Shown piece after piece: positions 1 to 64,000 of a DNA stretch of 64,000 nt. Location: contig NC_018396.1 in assembly GCF_000208865.1 (NCBI RefSeq), positions 2,847,101-2,911,100 of the forward strand. The letters are read 5' to 3'. The position numbers were made by a program, and so were the translations under genes. Numbering within the stretch: the first letter of the stretch is position 1; each line of letters starts with the position of its first letter. Origin of the DNA: Neospora caninum Liverpool (lineage: Eukaryota > Apicomplexa > Conoidasida > Eucoccidiorida > Sarcocystidae). Under the pieces are notes generated by a model. The model was not told the origin of the DNA. It did no database searches and saw nothing but the letters and a program-made list of their open reading frames with translations.

Positions 1-3000
1 CAACGCGGCGTAGAACCGCCACGTCTCCAGGAGGAGGCACAGCTCCTCTTCGCTCGGAAGCCGCGGAACCCCCGCGGAGGGCCGCGGAGCCTCCAGGTCA
101 CTCCAGAGTCTGTCAGAGAGAAAATAGAGCAGAAAAAGCAGAGAGGGAGGAACGCGAGACACGCATGGGCATGCGGAGGTGAGAACCCGTTGATGTATGT
201 GTCTCCGTCGGTCCTCAAGTGACGGAGCTGCGGCGTCACGCAGGAAAAAACTCGATTTCGAGACACGAAACGAACACGCAGGATTGTGGAGACCATGCGG
301 AGAGGCAAGAAGCCTCGCTACGTCGGACAAGGGTAGCGTTCCTAAACAACGCACAAAAACAGAGACCCGACAGGCTAGAAGCAGTACTGAGGCAGTTACA
401 CAAAAGCACCCACTTGTGCAAATGCTCTCGGCCAAAGACAAAGATCTCCAGCGCTGAAGGCGTCGAGCAAGTCGAGAGACCTGGCTCTGCTCCGGCTCTT
501 GCGAAGTCACGAGCCTCAGAAGAAACCCGAGAAGGAATGTCCAGTGAGGCGGCGAGGCGGCCCCGTGCGCGCAGAGCTGTCCAAGTATTTGCAGTGAAGG
601 GTTTGATGGCAACTTCGGCGAGGAGTCTGAGCATGAACGAACACCGGAAGGCAGCACGCCTTTCGAAACGGAAGCAACAAGGCTCGAACTGGAATCAAAA
701 CGACGCCACGACGGTAGTGTCCCGACAGAAACTCGCCTGAGAAGAAGTTTCCCAAAGCGAAGAGAAACGGGAAGAGCACAAGCGCGCTACACGTGCACAC
801 AGTTTCAGGAAATGGAGCACAGAGACCCTCCTGCGAAGCGTCGCCTCGCAGTCGCAGCCTTGGTGCGTCCTTTCTTTAAACTATGGTGGGACTCAGAAAA
901 GGAGAGCGTCGCGAAGCGGCTGCAGAGCCCCCCTCGCTCCCACTGGCGGCGGAGTCGCAACGAGCGGAGTCTCTCGACTGGCAAAAACGCCCAAGTCATC
1001 CACGACCGGGCACTCTACAGAGAAAGCGAAGAACGTTTCTTCTCCTATTGCTGGCGCCGCGGCAGGGAAGATCGGCAGAATCGGCTTCGATACACTTGGT
1101 GGATGTTCCGCCATCGGATCCGCGAGTCAGAGCTTGAAACAAAGGCCCACTGGGGCAGCCTAGCTGCTGGAGGGGCGGCTGGCTTTTTCTGGGTACTTTT
1201 TGTACGGGTTGGACAAATGGATTAGATCTTGATATCTGCGTATACAGACTGGAGTGCTATTGCGGAGCAGAGGGTTGAGACTCTCGCGGAAAAAGAACCA
1301 GGTGAACTCCTTACTGTTTCAATCGCAGATCGTCTCCGGCACAAACTCGAGAGAGTGTGAAGGGAGAGAGAAAGGAAGGGTCCAACTGCTCCCGCCAGTC
1401 CGCCGGGCGAGGCTGCAAGAGCGAGAAGACTTCAGGCAAAGCGGCGGAGACGGCGTCTTGAACGAAGCGGAGCGCCCAGTGTCCAAAGAGCGGCCTGGGA
1501 GAAAGCACAGGCAGTCGTGCAAAGAAACGGACAGGAGAGAGACGGAAGGCTGGGAGAGGGGTATCAGCAACAGAAAACGTGTCTACTCCCCGAGGTACAC
1601 AGACCGCAAAAGCGTCAGCCTCGAGGCAGAAGACCCGGAGTGGACGCCGCAGTGTCTCTCGCCCTCGCATTTCGGTCTTTTCCGTCTGCGCCTCCATCTG
1701 TGCCAGTGTGGGGCAGGCCCCGTTGCCTACGCGATTCCTCTTCGCTTCTCCCTGTGCCTGGGGGGGGGGGGGGGTCTCGGCTGTTTGATTTCTCTTCTTT
1801 CGTCCGCTTTCCTCGTCTCCGTTCCGCTCCTTGTTTCACTTTCCACTTTTCGCTTCGTTTCTTGGCGTTTCTCCTCGCGCCGCAGCGAGAGAGCCTTACT
1901 GTGACGCGCAGAACTCGAGAAGGCCCCGCCACGGAAGGCTGTGAAGCTTCGCCAAGTACGTGGCGTCCCGTGCTGCAAACACCGACGCAAGGGAAACGCC
2001 GCATAATGCGGTAGACTTCTCGCGGGCTTCTGCCGGCTTCCCGTCGACGCCGCCTCTGCCAGCAAAAAACTGCGGCACATAGCCGACGCGGAGACGATAC
2101 AGAAATCTAGAGACAGGTTGACTCAAATATGCACGCGCATGCAGGTTTACACGCCGCTCACAGCACAAATGCTGCCTCGAGTCATCCCCCCGTAAGGATT
2201 CATTTTCGGACTACTTCCAATCTGCAAACTCGAAACAAAACAGATGAGGCAACAGCGACCGGTAACACCCAAGAGGCGCAGGCAGAGATGTTTCTGCAGA
2301 CCGCGATGTAGATAGACAGCAGTAGATGGATAGAGATGTAGACAGATAGCAAGAGATACAGAGAAATACGCAGAGAGAGATAGAAATAGGTAGACACAGA
2401 TGGGTGTTTGTGTATGTGTATGATGCAGTGAGTGAAACAGGGAGAGAGGCTTGAAAAAAGATAGGCGTCGGAGTACATCGAAAGGAAGATGCGCATGTGC
2501 ACGGAACGATAGATCTGCATGCATTAACACGTAAAGGTGTAAAGGGGTTGAGAACGCGTGATGGCAAGACAGGCACGGAAGCCGATGTGCAGGCCATGGA
2601 GCGGCTTTTTTCCTCCCTGTTTCTGTTCCCGCCCTGTCTATCTCCACTGTTCCCTTCTCCATCGTTCCTTTTTCCACGGATTTCCGTTGCTTCTCCCTGG
2701 TCCGTCGTCAGTTCCTGTCTCTGCCTTCTTTCGCTCTGCCGCACCTTTGAAGTAGGGGAGAACATGAAGCCTCGCCACCATGTACAGAATCAGCGCGACG
2801 CCCGCGCTGGTTCGTGTCTGTTCTGCGGCCGCTCCGGCCAGCTGCTGGCCTCGCCCAAAGTACTGTCCCCTTTTTCCGACCGAGCCCGAAAAGAAAAGGA
2901 GACCCTTCTGGGCTCCTCCCAGGCCGAGGCCCGTTCCGCCGGCACTTGAGCCGTCAGTCGAAGCGGTCGAGCACAGAAACTCGGAGGCTGACGGAAAGAC

Positions 3001-3199
3001 GTGCGCGCGGAGACACCGAAGGAGAACGGGCAGATCCTAGACGAGCGAAACACACAAAAACGAGAGCACAGAGTCTAAAAGCGACGAAAGGAGGGGAAGA
3101 TGGGCACCTGTAAAACTGCCCACGCATACGTACATCTGTGAGTATGTAGATGCCTTGATCATTCGTATCGAATGTGGCGCATAAGAAGGAGATCGGGTC
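1..3199. other. no gene supported
   Basis: I see no conserved protein and no convincing exon chain here. Open frames on both strands are short and compositionally driven (Arg/Ser/Pro-rich). The stretch may include the 3' untranslated region of the minus-strand gene that ends at 3200. It holds a 15-base G run at 1760-1774 and a degenerate GATA/GACA-rich tract at about 2305-2420. Confidence 0.5.
1760..1774 (+). repeat. poly-G run of 15
   Basis: Uninterrupted run of 15 G on the plus strand in CT-rich sequence. Length is likely unstable and prone to sequencing error. Confidence 0.8.
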
Positions 3200-6025
3200 T
3201 CACGTACATGCAGCAAACTGTGCCGAGTAGGGAAACCGAAGGAGCCCTTTCTCGTCGAGCAGCTGGCCTGAAGGCAGTCGACTTACTAGAGGCGAAGCGA
3301 GAAAAAAGGTGTCCCTGTCTTCTTCTCCGTCGCCGCCCAAGAAGAACGGATGTTGCGGATCCGGAGACGGAACGGTCGACATCATCTGCGACAGGATTTC
3401 GACGCACTGCAGCCACCGCTGGAGCGCAGAGAACGGAAGAAGGTGAGAGTCGCCGCCCTCGACTTTTCCGTGGCTGTGAAGCGTCGAGGCTGGCGAGTGA
3501 CAGAGGGACGCCTGCACGGCGCTTCGAGCAAACCGCAACAAAAAGCGATACAGGCGAAAAGAGAGGGTCAGACAGAGAGAGGAAGACGGTTCACTGAAGC
3601 GCTCGTCTTCTTCCTTCTCCTGTTCTTTGCGTGTCTCTTCATGTACCCACGCGGTCACGACTGTCCCAGTGGCCCCGTCCGAGGGTTGTTCTGCGGCCTG
3701 CTCTAGGGTTCCTTCGCCTGCTCTCCCGTCGGCCCGCACGTCTCTCTGGTGTGGTTCATCGCGCTCCGAGGCCAGCGCCGTCTGTTTGTCTTCCTCCTTG
3801 ATCTCTTCCTCGTCGACGCGGCGAAACAAAAGCCCTGTGCGCCGTTTCCGCTCCCGGACACTCTCTCGGAGACTCTCTGTCGCGTCTCCGTCTCGCCCCC
3901 CGTTCCCGGTGAGCAGTGTGAGCTCCCTATAGAACGCGTCTCGTGCACGAGTCCATCTGCGCCTGCGTCCGGCCTCTCGTTCCCTTTCTTCACCTTGCAC
4001 AGTGGTGTGCTTCGCGCCTTCTCCGTCTTCCTCGCCTTCTCCGTCTTCCTCGCCTTCTCCGTCTTCGTCCTCTTCTTCGTCGCCGCCTCGCAGTTCCAAG
4101 ACGGCGCCGAGAACGAAGTCGAACAGCACGGGGCTGGTGGCCCTAGAGGCCAGCCAGGGCGCGTGGGAGATCGCCGCCGGCAGCAGACGAATCAGCGAGC
4201 GCTTGACGCGGAGCGGGTCGGCAGGCCTCAGCGTCTCCAGAGTCAGGGGACTGAAGAGGAGGAGAGCAAGCTGCTTGCGCAGATCCGCCGCGACTTCCGG
4301 AGGCAAAAACGGCGCCGCTGGGGCCGCGGTCGACGCCCGCGTGCTCAGCAAGATGCACTCGCACGCCGAGAGGAGGGCGACCGCCTCGGGCGGCTGAGGC
4401 CCAGAAGGAGACATGTGGCAGGTCGAGAGGTCGTTCGGCGAAGAGAGACTCGCGAGTTTCAGAGCCCAGAGCACTGCGTACGGAAGGCTCGAGCGATAGG
4501 CGCGACGCACGGGGAGCGACAGAACATCGACGGGGAGCAGACCGATTATTTCCGCAACCGCCAAGAGACACCACGCGCGACCGCACCGCTGGGGCGCGTG
4601 GTCCTGAAGAGGCACACCCGCGGGGAGACACGCAGCTGCATTGGAGGGCGGAGACAAAGAGGCCGGAGAAGCCGCGAGAGCCTCCAGAAGAAAGTGGTGA
4701 AGCGTCGAGGCCACAACTCCCCTCTCCGAAGACAAATCAAACCTTCCATTCCCCAGAAACGAGGCAGGAGAGGACGAAGAAGACGAGGCTGAAGAGGACG
4801 AAGACGAGGCTGAAGAGGACGAAGACGAGGCAGGAGAGGACGAAGACGAGGCAGGAGAGGACGAAGACGAGGCTGAAGAGGACGAAGACGAGGCTGAAGA
4901 GGACGAAGACGAGGCTGAAGAGGACGAAGACGAGGCAGAAGAGGAAGAAGCGAGGCTGAACGATCCTCTTCTGCTTTGTCGGGGAGAGGGCGAGCGACTG
5001 GCGCCGGAAGGTGGCGGAGATTTGGAGGCGTTTTTTCCTCGGGTTTTCAAGAACTTTGCGGCGCTGTCTTCGGGCTTTTTGGTTTTTCCTTCTTCTTTGG
5101 CGACGGCTCCAGCAGCGAGGACGACGCCACTTGCGCGTTTTCGTTCTTCCTGCTCCAGGCGCTTCTCCGTCTCGATCCGCGCTCGCGAGTCGCGCAGAAA
5201 CCGCAGATGCTGCTCGCCTTCGTGGTCGTACATGAGCACGAAGAAGACGACCAGCAGCTCGGCCTTCACGATTCCGGCCCCCGACAAGCGCCGGAGAAAC
5301 CGGCCGAAGGCGGACGCCGGGAAGAGCGAAGAAGCCGCCCGGAGAGACTCCAGCGGAAAGGCCTGCAGATGCACCGCTTCGTGCAGCTGCTCCGCAGACG
5401 AGAACGCGAGGAGACGCAAAAGAGACAGCGGAAGAACGGGGCGCGGCAGCGGAATCGAGGCATCAAACAGCTTCAGGAACAAGAGCCGCGCGAACGCCGA
5501 CCCAGCTTGTCGGACGGCGGAGAAGACTTTCTGCGTGAAGGAGAAGACGAAGAGCGCAGGCAGCTGAGCCGACGAGAGCGCGGACGCGCAGGAGAACGGA
5601 TTCGAGGCGTTGAACACGGCGAGCAACGCATCAATCAACTGCTCTGCAACCTGAGGGAGATGCAAACGGCAGAGGGCGGTCAAGCGCGTGTGAGAGAGCG
5701 GCAACACAGAGGCTGTAGGGAGAAGAGATGCGACAAGACAAAGAGGCAGACGCCACGCACAGAAAAACGAAGGAGGAACGAACAGCCGAGTCCTTAACGT
5801 ACGTCTCGAGAGAAATGCTCCGCTCCCCCCGCTTCGAATTGAACGCTTCGCCACGGTCTCGCCTCACTCCAAACAGGAAGACCCGAGAGCCGTCAATCCC
5901 TTCTTCCATTGATGTGTTTGTAACGCGGAGAGCCTGCCGACACCCCCTAACTGCTACCACATATATACAGACATATACTTTGCCTAAACATATATCTACC
6001 AATGTGCATATATATGCATGTGCTT

Positions 6026-6067
<42 letters not shown>

Positions 6068-8324
6068 TTGTGGCCAACCAATCTACAAACACATCTACAG
6101 ATGTGAACGCCTCTTTATATCAAGATGTTTTTTGGGCGGAAGAGAAGCACAGAAGGGTGCGAGTCCGCATACGAGTCAGCTGGTCGCGATCTGTGTCACG
6201 TGTTATCTTTCTCGCGTTCTTCTCCGATCGAAGCGTCGTTCCAACACCCGGCAGTATACAGAAAGTATCTCCGGGGGAGATGCATGCAGAGATGGTCAAA
6301 CACACAAACATATAGATATACATATATATCCATATATATACAATTCTCTCTAGGCAGAAAGGGCTCGCGTGCCTTTTTCTGAGAAGTGCGTTTTCTTCGA
6401 GAGACCGAGCGACTCCGGTGGAACGCGCGAACACGCGGGTCTGTTTCTTGCTTACTTGCAGCCCGAGCTCGAGATGTCCTGGGTGCAGAAGCGCTGCGAG
6501 AATGGTGTCTCTGACTGCGTCTCCTTCTGTGTGGGGTCTGTCTTCGGCGTTTTCTCCGGGGCGTTCTCTGTCTCCTGGGCGTTCGCGCTCGTCTCCAGCG
6601 AAGAGGGCATCTCCGGGGCGGAGGCCGAGCTGCTGGATGGCAAAGAAGTTGTTGGCCTGCTTCCAAAAGCCGTGCGCTTCGCCTTGCTCGGACTCGCCTC
6701 GGCCTCTCTCTCTCTCTCTCGCTTTTCGTTGTCTGTCGCCACGGACTCTCGGATTTGCATGCGTCTCCGAGGCGCCTGCTGAGGAGAATCCCGGGTCGCC
6801 GGGGCTCGCGTGCCAGTTTTCGGCGAGGACTTCGAGGGCAAAGGCCAGGAGAGGCAGTCGCGAGAGACAGGGAGAAGAAGGCGGCAGGAAGAAGAGGGAA
6901 CGCGAGAAAGCGGTGAGATTCGGCCCGGACGAAACGCCTGTCGACGTCGAGGAAGACGGCAAGTGTCTGGGGCGCAGACTCTTCCCCTTGACGTGCTTCG
7001 CGATCGACACTCCTTCCAAAAGAGCCGCGCGAGACTTGAGGTGGGGCGGTTTCGCTGCGAGATGTGGCTTCGGAAGAGGGTCTGTCCCACTCTCTCCCAC
7101 ATGCTCGGTCGTCTCGTCGCCGAATCTCTCTTCTCTTTTCTTCTTCTGCTCCGGCTCTCTCTGGCCTCCGCACGCGTCCACTGTCTGCTCACTCCCGCGC
7201 ACGCGCTTACGCCCTGCCACGCTCGAGCGCCGATCAGAAGCCGAAGACGAAGAGGAAGCGGCAAACGAGGGCGCATGCGGCGGCTCTGAGGGAGTGACGT
7301 GGCAGCCTTCTGCCTGTTGGTGCGCACGGCTCCTCGCTCCACTTCCGTCTAGCGCTTGGAGCATTTGAGGCGAGATCTGGAACAGCAGGATCGGAAGAAG
7401 AAGAGGGAGAAAGGGAATCCAAGACCTAGGCAAATCGGCGGGCCGCTGGCCGTGGCACAGAACCGCACAGACGTCCTCGCAGAACAGCGTCAGGACATTT
7501 CTTGCATGCAGAAACATTAGAGGCGAGTCCCAGGAAGGCGAGGCAGCCGACAAAGAAGAGGAAGGAGGGGAAGACGAGGAAAACGGGGGAGACGAGGGAG
7601 AGGAAGAGAAGAGGGAAACAAACCAGGGATAACTCTGATGTGGCTCCACGACCTCCAAACTGTCGAGCGAGGATAGCGAGACAGCAACGGAGGGAGACAA
7701 CGAGGCGCCGACTGGTAGCTGACGCGCAGCAAAGCCCGTCGCGGCCGTCGCCGACTGCGTGCCTTCTTCCTGTTCAGCTTGATCTGGCCTTTCTCGCTTC
7801 GGAGAAGGGAAACAACTGCCGACGCCATGATGCCCCGTTTCCGTCTTCTCGCCACTTTTTTCGGCCGTCGCCTCTGTGCTTCGCAGAGGACCCGCCGCGG
7901 AAAGAGCAGTCGACCCAGCCTCCTCGCCTCCGCTCACGCCAGACGCCAATTTCTGACCATCGCCTTTTCCCCTGTTCGACAGACGCGAAGAGGATGGTAA
8001 AGACGCAAAAGAGGAACACGCTGAAGACCAGGGAGAGGAGGAAGCAAGAGAAGAGGCAACCGAGGCGGAAGGTGGAGCGTTCGTTCTCGTCTTCGAGGTG
8101 AGAACATCGTTTACAGAGACACGTAAAAGCGCTTGGACGAACGCCGTTTGGCCGGGAGTCGCAATTTTATCTAAAAGAGCAGAGAGATGCGGAGGCGGCG
8201 ACTCGTAGTGAGTCCTGAGCTCCAGAAGAAGGGGGAGAAGAGGAAGGAAGCCCGATTTTCTCCACTGAAGGCGGGAGAGAGAAGCAAAGTCGTAGAACTC
8301 GAGACAGCTCGTGACTTCCTCCAT
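3200..8324 (-). CDS. large protein of unknown function, two exons
   Basis: Exons run 8324-6456 and 5650-3200. The donor is GTAAGC after a Leu-Gln pair, the acceptor is CTCAG, both phase 0, giving about 1439 residues. The start at 8324 sits in GCCGCCATGG, a strong eukaryotic context, and opens with MEEVTSCLEFYDF. The sequence is Leu-rich and looks helical in both halves, possibly HEAT-like, broken by low-complexity inserts. Exon 2 carries a long Ser/Ala repeat (bases about 4765-4945) and an acidic Glu/Asp/Gly run (about 4010-4080). I do not recognise the family and assign no function. The intron (6455-5651) carries a (TA)n tract. The last codon is a guess: the frame stays open to a stop at 3200, but an unseen splice before that is possible. 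Confidence is good for a gene and moderate for its exact ends. Confidence 0.65.
4765..4945 (-). repeat. in-frame Ser/Ala trinucleotide repeat
   Basis: The minus strand encodes blocks of five to six Ser separated by Ala or Pro-Ala, about nine imperfect copies of a 21-24 base unit, inside exon 2 of the gene at 3200-8324. Copy number is likely variable between strains. Confidence 0.85.
6029..6063. repeat. (TA)n microsatellite
   Basis: About 17 TA units in the intron of the gene at 3200-8324, followed by a looser TA-rich stretch to about 6340. Confidence 0.85.
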
Positions 8325-9694
8325 GGCGGCGAAAAGCGGCGTACCGAATCGCCCAGGCCGCAGACAGGAGAATTCACGAGGTGAGAATTGAGAATCGGGT
8401 TTCAAAAAAAGAGCAGGGTCAAGAGGAACGGTCGAATCCTCCGGATGTTCACGCGATCAAATCGCGTTAACTTCTCGTCAGTCTGACATTTCGTCGCCTC
8501 GAGGTCGCCCGGTTCTGTCTAGGGTGTACCTCTTCGTGTCTCTTCTCTGCGTTCTTCGTCCCGCTGCTCGGTCCCCCCTCATTCACTTCTTTCCCTTCTT
8601 TCTCCTGGATATTTGTTCACGGCCATCCTGCGCGCTGGCTCTTTGCAAAGGGTTCGCCGGCAGATGCACGACACTCGACGCTCGCACGGCGATTTCTCTC
8701 CGGGAGAAGCCACCGGGAAAGACGGCGGAATCCTCGTTCACACCCGCCACATGCGTTTGATTCAAAAGGAACTGAACATCTGGCTCGACAAAAGATATTT
8801 GCTTCCTGAGTTTCGATTTGTACCGCTGCAGCGTCTTTCACCGTTTAACTGCGTTAAAACAATTCGCTGCATGCCCCAGCAGAGAGCAGCTTGTGCTCCC
8901 GTCGGGCCGAACGCTCAAAAAAGGCGGGAAAAGGCCATCTCAAAAGGGCCGAAGTGTGAATGGAAATTTCTGGAGAGCGAGGCAGGAAAAAGAAAAGCGA
9001 ATCGCAGAGAGGGACGGAGAAAACCCCGTTTGGGCTGTAGGCTTCCGCATGCTTCTTTCGCAGCATGCACGCCATGAAGACAACGCACGAGGGCGAATCC
9101 GGAGGTCTTGCGCAGGTTTCTCGTTGCACAAGAAAGAATTGAAAAGCGGGCAAGAGTCCAAAACGCCTCCTTTTGCGTGTGCGCCTCTCGGTTTGCGACG
9201 ATCACGCTTTGCGAGAGTGCAACGGGGTGTAACCGACGAAGCGGAACCTCCGAATCGACAAGTCGTCCACTGCACATTTCCAGAGAAAGCAGGACTCGGT
9301 TGCTCCTTGCACGTTTTCTCTGCGCTTGCGATTTCACCGTTCCTTTTTATCCACCTCCTTTACTCAGTGTTTCCTCTGCAAGTCTCCGTCCAGCGGCCTC
9401 CCGTCCACCCGCTCCACGGCTGTCGCCGTCTCTCTTTCCCCCGTCTTTTCCAGCTCTAAAGTTTTCCCTTGTCTTGTTGCTCTGTTTCCGTCCTCTCTCC
9501 TCGTTTACGCCTCTGTCTCTCCTTGCCTCCAGTCTTTTTCCTCCGGTCGTCTCTTGCCTGATGCTCTCGGAGTGTTTACCTTGATAGCTTGCGTAGGCAT
9601 GAAAGCTACTACAAGATAAAAAGGTTGCTGCGAGGTGAGAAACGTGCACTCACACAGTGCCTAAGCATACACATAGAGATAGAGATGCATATGC

Positions 9695-9697
<3 letters not shown>

Positions 9698-9728
<31 letters not shown>
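9698..9728. repeat. (TA)n microsatellite
   Basis: About 15 TA units in intergenic DNA. Confidence 0.85.
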
Positions 9729-9732
<4 letters not shown>

Positions 9733-10656
9733 TTGTGACGAATGCGGTGTAGCCTTCAAGTGAAGTTAGCGCCAGGCACCCACTAAATGGGAGTTTGTTG
9801 ACGACTAGATCATCAAAGTGAGGAACCTCACCGAACCATTGCGCCGTTTCCCGTTTCTCTCTCTGTCCGCGAAGCCTTTCCGCTTTCCTGTCTTTCCTTC
9901 CCTTGCAAAACATTTGTTCTCTTCGGAATCCTCGCATAGCGACACAAGAAGTCTATCGGAAAGAATTTTATCTCGTCTTCAAGAGAATGTTAATCTCCCT
10001 CCATTGTTTGTTTGAACGGGTTCGCAGAAGCAAGTGTATGGCCCGACACGGTCTCCGGTTACACTTTTGCTAGCTAAGAATCTGCGGAACTTCCAATATG
10101 CGAGGGGCTCGGGTCGATTTTTCGGCAATTCGCATTAAGTTCTTCAAAATATATTTCCTTTAGAGTAAAATTCGTGACACCAGTTTCTAATTTACTCAGG
10201 GCTGCCGTAGCGTCCTCGGTCTGGCCACCTTAGCGCGATTGCAACCTTTAGGACAGGGGTGACCGAATTTTTTCTTCGATTAAAGACTGTGTAGTTTCTT
10301 TTGGACAGGCATATCGTTTTAAAAGTCTTATTCGCAATCGTTCTGACAGCACGACGACGCTGCTATCCATCACTTGCCGTTAATGAGGATAGAACCAGAG
10401 GCTACAACAGCGTGAGTGCACAGTATATCCCTGGGCATCGTGAAGCGAAGGCGTGAATGAGTATCTTGAACACAGACCATGCTACCTTGGGACCCTGGCA
10501 ATGTCAGTTCCAGAGGATGCTTGGTTCAAGGTTGTGAATTTTTTGGCGATAGCGTCTCCCTTGAGTGAACCGGAGTGTAGACCGTGCAGGCTGATTTTGC
10601 TTGTCAATCGATTTGTAGGTTTAATCCTGGGCAGGCGCCATGTGAGGCGGCTTTGC

Positions 10657-10682
10657 ATATATATATATATATATATATATAT
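10657..10682. repeat. (TA)n microsatellite
   Basis: About 13 TA units in intergenic DNA. Confidence 0.85.
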
Positions 10683-11901
10683 GGTGTGTCTGTGCCCGTT
10701 GTCATGAAAACCGGTGCTAAGTAGTAGCCTCGCTGAAGAACAGCTCGTGGCATTGAAGAGTTTGCCACACAATGGGAAACAAACCAGCAAACAGCGGATG
10801 AGTTATGACGGCAAATGAGACGATTCATCCACTCAGGAAGAAACCTGTGTCGCTGGCTGACTCTGGCATGGTAAAGTGGAGCGAAACTGTAGCAGCAGCA
10901 GCACCGTAGTGTTCAAACGAAAAAGAGTCTGGGCTCCAGGGTATGAAGCTCTAATGACTGCCATTACGTTCGTTTGATCCTGACCCACAAACCTGATGTG
11001 CATGAAATGAGACTCTAATCCAGAACCTCGTCAGCTGCACAGGTTCCTACATCTCGCCTGGAAACTTCCACGCAAATTGCACCGGCATGGGCAGCAGTGG
11101 CTGAGTGCCCAGTGATGCCCGATGCTTCAGAATCTCTTGGTGTCATCATCTGACAACTAGAGTCCAGCGCGGCAAAGCTTTACTATTGTCTAGGGTGAAC
11201 AACGGACCCAGCACTTTCGGGCGGCGGGTATGCAGACAAGAGCCAGGTCATCGTAGTCGATGGTTCCCAGTCAGGAGGGGAGCGCTGTCTTCAACTGACC
11301 CCCTTCTGTTTCACATCGGAAGCTCCACCAAATCATTTTCGTGCGAAGTGTTGAGAACATCAAAAAAACCAGGACAATAGTTGTGGTTAACCGCACAGGT
11401 TCTCGTCCTGCCTTGGTCCGAGTGTTTCGTTTGCGTGCTTCGGTTTTGCTGATCGGACACATCCGATTCCAGTGTCTCATTTGAATGATGCTTCCCTCCT
11501 GACCACCTTTTATTGGAAGAAACCAACGCTGGTAACGAGAAGGTTCCGCAGTCTGGGCACATCACCAGATGACTCTGAATCAACAAACTGGTAGGCGTGC
11601 GTACTTCTTTGCTCTAACAAGTACGATTTCCATTCCGATATTCAGCGCCTACAAAAAGGACAAAAAGCTCCCTTTAATAGAGTGCGGCTCCGCTTCGTAA
11701 CTTTGCCGTGTTTTCCTCCCTCACTCGCACCAGCGTCCACCCCCCGTTGTCGCGGTGCACATCTCTGTGTTCACACACGCATCACCTTCAAATATAGTCT
11801 GCGCGAGAATTGCGTCAGACGAAGACAACCGCCAAACTGGCGCCTCTGGTTACAGTTCCCATGCATCCCGTTGCTGCATAGGGGGAATTAATGGGGAGAG
11901 A

Positions 11902-11935
11902 AATAAGAGCCAAACATGACAGCTTGGCTCTTATT
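11902..11935. repeat. perfect 12-bp hairpin with 10-nt loop
   Basis: The left arm AATAAGAGCCAA (11902-11913) is the exact reverse complement of TTGGCTCTTATT (11924-11935). It lies about 200 bases beyond the 3' end of the tRNA-Pro gene in that gene's direction. Function unknown. Confidence 0.75.
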
Positions 11936-11952
11936 GCTTTGGCCCTTGGCGC

Positions 11953-11967
11953 GGCTGCAATGCAGCC
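11953..11967. repeat. 7-bp palindrome with 1-nt spacer
   Basis: GGCTGCA (11953-11959) faces TGCAGCC (11961-11967) across a single A. It is close to the 12-bp hairpin at 11902-11935. Confidence 0.7.
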
Positions 11968-12066
11968 GGCTGAGGGGGACGAGAAGACATCCGCAAAAAC
12001 CGCCAGCCGTGTGGAGTCAAAGTAGCCGAATGAAGTATTTGCCAAAAACAAAAGCGTTTTCATATC

Positions 12067-12085
12067 CTTGATCACTGTGATCAAG
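12067..12085. repeat. 19-bp near-perfect palindrome
   Basis: CTTGATCAC and GTGATCAAG are exact reverse complements with a single T between them. It lies about 55 bases beyond the tRNA-Pro 3' end. Confidence 0.75.
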
Positions 12086-12116
12086 AATTCGTTTCCTACT
12101 TATTATACCACACAAG

Positions 12117-12121
12117 GAAAA
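12117..12121 (-). terminator. possible Pol III terminator of tRNA-Pro
   Basis: Read on the minus strand there is a T4 run about 20 bases past the tRNA 3' end. A T4 run is a usual RNA polymerase III stop signal. It is short and may be weak. Confidence 0.5.
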
Positions 12122-12140
12122 CAGCCAGCTTCAACGCAAA

Positions 12141-12212
12141 GGGCTGTTCCGGGAATTGAACCCGGGACCTCTCGCACCCAAAGCGAGAATCATACCACTA
12201 GACTAAACAGCC
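12141..12212 (-). tRNA. tRNA-Pro (anticodon UGG)
   Basis: On the minus strand a 72-nt cloverleaf folds cleanly. The acceptor stem is GGCTGTT paired with AACAGCC plus discriminator C. The D arm contains the A-box-like TAGTCTAGTGG. The anticodon stem is CTCGC/GCGAG with loop TTTGGGT, giving anticodon TGG. The T arm is CCGGG TTCAATT CCCGG, with B box GGTTCAATTCC. There is no intron, and CCA is not encoded, as usual for a eukaryotic nuclear tRNA. It decodes CCA and probably other Pro codons. It stands alone in a gene-poor stretch upstream of FPPS. Confidence 0.95.
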
Positions 12213-13830
12213 TGGTTAGAAAGATAAAGGGGGAAGCATTATTGTCATTTTGAGCCAGTAAAAGGCCGTGCAGTTTGTCAAAGATCTTCATATCAACCAG
12301 ACCATTGCCCGCGTTTAGCATGCAAGTTTCCCGTATCCGTCTGATTTGGGAATTTGCTGCCTGATTATTTGCCGACTGGTCAGCGGATGGACTCTCTATT
12401 GTTATGAGGCGTTTGCCTGTCCAATTGTAGCTTCGGTTAGAATGCCGCGTTGGCTCCGAATTCTGGACCAGAATGACCTTGTCCCATTCGAAAGCCTTTA
12501 ACGCTCTCTTTTTTGTCTGATGATTCGCGGTGAGATGCTAGCCAGGCGTCCCCGCTTCTCGAGCCAGTTCCGACCTAAAGACGCCCCCGAAGTACTCGCG
12601 TCAGCTTACGAAAGATGGTGTAGACCCCATCCTCCGGTTTCTGGTTGCTGCTTGAGCGCTGATTAAGCCTTTAGATTCGGGGGCAAGTGAGAACGCAAAG
12701 AATTTTGCCATGACGTGCAAATTGCCTCCTCCACGTCCCTGACAGCTCACACACTCGGCCCAGCACCCGTGCGGTTCCTGACCTGCTTCGTGGAACAACT
12801 CACAGGTGCCCGCTACGAAACACAACATGGCCCCTTCTGCCTGATTGGCTTAAATGTGACAAAGCACCACAAAAGCGGCAAGTTCTGGAAGATTGCGTTT
12901 CAGTGTGTTCCGCAGGTAGACCCCGTACACGTTAGTGGTGTGTCGGTGCGTAGTAGCCAGAAAGCTCGAGAAAGAGACAGAAAAAGGGGACTTTGGAAGG
13001 TGGAGGGGAAGCAGCGGAAAGCGCTGAGGAGAGACGGTTCTTCTGTCTGCCTCTGCTTGGCTGGTGTAACAGGCATCTACGTGCTTCAAACGGGCGCTTG
13101 CATGAGTCCGGTTGCCAAACCGTTTCTAGGTTCCATTCCTGGACCGAAGAGCGAGCCCAATGAACTGTATGCACATCCTTTCTGAATGTTTCGCATGCCG
13201 TGCCAGTCTGCCAAGATTTAAGTTTTCTGCTGGTCTTCCAACTCAGGCTTCGAAGAGCTTCTTGCCTGGCGCTTCTCTCGCAGCCTCACCCGCCAGAATA
13301 GGGGAGGGTGTGCTGGGTGGTCAATTGCATGCGTGGCCAGAGAGCTCTTCTGTTTCGTCTCCGTTGCCTTCTCTTCCGATTGCATTCTTGCCTGTTGCTT
13401 GCCTCGATCCTGTCTTGCTCAATTTTTCGCAGAGAGAGGCTCCGAAGGAGCCCCGTCTTCTCTGTGCGTGGTCGCCGAGCATCTATCCCAGTTGGCCGCA
13501 GTCGACCAGCGAGTTCGAAAATCAGAGCACGACAATTTCTTTCGTCTTCCACTTTTAAAACCGTTGTCTTGTGCTGCACACCTACGCCATCTTTTTTTGC
13601 TGCTGTGTCCGCTTCTCGTTTTGTCCAGACACGTACAGAAAAGTCCGTCTCGTCAGTCGGTTGCCACACACGCGTTTCCTCCGTGCCGCTTGCCTTCAAC
13701 TGAGACCGGGAGAAAGTTGACCATTTTTCTTATCACGGTTTGCTCGCGCCTTTCGCCGTTCTCTCCAAGCGGAAGAAAGAAGCGGGAAACTCAAAAACGA
13801 AAACTGGCTGCCTACGCGTAGCTCGAGACC
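12213..13830. other. intergenic: tRNA upstream and FPPS promoter/leader
   Basis: No coding sequence supported. The last few hundred bases before 13831 are CT-rich on the plus strand, as is common in coccidian 5' leaders, and probably hold the FPPS promoter and untranslated leader. Confidence 0.45.
13326..13332 (+). promoter_or_regulatory. TGCATGC motif upstream of FPPS
   Basis: A TGCATGC heptamer lies about 500 bases upstream of the FPPS start. TGCATGC-type motifs are known ApiAP2-bound promoter elements in apicomplexans. A single short match can occur by chance; the same core also occurs in introns in this window. Confidence 0.25.
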
Positions 13831-16800
13831 ATGGCAGCAGTGTCCGCCTTGTCCTGCCGGGCTAGGCAAGGACACGCGCTTCTTTCTCAGCATTCGTCCC
13901 TTCGCGCTTATCCCTCTTTTCCTCCCCTGGAAACCACTGCTTTCTCTCTGTCTGATTCTCCTCTCTTTTCTTCCCTCCGATGCGCTTCTCCCTCCTTTCC
14001 TCCCTTGGAAACCACTGCTTTCTCTCTCTCTGATTCTCCTCTCTTTTCTTCCCTCCGATGTCGCCCACCTGTCTCCCGGTGTCTCTCTCTCTCGGCCCGT
14101 CTGCGGGGACACTGCGGTCTCTCACCTTCTCTGGCTTCCAGATTTCCAAATAGCGGTCGCCGGCCGTCCTCGTTTTCTCTCTCTTCTCACTTGTCTACTT
14201 CTTCCCATCTTTCTTCGTGTCGTTCCACTTCCTCCCGGTCCCCCTCTGGGTGCCCGTCAACCTCCCCCGACTCTGCTTCCGTGAGCAGTCCTTCCTCGGT
14301 TTTTCGTCGATCGCTTTCTTCGTTGCCGCCGAAGAGAGAGGCGACTGTCGCCTCCGGAGAAAAGGAAACGGGCGCACCTTCTCGCCCCGAAAATGGAGCC
14401 TCAGCTGTCTCCGACGGAACCCGCCCCTCAGAGACAGGCGCTGCAGCCGCTCTGGAGGCTGCCTGGCGAGCCTCTGCCCATCAAGTCGAGGAGCGGTTTA
14501 AAGAGGTAGGCTCCACGACCGAGCTCGAAGAGAAAAGCGGCTGAGAGAAGAAAGAGCGAAGACTCGAGAGAGGAGGCAAAAGAAGCGGCGAAACAGAGAA
14601 TCCGCGACGAGACAGAAGACCAGAAGGGAACAATGCAGGGAAAAACCTCGACAGGGAGAAATCCAGGCGCTTTGCAACTGCGGGGTCTTTTCGGTGTAGC
14701 TGGGGGGTTATGTCTGATCTCTCTCGCTTTTCTTTATGCGACGAGGCCAAGGAAACAAGGCGACACCTTTTGCCCGGCCTTGTGGCGCGCCTTCCATTCC
14801 AGTACGCCGCGTCGACCGCGGGAAACAAAGAGAGATCGAGCCTCTAAGCAAAACCTGCGTAGACAGATCCCCGTGTTTCCCTCTTGAGTCTCGATTTGCC
14901 TTTCCTCGTGATCGTTCCCCTCCGATCCGCCACCGCATGCATGGCCTCCTTCTTGTCGCTTGGTCATTTTCCTGTGAGAACTGCGCGGAAAACGCTCGCG
15001 CTCCTCTCCCCCCCGCTGTGCCTTCTGCGCGCCGCTTCATTCTGCTCTCTTCCTCTGTGTCTTGTGTGGATGTTCCTGGCAGGCACTCGGTGAAGTTCGC
15101 AGGACCGTCTTGCGCCACATCGCCGGTCTCGGTCTCCCTCCCTCCCTCTCTGCCCGAGTTCTGAGCTACTACGCGCGGCTTCTGGACTACACGTGCACCG
15201 GTGAGTCTTTCGAGTAAAACGTGGAAGGAAAAAGACGCGCGGCCGGGTCTCTCGCGTCCCTTTCAATATCGCATCTGCTCCTTCTCTTTCGTTCTTGCAG
15301 GTGGAAAATTAACGCGTGGCATCCTTGTCCTCTACGCTGCTGCCGCTGCCTCCCACGCACCTCTCATCCCTCCCTTTCCTTCGCCTTCGTCGTGTTCTTC
15401 CCCTTCTTCCTGCTCTCCCCCTTCTTGTTCTCCCCCTTCTTCTTGTTCTTCCCCGTCTCCCCCTTCTTCCTGTTCTTCTTCTCCCTCTGCCCCCGCTTCC
15501 TCTCCCACAGAGGATTCGACTTTCCCTCCGCTGTCAGCAGCTCTTCCGCCGTCGTCCTTTCGATCTCTCGTCGCTCTCGGCTGGTGCGTCGAACTCCTGC
15601 AGTCCTGTTTCTTGGTGATGGACGATGTGATGGATCATTCTATCACTCGCCGAGGCAAACCTTGCTGGTACCAATGTGAAGGCATTGGCGTGAGCAACGC
15701 AGTGAACGACTCTCTCGTTCTCGAAGCTGCGGTGTACAGGTGAGTGGTCTCTTCTCTCTTGTCGTTTAACGGAACCGAGGGCCAGAGGCTCGGCGCAGTT
15801 TCGCAGAGACTCAAAGACCCGCGAACCTAAGGCTATTAGCCGCCTCGAGGTCGACGCAGCCACGGGCTGTCGAACTTCTATCTGGTCATTTCTCTTTCGC
15901 TCTTGGTTCTCTCGCTCCGCGGAGCGACACGGCGAGGGAAAAGGATGCTCACACACAGGCGGGAGACGGGGATAGGTGGCCCCAGTGTCCCCTCACAACG
16001 ATGCGGTGGTAAATGGGAGTCTCTCGTCGTCGCGCTTTTGTCTTTTTTCCCGTCTTTGGCGCGTCTTTCACAGAGCTGACTGGTGGAACACGTGTGCCTG
16101 CGGTTAGGCACGCACTTGTCTTCTGGCGGCTGAAAAACTGCTTCGCCTTGCCTTCTGTCGATGACGAAGCTGAGAGAGGCGAGATCATTTGGGCGTGCCC
16201 TCCTCCCGCCTTTTCCCTCTGTCTGTCTTCCTCAGAATCCTTCGCGAGTACCTCGGGGACCATCCGGCGTACGCGTCGTTCCAAGATCTCCTCCTGGGCA
16301 GCACGTTCACCACGCTCATTGGTCAGCACTTAGATTCTGAGGATGCGCTCGCAGCGCTCGCAGAGGCTTCTCAAAATGACCATTTCCAGAGCGACAAAAA
16401 CAGTGAGCGGCGCTCCGCCTCTCGCGCGTCTCGCTCTTCTCTCTCTCCCTCGGCGGAGGTTCTCGCGCAGAGCCTCGCAGATCGACAGGCAACGGCGGCG
16501 CGACTGAAAACGAGTCATTACTCTTTCTACTTGCCGACTGCTCTGGGTGAGACGAACGTCCTTTCTGCTGTATCATCGCCTTTCTCTTTTCCCGATTCAC
16601 AGAGCCTCCGGCGCGATATTTGGAAGAAGAACCGCCTGCGGCGTCTCCGACAACGAACGGAGAAGAAATGGAGAGAGAAGAAGACGCCTGTCTGATGACA
16701 GTGTCCTCGAGATCGAGAGATGCGTTGCTGGCTAACTCGGGGCGGTGTAATTTCGCAGATGTGGCCAAACTGCTTGCGCTTTTTGGTGTTTAAAAGTGGT

Positions 16801-18406
16801 GTTTCGCATTCGCGTCCTGGCTGTATTCATACCTGGAGTTTTTAGAAGCTGTGTGTCTCTTTCCCCTCCAGGAATGACGTACGGCGGCTTGACCGACCCC
16901 GCGCTCATGGCCCATGCGAAGGAAATCTGTTTTGCAATTGGAGAGTACTTTCAGGTCCGGCTCTGTTTCTCTTCTCTGTGCAAGTCTTTCATGAGTTTTT
17001 ACCTTCTGTGCCGCTGCGTCTGTTTCCCGTTTTTTTTCTCTCTTTCTCTCTCCCGATCCTCGCCATTTCACCCTGCCCGCACCGCAAGTTCACCGTTGCA
17101 CGCCTTCTGAACATGCACATGCAAGCGAAAGCTTTTGTATATATTATTTGTGTGCGTCGCTACGGGAAGCAAGACAAAGATAGCAGGGGAAAGACTGGTC
17201 CCTTCTTCTTGCGTTCGATTCGGAACTTAACGTGAAGTTTGCCACTTGACAAGTCCTCTCTTTCTCTGTACGTGTTCTGAACAAACGCATCCACTCTTCG
17301 CGGGCTGCTGTTTTAGGTCCAAGATGACTACCTCGACTGCTTTAGTGATCCCAAAATCTCGGGCAAAGTCGGGAGTGACATTCAAGAAAGAAAATGCTCC
17401 TGGTTGTTCGTCCAGGTGAGATAAGTAAACACCAAAGGATATATATATATATATATATATATATAACTGTGTATAGAGAATGGACTGCGTAGATATCTAT
17501 GTGCACATGTGTGCAGGTGTAGGTGTACGCTTTTTCATTCACGAAAACACTCTTGCCGATGTCCAGGCGGGCGCTCGGGGGACGACAAACGCGTGCGCGT
17601 GTAGACGCGCCCCGTAGGTCTTTGTGTTGGATATAAATTTCTACAAATGTAACAGCATGCATATGTGCATATATTTATACATACGCAGCTGTATCTTTCA
17701 AACTCCCGCTCTTTCTCTCTAAATATATACGTATGTGTATGTGGACAACTGTAGACAGGTCGTCCTTGTCCATCTCCGACATCTGCGTATGTCGAGCGGT
17801 TTGACTTGTCTCCTGTTTTAGGCAGTGAGGCGAGCTCGCCGCGAGGATCTCGCAGTGCTGCTTCAGGTGTATGGAAAGCCTGAACACGTTGATTGGGTGA
17901 AAGGTCTCTACCGCCGATTAGATTTATCATCGGTGTATTGCCAATACGAGGAAGAAACACTAGCAAAGCTAAAAGGGTAAGGCACTGACGGGATTTGTTT
18001 TCTTCGTGGAACAGAAACGAGTCGAGGTCGAACCACGTTTACCAAAATACAGGCCTCCCTCTAACTGTCGTTTCGCCTGTATCTATGTATCTTCCTATCT
18101 ATTTGTACACGCACATATAGGCGCGTTTCTGTCTGTTTTTTTTTCTGTGTCTCGCTTTATATATGAATACAAGGAGAGGGAACAGATATGTGCGTCTTTG
18201 TGATTTGCAACTCTTTGTATCTCTGAGTGTGTCATGAGATGCCAGTGAATTTGGTTCTTTCGCGTTTATCCGCCACGTGAAAGGATATGTGGACTCGCGT
18301 GTGCCTTTGATTTTCTTTTCGCAGGATGGTTTATGCCTTCCCTCATGACGGCATGCGAGCGTTCTTTGGCCTCGTCCTGGGGAAGCTCCACAGACGCCAG
18401 AAATAG
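13831..18406 (+). CDS. FPPS: farnesyl/geranylgeranyl diphosphate synthase
   Basis: Trans-prenyltransferase that condenses IPP with allylic diphosphates to make FPP (and GGPP in Toxoplasma, from published work), feeding ubiquinone, dolichol and prenylation. Eight exons: 13831-14505, 15083-15200, 15301-15739, 16236-16546, 16872-16954, 17317-17415, 17822-17976, 18325-18406. All phases join and give 653 residues. Visible motifs are GGKLTRG (about 265-271), the first Asp-rich motif DDVMD (372-376) followed by TRRGKPCW, and the second motif DDYLD (545-549). About 200 N-terminal residues are Ser/Arg/Pro-rich with few acids, like a mitochondrial presequence, against roughly 350 residues for a typical FPPS. 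Cys-Phe occupy the fifth and fourth positions before the first DD, where strict FPP synthases usually have Phe-Phe or Tyr; this fits a mixed C15/C20 product. Ser/Pro/Cys-rich inserts interrupt the catalytic fold. The kinase gene downstream converges on it. Confidence 0.95.
13910..14065 (+). repeat. 78-bp in-frame tandem duplication in FPPS exon 1
   Basis: Two nearly identical 78-base units (26 codons) follow each other, each encoding [20 protein letters not shown], with only a few base differences. It lies in the predicted targeting region, away from the active site. Confidence 0.9.
17439..17465. repeat. (TA)n microsatellite
   Basis: About 13 TA units in the FPPS intron between exons 6 and 7, shortly after the donor. 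Confidence 0.85.
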
Positions 18407-20766
18407 GAAGTCCGCTTTCCGTATTTTCCATATTTGCCGTTTCCGGTTCTCTCTGATTTATGGACACAGCCGACTCTTCAAATCCGTCTCCTTCGTCCCA
18501 GAATAAGCAACCAGACGCAGGGGAAACATGCCATGTGGCTTTGCGTCGCTGCTGGCCTCTTGCGGTTGTCTTTCCAGAGAGAAAGGCGATTCGAGACACC
18601 GAAGGGACTGAACCGCTCCCTGTTCCAAATATACAAGAGACGGCCGCTCCATTTCCTCGAAGCATCCCCGGAAGGCGGTTTTTGCACAACACTCCCGCCC
18701 TCGCCGCGGCTGCATTCTTTTCTCGCTCTCTCTGGTAACGGACTTCTCTCCACTTTTCCCGACTCACTCCGAGTCTGACAAAAATGCACACGCAGCGGCA
18801 GCGAAGAGAGGCGTGCTCCATACGGAAACCTGCAAAATGACGAAACCGTCAAATCCCTCTTGGGGAGACACGCCGCGCACGAACGAAGTACACGAGACGT
18901 GCAAGGGGTTGAGAAGCAGTGTCTTCACGGATTTTAGCGGCAAGAACCTGCATCTGTTTCCGTTGCTAGGTTCGCCCTGAGGGTAGACACATGTGGAGAA
19001 CCGGACCAGACCTACGTCGCAGGCACGTGTCTCGAATGGCGTCGCAAGGTGCGTAAACGTAAAACGCTTTCTCACTTTCCTGAAGAAAGAAGACCCACCG
19101 CCCTGCCGCCCATCCGGAAACGAACTGACGAATGTTTCTCCTTTCTTCGTTTCCCATTTTTTCCACCAGGCACTGTTTCTATCGACACCCGTAGCTTATC
19201 CACTCGGTTTTTCTGTGAAGAGGGGAGATGGCGTCGCGAGAGAACAAAGAGGCGTTTTCGTGGGCCTTGCATTTGGGGCTTTCTGCGTTACGGGCTTCGG
19301 CCAGTCTCGGCCCCTTGCCAAACACGTTGAACTTTTTTGCGACGGCTGTCGCTCGCTAGTGATCTCCCGCTCGCGCGTCCGAGAGAGATCCTCACAAAAA
19401 CGAAAGAGAAACGAAACGCAAAGGAAGTTTGCCCCTCCCGCCTTTAAATAACCTGTGAGTTATCCATCTGGAAGAAGTACGCTCTCGCTCTGGTCAGATT
19501 CCCCTGGAGATGCCTGTTTCTTTTCTTGTCTATAATCTCACCAGTGTCTCCATCGGTTGGAACGTGAGAGCAAGCAAGAACTCGACCGCGTACTTTTGTC
19601 TTGTTTCCTCGATTCGTTCACGCGCTCTCTGGACTTCTGAACCCGTGTCCCGTGTCCGTGCTTCCGCGTCACAATGGTAACTTACTACAGACCGTGGGAG
19701 CGAAGACACTCCAATATGTAACTCCGTTCACGGAAATCAAAGGAGCTTTTCACGTTCGTCCCGATAAACTACAGTTCTGCTTAAACTGAGGAGTCAAGTA
19801 GGCTTTCGGCTTCTTTGGCGGCATCACGTCCCACCCTCGCTAACACTATACGCGCGCTCCCCGGCACACATCACTTCTCTTTCTCGCAGCATTCGCCGTT
19901 TTCGGTTTTTTCGGCGTTTCTCTGTCTCGTCAGCCGTTCTTCGCCGAGTCTGCGAGCGACGAGACGCCCCGTGCGCGCTCGCGAAAGGAAAAAGTTTCCC
20001 GGGGCTGCGCCGCCCGTTTTCCCTGCTTCTTTGCTCCCTACCCGCCGGGCGTTCTTCTGCCGTGCAAAAATGCCTATCATGCTTTGCTGGATTAAACTTT
20101 CAAGCGGCTTTTTGGCTCTGCCTTCACGCCGCCCTGAATGCAGGTTTTTCTTTCCCGGGCTCCGTTTGCGCGTGCCTGCCGTGCTGGACAAACGGCCGAG
20201 AAAACGCGAAGGCCAAAAAAGCAGTGGGCGGGGAACACGGCTACACTGCATTCTCTCCTTTGGTATACTCTGTGCGCATATTTCTCCGTCCCCAAAAGCA
20301 CAGGAACCCGCGAGAGAAAGGTGGGCAGGCCCCCTCTGCGGTTTTTCGCCTCTCGCATTCTTTTCTGAGGCAAAGGGCAGGCCTACTGCGTTCGCCCGCT
20401 TCGCACGACGAACATGTTTTCTCTGCGCATTGCTTCTTCCCATTGCCTTTTCACACACACGCAGACATTCGCGGTTCGAAACAAAGGCAAGCCTACGCGG
20501 CTCGGCAGAGTTTGCGTCGCGTGTCTCCCCCCACAACGCATGCACAGAATCGGGTCCATGTTTTCATCGCGCAGCGGCACGAAACGCACGCCTCTCTTCT
20601 TTTTCTGTAAAACTATCACTTGGACACGGGCGCCGACCGTTGCACTTCCCCATGGGTGGCCGAGTCACGCTGTACCTCCACTCAGCATGCTGATAGAGAG
20701 CCCAGGAACTCTAGCGGAAAATGTCGCTGGCTCTTTCCTTTTCGTCTCCACATTCTTCTTTCCGTC
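18407..20766. other. intergenic between convergent FPPS and LAMMER kinase
   Basis: Holds the 3' regions of two convergent genes. No further protein is supported; several long open frames at 19.8-20.6 kb on both strands are mutual shadows. The only distinctive piece is a short mitochondrial-like insertion at 19758-19802. Confidence 0.5.
19758..19802 (-). other. short mitochondrial-type insertion (NUMT)
   Basis: These 45 bases are the exact reverse complement of 44490-44534, which is part of the mosaic mitochondrial insertion in the first aminopeptidase gene. The AT-richer sequence just before it (about 19675-19757) may belong to the same insertion, but I cannot identify it. The likely source is a mitochondrial non-protein segment, perhaps an rRNA fragment. 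Confidence 0.7.
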
Positions 20767-23700
20767 CTACTCAGTCAAATCCGCCGCGAAAAAAGGGTGA
20801 AGGAGCGCGTCTCCCGGAGTCGGCCGCGCTTGCGGATCAATTTGCAGCAGGGAGGACACAAAATCCGCAAAGGCCCGGTGATGCGGGAGCACGAGTGCCT
20901 GCCCAGAAAAAAGAAACAAAAAACAATCTCCTTACAAAAGTATTTGGTGTATAAATACACATATACATATATACATATTTACATACAGATACATATATAT
21001 ACATATATATATATATATATTAGAGTATGCAGGACGTGTAGACTGCTTGAAAAGACGTAAGAGCGAGAGAGACGAGATGCGCATGCTCACGCACAGAGGG
21101 AAGAGACATAAACGTAAAGCAGTTCCGGAGTCTCACATGGAGAGGAACGCAATTCCTGACGCGTTCTTCGCTGTTTGTGCTGGAGGCGCCTTCGGGCCAG
21201 TGGAGACGCAGACGCGAAGTAGTTTGTTCTCTCTCGTCTCTTCTGTCTTTGTCCCGTCTGTCGCGGTCTTCCCCAGCCTCAAAGAAAGGCGGGTACGCCA
21301 AGGTCTCAGACGGGTTGGACGCGAGAGAAGACGGAGAGAGGTATCTGCGACCGTCTGTCGATACAGCAGCCTCCAGCATGTTTGGCGGCATCGGCCCAAT
21401 GATTCGTTCCTAAAAAAACACAAGAAACCGCGGAGACTGTCCACACAGACTCGCCCTCTCGACGGCGAGAGAACCGGCAATAATGCGGCGAAAGAAAACG
21501 AGAGACACCAGACACTCCGAGCACCAGCCGCAAGATGGATAAGGCCCTGAGACACCGACGCACACCCCGCGGTGTAGAGACAGAGATCTCGGGAGTGACA
21601 CAGGGAGAAGCAGAGACAAGCCCCCACCGTGAGTTGCTTTTTTCCGCGCTTGTGAGCCTTTTTCCTTACCATCATCGCGAGATGCTCTAGATGTTCATGT
21701 GTCCGGAAGAGAAGATTTCCCGTGTAGAGCTCCATCAAAATACACCCCAAGGACCACACGTCGCTCGACATGTCCCAGCCCAGACCTAAAATACACCACC
21801 ACACAAACAAATCAGTTGATACATACATACATACATACATACATACATACATACATACATACATACATACATACATACATACATACATACATACACACGT
21901 ACATATGAATTCACACGCGTAGACGCATTACATCTTTCCGTGTGGAGTTTTAAAGCTGAGATCTGTCAACTTTTACACGCCTTGCGTAGCCTGGGGGCCT
22001 AAGCCCAGCAGGCATATGCAAAGACACGTCCTGTACGGGCGCATCGGTGTCCTTGAGAGGCCGAAGATTCAAAAATTTGCCGTACCCAGAATAACTTCTG
22101 GAGCCCGGTACTGTCTGGTGTTGATGAGCGAGGAGTGGTAGTCGTCCTCGAAAGTTGCGCTTCCAAAGTCGATGACTTTCACACCGACTTTCGCCGGTCG
22201 CAGGTAACGGCCCTTCGACGAGGAACTGCTGGACGGCTGAAAACACGCGGGCCCAAAGAAAAACGAGCTGCGTATGTACACCGCGATGCCCCGGTCTATC
22301 TGCAAAGGAAAACGCCTGCATCTCCGTCTACGTGTATCTTGGCATGAGAGTAGAAAGGAGGATATACATGTGTCGGCACATGAATAGAATACAGATATAT
22401 ACCTATAAATATATACATATATAAACACGCGAGCGGACATTCACGCACAGATAAATTCGAATCTGGCTATCCACACAATGGGAAATGGAAGGAGAGAAAA
22501 AACTAAGGAAAGTGTCAACGACAGCGAGAGAAAAAACACAAAGGAAGGGATGAAGAGGCGACCATGTATATACAGCAAGTCAGTGAGCAGTTGTCCCTTG
22601 AGGCTAGGTGCACTAAACAAAGTGGAAGGCGAACAAGCTAGAGACACTTTCTGGAAATGACAAAAGGAACAGGTGAAAAAGCACTAAGGAAAGCCTCGTT
22701 CGTGGTCTCTTTCGTTCCTGTCCTTTGGCTCCGTCACTCAGACATCCTTCCTCCACAACCTGTCTGTTTGGTTTTGTTTTCGACGAACTTACGCGCGGCG
22801 CAGGAACTGGAATGAGGACGTCGTCCAGCAGAAGGATGTTTTCGGGCTGCAAACAGACCGAAAAAAATCCGCATCGCCCCGGTGTACACAGCACCTCTCG
22901 CCCTCGTCATTTCTAGAAAACTGGACCAACTCCCCCATTTTCCGTCCCCACGTCTCCAAACCTGCGTGCTCTCATCTCACACGTTCCACACCCTGTATGC
23001 AGCTAGAGACGAGAGAGCTTGCATGTATGCACTCGAAGGTAAAAGGCAAACTTGTCTTAAGAAATGCGCTGCGAACGCAATCGCCACATGCCCCACCGCT
23101 GACTCGCAGAAACGCAGCAAACCGGCAGGAAGAAAGCCGAGCCTCCACTGCTCTCTACAGAGTCTTGCCGGTAGGCGATGCGCACGCACCCGAGAGTGCA
23201 ACGAGTCAGCAAGGCACATACATACATACATACAAATACCTATGTACGTATATATACATTCATAACTACATGCATATAAACACATAAATATATGTATATA
23301 TATGCATTTATACGTTTAGGGTCTGTATCCGCGTATATAAGGGCGTATATATGTGTATATGCCCAGCAAACAGGATGTGTAGAAAAAGCAAGCAGCTGTG
23401 GGACTGCCGAGTACCTTGAGGTCTGTGTGGGTGAGGCGACAGACTCGGAGGAACGCCAGAGCGATGAGGCACTGTTTCGCCACGATGCGAATATCTTCCA
23501 GGTAGAATCCCTGGTAGTGGTTGTCGGTGAGAAGGTCATACAGACTCTTCCCGAGCTTCTCGAAGACGAGGCACATGTGCCTGCTCTTGTACAGGAAAGC
23601 GTCGTGGAGGCGCACGCAGTGGGAAGAAGAGTACGCCGGGGACAAGGAAGAAACAGAGCCTGCGTCTCGCTCGTTGATCTCGCGAAGAATGTCCACCTCG

Positions 23701-26700
23701 ATCTTTGCCGCCGAAGTGTACCGAGAGACATCTCGCACGACCTGCGCAGTTGTGTACGCGCAGAAAAAGAGAAGGCGGTGACAGCGCCCGAAAACCTCCC
23801 GGAAAGCAAGACACGCGGAGTTCAGTCGTCTTCGTTCTGCTCTCCTCTTAACCCGCCTCGGTCTTGCTTTCCCCAGTTTCCTTCGCTCCGCTCGCTTCTC
23901 TCCCCGACGGCGGCCTCTTTGCCATGCGTTGATTCGACTGCCCCGTCTGCCTCGCCAGACACCGCGGCTTCTTCTCCCTCTTTTTCTCCTTCTCTCCCTC
24001 CTTCTTTCTCTCTCCCTTCTTCTGCCTTTTCGTCGCTTTGTCTCTCCCTTCTTCTCCCTCTTTGACTCTCTGCATCTCCTTCTTTGTCTCTCTCTTCTTC
24101 TCCCTTTCCGTCTCTTTGTCTCTCTTCATCTCCCTCTTTGACTCTCTGCATCTCCTTCTTTGTCTCTCTCTTCTTCTCCCTTTCCGTCTCTTTGTCTCTC
24201 TTCATCTCCCTCTTTGACTCTCTGCATCTCCTTCTTTGTCTCTCTCTTCTTCTCCCTTTCCGTCTCTTTGTCTCTCTTCATCTCCCTCTTTGACTCTCTG
24301 CATCTCCTTCTTTGTCTCTCTCTTCATCTCCCTTTTCGTCTCTTTGTCTCTCTTCATCTCCCTCTTTGACTCTCTCTGCGTCTCCTTTGGCTCTCCCTTC
24401 TCCCTCTTTCTTTGTCTCTCTTTTCTTTCGCATTCTCTTCCTCTCCTCTCTCTGGTCTCTTTTTTGCGCCGAGTTGCTCCTCACCTTGATTGCGACGTCT
24501 CGCTGGGTGTGAACGTCGGCGCACCGCAGGACGCGGCCGAAAGTTCCTTCGCCCATTTTGTCGAGGACGCGGTATCGGTCGCTGAGCCACATTCCGGGTC
24601 GCCAGTCGAAGTGGACAATGTCGTCTTTGGAGCCGGCGTCTTCCTTCTTTTCTTTCTTCTTGGCGCGCCTCCTCTCGGCGGCGTCTCGGCGGCGCGTTCC
24701 CGCCCGCTTTCGCTCGCCTCTCTCGTCGCGGTCTTGCTTCTTCTCTCGGTCTTTCTGGCGTTTCTCACGCCACGAGATCTCGCTGAACCGAAAGTGCTTT
24801 TTGTAGCGCTCGACGGGCGGTCGATGATGCTTCATGAGCAGCGAGGGAAACTGCGAGGGCCTCCGACTCGGGTAGAAGAACGGCGACGGCGGAAAGAAGG
24901 CACGCTGAGAATACGACTCGTACCTCGTGCAGGAGTCCTCGCCGTACCGCCGCTTTCTTCTCTCGTACCTCCGACTGCGCCCTGAGGAACTGCTCTCGCC
25001 GCGCCTTCGCTCTCGCTCCTTCCTCTCACGTCTCTCTCGCCTCGCGCCGTGAGACGCCGAACGCTCTCTGCGACTCCTGTGCGGTGACCTCGACGAGCAC
25101 GACATCTTCCTGCGTTCGTGGCCTCGCTTCTCATCGTGTTTCTCTCGCTCTCTGCGGTCCCCGCGACTTCTCGCGCCGCCGGGAAACGGGCTCTCTCGCG
25201 CGTCGCGCGCTCTCTCTTCGCCCCTCTTCGGGCTTCTCTCTCGCAGGTCAGACTGGGACGACCGCCCGTCGCGTCGCCGCTTCCGCGAATGGTACGAGTC
25301 CCCGTCGCTTCGTCCGCGTCGTTCGTCTTTTCGGCGCTTCGCGCGGTCCCTCGACGCGCGCCGTGAAGACGAAGATCGACCCGAAGCTGCTTGGCCCTGC
25401 CGAGAAGCGTGAGCGAAACTCGAATCTGAACGGAGAGAACGCCCGCGCCGAGTCTTCCTCCGCGAGTCGCGGACGGCCCGCCGGCCGTCGCTGGCATCAG
25501 CCTCCTGGGATCGTGAAGACGCTCCGTCCCCTGAAACGTGGAGAGAGACACAGCGGCGGGGGAGAACACCTCGAAACGCCAGATAGGTGAGAGGAGTGAA
25601 AAGGAGAACACAAAGGGATGCCGGTGTGACGGGCGGAACAGGCGACGAAACGAAAAGGATGCACACGAATCAGAAAGCCGGCAGGCCTGAACCGTTACAA
25701 AGCAACGAGGAGCAACCACGAAAAGCGACTTGCCGGGACAACAAACCCCAGCGTTTCTCAAAAAAAGACCGAGATGGAAGGGTGGCTCCCCCCACCGTCG
25801 TCGTTTCTTCGTCCTGCCCCTGCGAGCTTCTTTCACGTTTTTTCCTCTCCAAGCGGCACTCAGGCCGACGGCTCAAGCGCCGGAGGCCCTCCTTCTCCCC
25901 TCGACCTCTGCTATCTCCTTGTTTTCTCTTGTTCTCTCTGTCCCTGTCTCTGTCTCTCTTGTCTCGTGTTCTCCCTTTTTTCCTCTTGTCCTCTTGTCTC
26001 TTCTTTCCTCTGTGTGCGTTTCTCACCTCGCACGAGGCGTTGGGCCCGGATTCTGTTCTCTCTGTCTCCGTTTTCGTCGCGCGCTTCGCTGTCTCTGTGC
26101 AACCTCTTCGGGGAGCCTCCACGCTTCCGATCTCTTCCGAGATCCTTCTGAGAGGCGAACGACCCTTTGCTCCGTTTCGCAAAATTCCCGCGGTTTCCCT
26201 CTTTCTCTGGCTTCTCGTCCGCTCGGCCCCTCCGCTCGTCGCCTTCCCCGCCTTCGCTCTCTCCGCGTCCGTCTCGCCGTTTGTGGTGTCTGTGCACAGA
26301 CGCGGTTCCGTTCCAGCTCCCCTCTCGCGGACCCGCGCTTTTCCCCGAAGTCGCGCAGGCGCCGCTTCCCCGCTCGCACGCGGTGGAGCGCACGGAAGAG
26401 AGTCCCTGGCCGTCTCGCTGCGAGCTCGGCAGAGAGTTGGACGGTTCTTCGCGGTCGGACACGCCGACGCGGTACATCGACGAAACCCCTGAACCGAGTG
26501 TATGTTCAGCCTTTCTCTTGGTCCGTTCCTCTCCACTTTTTCTCTTGCCCTCCTCCGTCCCCCCCGACACGGAGAGCGGCCGAAAACTCGCCGACCGCCC
26601 TTGCTCTCGCACCTTGTACCGCGTCCGACTTCTTCGGCTGCCTCCTGTCCGCTCCCTTCTTCCTTCTCCGCCCCAGTCGTGTCTCCGCCTGTGAGAGCGC

Positions 26701-29700
26701 CGAGAACGCGAAGACGACGTGTCCCCCATCTCGCCTTCCTCACCTGACCTGGCCTCGGAGACACGGCCCAAGGGCGCCCAGGCGCTTGCCGGGAGCGCAG
26801 AGGGCGAAAACGCACCTAGCGCGCCGGGAGTCGGCGTCAAGACACCGGGATGGAGACGGTCTCTCTCCTGTCTCTCCCCTGTGTCTCCCGCGCTTCTCGT
26901 CCGAGAAGACACCGACGCACTCCGCCGCAAGCACCCGTGCCGCTCTGTCTCGGCTCCAACCCTTTCTTTTGGTGTCTGTTGGCTGTTGCGACTAGGCGCC
27001 GAGCGACGACGCTCCTTTACAGGCGGGGAGCCGTGTCTCTGGGAAGCATCCGGCGCCGTTTCGTGTCGCGAGGCCTCCCGCACCCGGTGCCTTTTCCGGT
27101 CGCGCGCCCCGTCGCGGCCTCTCTCTCGCGCGCGGCGTTTCTTTGAGGAAAACAACCCAGGCGAGGAGCACGAAGAGTCGCTTCGCCCTCGCGAACGCAC
27201 CCGGCGTCTGCGGCCAGATCCGCTTCGCTTCTCGCGTCGTCTCGCTGCTTGCCGCTGCAGCTGCCACAGACAGTACCTCCACAGGCGGAAGCGGTCCTCT
27301 GGGCGCACAAAAATCCCAGACGGGAGGCGGCCGTGGACAGGGGGGAGGCCCGCGGGGTCTTGACTCGCCGCAGCCCCGGTCGCGGAGACAGCCGGTCCGA
27401 ACGGGTGCGAGAACGAGCAGGGAGGGAAGCCGAGAAGAGCGGGGCCGTCGACGCCTCCCTTGGGCAACGAGGCAGAACAGAGAGAGTGCGGAGAAGAGAT
27501 ACACCTCGCGCCGCAGCAGTGGGCCGGCGGCACTCCGAAGGCGCTGAAGGGAAGCGGCGGGGCGTGCGCCGAGGGACAGAGGAAAGGAAGGGAGCTAGGA
27601 GACAGAGAAGGCGGGGCCGCAGAGAAGGAAGCGAAATACGGACCTGGCGGGACAGAAGGCAGGTCAGCGGAGAGAACTGAGGACGGGAGATCCCCGTACA
27701 CCGAAGACGGCAGACGAGACGAACAGGAAAAGTAGCGAGGCGGGATCGGCTCCACGTGCGAAGGGTCCAAACCCTCGGGGGCCCGTGGAGCCCAAGAGAC
27801 ACCGCGTGACGAAGAGTACAGACCGGAAGACGAGGACACGTACGACGGCAGCGGAGACGAAACAGGAGGCGCATACACCGGATAAAACGAAGAGAGGACG
27901 CGTGACTCGCTTTCACAATCGCTCGCCTGACCACCCTGTGCGAGCTTTGACGATAACCGGGACTTCTCGAGGGCCCCTCCGCGCGCGGCGGCCGAACTGC
28001 CGGGACCTGTGGAGGCAGCCCAGACACGGGGAGAGGCGCACAGAAGGCAGCACAGATGAGAAAGAGAAGAAACAGGGACGGCTCGATCGGGCGAGACACC
28101 GTCACAGAGTCCCTCGACTTGCTCCTGCGTGTGTGTGTAGGTCGAGTTGTCACACAGATGAAACCAGCGCCCCGACGCGTGCACATGTGTGTATACATGT
28201 ACAGGTCCGTCGAGGATCCACATACACACAACACTGTGTATGGACACCCAAGAATGCAAACTCGATGTCCAGGCAACTGCTCCGATCGCCGCCTTCGCAT
28301 CGCGAAGGGCACTTGCACCAGGTCAAACCAGGTGCACTCCGCCACAAGAATCGCAAGAAAGATACACCCACAAACTCTCGACGGAGAGACTTCGCCCTCT
28401 GTGCCTCCATTCCTGGGAAGGCGAGCAAAAAACACGAAACTCAACTTGCTCAGGTAGAAAACACCGAGACGCGTCCTCCCCTCTCTCCGTACTTACCTCC
28501 TTCGATGCCAGGTCGTGGTTGTCCGTTCTCTTCTGCGCGAGTTTTCACTCTTTTTTTCCTGCCTGGGTCTCCTCCCGGCGAAGCCTTTGCTCCTGGCTCT
28601 TCCGGAGCGGGCGAACGGTCTGTCGGCTGCGCCTCCGGGCACTCTTCCTGGGTGAGGTGTCCAGACGCCTGACGAAGCCGCGCCGCGCGTCGCCGGGCTC
28701 TCGCTCGCCGTCTGCGGCGCCCTCTTCCTGTCTTGGTCTCCTTCGAAGCCACCACTCTCCCAGTTCCTGCAGGCAAAACTTTGTCTTCTCGAGCGCTTCC
28801 GGGGGCCTCGCGAAGCGGGACGGAAGCGGCGATCTTCCTGCCTCGCTCTCGCGGGGTGGCGTCTGCCTCTTCCCTGAAGCCCCCGGGCGAGTAGAAGTCC
28901 AAACACGCGCCGCCTTCTCGAGAAGCCGCGAAGTCCAGCGTGGTCTCTCTGTCTCGGCGTTTGCGGCCCCTGGCGGGTTCTCTGAGGCGCTCGGCGCCAA
29001 GGGACGGAAAAGAAGAGATCGCGTACGCGTGTGGGGCGTCGTAGAGCAGCTCTGCACTCAGGTGGTCTGTTGTCCTATGGTGGTGTCGATTCGGATGGCC
29101 TCGGCGAGAGACCTTTGCAACTTCTTCGCCTCTAGAGGGAGACGCCGCTCCAGAGCTCGGAAGCGCCGAGAGCAGGCGGTCGCGGGCCTCTGTGGCCTTG
29201 TCTTGTGCTCTGCCGTCGGCCGTAGGACACCCGGAAAATAACGCGTGCACGTACCGAACAGGCTCGCGTTCGGCGCCCGAGGGCGAGACGCCAGGCGAGA
29301 GAGAGTGGAAATGCTCGCCGTTCCTCTCTACGCGGTGCGCGATCCCATGCCCAGAGTCGCGGGAGGCCTCGGGCCGTCTTCGGGGCAGGAAAAACGCGGA
29401 CGAGGAGGCTGCGTCGCCTCGGTCGTCGCTGAATGTTCGGAGCAGCGACTTCGCCCGACACTCCGCCTCGTCCCCGCGCTCTCGGCTGGACGTACACCTG
29501 CTCGGTTCTCTGTCTTCCCTCGCTTCGTACAGCGGCGGAGCGTCCACGGGAGAGGTCAGCGAGGAGACGAGAGAAGACGAGAAGGGTAGCAGCGGGCTGA
29601 AGACGGCGTGTGGCGAGGGCGAGGGCGGAGACAGAGGCAAGTGCGACTCGACGAAAGGCCGACCCTCTCCCTCTCGCGAGAACTCAGAAGGCGCGAGAGA

Positions 29701-29973
29701 GACGGAAGACGGCGAGAACGCGTCTTGCGGGTAGGGTGCAGGCGAGGCTGGCAGGCGACAGGGGGCCTTCGCCCGACTTGGCTGAGACGCTTCCGGGAGC
29801 GAAGACGCGCAGTCTCCCGACAGGCTCCTGTTGCCGGCAGGATTCGACGAAAAAGACAGAGAAGGTTGGAGAACGCCACTTTCCCAACCTACAGACCGCT
29901 GCTCTCTGGAAGACGGAACCAAAAAGGGGACTTTCTCCGGATGACAAAGCGAGGCCTGAGAGTCCCACGACAT
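20767..29973 (-). CDS. CLK-type LAMMER protein kinase with giant RS-rich N-terminus
   Basis: Dual-specificity CDC-like kinase; the family phosphorylates SR splicing factors in the nucleus. Nine exons: 29973-28497, 28006-26027, 25530-24485, 23741-23415, 22846-22793, 22299-22086, 21785-21670, 21409-21137, 20898-20767. All phases agree, giving 1872 residues. Residues 1 to about 1470 are Ser/Arg/Pro/Glu-rich with many RS and RER stretches. The kinase domain shows the Gly loop GEGTFGRV, catalytic Lys1501 (VAIK), HTDLK 1606-1610 followed by PEN, DFGSATF from Asp1672, [15 protein letters not shown], and the diagnostic [14 protein letters not shown], with LAMMER at 1735-1740. The end is HPFF plus a short tail. 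CLKs are usually around 500 residues, so the N-terminus is exceptional. The start at 29973 is the first ATG of a long open frame; exon 2 uses the acceptor at 28006 because the nearer CAG (exon start 28124) breaks phase. Confidence 0.93.
21821..21894. repeat. (CATA)n microsatellite, about 18 units
   Basis: Pure tetranucleotide repeat in the kinase intron between exons 6 and 7, close to the acceptor side of that intron. Confidence 0.95.
24048..24385. repeat. 76-bp minisatellite in kinase intron 3
   Basis: The phrase GACTCTCTGC recurs at 24064, 24140, 24216 and 24292, and diverged at 24368: a strict 76-base period. The unit is almost pure CT on the plus strand (GA on the transcribed strand). 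It lies roughly 100 bases after the donor at 24484. Confidence 0.9.
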
Positions 29974-32900
29974 GCTGCTCTCACGCGACGGCGCACACGC
30001 TCAAGACACCGGAAGGCTCTCAGGCATTCTCGTAAACCAAGGCGAACAGGCGGGCCAGGCGCAGAGGCATGGGGGACCGAAGTGACGCGTTTTGGAGAAG
30101 AGAAAGATGGCGAGACACGAGGACGAACGAGGCTGCAAACTGAAGGGAAAACATCCAGCTTTGTCTGAAAAGACGAGACGCTCGACGTTTGGTCGCGGAT
30201 GTATGAGGCGACAACCCGTCAGCAGCTATCGAACGACAGAGAGAATCTTTCAAGGGAGACGAAGAAGAGACAGGTGGTGGGAACCACGTCAAGAGAGCCG
30301 GCAAAAGCATCCAGTTCGCAGTGACAGGAATCAAGAGAACATGAAACAACGGAGAGGAAGTGGAGATGCGAAGCCTCGGAGAGAGGAGAGGTGCGGAAGG
30401 AGAACAAGAGCGCAGGAAAGGAAAGGGAGAGAACGGCGAGGGAAGACAGCGTGGAAAAAGCCTGGAAGTGCATGCGCACCAGTTGCGGATGCAGTGACGG
30501 AGAAGCGGGGATTGCCGCCGAGGAAGCAGAAAAGAGAGTGAAGGGAAGACGGGATGGTGAGAGAGGCAGTGGGAGAGAAGAGATGGAAGACCGCAAACCT
30601 TTGAGCGGAGGCTGCTACGGGAAAGAGCAAAACTGGAGGAGACAGCGCGAACAGGCGATGCGACGGAGGTCGAGCGTGGACAAGCAATCGACCAGACTGA
30701 AACGGCAATGTCTTGTACTGCGGAAAAGACCCGAAAACACGACAGGAAAAGGTAGTCTCGAAAGAATATGGCTGTCCGGCACGAAACCTGGAAGCCTTTT
30801 ACCTGCTGACGTACAAGCAAAAGTCACCGGAGGGTCCCCCGTCCCTGCGGCGCATCTGTTTTGTCTGTGAAATCCAGCGTCTTCCCTGGGAACGGCGCGT
30901 GTAGAGACACTCCTTGGCCTGTACTTCACATGCGCACTTTGGTGGTTCTTCTTCTGTTTTCCAGCAGACTCTGGGAGGCAGAGAACTACGAGATGGGGAG
31001 CTCAAGGACGAAACGGGCAACAGAAATGCGTGGCCTCGGGCCCGCTGCACTGTGCGTCAACGGCTGTGGAAAACGGCTCCAAACGTCGGGATCCTCTTGT
31101 GTGCAGAGAAAAAAAGACGCGAAGAGGAAGCGACAATGAAGTGCAAAAAGGAAGCGCAGACGGGAGCTCACAGAACCCCGCTGCCTGAGCTCACAAGTGG
31201 AACCCGTTTTCCGATGGTGAGGACGGCACTGGGGTTGGAAAAAAGCGGGTCTTCATCACGGCACCCTCGGCAGACATGCGCGGCGAGTAAGAAACGGAAG
31301 AGGAAAGGCCGGACGGGTGTTGTGAAAAAACAGACTTTGGGCTAATTTTCTACTTTTAAGTCCAGTAAAAGGAGACGTCCCGAGCAGCACGTGGCGTCGT
31401 CGCGGCAGATGACATGAGAGCGAGAGGGAAGGCGAGACTCGGGGTACGATACGTAGCGTTTCGAGAAACGAGCGAGGATGTAGGGTGATGTGCAAAAGAA
31501 ATAGGGGAAGAAAAGATGAAATAAATGTCCGCCCAGTGGGAGAGGAGAAGGTGTCCTCCGAGAGCCGATATACCACGTTCCACGGGCCGGGTACGCAGCG
31601 CGCGACAAGACAAGTCGAGGAGAGGGGAAAATCACAGAGAGCGCTCGGCAAAGAGGGGGCTGCTGCGACGGTTTTCACAGCTTGAAGAAGGCGAACGGCA
31701 CAGAAGTTCCATCGTGTTTTTTCAGCAATACATGCACTACGCGGGAGGAGGGATGACGACGGGAGGAAGTCCCGCCCCCGGAGATCCCTGCTGCATGACG
31801 AAAAGCCGGTCGCGAAAGAGCGACAGAAAAGCACGAAAAGAGGCCATGAAGCCAACCTAGGAGAGCTTACTTTGCTTCAGAGAGCAATCTACAGAAAAGT
31901 ACGACATGCAACACAACGAAATCCGCCGCCAAACGCCACAAAGGCCGAGGAAATAAGCTACAGTTAGGGTGACAACCCGGGCACGCCTCTCTCGCCCCGA
32001 TGCGCTGATCGGTTTTTCTCGCGCGCGTAGACACTTCTTTTTCGTGATTTTCATAGGCATCGTCAAGTCCGTCTCATCCCTTGTCTCCCCGATAAGGCGG
32101 CCTAATATTATATACAAACGCCTGAAAAACGGGGCAGGAAACATGTTTTCCTCGGCTTCTCGCTACTGCGAATAGCAACGCGTTCTGCGTGTCTCGGCCG
32201 TATAGACGAGATGTTTGTCCGGCGAGTCATTCGTAAAAGGGTGAGGAGGCAACTCCTTCAGGAGCCGTGCACATCAAACGGTGCTTCTCCGGCCACATAC
32301 GCTTTTCGGCTCCAAAAGCAGATATCATACCAGAGTGGAACGCACACTGGGCCTGGAAGTGGCTACACAAATCCATTATACTGGACTTGCTTTTTACTGT
32401 GTCCCTGTCCCATCGCATGTCGTGACCGTCCCGCGCAGAGGCACGTCGTGTCTGAAAAAGATTGAATGAGAAAAAGATCATACAGGAACTTGGTGGGGGC
32501 AATCCCAGAAGGCGGATGAAGGCGTGCACCAGCAGACGAGTAAACACAGCAGCCAACGATAACGCAGAAACGACGCTTTTCCCGTGGTTTGCTGACGGCT
32601 CTCGGTCCCCCGAGCTCCACTGCATCCCGAAGTCTTACATCCCGCCCTGCCTACCGCCCGGGCTCCTGTCAAGGCTTTCCACACAACGCTGTGGTTACTT
32701 CTAGTCTCTCAACACACGAAGCAAAAAATTGTTGATGGGAACATGAGGTTCACACATGCACGACGCCGTGGACCACTTCACCTCGCATACTCATCCAGGG
32801 CTGTTTCCTAGGCTGTGAGCTTTTAGACAAAAACACGTATCGGCTTGAAGCTGTCATACCGTGGCACCATGTTCTTGCTTACGCCTGTACACTACACGAC

Positions 32901-33815
32901 CAGAGGAAAAGGTCCGCTCAGCTAGAAGTAGGAGTGGCTGCCGGCGACCGCAGCCAACCCCCGCTGGCGTTGTGAGACTATGCTTCGGAATAACGCAGCA
33001 GTTGAGCAAAAAATGAAACTGGAACCAGTTAATCGTTTTCTTCGCAGCAACACTCTCCCGTACGTTGTTTAATAGCTTCTGTCGATGGCTATACCGTCCT
33101 CATTATCGGAAAGAGGACCCACGGGCGCAGCAAAGCTCGTGATAGACCGGTCATCAACGTGCATCACGGAGATACCTCTGCGTAAATTCTACCCACATAC
33201 GTCTCCGCTTTAGTCTACAGACGTCTCTATTGCCTACATACGAGATGAGCGTCCCGCCCTGTACAGCGTAGGGGTTCAGGAATCCCAATGACTTTTGATG
33301 GAGCAGCGTCGGCCCATTCCCTACCCCACGCTGCTCCAGTGTGGAAGCTGGACCAATATGCCGTGAAGCCACAGTTTGGTAGCGGAGACGGTTTAAACTT
33401 CAGAAAGGAAAGATAATGAGGTGCCCTGGGCCCGGTGCCCTCGCACAACACACCAATCCCTTATACCTTCATGTTTTCCCGGACGAGGGAGTTTTGAACG
33501 TACGGGCGTGCGTGAACATAAGTTTCTGATACCAGACCGGGTTTGATATCGCATTACGGATGTTGGAGAGGAAATGATAGTCAACTGTGTGGAGCGAGAA
33601 TCCGAAATTGGCAAGGCAGCGCTGCGGAAACGCCGAGCTACGTGGACTGTACCATTCTCGAAACTGCTGTCGCAAATGACCGTCACACTGAGGTAGAGCA
33701 CTCAGTTCATTTGAACGGAAAAGGAGAGGTCAAAGTTCGCCAAAAACGAAGGGTGCTGAACAGAAGCATCATTCCTGGCATATGCCAAGTTCAAAACGCG
33801 AATCAGTGACGAGTT
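29974..33815. other. kinase leader and intergenic DNA
   Basis: About 29974-31000 is strongly CT-rich read on the minus strand and probably holds the long leader and promoter of the LAMMER kinase. A 266-codon open frame there (30020-30820, minus) is Ser/Leu/Pro-rich and has no recognisable domain. From about 31.9 to 33.8 kb base composition becomes more balanced and no gene is supported. Confidence 0.45.
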
Positions 33816-36473
33816 TTAATCGTGCCCTCCAGAAGACTCACTGTACTTAGCGTCCGGTTTTAAACTGCGTCCACTAAAGGGTGAACTGACATTTCTTTTG
33901 CAGTCACTGGTGTGCAGTAGACGTTTCCTGTCCGGATGTATCAGTTCACCGCTTGGTGGGGAAGAACCTCTCACCTGGGAAGAACGCGTGAGACCGTATC
34001 CCTTTCTCGGAAACTTCCACTTATGTGCACCTGTTGGTATTCTCGTTTGCCGAAAAAACAGTAGCACGTCGCACCGGTCGGTAGTTACTTCACGATCATA
34101 GAAACCTGCTTTTGAGAACGTCTCTCGCAGGTCATGGCGCGCGGTGCAGAAATCCCGCTGGTATTGAAATGTTTCTGCCTCAGAGTTCGACCGCCCAATA
34201 GACACCTCCACCACATCGAGTGATGGCGTTTGTTTAACCAGGCCCATAATTTCCGCGATAAAATTTCGATGAACCTCAAGTCGTGTACGGCATGTGATAC
34301 GTACAATACGTAACGCCATGGGACTGTCCTGGAACATGTTCGAGATCATTAGGTCCATCATAGCCGGCGTGGCACGTTCTGGGAGAGTCGTCGGCGTCCG
34401 CCTTATTTCGACGCCCCTTATTTTGTGGCGGCGTTCACGAAGAATGCCGAGACTTTCTTCGTAGAGCGCCTCCAGGCTTCCCGAGTAATCGGCAGGAAGA
34501 ACAAAAACACAGGCTTCAAGGCGATCGAAAAGTATTTGAAATCGATTGCGGAACACGGCCCCTGCGTAGCTTGCCAACCAGTTCGGAGGAGCCAAAACGC
34601 CCAGAGAAGGGAGCACGGGATTCTGAAGCTTCAAGAGGCCTTCGTAGTGCTGCACGATAAATCTTTGAGCCGCTGAAAATTGGAAGCAGGCCTCCTCGGA
34701 TACGCCATTTGCAATGAAGTCGCAAGCGGCTAACCTGCTAATGTGGAAAATTGACGAAGACTCATCGCCCAAACTCCTGAATACTTTTCCAGGTTTGAAC
34801 AGAGCATCAAACAGGAGTTCATCATCGTTGGAGCCAGCCTCGTCCACGTCACCGTCTCTAGGGCGACGCGTGGGTATTTGTAGCACAATCATCCCATCGA
34901 GAGACAAATCGCAGTTTGGGAAGAAGGAGCAAAGCTTATTTAACTCACTGACGATAACCGACAGCCGGCCTCGGAAGAAAAGACCATCTGGAACGAAATG
35001 AATACGTCGAACCGAATAAAACGCTGTGCGATCGGAGCTTCGCAGTGTGCCGGCCTCCCGTGTCGTTTTCGCGATCTCTGCTCCCTTCAGAAGAAGGGCC
35101 GCGCCACTAGATATGGCAATAGAGGACAATCGACTTGGAGAACTACTAAACAAGGAGGCAAGAACCAGAGACATTTCATGGTCCGTCCACCCGAGCATAC
35201 TGCCAATATACAGCTCCTTCAGCTGTGTTGCTTTAGGAATAAGCTCGGCAAGTATAGTATGGACATCACCCTCACTGTTGACGAGGTGGCAAACCTCAAT
35301 GGCCCGAAACTGACTCATTAGCGTCTGAACCAACAAGTCTGTTAGAGGGATGCTTTCTTTGCAGTTGACAACAAGCACCCGCATGTGAGGCGTTGTTGCA
35401 AGCATCTGCTGGAGAAGCCCCTCCATGATGGGTTTGCGTTCTTCCCGGGGAATAATCAGTCCAGGAGAAGCGATGGCCGGAACGGGACTCCATCGCTCCT
35501 GAATCCACGAAGACTGCACCCCAGTGCTTCTTTCACCGGCACTCCCTGCAGTTTTGTGCGGATTCGGCACAACGTCAGACTTTGTCTGTCTTGGAGCCCC
35601 CCCGCCGTCGGGAATTAAATCTGCAGCCCCTCCCGAAAGCCCGTCTCCGAGTGAACGCTCTGATTGGCGGGTCTTACCTCTTACAACAGCGCGTGAATTG
35701 CGAGAAGATGAGTTGGCAGTGTGTGGCCCTGGTGTGCCAGAAATAGTCGCTCCATCGGGTGGCCCGTGCGGTATCAGCGCAGCTGTGTGACCACCGAGTT
35801 CTGGGTAGGCCTCGTCAATTTCCCCAGACTGTGAGTTCCGAAGAAGAAATTGCCTTTCCCGGTCCACTTCAAAGAGGTATCTAAGAAGTCCGTCACTTAA
35901 TCTTAGACCTAGTGAACGTTCTGCGCAGTTGCCATCGCACACGAGTGCCCGAAAGCGGCGCGACACCTCACAGAGACGGGGCAGTTCGTCGAGAAAGAGA
36001 CAGGATGTGACGGCGTAAAAGAAATCAGGGTCCATGCGCAAGAAGAAATTGAGCGGTTCTCTTGTACAGTAGTCTGCGTCCGTACGGGGAATCGGTCTCT
36101 CCTGCTTCTCAATCTGAAGCGGGGAGTGACCGTGGCGCTCGTGATCCCTGATGCGAGTCAACCAGTGCTTGACCGGAAGACACCCCGCCGAATGCTGTCG
36201 TCCCATTGAAGAACCCATTTTTCGGGCAGAGCAAACGTTGAACAGACAAGCTACATGGCTTCTGCACAGCGAAATCTGCAAAGCTTCCGTGGCAAAACCG
36301 AATCTCGTGCACAACCCCTTAAGGCAAGCTACTTCACTCAACACTACTGCCGGCGGTACGTGCGTCGTCGATGCCGTTTGCCACCAGCCCCGTTCTCTCC
36401 AAGGTTTTCCCGGTTGTAGTGGAGTGCCCGAATCGCAACTCGCTGGAAGATGGAAGAACCAATCCAGCATCAT
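33816..36473 (-). CDS. F-box-like, possibly LRR-containing protein, single exon
   Basis: A single uninterrupted frame of 885 codons. At about residues 148-185 the pattern MDPDFFYAV...LDELPRLCEVSRRFRALV resembles an F-box, which binds SKP1 in SCF ubiquitin ligases. Further on are Leu-rich stretches (for example MRVLVVNC and LKELYIG) with spacing like diverged leucine-rich repeats. No catalytic motif, signal peptide or membrane segment is evident. The start at 36473 is the first ATG; Met86 (MGSSMG) is a plausible alternative because the first 85 residues look less constrained. It has no intron and less extreme base composition than its neighbours, which are intron-rich. The stop at 33816 is followed at once by intergenic DNA. 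The family assignment is by pattern only. Confidence 0.6.
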   Translation of the reverse strand: MMLDWFFHLPASCDSGTPLQPGKPWRERGWWQTASTTHVPPAVVLSEVACLKGLCTRFGFATEALQISLCRSHVACLFNVCSARKMGSSMGRQHSAGCLPVKHWLTRIRDHERHGHSPLQIEKQERPIPRTDADYCTREPLNFFLRMDPDFFYAVTSCLFLDELPRLCEVSRRFRALVCDGNCAERSLGLRLSDGLLRYLFEVDRERQFLLRNSQSGEIDEAYPELGGHTAALIPHGPPDGATISGTPGPHTANSSSRNSRAVVRGKTRQSERSLGDGLSGGAADLIPDGGGAPRQTKSDVVPNPHKTAGSAGERSTGVQSSWIQERWSPVPAIASPGLIIPREERKPIMEGLLQQMLATTPHMRVLVVNCKESIPLTDLLVQTLMSQFRAIEVCHLVNSEGDVHTILAELIPKATQLKELYIGSMLGWTDHEMSLVLASLFSSSPSRLSSIAISSGAALLLKGAEIAKTTREAGTLRSSDRTAFYSVRRIHFVPDGLFFRGRLSVIVSELNKLCSFFPNCDLSLDGMIVLQIPTRRPRDGDVDEAGSNDDELLFDALFKPGKVFRSLGDESSSIFHISRLAACDFIANGVSEEACFQFSAAQRFIVQHYEGLLKLQNPVLPSLGVLAPPNWLASYAGAVFRNRFQILFDRLEACVFVLPADYSGSLEALYEESLGILRERRHKIRGVEIRRTPTTLPERATPAMMDLMISNMFQDSPMALRIVRITCRTRLEVHRNFIAEIMGLVKQTPSLDVVEVSIGRSNSEAETFQYQRDFCTARHDLRETFSKAGFYDREVTTDRCDVLLFFRQTRIPTGAHKWKFPRKGYGLTRSSQVRGSSPPSGELIHPDRKRLLHTSDCKRNVSSPFSGRSLKPDAKYSESSGGHD

Positions 36474-37305
36474 CTAAGATTTTGCAAGGATCTTGGCCAG
36501 CGTCACAGGAGCAAAATTCTCCCTGGTAGGCGGTCGCCCGCGCGAGACACGGGATGGGGACGGACCCGGAATGTCCGCCAATCGTCTCGTCCGACCTGGT
36601 TGCCGCAGAAGCTCCAGTCTGGTTCTCAAGGCGGACCATCCCCATGTGTGCTTTCGACTGCTCAGATTCGTGTTCTCCGAAGAACTTGGACAGCACCGTG
36701 ACGCCGGGCACCGCCGACTCTGGCGACCGCATATGGCATTTCGGGATGCAACGGCGTCGCCTCGGCCGTTGCCCGAGACACGAGCGGCCGTGATCCTGCA
36801 ACCGCCGTTGCACATCGGTGGGCGTTTTCGGTCGCCGTCCAAGAGATGCCACATGTTACACTTGGAAGCAGGAACGCTTGTTTTTGTCGAAGAGGTGGTT
36901 CACACTGGCCTCTCTTGCGACCCTTTGTGCTTTGTCCGTGTCTTTCCTGACTTGCGCCGTCAGGGCGTGTTTTTTCCCACACGTTCCAACCGAGCGGCAG
37001 GCTCACCGCACGCGATACTCTCTGCTTCCGGAAGTAGTACGCCTGCTCAGTAGTTAGGATCTGTTTGCAGTTGAGTCCATTCCCAATTTGTGTAATCTCT
37101 GACGCCGTTCCACCTCTTACCGCTTCGTCCGAAGCGTGTTCTCTCAGCCGCACTGTTCTCTCAGCCACACGAAGCCGTGTTTCCAGATGCAGAACCATCC
37201 GGGGCTGATGCCACTGGAACTGCTCCCGTTTCGTCGCCCCAAGTCCCAGGATGGCGGGGCCCGTGGCGTGACGCGTTCGGCGTTTCAAGGTTCAGCCGCG
37301 CCGCT
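36474..37305. other. divergent intergenic region
   Basis: Separates the F-box-like gene (minus) from the aminopeptidase copy (plus), so it should hold promoters for both. No gene supported. If the plus-strand gene once began upstream, its start may lie here, for example the ATG at 37177. Confidence 0.4.
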
Positions 37306-37899
37306 ATGTTTTATGATTCCCCAAAGCGGCCGTTATCAGGGTTGTATTTGTTTCCTCAGTGTGCGGGATCGCGTTTTCTTCCCTTCGTTCCGAAGCGTTT
37401 TTCCCTCGGCGTCCCGTCCAGTCGTTCGCAACCATCAAGGCCACGCCGTCACCACTGCGTCTCTTAAGAGGCGTTTCCAGTGGGCTGTTCGGTTGGGTTG
37501 GCCTCAGCGTTCTGCTCGCCTGCTTTATAAAGGCGGAAGTCGCAGGAGCGCGAGAGGCAGATGGAGAATGCAAGGCCGTGGAGAGGCTGGCGTACGCGCC
37601 TCCGAACCTCTACCTTGAAGACATCGTAATGAACTTCGAGTTGGACGACGAAGACACGACTGTGAGTGTGTCTCTGTTTTCCGTCTGCCCCGTGCACATG
37701 TGCACGTATGCTGTGAATCTCTGGTGGTCACCGCTCGTGGAACCGGAAGCTCGGACTATCAACCTGAGCAGAACGCAGAGTCTGATCTTTGGGCGCGGGA
37801 GGGGGTCTTCTTGTACGGGGCTGCGGCGCTGTGTACCTGTGTCGAGAGTTTTCGAAATTTGGTCTCTCCTTGCGTTCTTGCTTATGAATCTCCCGACTA

Positions 37900-38090
37900 C
37901 TAACTCAAACCCAATTTGCATTATTTAATCTAAGCATCTAACATGTTTATCCCTACTTGTTCGCCACTATTAAGGGAATGACTGATCTTTTCTTTTTCTT
38001 CGAGTACTAGGGTGATTCAGGTCCTCAAGTAAAACACTTTTTATTTAAGAACTAGGAAAATGTTTCCCTATTGGGAAATCACATATTGGG
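37900..38090. other. AT-rich island in aminopeptidase copy 1 intron
   Basis: About 190 bases with composition unlike the GC-rich surroundings, between the first and second recognised exons. It may be another organelle-derived insertion, but I could not match it to a specific mitochondrial gene. Confidence 0.35.
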
Positions 38091-41000
38091 GTGTCGCGTT
38101 CCACCTCTACAGTTTTCGTCCCTTGTGTCTCCTCTGTCCCCTTGAGCCTTCATTTCTGCCAACCGTCTGCCTCACTTCCTTTCCGTTCGTGTGTGTTTTC
38201 TTTCTCACCTGCTGACGTTTCTTCGGCCTGTGCTGGAGTCTGTCTGCCGTGTGTTCCTTTTTTCGCTCCGTATCCCCATCCGCTATCTCGTCGTCGTCTC
38301 ATCTCTCCGTGTTCCTCTGCTCTATTCTGCTGTTGTGTTCACTGATCCCCCGTCTCCTTTCCTCTCCTTTGCGTTTTCTATCAATTTTTTCTTTTCCCGC
38401 AGGTCACTTCCCTCCTGACCCTGTACCGTCGCTCCGGCACAGAGCACATGGACCTGGTTCTCGATGGAGACGCGAGTGTGATCTTGAAGAGCATCGCTTT
38501 GTCTACTCGGGCGACTCCCGCGTCGCCCTCTCTGCGTTCTCAAGCTCATATGCACTTCACCGAACTGGAGGCGCATGTGGCCGAGAACACCCAGTTCCAG
38601 TACCGCATTACTCTGGCAAACTGACGGTTGCCAAGCACCTTCTGCCCTCGAGAGCAGAAGACGGCTTCTACATCAGGACTGTGGTGTCCATAAACCCCAA
38701 GGCCAACCTGGCGCTCTTCGGTCTCTACAAGGCAGGTGACATCTTCGTCACCCTCAACGAACCCTCAGGATTCCGAAGAATCACCTACTCCATCGATCGA
38801 CCCGATGTTCTGGCCACCTACAAGGTGAGGAAGCGAGGAGACGAAACACGAAGAACTCGTCAGAAAAAGAGGGGCGAATTCCACTTAGAATTTTCGAGGA
38901 GCATTACACCTCCTTAGCCTACCCCGTCCTCGCACCTGGTTGTGGGCGAGTATGTTGCGTAACGGGGATAGGATATTCTGTATTCTCCGGCTATGTACTA
39001 CTCCTTCTTGAAGCCATGTTTTTTTGGCTCTTTCCCCAGACTCAATTCCACGGTCTTTCTATGGGAGGCGCGTGCTTTGCCGGAGAGAATCGCGTGTGAC
39101 CTTGCCCGTTCGAGTCGCGACTCATTATGCGGAGTGCAGGGGTCATTGCACGAGAAAAACTGACTAACTGCGTGATTTCTTTTCCTTTCTCATAGGTCCG
39201 CGTGTCAGCACCCACCGACCTCCCGGTTCTCCTGAGCAATGGCGACAAAGTTCTCTCTGGACCTGCGCCGGGCAACCGTCACTTCGCGGAGTTCGTATAC
39301 CCGTACCCGAAGCCGTCCTACATTTTTGCGCTCGTTGCTGGCAATTTCGCGTCCGTCAGTGACGACTTTATCACCATGGTAGGAAGAAAGCAAGAGAGCA
39401 AAAGTAGCATTCGAAGAACTAGCGGAGCCAACTTTTAACCCTTCGCTCCCTATGCATCTCCTCCCTTTTTCTCTCAGTCTCGATATCCCCTTTCTGTTGT
39501 GCTGCTTAATTTTTGCGTCTGTATCCGTGTCGTTTAGTCTAAATGCATTTCTGCTCGTGCGCGTCTCCCACGACCACTGCTACACGACTGTCTATCCCTT
39601 TGTCGTCCAGAAAAAGCCTGTGAGGTCTTCGCGTCCCTCGCCGTGTTTTAATTTCAATGACTCTGCAGTATACGTGCCTCCACGCATTCTTTTCTTCAGT
39701 CTGGACGCCGCGTGAAGGTGTCGATCTACGCACAGCTCCACCAGCAGCACCAGCTCCAATGGGCACTTCGCACTCTGCTCAAGGCAATGCGCTGGGACGA
39801 ACGGACATACGGCAGAGAGTACCAGTACACGGAGTTCCGGGTGCTATGCGTCGAAGTCTTCAACCCTGGAGCGATGGAAAACACGTCGCTCAACATCTTC
39901 AGTGCAGCCTCCTGCTTGCCGATCCCAAGCTCACGACTGGTAGGCGCGGGCGAAAACCCGAGAACACAAACTGTGCAGTCCCCAGGCGAAAAAATTCTAT
40001 TGCATGCTCGGTGTAATGTCGCGGTAAACTATAGAGATCACATGTCTTCTGGTACACTTCAAGATCATGGGTTTGGGACCGGGGGCAAGGCACGAGGCTG
40101 TAGTGGTATCGAAGCTGTCAGCGTTATCCCCCTGCAGATTGTAGCGCAGTCTGTTAAAGGTTCTGAAAAATGTAGAACATACCTCGTTGACGCCTTCCCT
40201 GTGTATCCGAGTGAGCATAGTCTGTGGAACCGGAGACACGCGGTTCGAGAAGAAGAACATCTGCATGTCTGTCAGCAGCATGCCAGTGAGATATCAATAA
40301 CGATGCAACAGGGACGGGAATGATACATCTTTTTCGCGCTGTGGGGTGCTGGGGATCAACAGATGCTGACTACCGGCTGGTCGTCGATGTCGTCGCCCAT
40401 GAGTACTTCCACAACTGGACCGGAAACCGCGTCACTTGCCGGTGAGACTGAGACACACTTTTCTGTTTGTTTCCTTTCTTCGTCGTGTATTTGTCTCTTC
40501 GTCCTTTTCTCTCATCACTTAGTCGCATCCTTCCGTCGATTCTCTCGTTGTGCGTCTTTCCAGTCTCTCCTCTGCTGTCTCCGGTTCTCGTCCCGCCCAG
40601 GGTCCGCGCCGTGGATCTCCATGACATAGCTCATCCCTTCAGTCTTTCTGGTAGTCTCCTCGCCCCGTACGACGCCGCCTTCTCTTTTTTTCGGCCTGCA
40701 CACGCCCCTCTCTCGGTCCCTCTTGTTAGGCTGGTGAATTGCGGGTAGTTCACCAGATAATCTTTAGTGGAACGTCTCTGTCTTTTTACTCTGTTTGGCG
40801 GCTTCGATTCCTCTGTTTCTCGGTCGCTTGCCTGCGCGTCCCTTCGTGGCAAGAGCTTGCCACTAGCTTGTGTGTTTCTTTGCGTGTCGTCTGGTATGCA
40901 GCGACTGGTTCCAGCTGACTCTGAAAGAAGGCTTGACGATGTTCCGCAATAACAGCTTCACGGAGGAAACGACTTCTCGTGCGATGAAGAGAATTGATGA

Positions 41001-41333
41001 TGTCTCCCACATTCTTAGCATCCAGTTCCGCGAAGACAGTGGCCCATTCGCTCATCCGATTCGTCCCGAACGATACAAGTCGATTGAGAACCTGTACACC
41101 CGAACGGTTTACCTGAAAGGTGCCGAGGTTAATCGCATCTAAGTGAATCCAGAAGGAACGAAGCCCTTCCGCGCATGCTATATAGAACCGCAATCGTTTC
41201 AACCGCTGTCTACCCCGTGCAAGTCGTACATAAGACATTTGGGCAGGCCTATATACTAAATGCAATCACCCACTCTGAAGCATCAAACGTATGGACCTGT
41301 TGACATGCACGATTTCTAACCTCCCTTTTTGTT

Positions 41334-41356
41334 TATATATATATATATATATATAT
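41334..41356. repeat. (TA)n microsatellite
   Basis: About 11 TA units in an intron of aminopeptidase copy 1. Confidence 0.85.
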
Positions 41357-44048
41357 GTATATTTATTTGTTCACATATAGGTCAGAATGATGCACATGTG
41401 CCTCATCTCCATACATTACTAATGAACCAAAATATACATATATACACTTGATGAGATATGCTTTGGATTCCTCGTGGTCTTGTGTTGCGTAGGTACCGAA
41501 CTTTGTTGGGACCGGAAGGATTCCGCAAAGGCATGGATTTGTACTTTTCCCGGCACGACGGCCAGGCGGTGACATGCGACGACCTTCGCGCCGCCATGGC
41601 AGACGCGAACAACAAAGATTTGACCCAGTTTGAAAGGTGGTACACCCAGGCAGGGACGCCGCAGGTCACGCTCGTCCATTCTTCGTACAACGCCGCGCAG
41701 GAAAAGATGCATGTGACCCTCAGCCAATATACACCGCCGACGCCGGGACAGGAGGAAAAACTCCCTCTGCATATTCCTGTCGCTGTCGGTTGCATTGGCA
41801 AAGACAGCAAACGCGATGTTCTCACTCCCGCGACTCAGGTACGTTATCCAGTTTGTGTGTTTATATGTGAATGAAGATTTGCGCGTAATGCGTATATATT
41901 GCGATATGCATATTTTTATCGGTGCGCATATCCAGGTATAAATACCGTTTCGGGGCGTGCCTTGGAAGGTGAACAGAAAGCTGATGGGCCATCCCATTTG
42001 AAACTGCGCAGCCTGCGCACCAAAGAAGAGACGACATTCTGAGATGCATATCATAACTACGTCTCACTCTCCCTGTCACTGTATGTGAATGTATATATAT
42101 ATATATTTTGATGCAGTTGCTTGGCACGCTTCTTTTTCTCCACCTGTTTCCCTTTTCGGTATATAGACATTCTGCAAGGTGCATCCACATGCAGTTTGGA
42201 GTGCGTCTCTCGAGCTGTAACTGCAAAACACACGCACGCCTCCCCTGGCACATACGAGTTGCTAGCGTCCTTGGACCCGTGAGTGTATTTCTGTCCAGCT
42301 GTTGCACCTCGAATCCCCGTAGTGTGTGTTTGTGCATGCGCCTGTTTCTTGTGTCTTTTCTGTTTAGCCAACTCTGTGTCGATGTGATCTGGTGCATACC
42401 GAGAATGTGGCTGGGCTGTTTTCAGATTCGGGAGCTGACGGAAGAGGAGCAGTCGTTCGTTCTGGATTCTGTCACGGAAGACTGCGTGCTCTCTGTTCTG
42501 CGAGACTTCTCGGCGCCAGTCAAATTGCTTTACCCCGCTCAGACGGTCGAGCAGCTGGCGTTCTTGGTGGCCCACGACTCGGACAAGGTCAACCGGTGGC
42601 AAGCGTCTCAAACGCTCTCGCGCGGGGTGCTCCTCACGCGCATTTCTGAGTACCACGCGAGAGCGGAAGAAATCGAGAATGGAGATGTGGCAGAACACGA
42701 CGTCTTTTCACCGCTTCCCGACGACTACGTGGAGACAATGCGCACAATTGTGACAGCTCCCGAGTCCTGCATGAAGAAGGATATCAAGGTGAAGGAACAG
42801 CCCATTGTCGGACTTTTGGAACGTTTCCCAGGAAAGCGTTACACTCAGCAGAACACGCAGATCTACGGGTGGCGGTCTCAAACGGAAGACCATCGTGGCC
42901 AGCGCGAAGTCTTTCATTACACCGAAAACAGATACACAAAGACATATGGCTACATACAAATATATATGTGTATATATATGTATATGTGTATATATATGTA
43001 TATTTATACATAGAAATACATACATTCATATATATCCATATATGTATGCATATATACGATGTGTATGTGTGATTTGGGTATTGACCGAATGATGGCGTAT
43101 AAGGGGGTGGTGCGCGCCTGCGTTTTCAGGCCGTGTTGTTGACTCTGCCGTCGAAAGCCCAGCTGGAACTGGCGGTCGACAGCATCGATCCCGACACTAT
43201 CCACGCCGCGGTGACTTCCGTCAGGAGAGACGTGGCCGAGCAACTGGGTGAAGAGATGCTGCGCCTATACCGAGAGCTCACACTCCCCGAAGGCACTGAA
43301 GAGTCTGGCGCCGACATCCCTCACTGGGGCAGGTAAAAAGGGAAAACGAAAACGCGAGAAGGCTGCGACTGGAACCGTTGGATAGAAAGTTTTACACAGG
43401 GACAATCGAGTGGAGAGAGACACCGGGCAGGGATGATATGCTCTACCTCTACAGTGGTATTAACAGTATCAGTGTTGGGGTACAGCATAGGCTCTCTTTG
43501 TTCCACTTCGTAATCATAATCTGTTTTATTAAGGCATGTCACTGTCTTTCCTCTCTGTTGGCGACTCAAGTTCTGCGATGCGAGGCGCAGCGGCTGCAGC
43601 AGATGCTCCAGAAGAGGCAAACAACAGAATGGTCTCGAGAGGCGAGGCAGAACCCTTCGAGATAAACAGTGCCCCCAACAGTCGACTGACGCTGCCACTG
43701 CTTTTATTTGTGGGGTGGCTGCATTCCTTTCTCTTTCGCGAGTGCCTTCCATGTTTGGGAATTCAACGCGTGGACGTTTAGTTTGAGGGTGGCTTCGACT
43801 TTTGGTGTCTCGTGTTTTGCCCCGGTGGTCAGACGCGCCCTCCGCAACGAACTTCTCCGCTTCTTGACTGCCACGCTGGACGAGAAATCGGCGCTGCTCG
43901 CTTCCAGGCACTACCACCGCGCGATGGTCATGTCCGACAAAGTTGCCGCTCTTACCGTGCTCACCGAGATCCCAGGAAGAGAGAGAGACGAAGCCTTCGA
44001 GCACTTTTACCAGGAAGTCGCCGGTCAGTTCTCATGAAGATGTGCACA

Positions 44049-44052
<4 letters not shown>

Positions 44053-44081
<29 letters not shown>
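44053..44081. repeat. (TA)n microsatellite
   Basis: About 14 TA units in the intron before the last exon of aminopeptidase copy 1. Confidence 0.85.
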
Positions 44082-44084
<3 letters not shown>

Positions 44085-44734
44085 TCTATATGGAGATACA
44101 TCTCTGTATGGAATAGCATGTGTTTCGAGGGTGGAAAATCAGCAGGTTCTAGACGTCTTCGCCCTAATACATGGATCAGTCCACGTCGTTTCTGTGTTCC
44201 GTCACACCGTGCCCCGTGTCGTTCAGGTCGCCTCCTGGTTCTTTCTCGTTCTTTTTTCTCCGCTTCCCTCTTCTCAGAGCTCTCCCACCCTCGTTCCGTA
44301 CTGCCTCGTCTCTCTGGCGGGCTTTCCTTCTCTCTTTCTGACTCTGTTCCTGCCCTCCCCCGTCTCGATTCTTCTCTGTTTCCTTCATTCACTTTTACCG
44401 TTTCCTCGGATGTTTTTCAGGCAACGCTGTGTTGACGGAGAAGTGGATGAGCCTGCAAACGACGTCGTCGGCGCCCGACACGGTTTGTACCTACTTGACT
44501 CCTCAGTTTAAGCAGAACTGTAGTTTATCGGGACAGACTTAGACTAGCGTTGGAGCACATTGTTTCATTCGATGAATTATCTTTGAATATGAGGATCGAG
44601 ATGGCCCGACGGTTAGACCCTGAGCGCCCATAGGTCCACTGTTCGTGTACTTATATGACTAGCCATATAGGTACCTAACCAGTGCGAGAAGGGAAGTGTG
44701 TTTCAAAAAAAAGGGATGTTTAGCCGGGAAGTTA

Positions 44735-45357
44735 GCGTCTAAAATATATAACCGAGGCTAGTATGATCAGTACCATCGTACTGGGAGAACCATGCTAACA
44801 CAATAGAACTTGGATCCGGACCCCCAATATAGATTGGTACAAAGAAGTTACCATATCCTCCGTTGGGATTCTTTAATCAGAGTATTTATAGCTCGCGTCT
44901 AAAATATATAACCGAGTATCAACTTAGATGCCCCAGACCATTAACTAAGATAAGAATATAACGAAAATTTTAAAGGATGTGGAGACCATGTATTAATATA
45001 ACAAAGATAATCAGGACCCCAGAAACTCATTTGTCCCCATGGTAGTACATATCCAAGGAAGGCAGTGGCTATAGTAAGTAGATATAAAACTAAACCAGAC
45101 ATCCAAGCGGTACCACCACCCCACTGGACTGCTTAAGACAGCTAAAAGTGTTGGATTTCAATATCCTACTACATTAAGGTTATTCCACATCGGTTATGTT
45201 CTAGGCGTAATATATGGATGGGGACAAATGAGTTTCTGGGGTGCTACAGTGATTACAAACCTCCTTTCTCCAATACCATATTTGGTACCTTGGCTACTTG
45301 GAGGATACTACCGCAAGTTAGCGTCTAAAATATATAACCGAGTATCAACTTAGATGC
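44735..45357. repeat. repeated 22/37-nt mitochondrial block, three copies
   Basis: A 22-base block beginning GCGTCTAAAATATA occurs at 44735-44756, 44895-44916 and 45321-45342, all in the same orientation. The last two extend identically to 37 bases (44895-44931 and 45321-45357). Different sequence follows the first copy, so the block behaves like a recombination junction. Confidence 0.9.
45017..45241. repeat. 24-nt inverted repeat joining two cob pieces
   Basis: 45017-45040 is the exact reverse complement of 45218-45241 and encodes WGQMSFWG in both. It is the overlap between the upstream cob fragment (minus) and the downstream cob fragment (plus), placed here in opposite orientations. Confidence 0.9.
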
Positions 45358-45809
45358 ACAGATGGACATAATTAATCCTTGTACGGTTTGTACCTACTTG
45401 ACTCCTCAGTTTAAGTTAAGGAGTCCTTTGTTTACAGCTTGTACCGTTACATTCAGGAGCCACGTTGGAGCGCGTCGCGGCTCTGAGTCGCCACGAGGCT
45501 TTCCAACCGTTCGTCCCTGGACCGGCGTATTCCCTCTTCCGCGCCTTCAGCTCGACGAGCCCTCAGTTCCACAGCAAGACAGGAACCGGGTATGCGATGG
45601 TCACCGATTTTCTGTTGATGATCGACGAGCACAACTCGCTGGTTTCCGCGCGGATTGCGGGTCCGGCGTTCTCGAACTGGAAACGCTTCACTCCTCCCCG
45701 CAGGGAGATGCTGAAGGGTGTGCTGCAAAAGCTCCGCGAGAAGCCGGGACTGTCTCTGGGCCTGAAAGAAGTCGTCGACAAAGCGCTCGCGGGCGAAGAC
45801 GACGCGTGA

Positions 45810-46434
45810 ACGCGAAAAACAAACGAGAGATGCGGGTGCCTCGCGGCGCCCGAGCCCCGTTTCCCGCAATCCTTCCGGTGGAGTTGTCTTTCCCCAGGGG
45901 GCTGCCTAGCGAAAGTGAGACACACTGCTTGGAGAGAGAGTGTGTCTGTTCCCCCGCCCGCACGAGAGGTAGAGGGCTGGCGGCGCTGTCAGAGCACTCA
46001 ATCTTCCCAGGACACTTTGCATAGGAAAAGGCGATGCCGTTCCCAGAGTTGGTCTCCTCTCCTGGCACTTGTGGGGCCGTTGGACATTCCGCTGCACGCG
46101 GAGTTAACCACGCGGTGGACAAGCAGAGAAAGAGGGAGTAGCGGGAACCGCAAACCCGATTTGGGGAGTGTCTGTACACTAGATATACCACATGCACTCG
46201 CGCACCCCGTCCGATGCCACCTGGAGAACCAGAGAGTGCTTTTATTGAAACTTTGCTGAGCAGTGAGAAAACGAAGTGGGTATCGTCACGTTGTCGAGGG
46301 CGTGTTTGCTTAACAGTGTGCAAGCATGGAACCGAAGAGGCAAAGGCCTCGGTTGCTTATATCGCCCACAAGATGTAGCCACGTGATGACTGGAGAAACA
46401 ACGAAACACTCGTTCCCAATCTCTCTCTGTATAC

Positions 46435-46466
<32 letters not shown>

Positions 46467-47369
46467 GGAGTCGTGGCTGCGTGTAAGAGGAAATCGCATT
46501 CTCAAATCAAAAACACAGGGTGGATTGACACAGATACGGATAGGTGGAAGGGAAGTCTACATGGATGGGGGAGACACAAAGACGGATGTGGCGGAGAGCT
46601 AGAACGCCCGGAGATGTATGTAGAGGCGATAGAAGGGCACACTGGTCTGCCACAGTGAGAGGGATATGTCTATGTGAACGGATGGCGAGAGCAGATGGAA
46701 AGAGAGGCGGACGATTTCGAGTGTCGCCTACAAGGCAGCGCAGCTCCGCCCGTATACAGAAAACGGCTTTAGAGTGTCCACTCTTAAGAGATCAATGCAT
46801 CCCGGAAGGGAAGCCAGCTGACCGGGCAGAAGCGAGCAAATGCTCAACGCCATACCGGCGGTGGTTGTGGATCGATTTTGCCTCTCTTAGCGCTTCGTCC
46901 ACGAGACGCGCCAGGAGAGATCCGGAGAGTACAGACACCTTACAGCTCCGTAAGCGGCGTGTGCACCTATATTGGATGTCTACCTAGAACAACTATAAAG
47001 AGCGATCGTTATCCATGGACGTGCCGAAAAAACAGTGAAACCGACACAAAAGACACGCAAACACTGAAGAACAGCGGTTCTTTCGAACTCGTTCATTCCC
47101 ACCTTCTCTCCCATCCCGGAGTTCACCCCCCCTTCACCCTCTCTGTGCCCGTTTCTCTCTCTCTTCACTTCAAAGATTCCCAAGAGTGGCAGTTAGGGAG
47201 CGCCAGGGACTGTCGCACAGCTTTTCTCTCTCTTTTTCTGTTTTCACCACCGCGTTCGCTCCTCGACCACTCCCTCTCTGGCGTCTTTGCCCCGCTGTGA
47301 TCACTCGCTTTCGCGCTGTGTCACTACACCCCCCCTCCCCCCCCATCGGTCCCTTTTCTGCCTCGGCTC
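45810..47369. other. intergenic between tail-to-tail aminopeptidases
   Basis: Contains the 3' regions of both copies and no supported gene. A (TA)n tract followed by (GA)n lies at about 46433-46467, and a CT-rich stretch at about 47095-47350 precedes the stop of copy 2. Confidence 0.5.
46433..46467. repeat. compound (TA)n(GA)n microsatellite
   Basis: TA units run directly into GA units in the spacer between the two aminopeptidase genes. Confidence 0.85.
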
Positions 47370-50300
47370 TCACGCCGTCGTTTCCGCAGGCGCACCCGCG
47401 AGTGCCTTTTGCACGATCTCGAGTGTATCAGGCGATAGGCCTGGAGTGCGTGCTATTCTTCTCAGCTGCTTGAGCATCTCGCCCTGTCGCGTCTTGCCGT
47501 ATTTCTTCCACTGGAGGAACGCGCCCGCCCCGCGAGCTGCGATCTGCGGGTTGAACCGGTCCACTTCCAGAACAGAGTCGGCGAGGAGCGCGTACCCGGC
47601 CCCGTCCTTGTTGTGGAATTGCGGGTTGCGCGTGAAGGAGAAAATGAGCGCGCGGAGCCTATTCGGGTTCTTCGCGGTGAAGTCGGCATGCTTCTGCAGA
47701 GCCTTCACCGTCGCCGTCACGTTCGGCACGTCGGACAAGGCTTGCACCGCAAACCACTTGTCCAGCACCAGGGCGTCTCCTGCGCGGACGACACACAATC
47801 GCGCAAAAAGCGCAAAGGAACGAGAAAAACATGAAAAAGGGAAGAAAACGAGGTAAAGAACGACAAGGGCGCGAGCATGGGCGAGGAAAAGACGATATGC
47901 TTTCCAGTATCGGACGGGGGGCGGGGGGATAAACACCAGAGGATGGGAAGAAAGACGGAAAACGTGAGGTGAAAAGAGAAAACAGGACGGCAAAAACACG
48001 AAGCTCAAGATGTGTAGGGAAAAGACACACCAACACGAAGGAGAGAGAGGCGGCACTTGGAATCTTCGGCCCTCTTTTCTTCCGCATCTGCGCCAATGCG
48101 GCTTACCCTTTGCGTCGTTGTAGAACTGTTCGAGAGCAGCTGTACGCTCACGTCCCTCGATGTCGGAAAGAATGGAAAGAGCGGCGTATTTCTCCGTCAT
48201 GCCCTTAGCAGATTTGAAGTGCTTCATCGCAATCTCTGCCGCCTGCTTGTCTTTTTCGCCAGTCAAAAAGTAGAGGACAACGTTGCGCAAGCGACGTCTG
48301 AATGGAAAAGAAGCGACAAAAGAATATGTGCAAACCCACAAGGAAAAGACGAGACTCGTGTCTTTTACACACAGACGACAGACCGCAATCAAATGGGACT
48401 TCAACCCGCACCGTTTCAGCATCCTCTTTCGTCTCTCTTCTCTCTCTCCTGTCTCTCCTCCTCTGTTGAACTTTCGCTGTTATCTGCCATCGCTCCTCTC
48501 TTCTCCGTTCTCCCAAAAGAGTTTCCAACTGCGCAGCTTGCAAGGAGGCAGGCGCCGATCTCTCTCCTCGCTGTCTCCTCAGCCGCCTGCGTCTCTAATC
48601 AAGGGCGTCGCCGAAATAGACCTAAGATGATTGCGACTGGCTCTTCTTGTCCCTCTTCTTGCCTCCGTTCAAGAACGAGAAGGAGACGAAACACAGCGTG
48701 AGACTCGGCGCGGTGTATATACCTGGCCACTTCGGACTGGTCGCGGCTCTCTTGAGTTTCCGTTTCCGGAGCAGACAAGCTCGCATAGACGTTCAGGAGC
48801 TCGGTCTTCAAGAGTCGCCCGACCTCTCGGCGAACCGACTCCGTCGCCTCCTTCAGCGCTTCTGGATCAATCGGATCCATGTCTTGTGCGACGCCATCGC
48901 GATCTGGGAGACGCAGTGTGTACGCCTGACGAGAACGGAAACGGCGCAGGAACGAGGAATTCAAAAAGAAGACCATACGGTGAAAAGAAATCTGCTAATA
49001 AGGTCTCCTCCGCCTCTTGCTCTCTCTTGTCGATATCTGGCTTCTCTTTCTCCCTCTCTTGACCTCGTTTTTTCCCTCTCTCTCTTCTCTCTCTGTCTTT
49101 CTGGCATTTTCTTTGTCTTGCTTCCCCTCTCTCAACCTCTCTTTCTCTTCTTCCCCTCTCTGCCTCGCCTTGCCTGTGACTCGTACCTGGATCGACCTGT
49201 CTCTTCCTGTGTCCAGCAGAGTTTGCTTGAAGGCCTCGACGTAGGTCTGGGGCAGCGGCTCGAAGCTGACGTTCTCCCCTTGCGTTTCTCGCCACTGCTC
49301 TGCGCGCTGCTTCAGCAGGCGAGAGGCGAGCGTGTGCGCCGCTTGCCACTTGGAAAAGTCGTCCGAGTCGTGCGCCATGAGGAACGCGATCTCCTCGTCC
49401 GTCTGCCGGTGCACCACTTTGACTGGGGCCGAGAAATCCCGCAAGAAAGACAACACGCAGTCCTCCGAAACGGCGATCTCAAACGCCTGTTCAGCCTCCG
49501 TCAGCTCCAACACCTAAAGACAGACTCCGCGCACGCAGCAAAAGGCCACATGAAAGAGAGACAACGGACGCCAGAAAAAAGAAGAGAAAGAGATGTAGAG
49601 GAGACAGACATCAGGAAGATACGGAGAAACCACGGAAAGAAAGGGAGAGGAGGGAATGAACAAAGAAAGGCGACAACGCGCTTCTGCGTGCGCCGCATCC
49701 AAACACACCACGCGTTCTTTGCAGCCGCTCTCGGCCAAGTCCAGACACGAATCTCTGCAGACCAGTGCACCCATGCATCTCGTATTTGCACACTAGCCAC
49801 GGGGAAGGACACACAGTCGCTGTATGTTGCTCGGAGACTCAGAAACGTAAAACCACAGGCATGTGTGAATGTCGCCCCTCCCACATGGATATGCGTGCGC
49901 GATTGCCCTTCAACACGGATGTGCATGTAAAACATCAAGCACAAAAAACACCACACACAATGTTTACCTCCCTACATCGGCACATATATATATATATATA
50001 TATATATATTGTAAATGAACGCTCAGACACATATACGCATATCGCATATACATATATATACCATTGTGGCAGGTTTGAGGAGGTCGGTTTTGCTGTTTTT
50101 CCCAATGAGTCCGATTTTGATGGGAATGTGGAAAGGCTTCTTCTCCTTCTGTCCTGGCGTCGGCGGTGTGTGCTGCTTGAGGGTCAATTTGTACTTTTTC
50201 GTCTCGGGTTGAAACGCAGCTTCCACAACTTCCACTTCAGGCGTCCCAGCTTGCAAGTACCACCTTTCAAACTGGGTCAAATCTTTGTTGTTCGCGTCTG

Positions 50301-53300
50301 CCATGGCGGCGCGGAAGTCGTCGCAAGTCACCGCCTGGCCGTCGTGCCGTGAAAAGTACAAATCCATGCCTTTGCGGAAACCCGCCTCACCCAACAACGT
50401 GTGATACCTGTTGACATACACAGGAAGATAGCGATTCCGATGCAAAAAAAACATAGCAGACACTGGAAACGAAACTCTCATGCGTACACAACACAAATAA
50501 ATACATGTTCATGTGTGCACAAATACACATGCAACACTCCAACACATGCAGAGACACATGAATTTTCACATGCATTGTACATTGTACGTACACGAGGGGA
50601 AACAGTGTATGTGTGTTTTTTGGCAGCGCATGTGACAGGCTTTGCGAGAGTGGCTGGCCACAGGGACTTGCGGTATTTGACGCACATGCGAATCACTTCT
50701 GCACCCTTGTCGTAGACGGTCGCCGTATAAAAGTTGTCCATGGCGATGTACGTTTCCGGCCGAATGGGGTGCGCCATCGGGCCGCTGTCTTCCGCAAATT
50801 GCCTGCTGCGGAGAAAAATGACGTCTTCGATCCGCTTGACGGCAGCGGAGCACATGTCGGCGGTGAAAAGCTGGTCGCGGAACACGGTCAAGCCCTCCTT
50901 CAAAGTAAGCTGGAACCAGTCGCTGCACAGAAGAGAAAGAAAAGAAGCGCGGGGAGGGATCGATGCAACTTCCTCAACCGGAGGCAAGAGACAGCGGAAG
51001 TCGCAGAGAGAGAAAGAGAGGGAGGCGAGAAGCGGGAAAAGAGATAGGATAAAATGAAAGAAAAGAAGGGAGAAAGAGATGAAGAGAAAAAGGTCGATAA
51101 AGGAAGAGAGGACGAAACACAAAGAAGAAGGGACAGAGAGAGGAAGAGCACAAGTCCTTCGGGCGGGAAAGCGAGCGCGAGGAAGCGGCGGAAACAGAAA
51201 GTGACAAAGACGGAAACCGAAAGTGAAAACGTTAAAGCGCATGTGAAAAAGAGACTGAGAGGCGGGGTGAATCCCTTTTGGTTGCTCTTTGTACGTGAAA
51301 AATGGAACGGAGCGAAAAAACGAAGAAACGATTGGGTGCACCGACTCACCGGCACGTCACGCGATTGCCGGTCCAGTTGTGGAAGTACTCATGGCCGATG
51401 ACATTCAAAATGCGCTGGTACTCCGCATCTGCGAAAAATTGAAATCAACAAGGACATTCACGATGTATTATGTTTCTACGTATCCGTATACATCTATATG
51501 CATATATATACATCTATATGCATATATATATATATATATATACATATGCATGCCTTTATACATGTAGATATACACAGGTGCATATTTCGACGAGTATAGA
51601 GTCGATCAACTGCCAGTCGAACGGTGTGCATCTTCGTATGCCTCTGTATCTCTGCAAAAGGCCACATGCCGACCTCTCTGTGAATCGCGCAATCCGTCTC
51701 TCGACGGCGTTACAGATCTGGTGTCCACGAACAACACTGTGCAGACATCAGTGTTCACATGCATATCCCTCTTCATCCATATTTATAAAGAGAGAAAAAA
51801 CGTGGATATGTGCCTAGATTTTTGCGAGTTAGAAGATCGGGCCTTTGTGTACTTTTGACCTGTTGTGGTTGCGGGGTCGGCGAGGAGGAGCGCAGCGTTG
51901 AAAATGTTCAAGCCCTTGTTTTCCATGGCACCCATGTTGAAGTCTTTTGCACAAACCACGTTGAAAACGTCCAGATCGTATTCCCGACCAAAACGGTCCT
52001 CGTCCCACTTCATCGACTTCATCACGCTCTCCAGCGCCCAAGTCAGCTTGCTGCTGTCTTCAGGCTCCGAAAAAATCGACACTTGCACCTTTCTTCCACT
52101 CTGAACCGAAACCACAACGCAAGCAGTCAAAGAGAGACAGCGTACGAGACAGCGTACGTCTTTGAGAATTTTCCGGCCAACTGACACAATTCATGTGTAC
52201 CGGAAAGGCAAGACACGACTGATGCAAACCAACGCGTACAATAGGAATGTTTATGTGTGCATGTGCATTATGCACTCTTCCCTTGAGTGTTTTTTGAACG
52301 CAGACCCAGATATATGCATATATATATATATATATATATATATAGCTATGTACAGAGATGAGGGGTAGTGTCTATTTGAAACTAAGACGAGGCGTGTAAA
52401 ACAGGGAAACGTTTCAAGGGCTTAATCGTCATACAGTACATCGCTGAAACTGTCGCTCTAACAACTGCGGCATCTCTCGTGCAAGACGCACGCAAAATGG
52501 TACGCCCACGCATCTGTATATCCGTGCTTCTGTATATATATATATATATATATGTATATACATGTACATGTACGCGTGTATGTATGTGCGTGTACATACG
52601 TCTACAAACAGGCACACATCGGCATCTATACATTGTTACACAAATGTGTACCACTATGCACATGTGAGGCTGGATGGGTTCGACGGGGGTGAATCCATTT
52701 CCAGAGGGTTCGATTTTGGGTGCGAGGAACGCGGGAGATTTACCATGGTGGTGAAGGTGTCGCCGATGGACTTGAGGTCTCCCGCAACGAGAGCAAAGAG
52801 GTAGCACGGTTTGTGGAACGGGTCCTCGAAGACGGCAAAGTGTCGGCCTTCTTCGCCCTCGACTTTCCCCGACTGCACAAGATTTCCGTTGCTCAGCAGA
52901 ACAGGGCTCGTCTTCTCGTCAGCAGCCAAGCGAACCTGAGGAAAGAAGAGAAAAAACTCCCGCCATCGCCTCTCCTTGTCACGGCGCCACATGCACATGC
53001 TGACAAAGGAAGCGAAATCCTACGCGTCGTGAAGAAGCGTATCCGCAGGGGTGAAGAGGTCACATGGAGGCGGAAGTCACAGGAATGGAAAGGAGACCAA
53101 GGCAGGCAGCCCCGGCGCACGTAAATCGTCTCACATAGTTTTCACCCTTTTCCGTTTTCACCGAGTTGAGGGAAAGAAAAAACGCACACTTTTCGCATGG
53201 GCCTGAAAATCTCGGTTTCGTCCAGGAAAATCATCTGGAGACGTGCCTGCCACCTCTCTGCCGCTCTCTCTTCGGGGTCTTCAGTCTTTGGTTTTCCCGG

Positions 53301-54134
53301 TCTCCCAGACGAATGCCTCTTGAGGCCAACCACCTGTCCCTCTCTTCTGCCTGTTTTCTCTTCCTCTTCCTCTCTTCTTCGTCCTACCTTGAAGAGGGAC
53401 ATGACGTCCGGGCGATCGAGGAAGTAGGTGATACGGCGGAAGCCTTCAGCCTCGCACTGAGTGACGAGGAGAGCACCGGATTTGTACAGACCCATGAGCT
53501 GGAGGTTTTCCTTCGGGTTCACGTAGACGACGGTTTTGAGTTTGAATTTCTTCTCGGCGTCTTCAGGGAGGAGGTCCGCTGGAATCACCAGGCGGCCGTC
53601 CACGTCGAGAGAGTAGACCGCCTTTTGATTCGCCTTCTGTGTCTCCGCGGAACGCAGGGACAGCGCAGCGCCGTCCAGTTCGACAGACTCGAGATCGAGG
53701 TCCTCGCCATCGAGGACGAGATCAGTAGGAGGCGTTTGAGGACGACGATGAATCGTCAGGATGGATGTCACCTGCATCACAGAGAGAGTCGCGCAACCGG
53801 AAAGCCAGGAGTCACCGCCACGGATGATACACGAAGCAGGGGTGCACATTCACACATTTAGTGGCAGAGAGAATCTCTCGACCTGTACGGGAAAACAGAC
53901 GGGAGAAAACAGACGCTACCGTATCACACACACCACCTAGTTCTCTACACACTCTCTAAGAATATTTGTGTTGCACACCGAATTGAGGAAAACCTTCATA
54001 TCTAGCGTTTGCATCCTTCCACGCATGTACAGCTATGCATCTGGATGTACATACAGACGCTGGAACCGATTTGGAAGCACACGGGGGGATCGACATGCAC
54101 CTAAATTGAGACACAAAAACTCTTGGAATACACA

Positions 54135-54174
<40 letters not shown>

Positions 54175-56050
54175 TGTGTGCAGATCGCTGTCAAAATGCA
54201 AGTGTACACAAAGATGTCGACGGACCTGTAGACACCGCTGGATTTGGCGTGCATACCTTTGTTTTGTCCTCATAGAGATCGAAGTCGAGGTCCACGAAGT
54301 CGATGAAGAACTCGGGAGGCTTGTAGTCGAGGCGGTGTTTTTCGACAGGTTGCTTGGCGGGTTTCAGAACCATATGGTTTTGCTCCGCCTGTTTCTCCGT
54401 TTCCGTGGTGGTTGTGGATCCACTGACGCCCACAGGCGCAGCCTCGGCTGTCGCGGCCTTTCCCATTTTTGCGGAGTTTGCGGATTTGACTGGCGTGGCG
54501 GAGGCCGTCGCGAAAAAGGCGGAGGAGAAGAAAGGCACAGCGGGGGAGAGACAAGAGACAGTTCGAATAGCCTTGTCTAGCCAAGGAATGGGAAGGAGGG
54601 AGAGAGGCGACACCGACACAGAGAGGAAGGGCTGTGCGGGAACGGCGGCGGCCGGCCAGAAGGACTGAGCACCACAAGCAGAGGGATGTTTTCCAACTGC
54701 TGCGAGCTTCCTTTCCTCTTGGGCGAAGACCCCGTCTGGAATTTCTCTGCGTCCGAGTTCTCGCTGCTGCGCAGCCGAGCACAGGCCTTTCCCTCGGAGA
54801 GAGCGAGGAAGCGAAGATTTCAGGCAGAGACGGGGAGCGGAGGAAAGCATGCGTGTGGCGGAAGACGACGCTGGCGGCGAAGTCACGAACGGGGTAACGG
54901 CTGCAGCCAGAGGAAAAGAGTACGTCGCCAGCATACAGAACGCCACAGTCAAGAGCGCTGCGGTGGGGCGAGCGAAGAACGACATGCCCCCGGAAGCGCG
55001 ACAAGAAGTACGGACAGAAGAAAAGAGGGGAGGCGGAGAGGCGAAGGAGAACCGCGCCGGAACAGTCGACCGGCTCCGCGCGTCGAGAGTAGCGGACGGG
55101 AGTGTGGCGGGTAAGGACGAGTGGACACACGCGGAACGCGACGAAGCGGAAGCCCGCGACCCAGTTGAAAAAGGTCTCCGATAGGGGAGAGCAGAGAGAG
55201 GGGAAAAATGCGAAAAACCAGAAGGAATTGTCGGGAAGGAAAAAACGGAACGGAACCCGAAAGCCTCTGGAGTCGCCCGCGGCACAACCACGCCCCGGAC
55301 GGGTTTCACGAACTCGGCCGTGTTTGCTCCTAGGCAGACACCCACCTTCGTTTCCTGCTCGAGGTTCGGCTCTTGTCCGCAGAGGAAATGGACAGTTTTC
55401 GTCTCAGACGACGCCCAAGGCACGAGGAAAGAACCGAGCTGACACTCGTGTGACGACGTGTACATACACCCGACACCAGTGACACCACTTGCTACTGCTG
55501 CAGGTACGCGGGTCGTTTGCACGGAAGCATCAGGTGTTTTTTCACGGGATTTCCGCGGAAGAGAAAAGCGTGCAGTTGTATTGCCTGCCGGACAAGACGA
55601 ATCGCTGAACCGAGGAATTGAAGTAGTGGCGAACAGTCCGTGTGTTGTGTCACTTCGCGCTTCCTTGCCGCCACCCCGCTGTTTCCTGACACAGGAGGCG
55701 CTGCCTACCGTGGTGGGCAGTCTTGTACGGCCTCCCCCCTTCTCTGCAGCCCCCGCGGCTTCTTTTTTGAGCAGACAAGCAGCTCTGGTGCGGAGAAACA
55801 CCGGCCCTTCTCTCTTCCCGGATTTGTGCCCAGACCAAGAAAGTGGATCTTCGTTCTCTCTCGCTGCCTTTCCTTTGCATGTCTCATCATTAGACTCCAG
55901 GTGCCCCAGGAGACGACGACGCGACTGGACTCTAGAACGGACGAGGCGCAGACGCTGTGCGGTTCTCTCTTGCATTCTCTGATCTTTGCACACCGCAGCC
56001 GACCGCCACTTTATCACAGTTTTCGCTCTATTTCCTCTCAACACCGCCAT
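47370..56050 (-). CDS. PepN-type M1 aminopeptidase N, intact copy
   Basis: Zinc metallo-aminopeptidase that trims N-terminal residues from peptides. Eleven exons: 56050-54257, 53771-53388, 52935-52744, 52100-51860, 51428-51350, 50922-50686, 50407-50062, 49513-49187, 48925-48723, 48297-48107, 47779-47370. Phases agree throughout, giving 1467 residues. GAMEN is at 847-851, the zinc site HEYFH at 883-887 and the third ligand Glu906 exactly 18 residues later (LKEGLT). [13 protein letters not shown] and C-terminal helical PepN regions follow. Bacterial PepN is about 870 residues, so the N-terminus is extended. An in-frame ATG at 54985 opens [19 protein letters not shown], a good signal peptide or anchor, and would give 1112 residues; I cannot decide between starts. 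The intron positions match the broken copy on the other strand. In Toxoplasma, adjacent aminopeptidase N genes near FPPS are known, from memory. Confidence 0.93.
49984..50009. repeat. (TA)n microsatellite
   Basis: About 13 TA units in the intron between exons 7 and 8 of the intact aminopeptidase. Confidence 0.85.
51522..51542. repeat. (TA)n microsatellite
   Basis: About 10 TA units in the intron between exons 4 and 5 of the intact aminopeptidase. Confidence 0.8.
52318..52344. repeat. (TA)n microsatellite
   Basis: About 13 TA units in the intron between exons 3 and 4 of the intact aminopeptidase. Confidence 0.85.
52533..52553. repeat. (TA)n microsatellite
   Basis: About 10 TA units in the same intron as the tract at 52318. 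Confidence 0.8.
54138..54170. repeat. (TA)n microsatellite
   Basis: About 16 TA units in the first intron of the intact aminopeptidase. Confidence 0.85.
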
Positions 56051-58336
56051 GATGTTGCCGTGGATGCGACCTAACGTTCCAGAGAAGATCGAGACCACGC
56101 CTCACGCTTTGGCTGCCGTCTCGCACGGTCTCTCGCTTTCGCGTAGAGTTTCGCAGATAGCGCGAGAAAGTCGTCGCCGATGCTAGACGAGTTGAGGCGT
56201 CGACTTAGCGCAAAACGGTAGAGGGGAAACGCACGGAGGCTGAAGAATGAGAGTATTGCAGAGGGAAATGGTTGGCGGCAAAGGACCTGAGGGAACCGAA
56301 TCGCGAGAAGAAGGACAAGCAGAAAGAATGAGTCAGTGGAGGACGAGAGAGAGAGAAGATGGCCGAAGCGCGCGAGAAGGCCGTGAGAGGGCGGTCAAAA
56401 ATCGCAGGAAGGTTCGGACAGGACGAGCTAGAGCGTCTGCGAATCGCGACAAAACTCCCCATAAAAAGGTGAGACCTCTTCTAGGAAACACATTTTCCCG
56501 CCGCGTGCGTCCTGCCTTCCCTGTCGCCCTGGGATTATTGGCTCTTTTACTGCACTAAGGAATAAACGGTTGCTTTTGCGCAAGTGACAGACACGACCAG
56601 CAGGGAAACCCGCCGCGCCCGTGTCCGGCGGCCATGTGCTGGATTGTACATACACCCCACAAAAAGATTCCATATAGCTAAGGTTCCGCCATCCTTGTTG
56701 CTAGTCCCCGTTCTTCGTCTTTAAACGCTTGAAAGCAGAGACTTCTTTCAAGGACGGGAAAACCCAACGGGAAGAGCAAAACCAGCGAGAGGCCACGCAG
56801 GTGGGAATCAGACCTCTACTGGCTGTCTGTGGTCCTCTCGTCGAAAGCACGCAGGGAAAGTAGCCGCGACTCATGCTTGCGTTGCCTTGCGTAGATGGTC
56901 TAGCGAAGCCTCCGTTTCTTTCACGTTTGTCGTTCTACGTCTCTGGGGAGGGATAGACCTCGAGGCAGGTCGCGTAACAAAGAAAAAACAGGATCATCCC
57001 ATCAGAATGACGAGTAAGAGTTCTTTGCTAAAAAGCCGCAGGAGAGAGGATGCTTCACAAGAAAGAATCAAGAAGAAGCATGGTCTTGACCACAGTGGAA
57101 CCCTCCCGTGTCCTGAGGTTCCTCGACACACCGTAATGTTTCACGGTACCGACGTACCTAGTCTCTGGGAACCGGTTTTGACACACATTGCGCACTAGGT
57201 TCCCTCTATGGTCAGAAAACAAAGCGTGAAATGTCACACCTCTCGGCTGTGGACACTCCCTTCGGGAAATTGTTTCGCAAAGAATATGCAAAGTGATTCG
57301 CTGGCGTCCTACCGACAGAAAAGTGTCCTCCACCGCCTGGGAGTGAGAGAAGCTCTCTTTTAGAAAGGGCCTGAAACGTCGCCTAAACTCTGGGCGAAAA
57401 TGACTGTGGCAGGCGAGCCACGTGAGATGAAGGGAAACTAACTACGCGGGGATTTTGACATCTTCGGCGTATCTTCCATGTACACGGAAACTGTGCAAAG
57501 ATGTACATGAACAGATACAAATATATATGTGTAGTTATATATGTCCATATATTTGGGGGATTCGAGAGAAAGGCTAGGCAGTAGTTTCATTAGAAGATAC
57601 ACAGGTGTCGCGTCTCCGTTGTCCGACGAACAGTTGAGGTCCTCCTACCGATACCTTACAGGCAGGTAGGTTATGCTTGTGTCTCTATATCTGAACATTA
57701 CGCTTTGCACTCAGTTGCCTCGAAGTGAACACATATGTGTAGATGAGTTGCAAATATCGACCTCGCTTCATATACGCGTGGACGCGTAGGAACTGACGGG
57801 GCACGATCCAGCGCATGAGAACAACACAAACGGAAGTAAGCCCAGCACACGTTCCAGCTGAGAAAAGCTGGTGTAATTCGGCACACGTCTGAAACTCCTT
57901 TCGTGTTTTCTCTCCGCCGCACAACACGCGCTCTTTCTTGCTTTCTTCTCGAGCCGCAAGAAAGCAAGCAACTGCCTTCCCCCTCAGAGTCCAGAAGAGC
58001 GACACATTTGTCCTTGTTCTCCGTGTGGGCTCTCGTGACCAGTGGCCAGCCTCAGCATCCGCACTTCGGTATCATTTTTGCTGTCTTGTCCGGGAACTCT
58101 GTCCCGTGTTCAAGAAAACACGGCGCTTTGAAACAAACTCTTCTCCTCCCTCGCCTGTCTTGGCATATGCAGAGTCATCCTCCTACGCTACCCTCCCTTC
58201 TCTCTCCAGTTCTCCTCTCTTTCCTCGCCCTCTTTTTTCCCTGTAGCGTTGCCTCTCTTCGGTCCCACTTTATCTTTCCGTACAGTCTCAAAAGGACTGA
58301 TGCGAGGGGGGGGGGGGCGGCGGCCCGCAGACGCGC
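56051..58336. other. intergenic, aminopeptidase promoter side
   Basis: The part next to 56050 should hold the leader and promoter of the intact aminopeptidase; the part next to 58337 the 3' region of the small mitochondrial-type gene. No further gene supported. Confidence 0.45.
58306..58317 (+). repeat. poly-G run of 12
   Basis: Twelve consecutive G just beyond the stop codon of the small minus-strand gene, in its probable 3' untranslated region. Confidence 0.8.
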
Positions 58337-59672
58337 CTACTCTCCTCGCTCTTTGCTTCCTCGTGCAGCCGCCAAGGCAGCAGCTTCTGCGCTGGCCTTC
58401 TTCCGCTTTGCTTGCTCCATTCGTTCTCGTTCCGCCTCTACCCACTCAAAGTCGTCAGGGGCCATGAGCTTCATTGTCGCGTAAGTGAGGCCTACTACGA
58501 AGAACAACATGCCCCATCCGTAGAGGAACACCTGCGGAGCAGAAGGAGAGGCACGCGACAGAGAACGAAGGCGATACAACCACACACGAAGCATGCGGCA
58601 CTTGCGCGCTCTCGCTCTCTCGCGGGCTGGTGAGGTCGAGACGAGCGGGCTCTTCCGGCAGCCTGCAATATCGGAACCGAGCAAAGTGGACCACCCGTGT
58701 TGCGTCGCCCCTCTCTTGTCCCCTGACAAATCAAAAGAATTTGAAGGAGAGCTTGCCGGGCTGACGTCTTTCGAGGTTCGGCCTTTCCCCCTTCCAAATC
58801 TGCACACACGGCTCGCTCCCTTTTTGTTTTTCTCGTCCTCCCACCATCTGCGTTTCTCTCTCTTGGCGTGTGGTCTGGCGAAGCTGGAAGAACGCGTTTA
58901 CAGTGTATCTGCACCTTGTTTTTTTTGTGTGCATCCCGTCGCTTTTTCCTCCAAGATGATGTCGCTGTGTCCCTGCCTTCTCTTCAGCTGCGGCAACAAA
59001 CGAGTCAGTCGCTCTTCCAGTCGAGAGCGGAGATACACCTCTCTCCCGCGCCGTGCTCTCTTTTGCTTCTACTCACGCGCACTACATGGCATCATTTCTC
59101 ACCTTGAGCTCCCTGGAGAAGCGTTCGGGCTTCCCGTGCATGAATGCTTGGAAAGATTCGCGCTGTATCTCAAGTGGATTCGGCGCGTGTGTCGGCCACT
59201 GGTAGGTCCCGTCGAAGGCGTTCGGGACGCGCGGCCTTGCCCGTTCGACCTCCAGCCAGGTGTCGCTGCTGGTCCGTTTTCGGGGCGATTTCTCAGCTGG
59301 GGCCGAGGAGACCCTCCGGTGGAAGACGCGGGGGAGAGCGGCGCGCGAGGCGGTTGGCCAGGCAGCCAAGGCCGCCGACGCACTCGGAGAGTTAGAAGGA
59401 AAGACGCGCGCAGGAAGCGAGCAAGCGGAAAAAGACGGGGAGCGAGAAGGCGAGGAAGAAGAGGGACGAGAGACAGCGGCGGCAGAGGAACTCGAAGAAG
59501 CTTCTGAGGAGCGGGGCGACGGGGAGGAGAAAGAAGACCCGCGGGAAGAATGCAGGGTTCTTGAGCAGTGGCGAGAACAGACAACGGATGGTGACGAAAG
59601 GCGATGACGGAAGACAGAGAGGGAAGGGTACACAGAGAAAGGAGACCGACAAGACTGGAGAGGTCCGAACAT
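58337..59672 (-). CDS. small, probably mitochondrial single-span membrane protein
   Basis: Two exons, 59672-59103 and 58531-58337, phase 0, GTGAGA donor and CCGCAG acceptor, 254 residues. The first 45 or so residues (MFGPLQSCRSPFSVYPSLSV...) are rich in Arg and Ser with almost no acidic residues, as in a mitochondrial presequence; a Ser/Arg/Pro-rich stretch follows. A more conserved-looking block, FDGTYQWPTHAPNPLEIQ, ends exon 1. Exon 2 opens with one hydrophobic span, FLYGWGMLFFVVGLTYATM (about 192-210), then a charged tail DDFEWVEAERERMEQAKRK, probably a helix. This is the layout of accessory subunits of respiratory complexes or ATP synthase, many of which are lineage-specific in apicomplexans. 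I do not recognise the family, so that role is an inference. Confidence 0.7.
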
Positions 59673-62600
59673 TGTGAAAAAGTGACAAAAGGGGAAAGGA
59701 CGGGAAAGACGAGGGTTTGAGGAGCGCCTTTCGAAGCAATTTGAAACTCTGGACTGCCTTGACCTTCAGATGGAAGAGAGGGGTCGCCAACTATGCATGT
59801 TCTTTGCAGCCAATCTGAGACGAACTCGTGGTCTGGCTGTTCTCTCACAGCCACAGTGGATGTACACTTGGAGCACAAGAGGGGAAGAATCCACAGAGCA
59901 GAGAGCATGCGTTTTTTTCTCGCCGACTTTCCAGCACTCGGCAAAGAACGGATCCATCGCAGTACGAAAACCTGCCGGAGGCACGTCTTCCGTGCTTTTC
60001 GCCGCTCTTCAGAAAATCCACGGTTTGCGTGCTCGAGAGCGGTGCAACTTTACACAGCGGCCGTACCGCCTGACGTGTGCGAAGCGCTACGTGTGCCGCA
60101 ACTGACCGGCCAATTCTTGCAGAAAGCCGCCTTCCTTTGACGAACAGATTCCTGCATCTTCTCTCTCTGTGCGTTTCTTCGAATCCAGACCCCCGAGAGA
60201 GCGGCGCTTTGGATGGCAGTGTGGACGAGAGGGCTGCACAAAGTGTGTTGAACCCGGCGAGCGAGCTCGCTGAGAAAGACAGGCTTTATCTGTGAAAACC
60301 AACTTGAGAAAGGGACGCAGCGACAAAGACAAGAGGATTTCCCGGTGCGGGAAAGTTTCTCAGGCAAGGTGATAGAAACCGGGAAAGAGAGAGGAACAGG
60401 TGCGGCTGCGGCGAACAGGCGTGCCAAACCGGAAACTCAAGCCACAGAGAGAGACAGTTGACACAGTTGGAGACAATTGGAGACAGAGACGGGGAGGAGG
60501 CTCGATCTAATCTCCATTTTCTGTGGTGTCGCACAAAAGGTGATAGGAAGGCCGATTCTAGTGAAAGGAAAACAATGAGGAACGCGCAGATGAGCTGAAA
60601 TAGAGAGACAGAAGTGAGGCGACGGATCGTAGGGAAGCGCTCATTTTAATATGTAGTTTAATTGGAAGCTGGAAGACGGAATGAAGAGCGGAGAGGGCCA
60701 GTATTGGGGAAGGGGGGGAAACAGCAAAAGCCGCTTAGAAGGGGGAAACGAGAAGACAACAAACGCCGGCCATCTGAGAGGGCAATGGCGGTGTAGGTGC
60801 CTCAACTTAGGGATACGTCGGCTAGAGGTTTACGAACGGCGCACTCTCGGATCTCCATCCGTTTGATTTCTCTTCTTTGCTTTTGGCCCGCAGGAGGGGA
60901 CACGGTTTTCGTCTGGTTTGTCTGAGGCACAAGCGGGGTGTTAAAAACGCATCGCTCGCCCGGCAGTCCAGCTAAAGAGAGGAAGAACACTGTGGGGTAT
61001 TTGTATCTCCGAAACGCTTTGTGGCGAGTTGCGATCGATCAAAGCTCAGATTTAGGACTACAGCATCTGAGGCAAAAAAATATCTTTCCCGAATGGAAGG
61101 GAGCGGATTTTTCGCTTGGACACGAAATCAGCTCACAACCTGACGGTGACCTTCCGTGATGTAGCTACGGTTGCGCGTGATGCGGGCTGTGGTTTCGAAT
61201 GCCTGAAGGGGTTTAAGTCAGCACTAATATTTGGCCCAAAATAGATTGGCGGAGCACGGCACAAGGCAAGAGAGTCACTCGATTCCTGGGATCTTTGCAC
61301 CAAGTGTAAACCATAGCGCCTTGTCCGCGGAGCGTCCATGGAGAGAAGGTCGATTCTCGAGTGGCAACGTTGGATTTCAGGCGGAGTCCACTTGAGGGGC
61401 GTCTCGTCTGAACGGCGGCAGTTGAAAAGAAATACTGCAGGGAAGGGAGAGGGAAAAGGCAACGGGTCGTGAGAGAAGAGCCAGATGGGGAACTCTTCGA
61501 GCTTCCCACGCAATCACCGAGATCCACGTAGCCCATCAGGACCGCAGTTCTTTGCATTTCGTGCGTTCCACGACAACGTTCCCAGCACGACTTTCAGTTT
61601 TCTGGAAGTAGTCTTCAAGCAGATAAATCGCTCTGGGGTGGTGCAAACGCAGCAGACGCAGCACACGCGCCAGCATGTCTCCATGTTTTGTGCGCGCTGG
61701 CGTCAATCCCTTCCAGCCACGCGCAGCACGTGGAATATTCACCCTGTGGACTTGAGAGGCGGCGAGCGCTAGTGTGTCGGCAAGATCTGGACTACAGTCG
61801 ATGACACTTCCAGTTGCGTCGAAGATTCTTTGAGGAAACTCACCTCAATTAGAGGAGTCCGCAATGACCTGTGGCGAACGGGACCAACAACCGGAGAGAG
61901 ACGACTGGGCAGAACTCAGGTGTCAGTAAGCATCCTAGATGAGAAAAAGTTCGATACATTTAGACGAGACTTGGAGTATGAGCATGACACCGAGGAAGTT
62001 CGCAGATGCAGGACCCCACGAATTCACTTGAGTCAGGCGGAACAAGGAAACAATTCCGGGTAACGGCAGTGGCTCCAGCATACGCGTGCGGCCGTATCGA
62101 GATTCTCTCCGCTTTTTTTCTGCTCTCCATGAAGTTATTGTCGGCCCTGGAGGCCGCGCAGAGGCATGTCTCTATGCCCAAGCAACTACGCACATAAGAA
62201 CTCGGGGAGTCGCACGAGATCGTCCTTAGAGGAGATCCGCCCCACGAAACAGACACCCGCAAGTCCATAGCAACTAAACCACCGCAGCTCCAGACTGGCA
62301 GTAGGGACTGGACGGTCCTCAGGGAGCCCACCCGCTTCACTGTAGACACAATTTGGACTCCCGGTCACTAAAGAAGCCACTGGCGATTGGCTTTCACTTG
62401 CCATCCCTTCCCAAACCCACGGTATTGTGTCTCTTTGGCCTTGACCGGCGGGCGTGTCAAAACGGAGAGGTTCACACCGCCGAATGCCTGCACCGTTGCC
62501 ACTACGCGTCAACAATTTGGTCCCTACACACAGAAGAAAGTGGAAGAAGGTGACCATCGTCGAGCGAACGACCGACAACTGCTCACATATGACGCCCTGT

Positions 62601-64000
62601 GCAACCAGAGATATAATGGCATCAGACTATTTAGTTCTGGCAGTACATGCTCCCAAGGCGCAGCTACACTCGTCTCTAATCTGGGACTCTCTAGCCACTA
62701 GCAGGGTTGCATTGTTGTCACATGGTACTGCGTTACGTACGTGCGACGACAGTCTGCCGACTTGAGACACCAGAATCCTTGCCAGATTTCCGTGCATTCA
62801 GCATACGTGGCGTGTATGGGGCCATCGGTATCCCTTGCTGGAAACTTGTCGTTCACGTGTGTGCTTTCCATCAGACGTGGAGGGGACCCACGAACGCGGG
62901 CAGTTACAAGCGACACCCGTCGTACAGTTTTCACAGTATCTTCGCCAGGGTGGCTTCAGCTAGACCAGTCTCAGCGGAGAGAAGAGTGTAAATGTGATAA
63001 TCGAGTGTAAATGTGGTAATCATTTGTTCTTTGTACTGCATTTGACAACTTTCGAATCGCTTTCGTCGCCGCAGGAGAGCGTAGCGACGACCCAACTCCA
63101 CCCTGTTGGCTGGCGAGTCTCGTACAGGCGGTTGGGCAACCCCCCTATACACAACTCTTTTGTTCCCGACACAGAGAGAATTGCTTCTATGGAGACGGTT
63201 CGAGCCAGGTAGCACCACGTGGAATCGAGGAAAGAATTTAAACTCTCTGAATACCTTGCGACATGTGAGAAAGGCACTGATGAGAAAAGGCCGCGTTTCA
63301 GGAGACACCGGCCCGCTACAGTGCTCGTTTCATGATGGCGAAGCGCTGGTACACGGCTAGTGCCCTGCTGTAACACACGTGGCAGGAATGAGCCGTTGAG
63401 ACGGAGGAGACCAACTGAAGTGAGAAGGGGATCAACGGGATCTAGGCACAGGCGGTTCGTTCTGGACTCGGTCCCGGCTTATAGTCGAGGGTACTGCATT
63501 TCTCTGGGGGCTGGAACGCTGTGAACAGTGTCGCGCCCTGAGGAAACGAGAAGTCCCGCTGTTCTGTACGGTTTTCGTAGATTGCCATTCCCTCCGTTCC
63601 TTGCTTTCCAGCTCCAGAACCCTTCCTTTCTTTTCCGTCATCTGCCTTTCTCTCATATCCCGTCGTGACGCGAGGGGGGGGAAGTCGTCGTTGGGCTGTA
63701 TCGGGTGTACCAACACTCCGCTTTTCCCTGTCATGCTCGACGGGTTTCACTCAATTTCTGCCGTGTGCTGCTGCCGTTTCTGCCGATTCCCCGGGACCTT
63801 CGTCGTCTTGTCTGTTTGTTTGTCCTGTTAGCTGGACAGTGCCACTCAAGCAGCAAGCGGGGGGCTCTTGTGCGTGTCTCTGTGATTCGCAAGGGCCAGA
63901 AGTTCTGCTCTGGGTTCTCTAGTGTCCATCGATGTTCGCGGGAATGGCTTTTCGCCTCTCATCACGGAGCGGCCGTTTTTGACACGTTGCCTGTCCTCCA
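59673..64000. other. no gene supported
   Basis: The first few hundred bases are probably promoter and leader of the gene starting at 59672. Beyond that, open frames are at most about 130 codons, overlap on both strands, and show no recognisable motif or linked exons. From about 61 kb the base composition is more balanced than in the genic parts. The last 400 bases are CT-rich on the plus strand and could be the leader of a gene beyond the window. Confidence 0.45.

Follow-up and report, generated by a model that had tools for sequence, protein, structure and literature searches.

The window analysed here, a stretch of 64,000 nucleotides from the genome of Neospora caninum Liverpool, carries an M1 aminopeptidase gene on the plus strand, at about 37.5 to 45.8 kb, which lies tail to tail with an intact paralogue, NCLIV_048240. 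The best match of the paralogue in the PDB, 6oiu, is so close that it may be the T. gondii counterpart. The plus-strand gene is damaged, although it retains the M1 aminopeptidase motifs GAMEN and HExxH(x)18E, and its public protein is P0001 (“Aminopeptidase N, related”, Neospora caninum Liverpool). It is probably NCLIV_048230, or NcAPN3, an identification that draws on its adjacency to NCLIV_048240 and on PMC5939537, in which NCLIV_048230 (NcAPN3) is named among the M1 aminopeptidases. Searches of an open library, at the level of titles and the openings of abstracts, listed no paper on an insertion in NCLIV_048230, which does not in itself show that the insertion is unreported. The features of the locus are collected in the table.

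Table. Features of the damaged aminopeptidase gene, its insert and its neighbour (positions in the window; F1 to F16 are the pieces of the insert)
Feature	Positions	Strand	Remark
Aminopeptidase exons 1-10	37500..44023	+	start codon provisional; catalytic GAMEN and HEXXH(x)18E present
Reading-frame break, exon 2	38513..38615	+	frame shifts between these positions
Reading-frame break, exon 4	39898..39905	+	near 39900
Exon 6 donor without GT	41139..41140	+	GT present in the remaining 9 of 10 donors checked
Exon 11, left part	44421..44482	+	reads NAVLTEKWMSLQTTSSAPDT, ending SSAPDT
CACG, left copy of 4-bp flank	44479..44482	+	its ACG also fits mitochondrial context
Mitochondrial DNA insert	44483..45460	+	978 bp, AT-richer, inside exon 11; mosaic of about 16 pieces
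F1	44483..44534	+	at least 3 copies elsewhere covering most of the piece
F2	44535..44573	+	genome copies
F3	44574..44628	+	genome copies
F4	44629..44683	+	5 of 14 differences from consensus; 3 copies among matches listed
F5	44684..44756	+	genome copies
F6	44757..44787	+	genome copies
F7	44788..44819	+	genome copies
F8	44820..44863	+	minus strand gives cox1-like motif (weak)
F9	44864..44894	+	five other genome places
F10	44895..44931	+	second copy of repeated GCGTCTAAAATATATAACCGAG end
F11	44932..44982	+	one other copy among matches listed, 88% identity
F12	44983..45012	+	genome copies
F13	45013..45112	-	cytochrome b reversed
F14	45113..45219	+	genome copies
F15	45220..45312	+	cytochrome b forward; 28 bp of gene in common with F13
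F16	45313..45460	+	genome copies
CACG, right copy	45461..45464	+	nuclear sequence starts again
Exon 11, right part	45465..45809	+	from LERV... to the stop codon; last part of DUF3458_C
Paralogue NCLIV_048240 (P0005)	47370..54466	-	intact; tail to tail with damaged gene

The insert is set between the two halves of exon 11 on a contig of 6,985,512 bases, with nuclear sequence on both sides at the level of the assembly. An insertion between the codons for APDT and LERV had been recognised in the initial annotation, and its coordinates proved right (the insert takes up 978 bp, 44483-45460), as did the description of its edges, since both the ACG microhomology on the left and the CACG at either side (44479-44482 and 45461-45464) are seen. 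At the left edge the 3-bp microhomology lies in a mitochondrial context, TTGT-ACGG, found in 9 of 12 rows of other copies, of which L006 and L030 are one place. At the right edge the likeness to other copies stops at 45460; five of ten rows continue with ATACCGTT and one with ATGCCGTT, where the insert is followed by CACG.

The reading frame of exon 11 enters the insert for 19 codons and then meets a TAG at 44540-44542. This premature stop removes the last 114 residues, corresponding to about positions 210-320 of the 320-position model of the C-terminal domain, and the C-terminal helical domain of the M1 aminopeptidase, from which the insert separates these residues, is not whole in one frame. 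The earlier claim that mitochondrial DNA had landed in coding sequence holds: the insert is mitochondrial, and the exon is continuous in the paralogue, where it is unbroken as had been asserted and, once the insert is removed, aligns without gaps over 21 + 13 residues of minus-strand ORFs. The proteins of T. gondii (the orthologue, P0002) and Besnoitia (P0003) are also continuous across the insert site and have no extra residues there. A conserved intron, one of the alternatives named at the time, has been rejected so far in a check made on orthologous proteins rather than on orthologous DNA, as these proteins carry no added residues and none of the five CACG registers ends in the AG that the right edge of an intron would have.

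The mitochondrial derivation is clearest for cytochrome b, pieces of which had been predicted and are found on both strands. The minus strand at about 45013-45111 (ORF 44944-45132) matches T. gondii cytochrome b (PDB 9g9t) with an E value of 1e-15, and the plus strand at about 45219-45313 (ORF 45078-45353) matches the adjacent region of that protein at 2.8e-17. The two stretches are thus neighbouring and partly overlapping parts of the gene in opposite orientation, and form a 28-bp inverted repeat of 96% identity. A Pfam search of eight translated pieces gave Cytochrome_B in two (9e-12 and 7.8e-8) and no family besides it. The label of a cox1-like piece is fair, yet the match is weak, consisting of a short motif (GGYGNFFVPIYIGGPD) with a best E value of 0.06 and no Pfam family. 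Rfam recognised nothing, and hence no rRNA fragments, over 44400-45500. A search of the N. caninum genome (57.5 Mb in 14 contigs), with 40 of 505 candidates scored, listed 57 matches to the insert, among which one is the insert itself and two are its own inverted repeat; each piece search likewise scored 40 candidates, so that copy numbers are lower bounds. The insert derives from the mitochondrial genome and is flanked by nuclear sequence in the assembly; it is most probably a NUMT. Elsewhere in the window, a 125-bp stretch at 19678-19802 is akin to NUMT loci (compare the match C12:2866858-2866902).

When the genome matches are mapped onto it, the insert falls into about 16 pieces, 30-148 bp long, and for every one of them the genome contains at least one further copy. 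A mosaic of this extent goes beyond the initial annotation. After a 33-nt repeat (44480-44512), the copies elsewhere continue in two ways, L014, L015 and L018 in one and L002-L005 in the other, as might be seen where two blocks of the mitochondrial genome meet. Beyond most piece ends, copies elsewhere continue in a context that they have in common with each other and that is unlike the insert. For 11 of the 15 internal joins, three or more copies from elsewhere extend to the join from either side, and most of them show a context unlike that of the insert; for F8/F9, F9/F10, F10/F11 and F11/F12 the aligned set has a single copy on one side, and for F4/F5 the consensus on the left side is poor. 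The survey of native context took in 83 of 96 loci, leaving out four insert loci, eight aminopeptidase-exon loci and L006, which overlaps L030; further overlaps among the surveyed loci are possible, and the rows used for the edge contexts include both L006 and L030.

None of the 15 joins of the insert was found in 84 other loci when 12 of 15 matching bases were required on each side of the join, on both strands, whereas 14 of 15 mid-piece controls were found in 2-20 loci each and the fifteenth, in F11, got to 11 of 15 bases. Because the loci had been picked for holding the pieces, the controls establish no more than the ability of the test to detect them. They number 84 of 97, being the 83 of the context survey and L097, which was added after one match of 81% seemed to cross a join; L097 does not share that join. 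Overlaps at the joins range from -1 to 3 bp with a mean of 0.3 (n=15), and four of the 15 show 1-3 bp. By chance about 0.7 bp of overlap per join is to be expected; the observed mean lies below this, and microhomology is therefore not needed to account for the joins.

These joins bear on the question of where the mosaic arose. It is unlikely, though it stands better than any other rival, that one intact piece of native mitochondrial DNA, already scrambled in the mitochondrion, was inserted as a whole. Mitochondrial DNA of T. gondii is described as 21 recombining blocks in many orders (PMC10948144), that of N. caninum is described as alike (PMC8554336), and the two continuations after 44512 resemble what such a block border would give. 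Against this origin are the shortness of the pieces (30-148 bp), two of which stop inside cytochrome b where many copies run on (at 45112, about 10 of the 16 rows shown run on within cytochrome b where the piece stops), and the result that 0 of 15 joins occur in any of the 84 loci. The native order was taken from nuclear copies, and from part of those in the genome, rather than from a mitochondrial assembly; as the coccidian mitochondrial genome recombines in blocks (PMC10948144), some joins of the insert could be rare native ones.

The same test weighs on an artefact, in which mitochondrial reads or a chimeric clone were misjoined into the nuclear contig, and which we consider improbable, slightly more so than a native mosaic. 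The N. caninum Liverpool genome is given in PMC3310773 as an assembly of about 8x made with BigDye and PHRAP, from which the window presumably descends, and the small frame breaks of the gene resemble those of a weak consensus. Bulk mitochondrial reads, however, should hold native joins; as none of those in the insert occurs in the 84 loci with the same pieces, an assembly chimera is unlikely. Moreover, CACG stands at both edges, both exon halves are complete, the adjacent paralogue is fitted by the T. gondii protein P0006 with a single frame per exon, and over 9000 NUMTs are reported for the sister genus of Neospora (PMC9490983). A further gene model from N. caninum, or a transcript, was also sought: one protein search returned only P0001 and P0002, another P0121. 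The latter is a protein of 70 residues, identical to the last 70 of exon 11, whose contig has 1970 bases at most, and is perhaps from an independent assembly of the same spot; it begins downstream of the insert and is therefore uninformative on it.

We favour, with a probability of roughly 0.78, the reading that a break in exon 11 was sealed by non-homologous end joining, in the course of which about 16 short mitochondrial fragments were captured. A double-strand break would have opened exon 11 of the M1 aminopeptidase gene on the N. caninum chromosome, probably with a stagger of 4 nt that was filled in and left CACG on both sides, and the fragments would have been taken up in a single event, within roughly the last million years. 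The pathway is suggested by the overlaps of -1 to 3 bp and the lack of an excess of microhomology, which agree with end joining as reported, at second hand, for Toxoplasma NUMTs in PMC12181080.

The insert is one of four features that disable the assembled gene in comparison with P0002, which is intact as annotated; the others are the two frame breaks and the lost donor. All ten acceptors checked are canonical. The annotated protein P0005 maps to the paralogue in 11 stretches, as it must by construction, having been predicted from the same assembly. The public model P0001 sidesteps all four damaged places: the first part of exon 2 is left out, an intron stretch after exon 4 is included, the end of exon 6 is left out, and exon 10 is spliced to an AG inside the insert (ending 45456), in frame and with the loss of 20 residues. 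The three lesions besides the insert indicate that the gene, as assembled, is now a pseudogene, whose function would be lost; they had been missed earlier, so that the NUMT may not be what first disabled the gene. Relaxed constraint on the Neospora branch was sought by relative-rate tests with two outgroups, and no acceleration was found at the protein level, with 33 against 38 unique changes for the Besnoitia outgroup (p 0.64) and 36 against 39 for Cystoisospora (p 0.82), the mis-modelled stretches of P0001 being excluded in both. Consequently, either constraint on the gene lasted until recently, as its recent loss would predict, or the small lesions stem from sequence errors.

The use of an AG within the insert by P0001 also raises the thought that the insert is spliced out, with mitochondrial GT or AG sites giving a still functional enzyme gene a new intron boundary. 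One such pair consists of a GT at 44483 and, behind a T-rich stretch, an AG that ends at 45437; the two are mutually in frame and would add nine residues. If they were used, the result would be an intron of mitochondrial origin. The donor at 44483 looks poor in our judgement, however, and the three other lesions would have to be bypassed too, which makes splicing quite improbable.

Capture of the fragments by end joining, if it occurred, would be a recent event. Over the 14 of 16 pieces that were compared, 14 of 893 sites in the insert depart from what most other copies have; five of the differences lie at piece edges, and four of the remainder are well supported (44650, 44653, 44708 and 45055). 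The internal divergence is thus about 0.4-1.0%, and the median identity of the other copies, by piece, is 88-100%. With the fourfold-site divergence of 0.856 over 28 million years given in PMC3310773, and on the assumptions that nuclear change was neutral and that the consensus represents the donor, the age of the insert would come, in order of magnitude, to a few hundred thousand years; judged by its sequence, the insert is young. Successive arrival of the pieces at the same spot over time can be largely set aside: NUMTs are frequent in the N. caninum genome and F4, with five differences, is more diverged than the remaining pieces, but the 13 others compared have 0 to 2 each and a single pair of flanking repeats is seen.

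The locus may show, at the level of sequence, how many mitochondrial scraps were recently captured at one break and disrupted a gene: a repair product that can be read, with 15 joins inside it and an edge at either end, and that can be given a rough date. It also calls for caution, in that the gene of an N. caninum aminopeptidase named in print is probably disrupted in the reference strain. Should the insert be real in all strains, Neospora and Toxoplasma would differ in their enzyme content on account of organelle DNA.

The insert is most likely a complex (concatenated) NUMT, of a known kind and an unusually clear example; what distinguishes it is the many, short pieces, its youth and its position in an exon that codes for part of a conserved enzyme. 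The NUMTs of Toxoplasma gondii (Namasivayam et al. 2023, as cited in PMC10948144 and PMC12181080) are likewise mitochondrial fragments in nuclear DNA, although the 8118 masked sites of T. gondii given in PMC10948144 average 92 nt, whereas the Neospora insert measures about 980 bp, has about 16 pieces and lies in a coding exon. Concatenated human NUMTs, as described in PMC9630118, likewise unite several mitochondrial fragments in one nuclear insert. They differ in their source, since the mitochondrial genome of Neospora is itself built of recombining blocks, and in their microhomology, reported at 51.9% of human NUMT breakpoints (PMC9630118) against 4 of 15 internal joins, with 1-3 bp, in the Neospora insert. 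Finally, the NcAPN3 of PMC5939537 (NCLIV_048230) would be the same gene, given its neighbour NCLIV_048240 and its preserved M1 motifs; it is listed there as an M1 aminopeptidase, whereas the gene analysed here has four disabling features.
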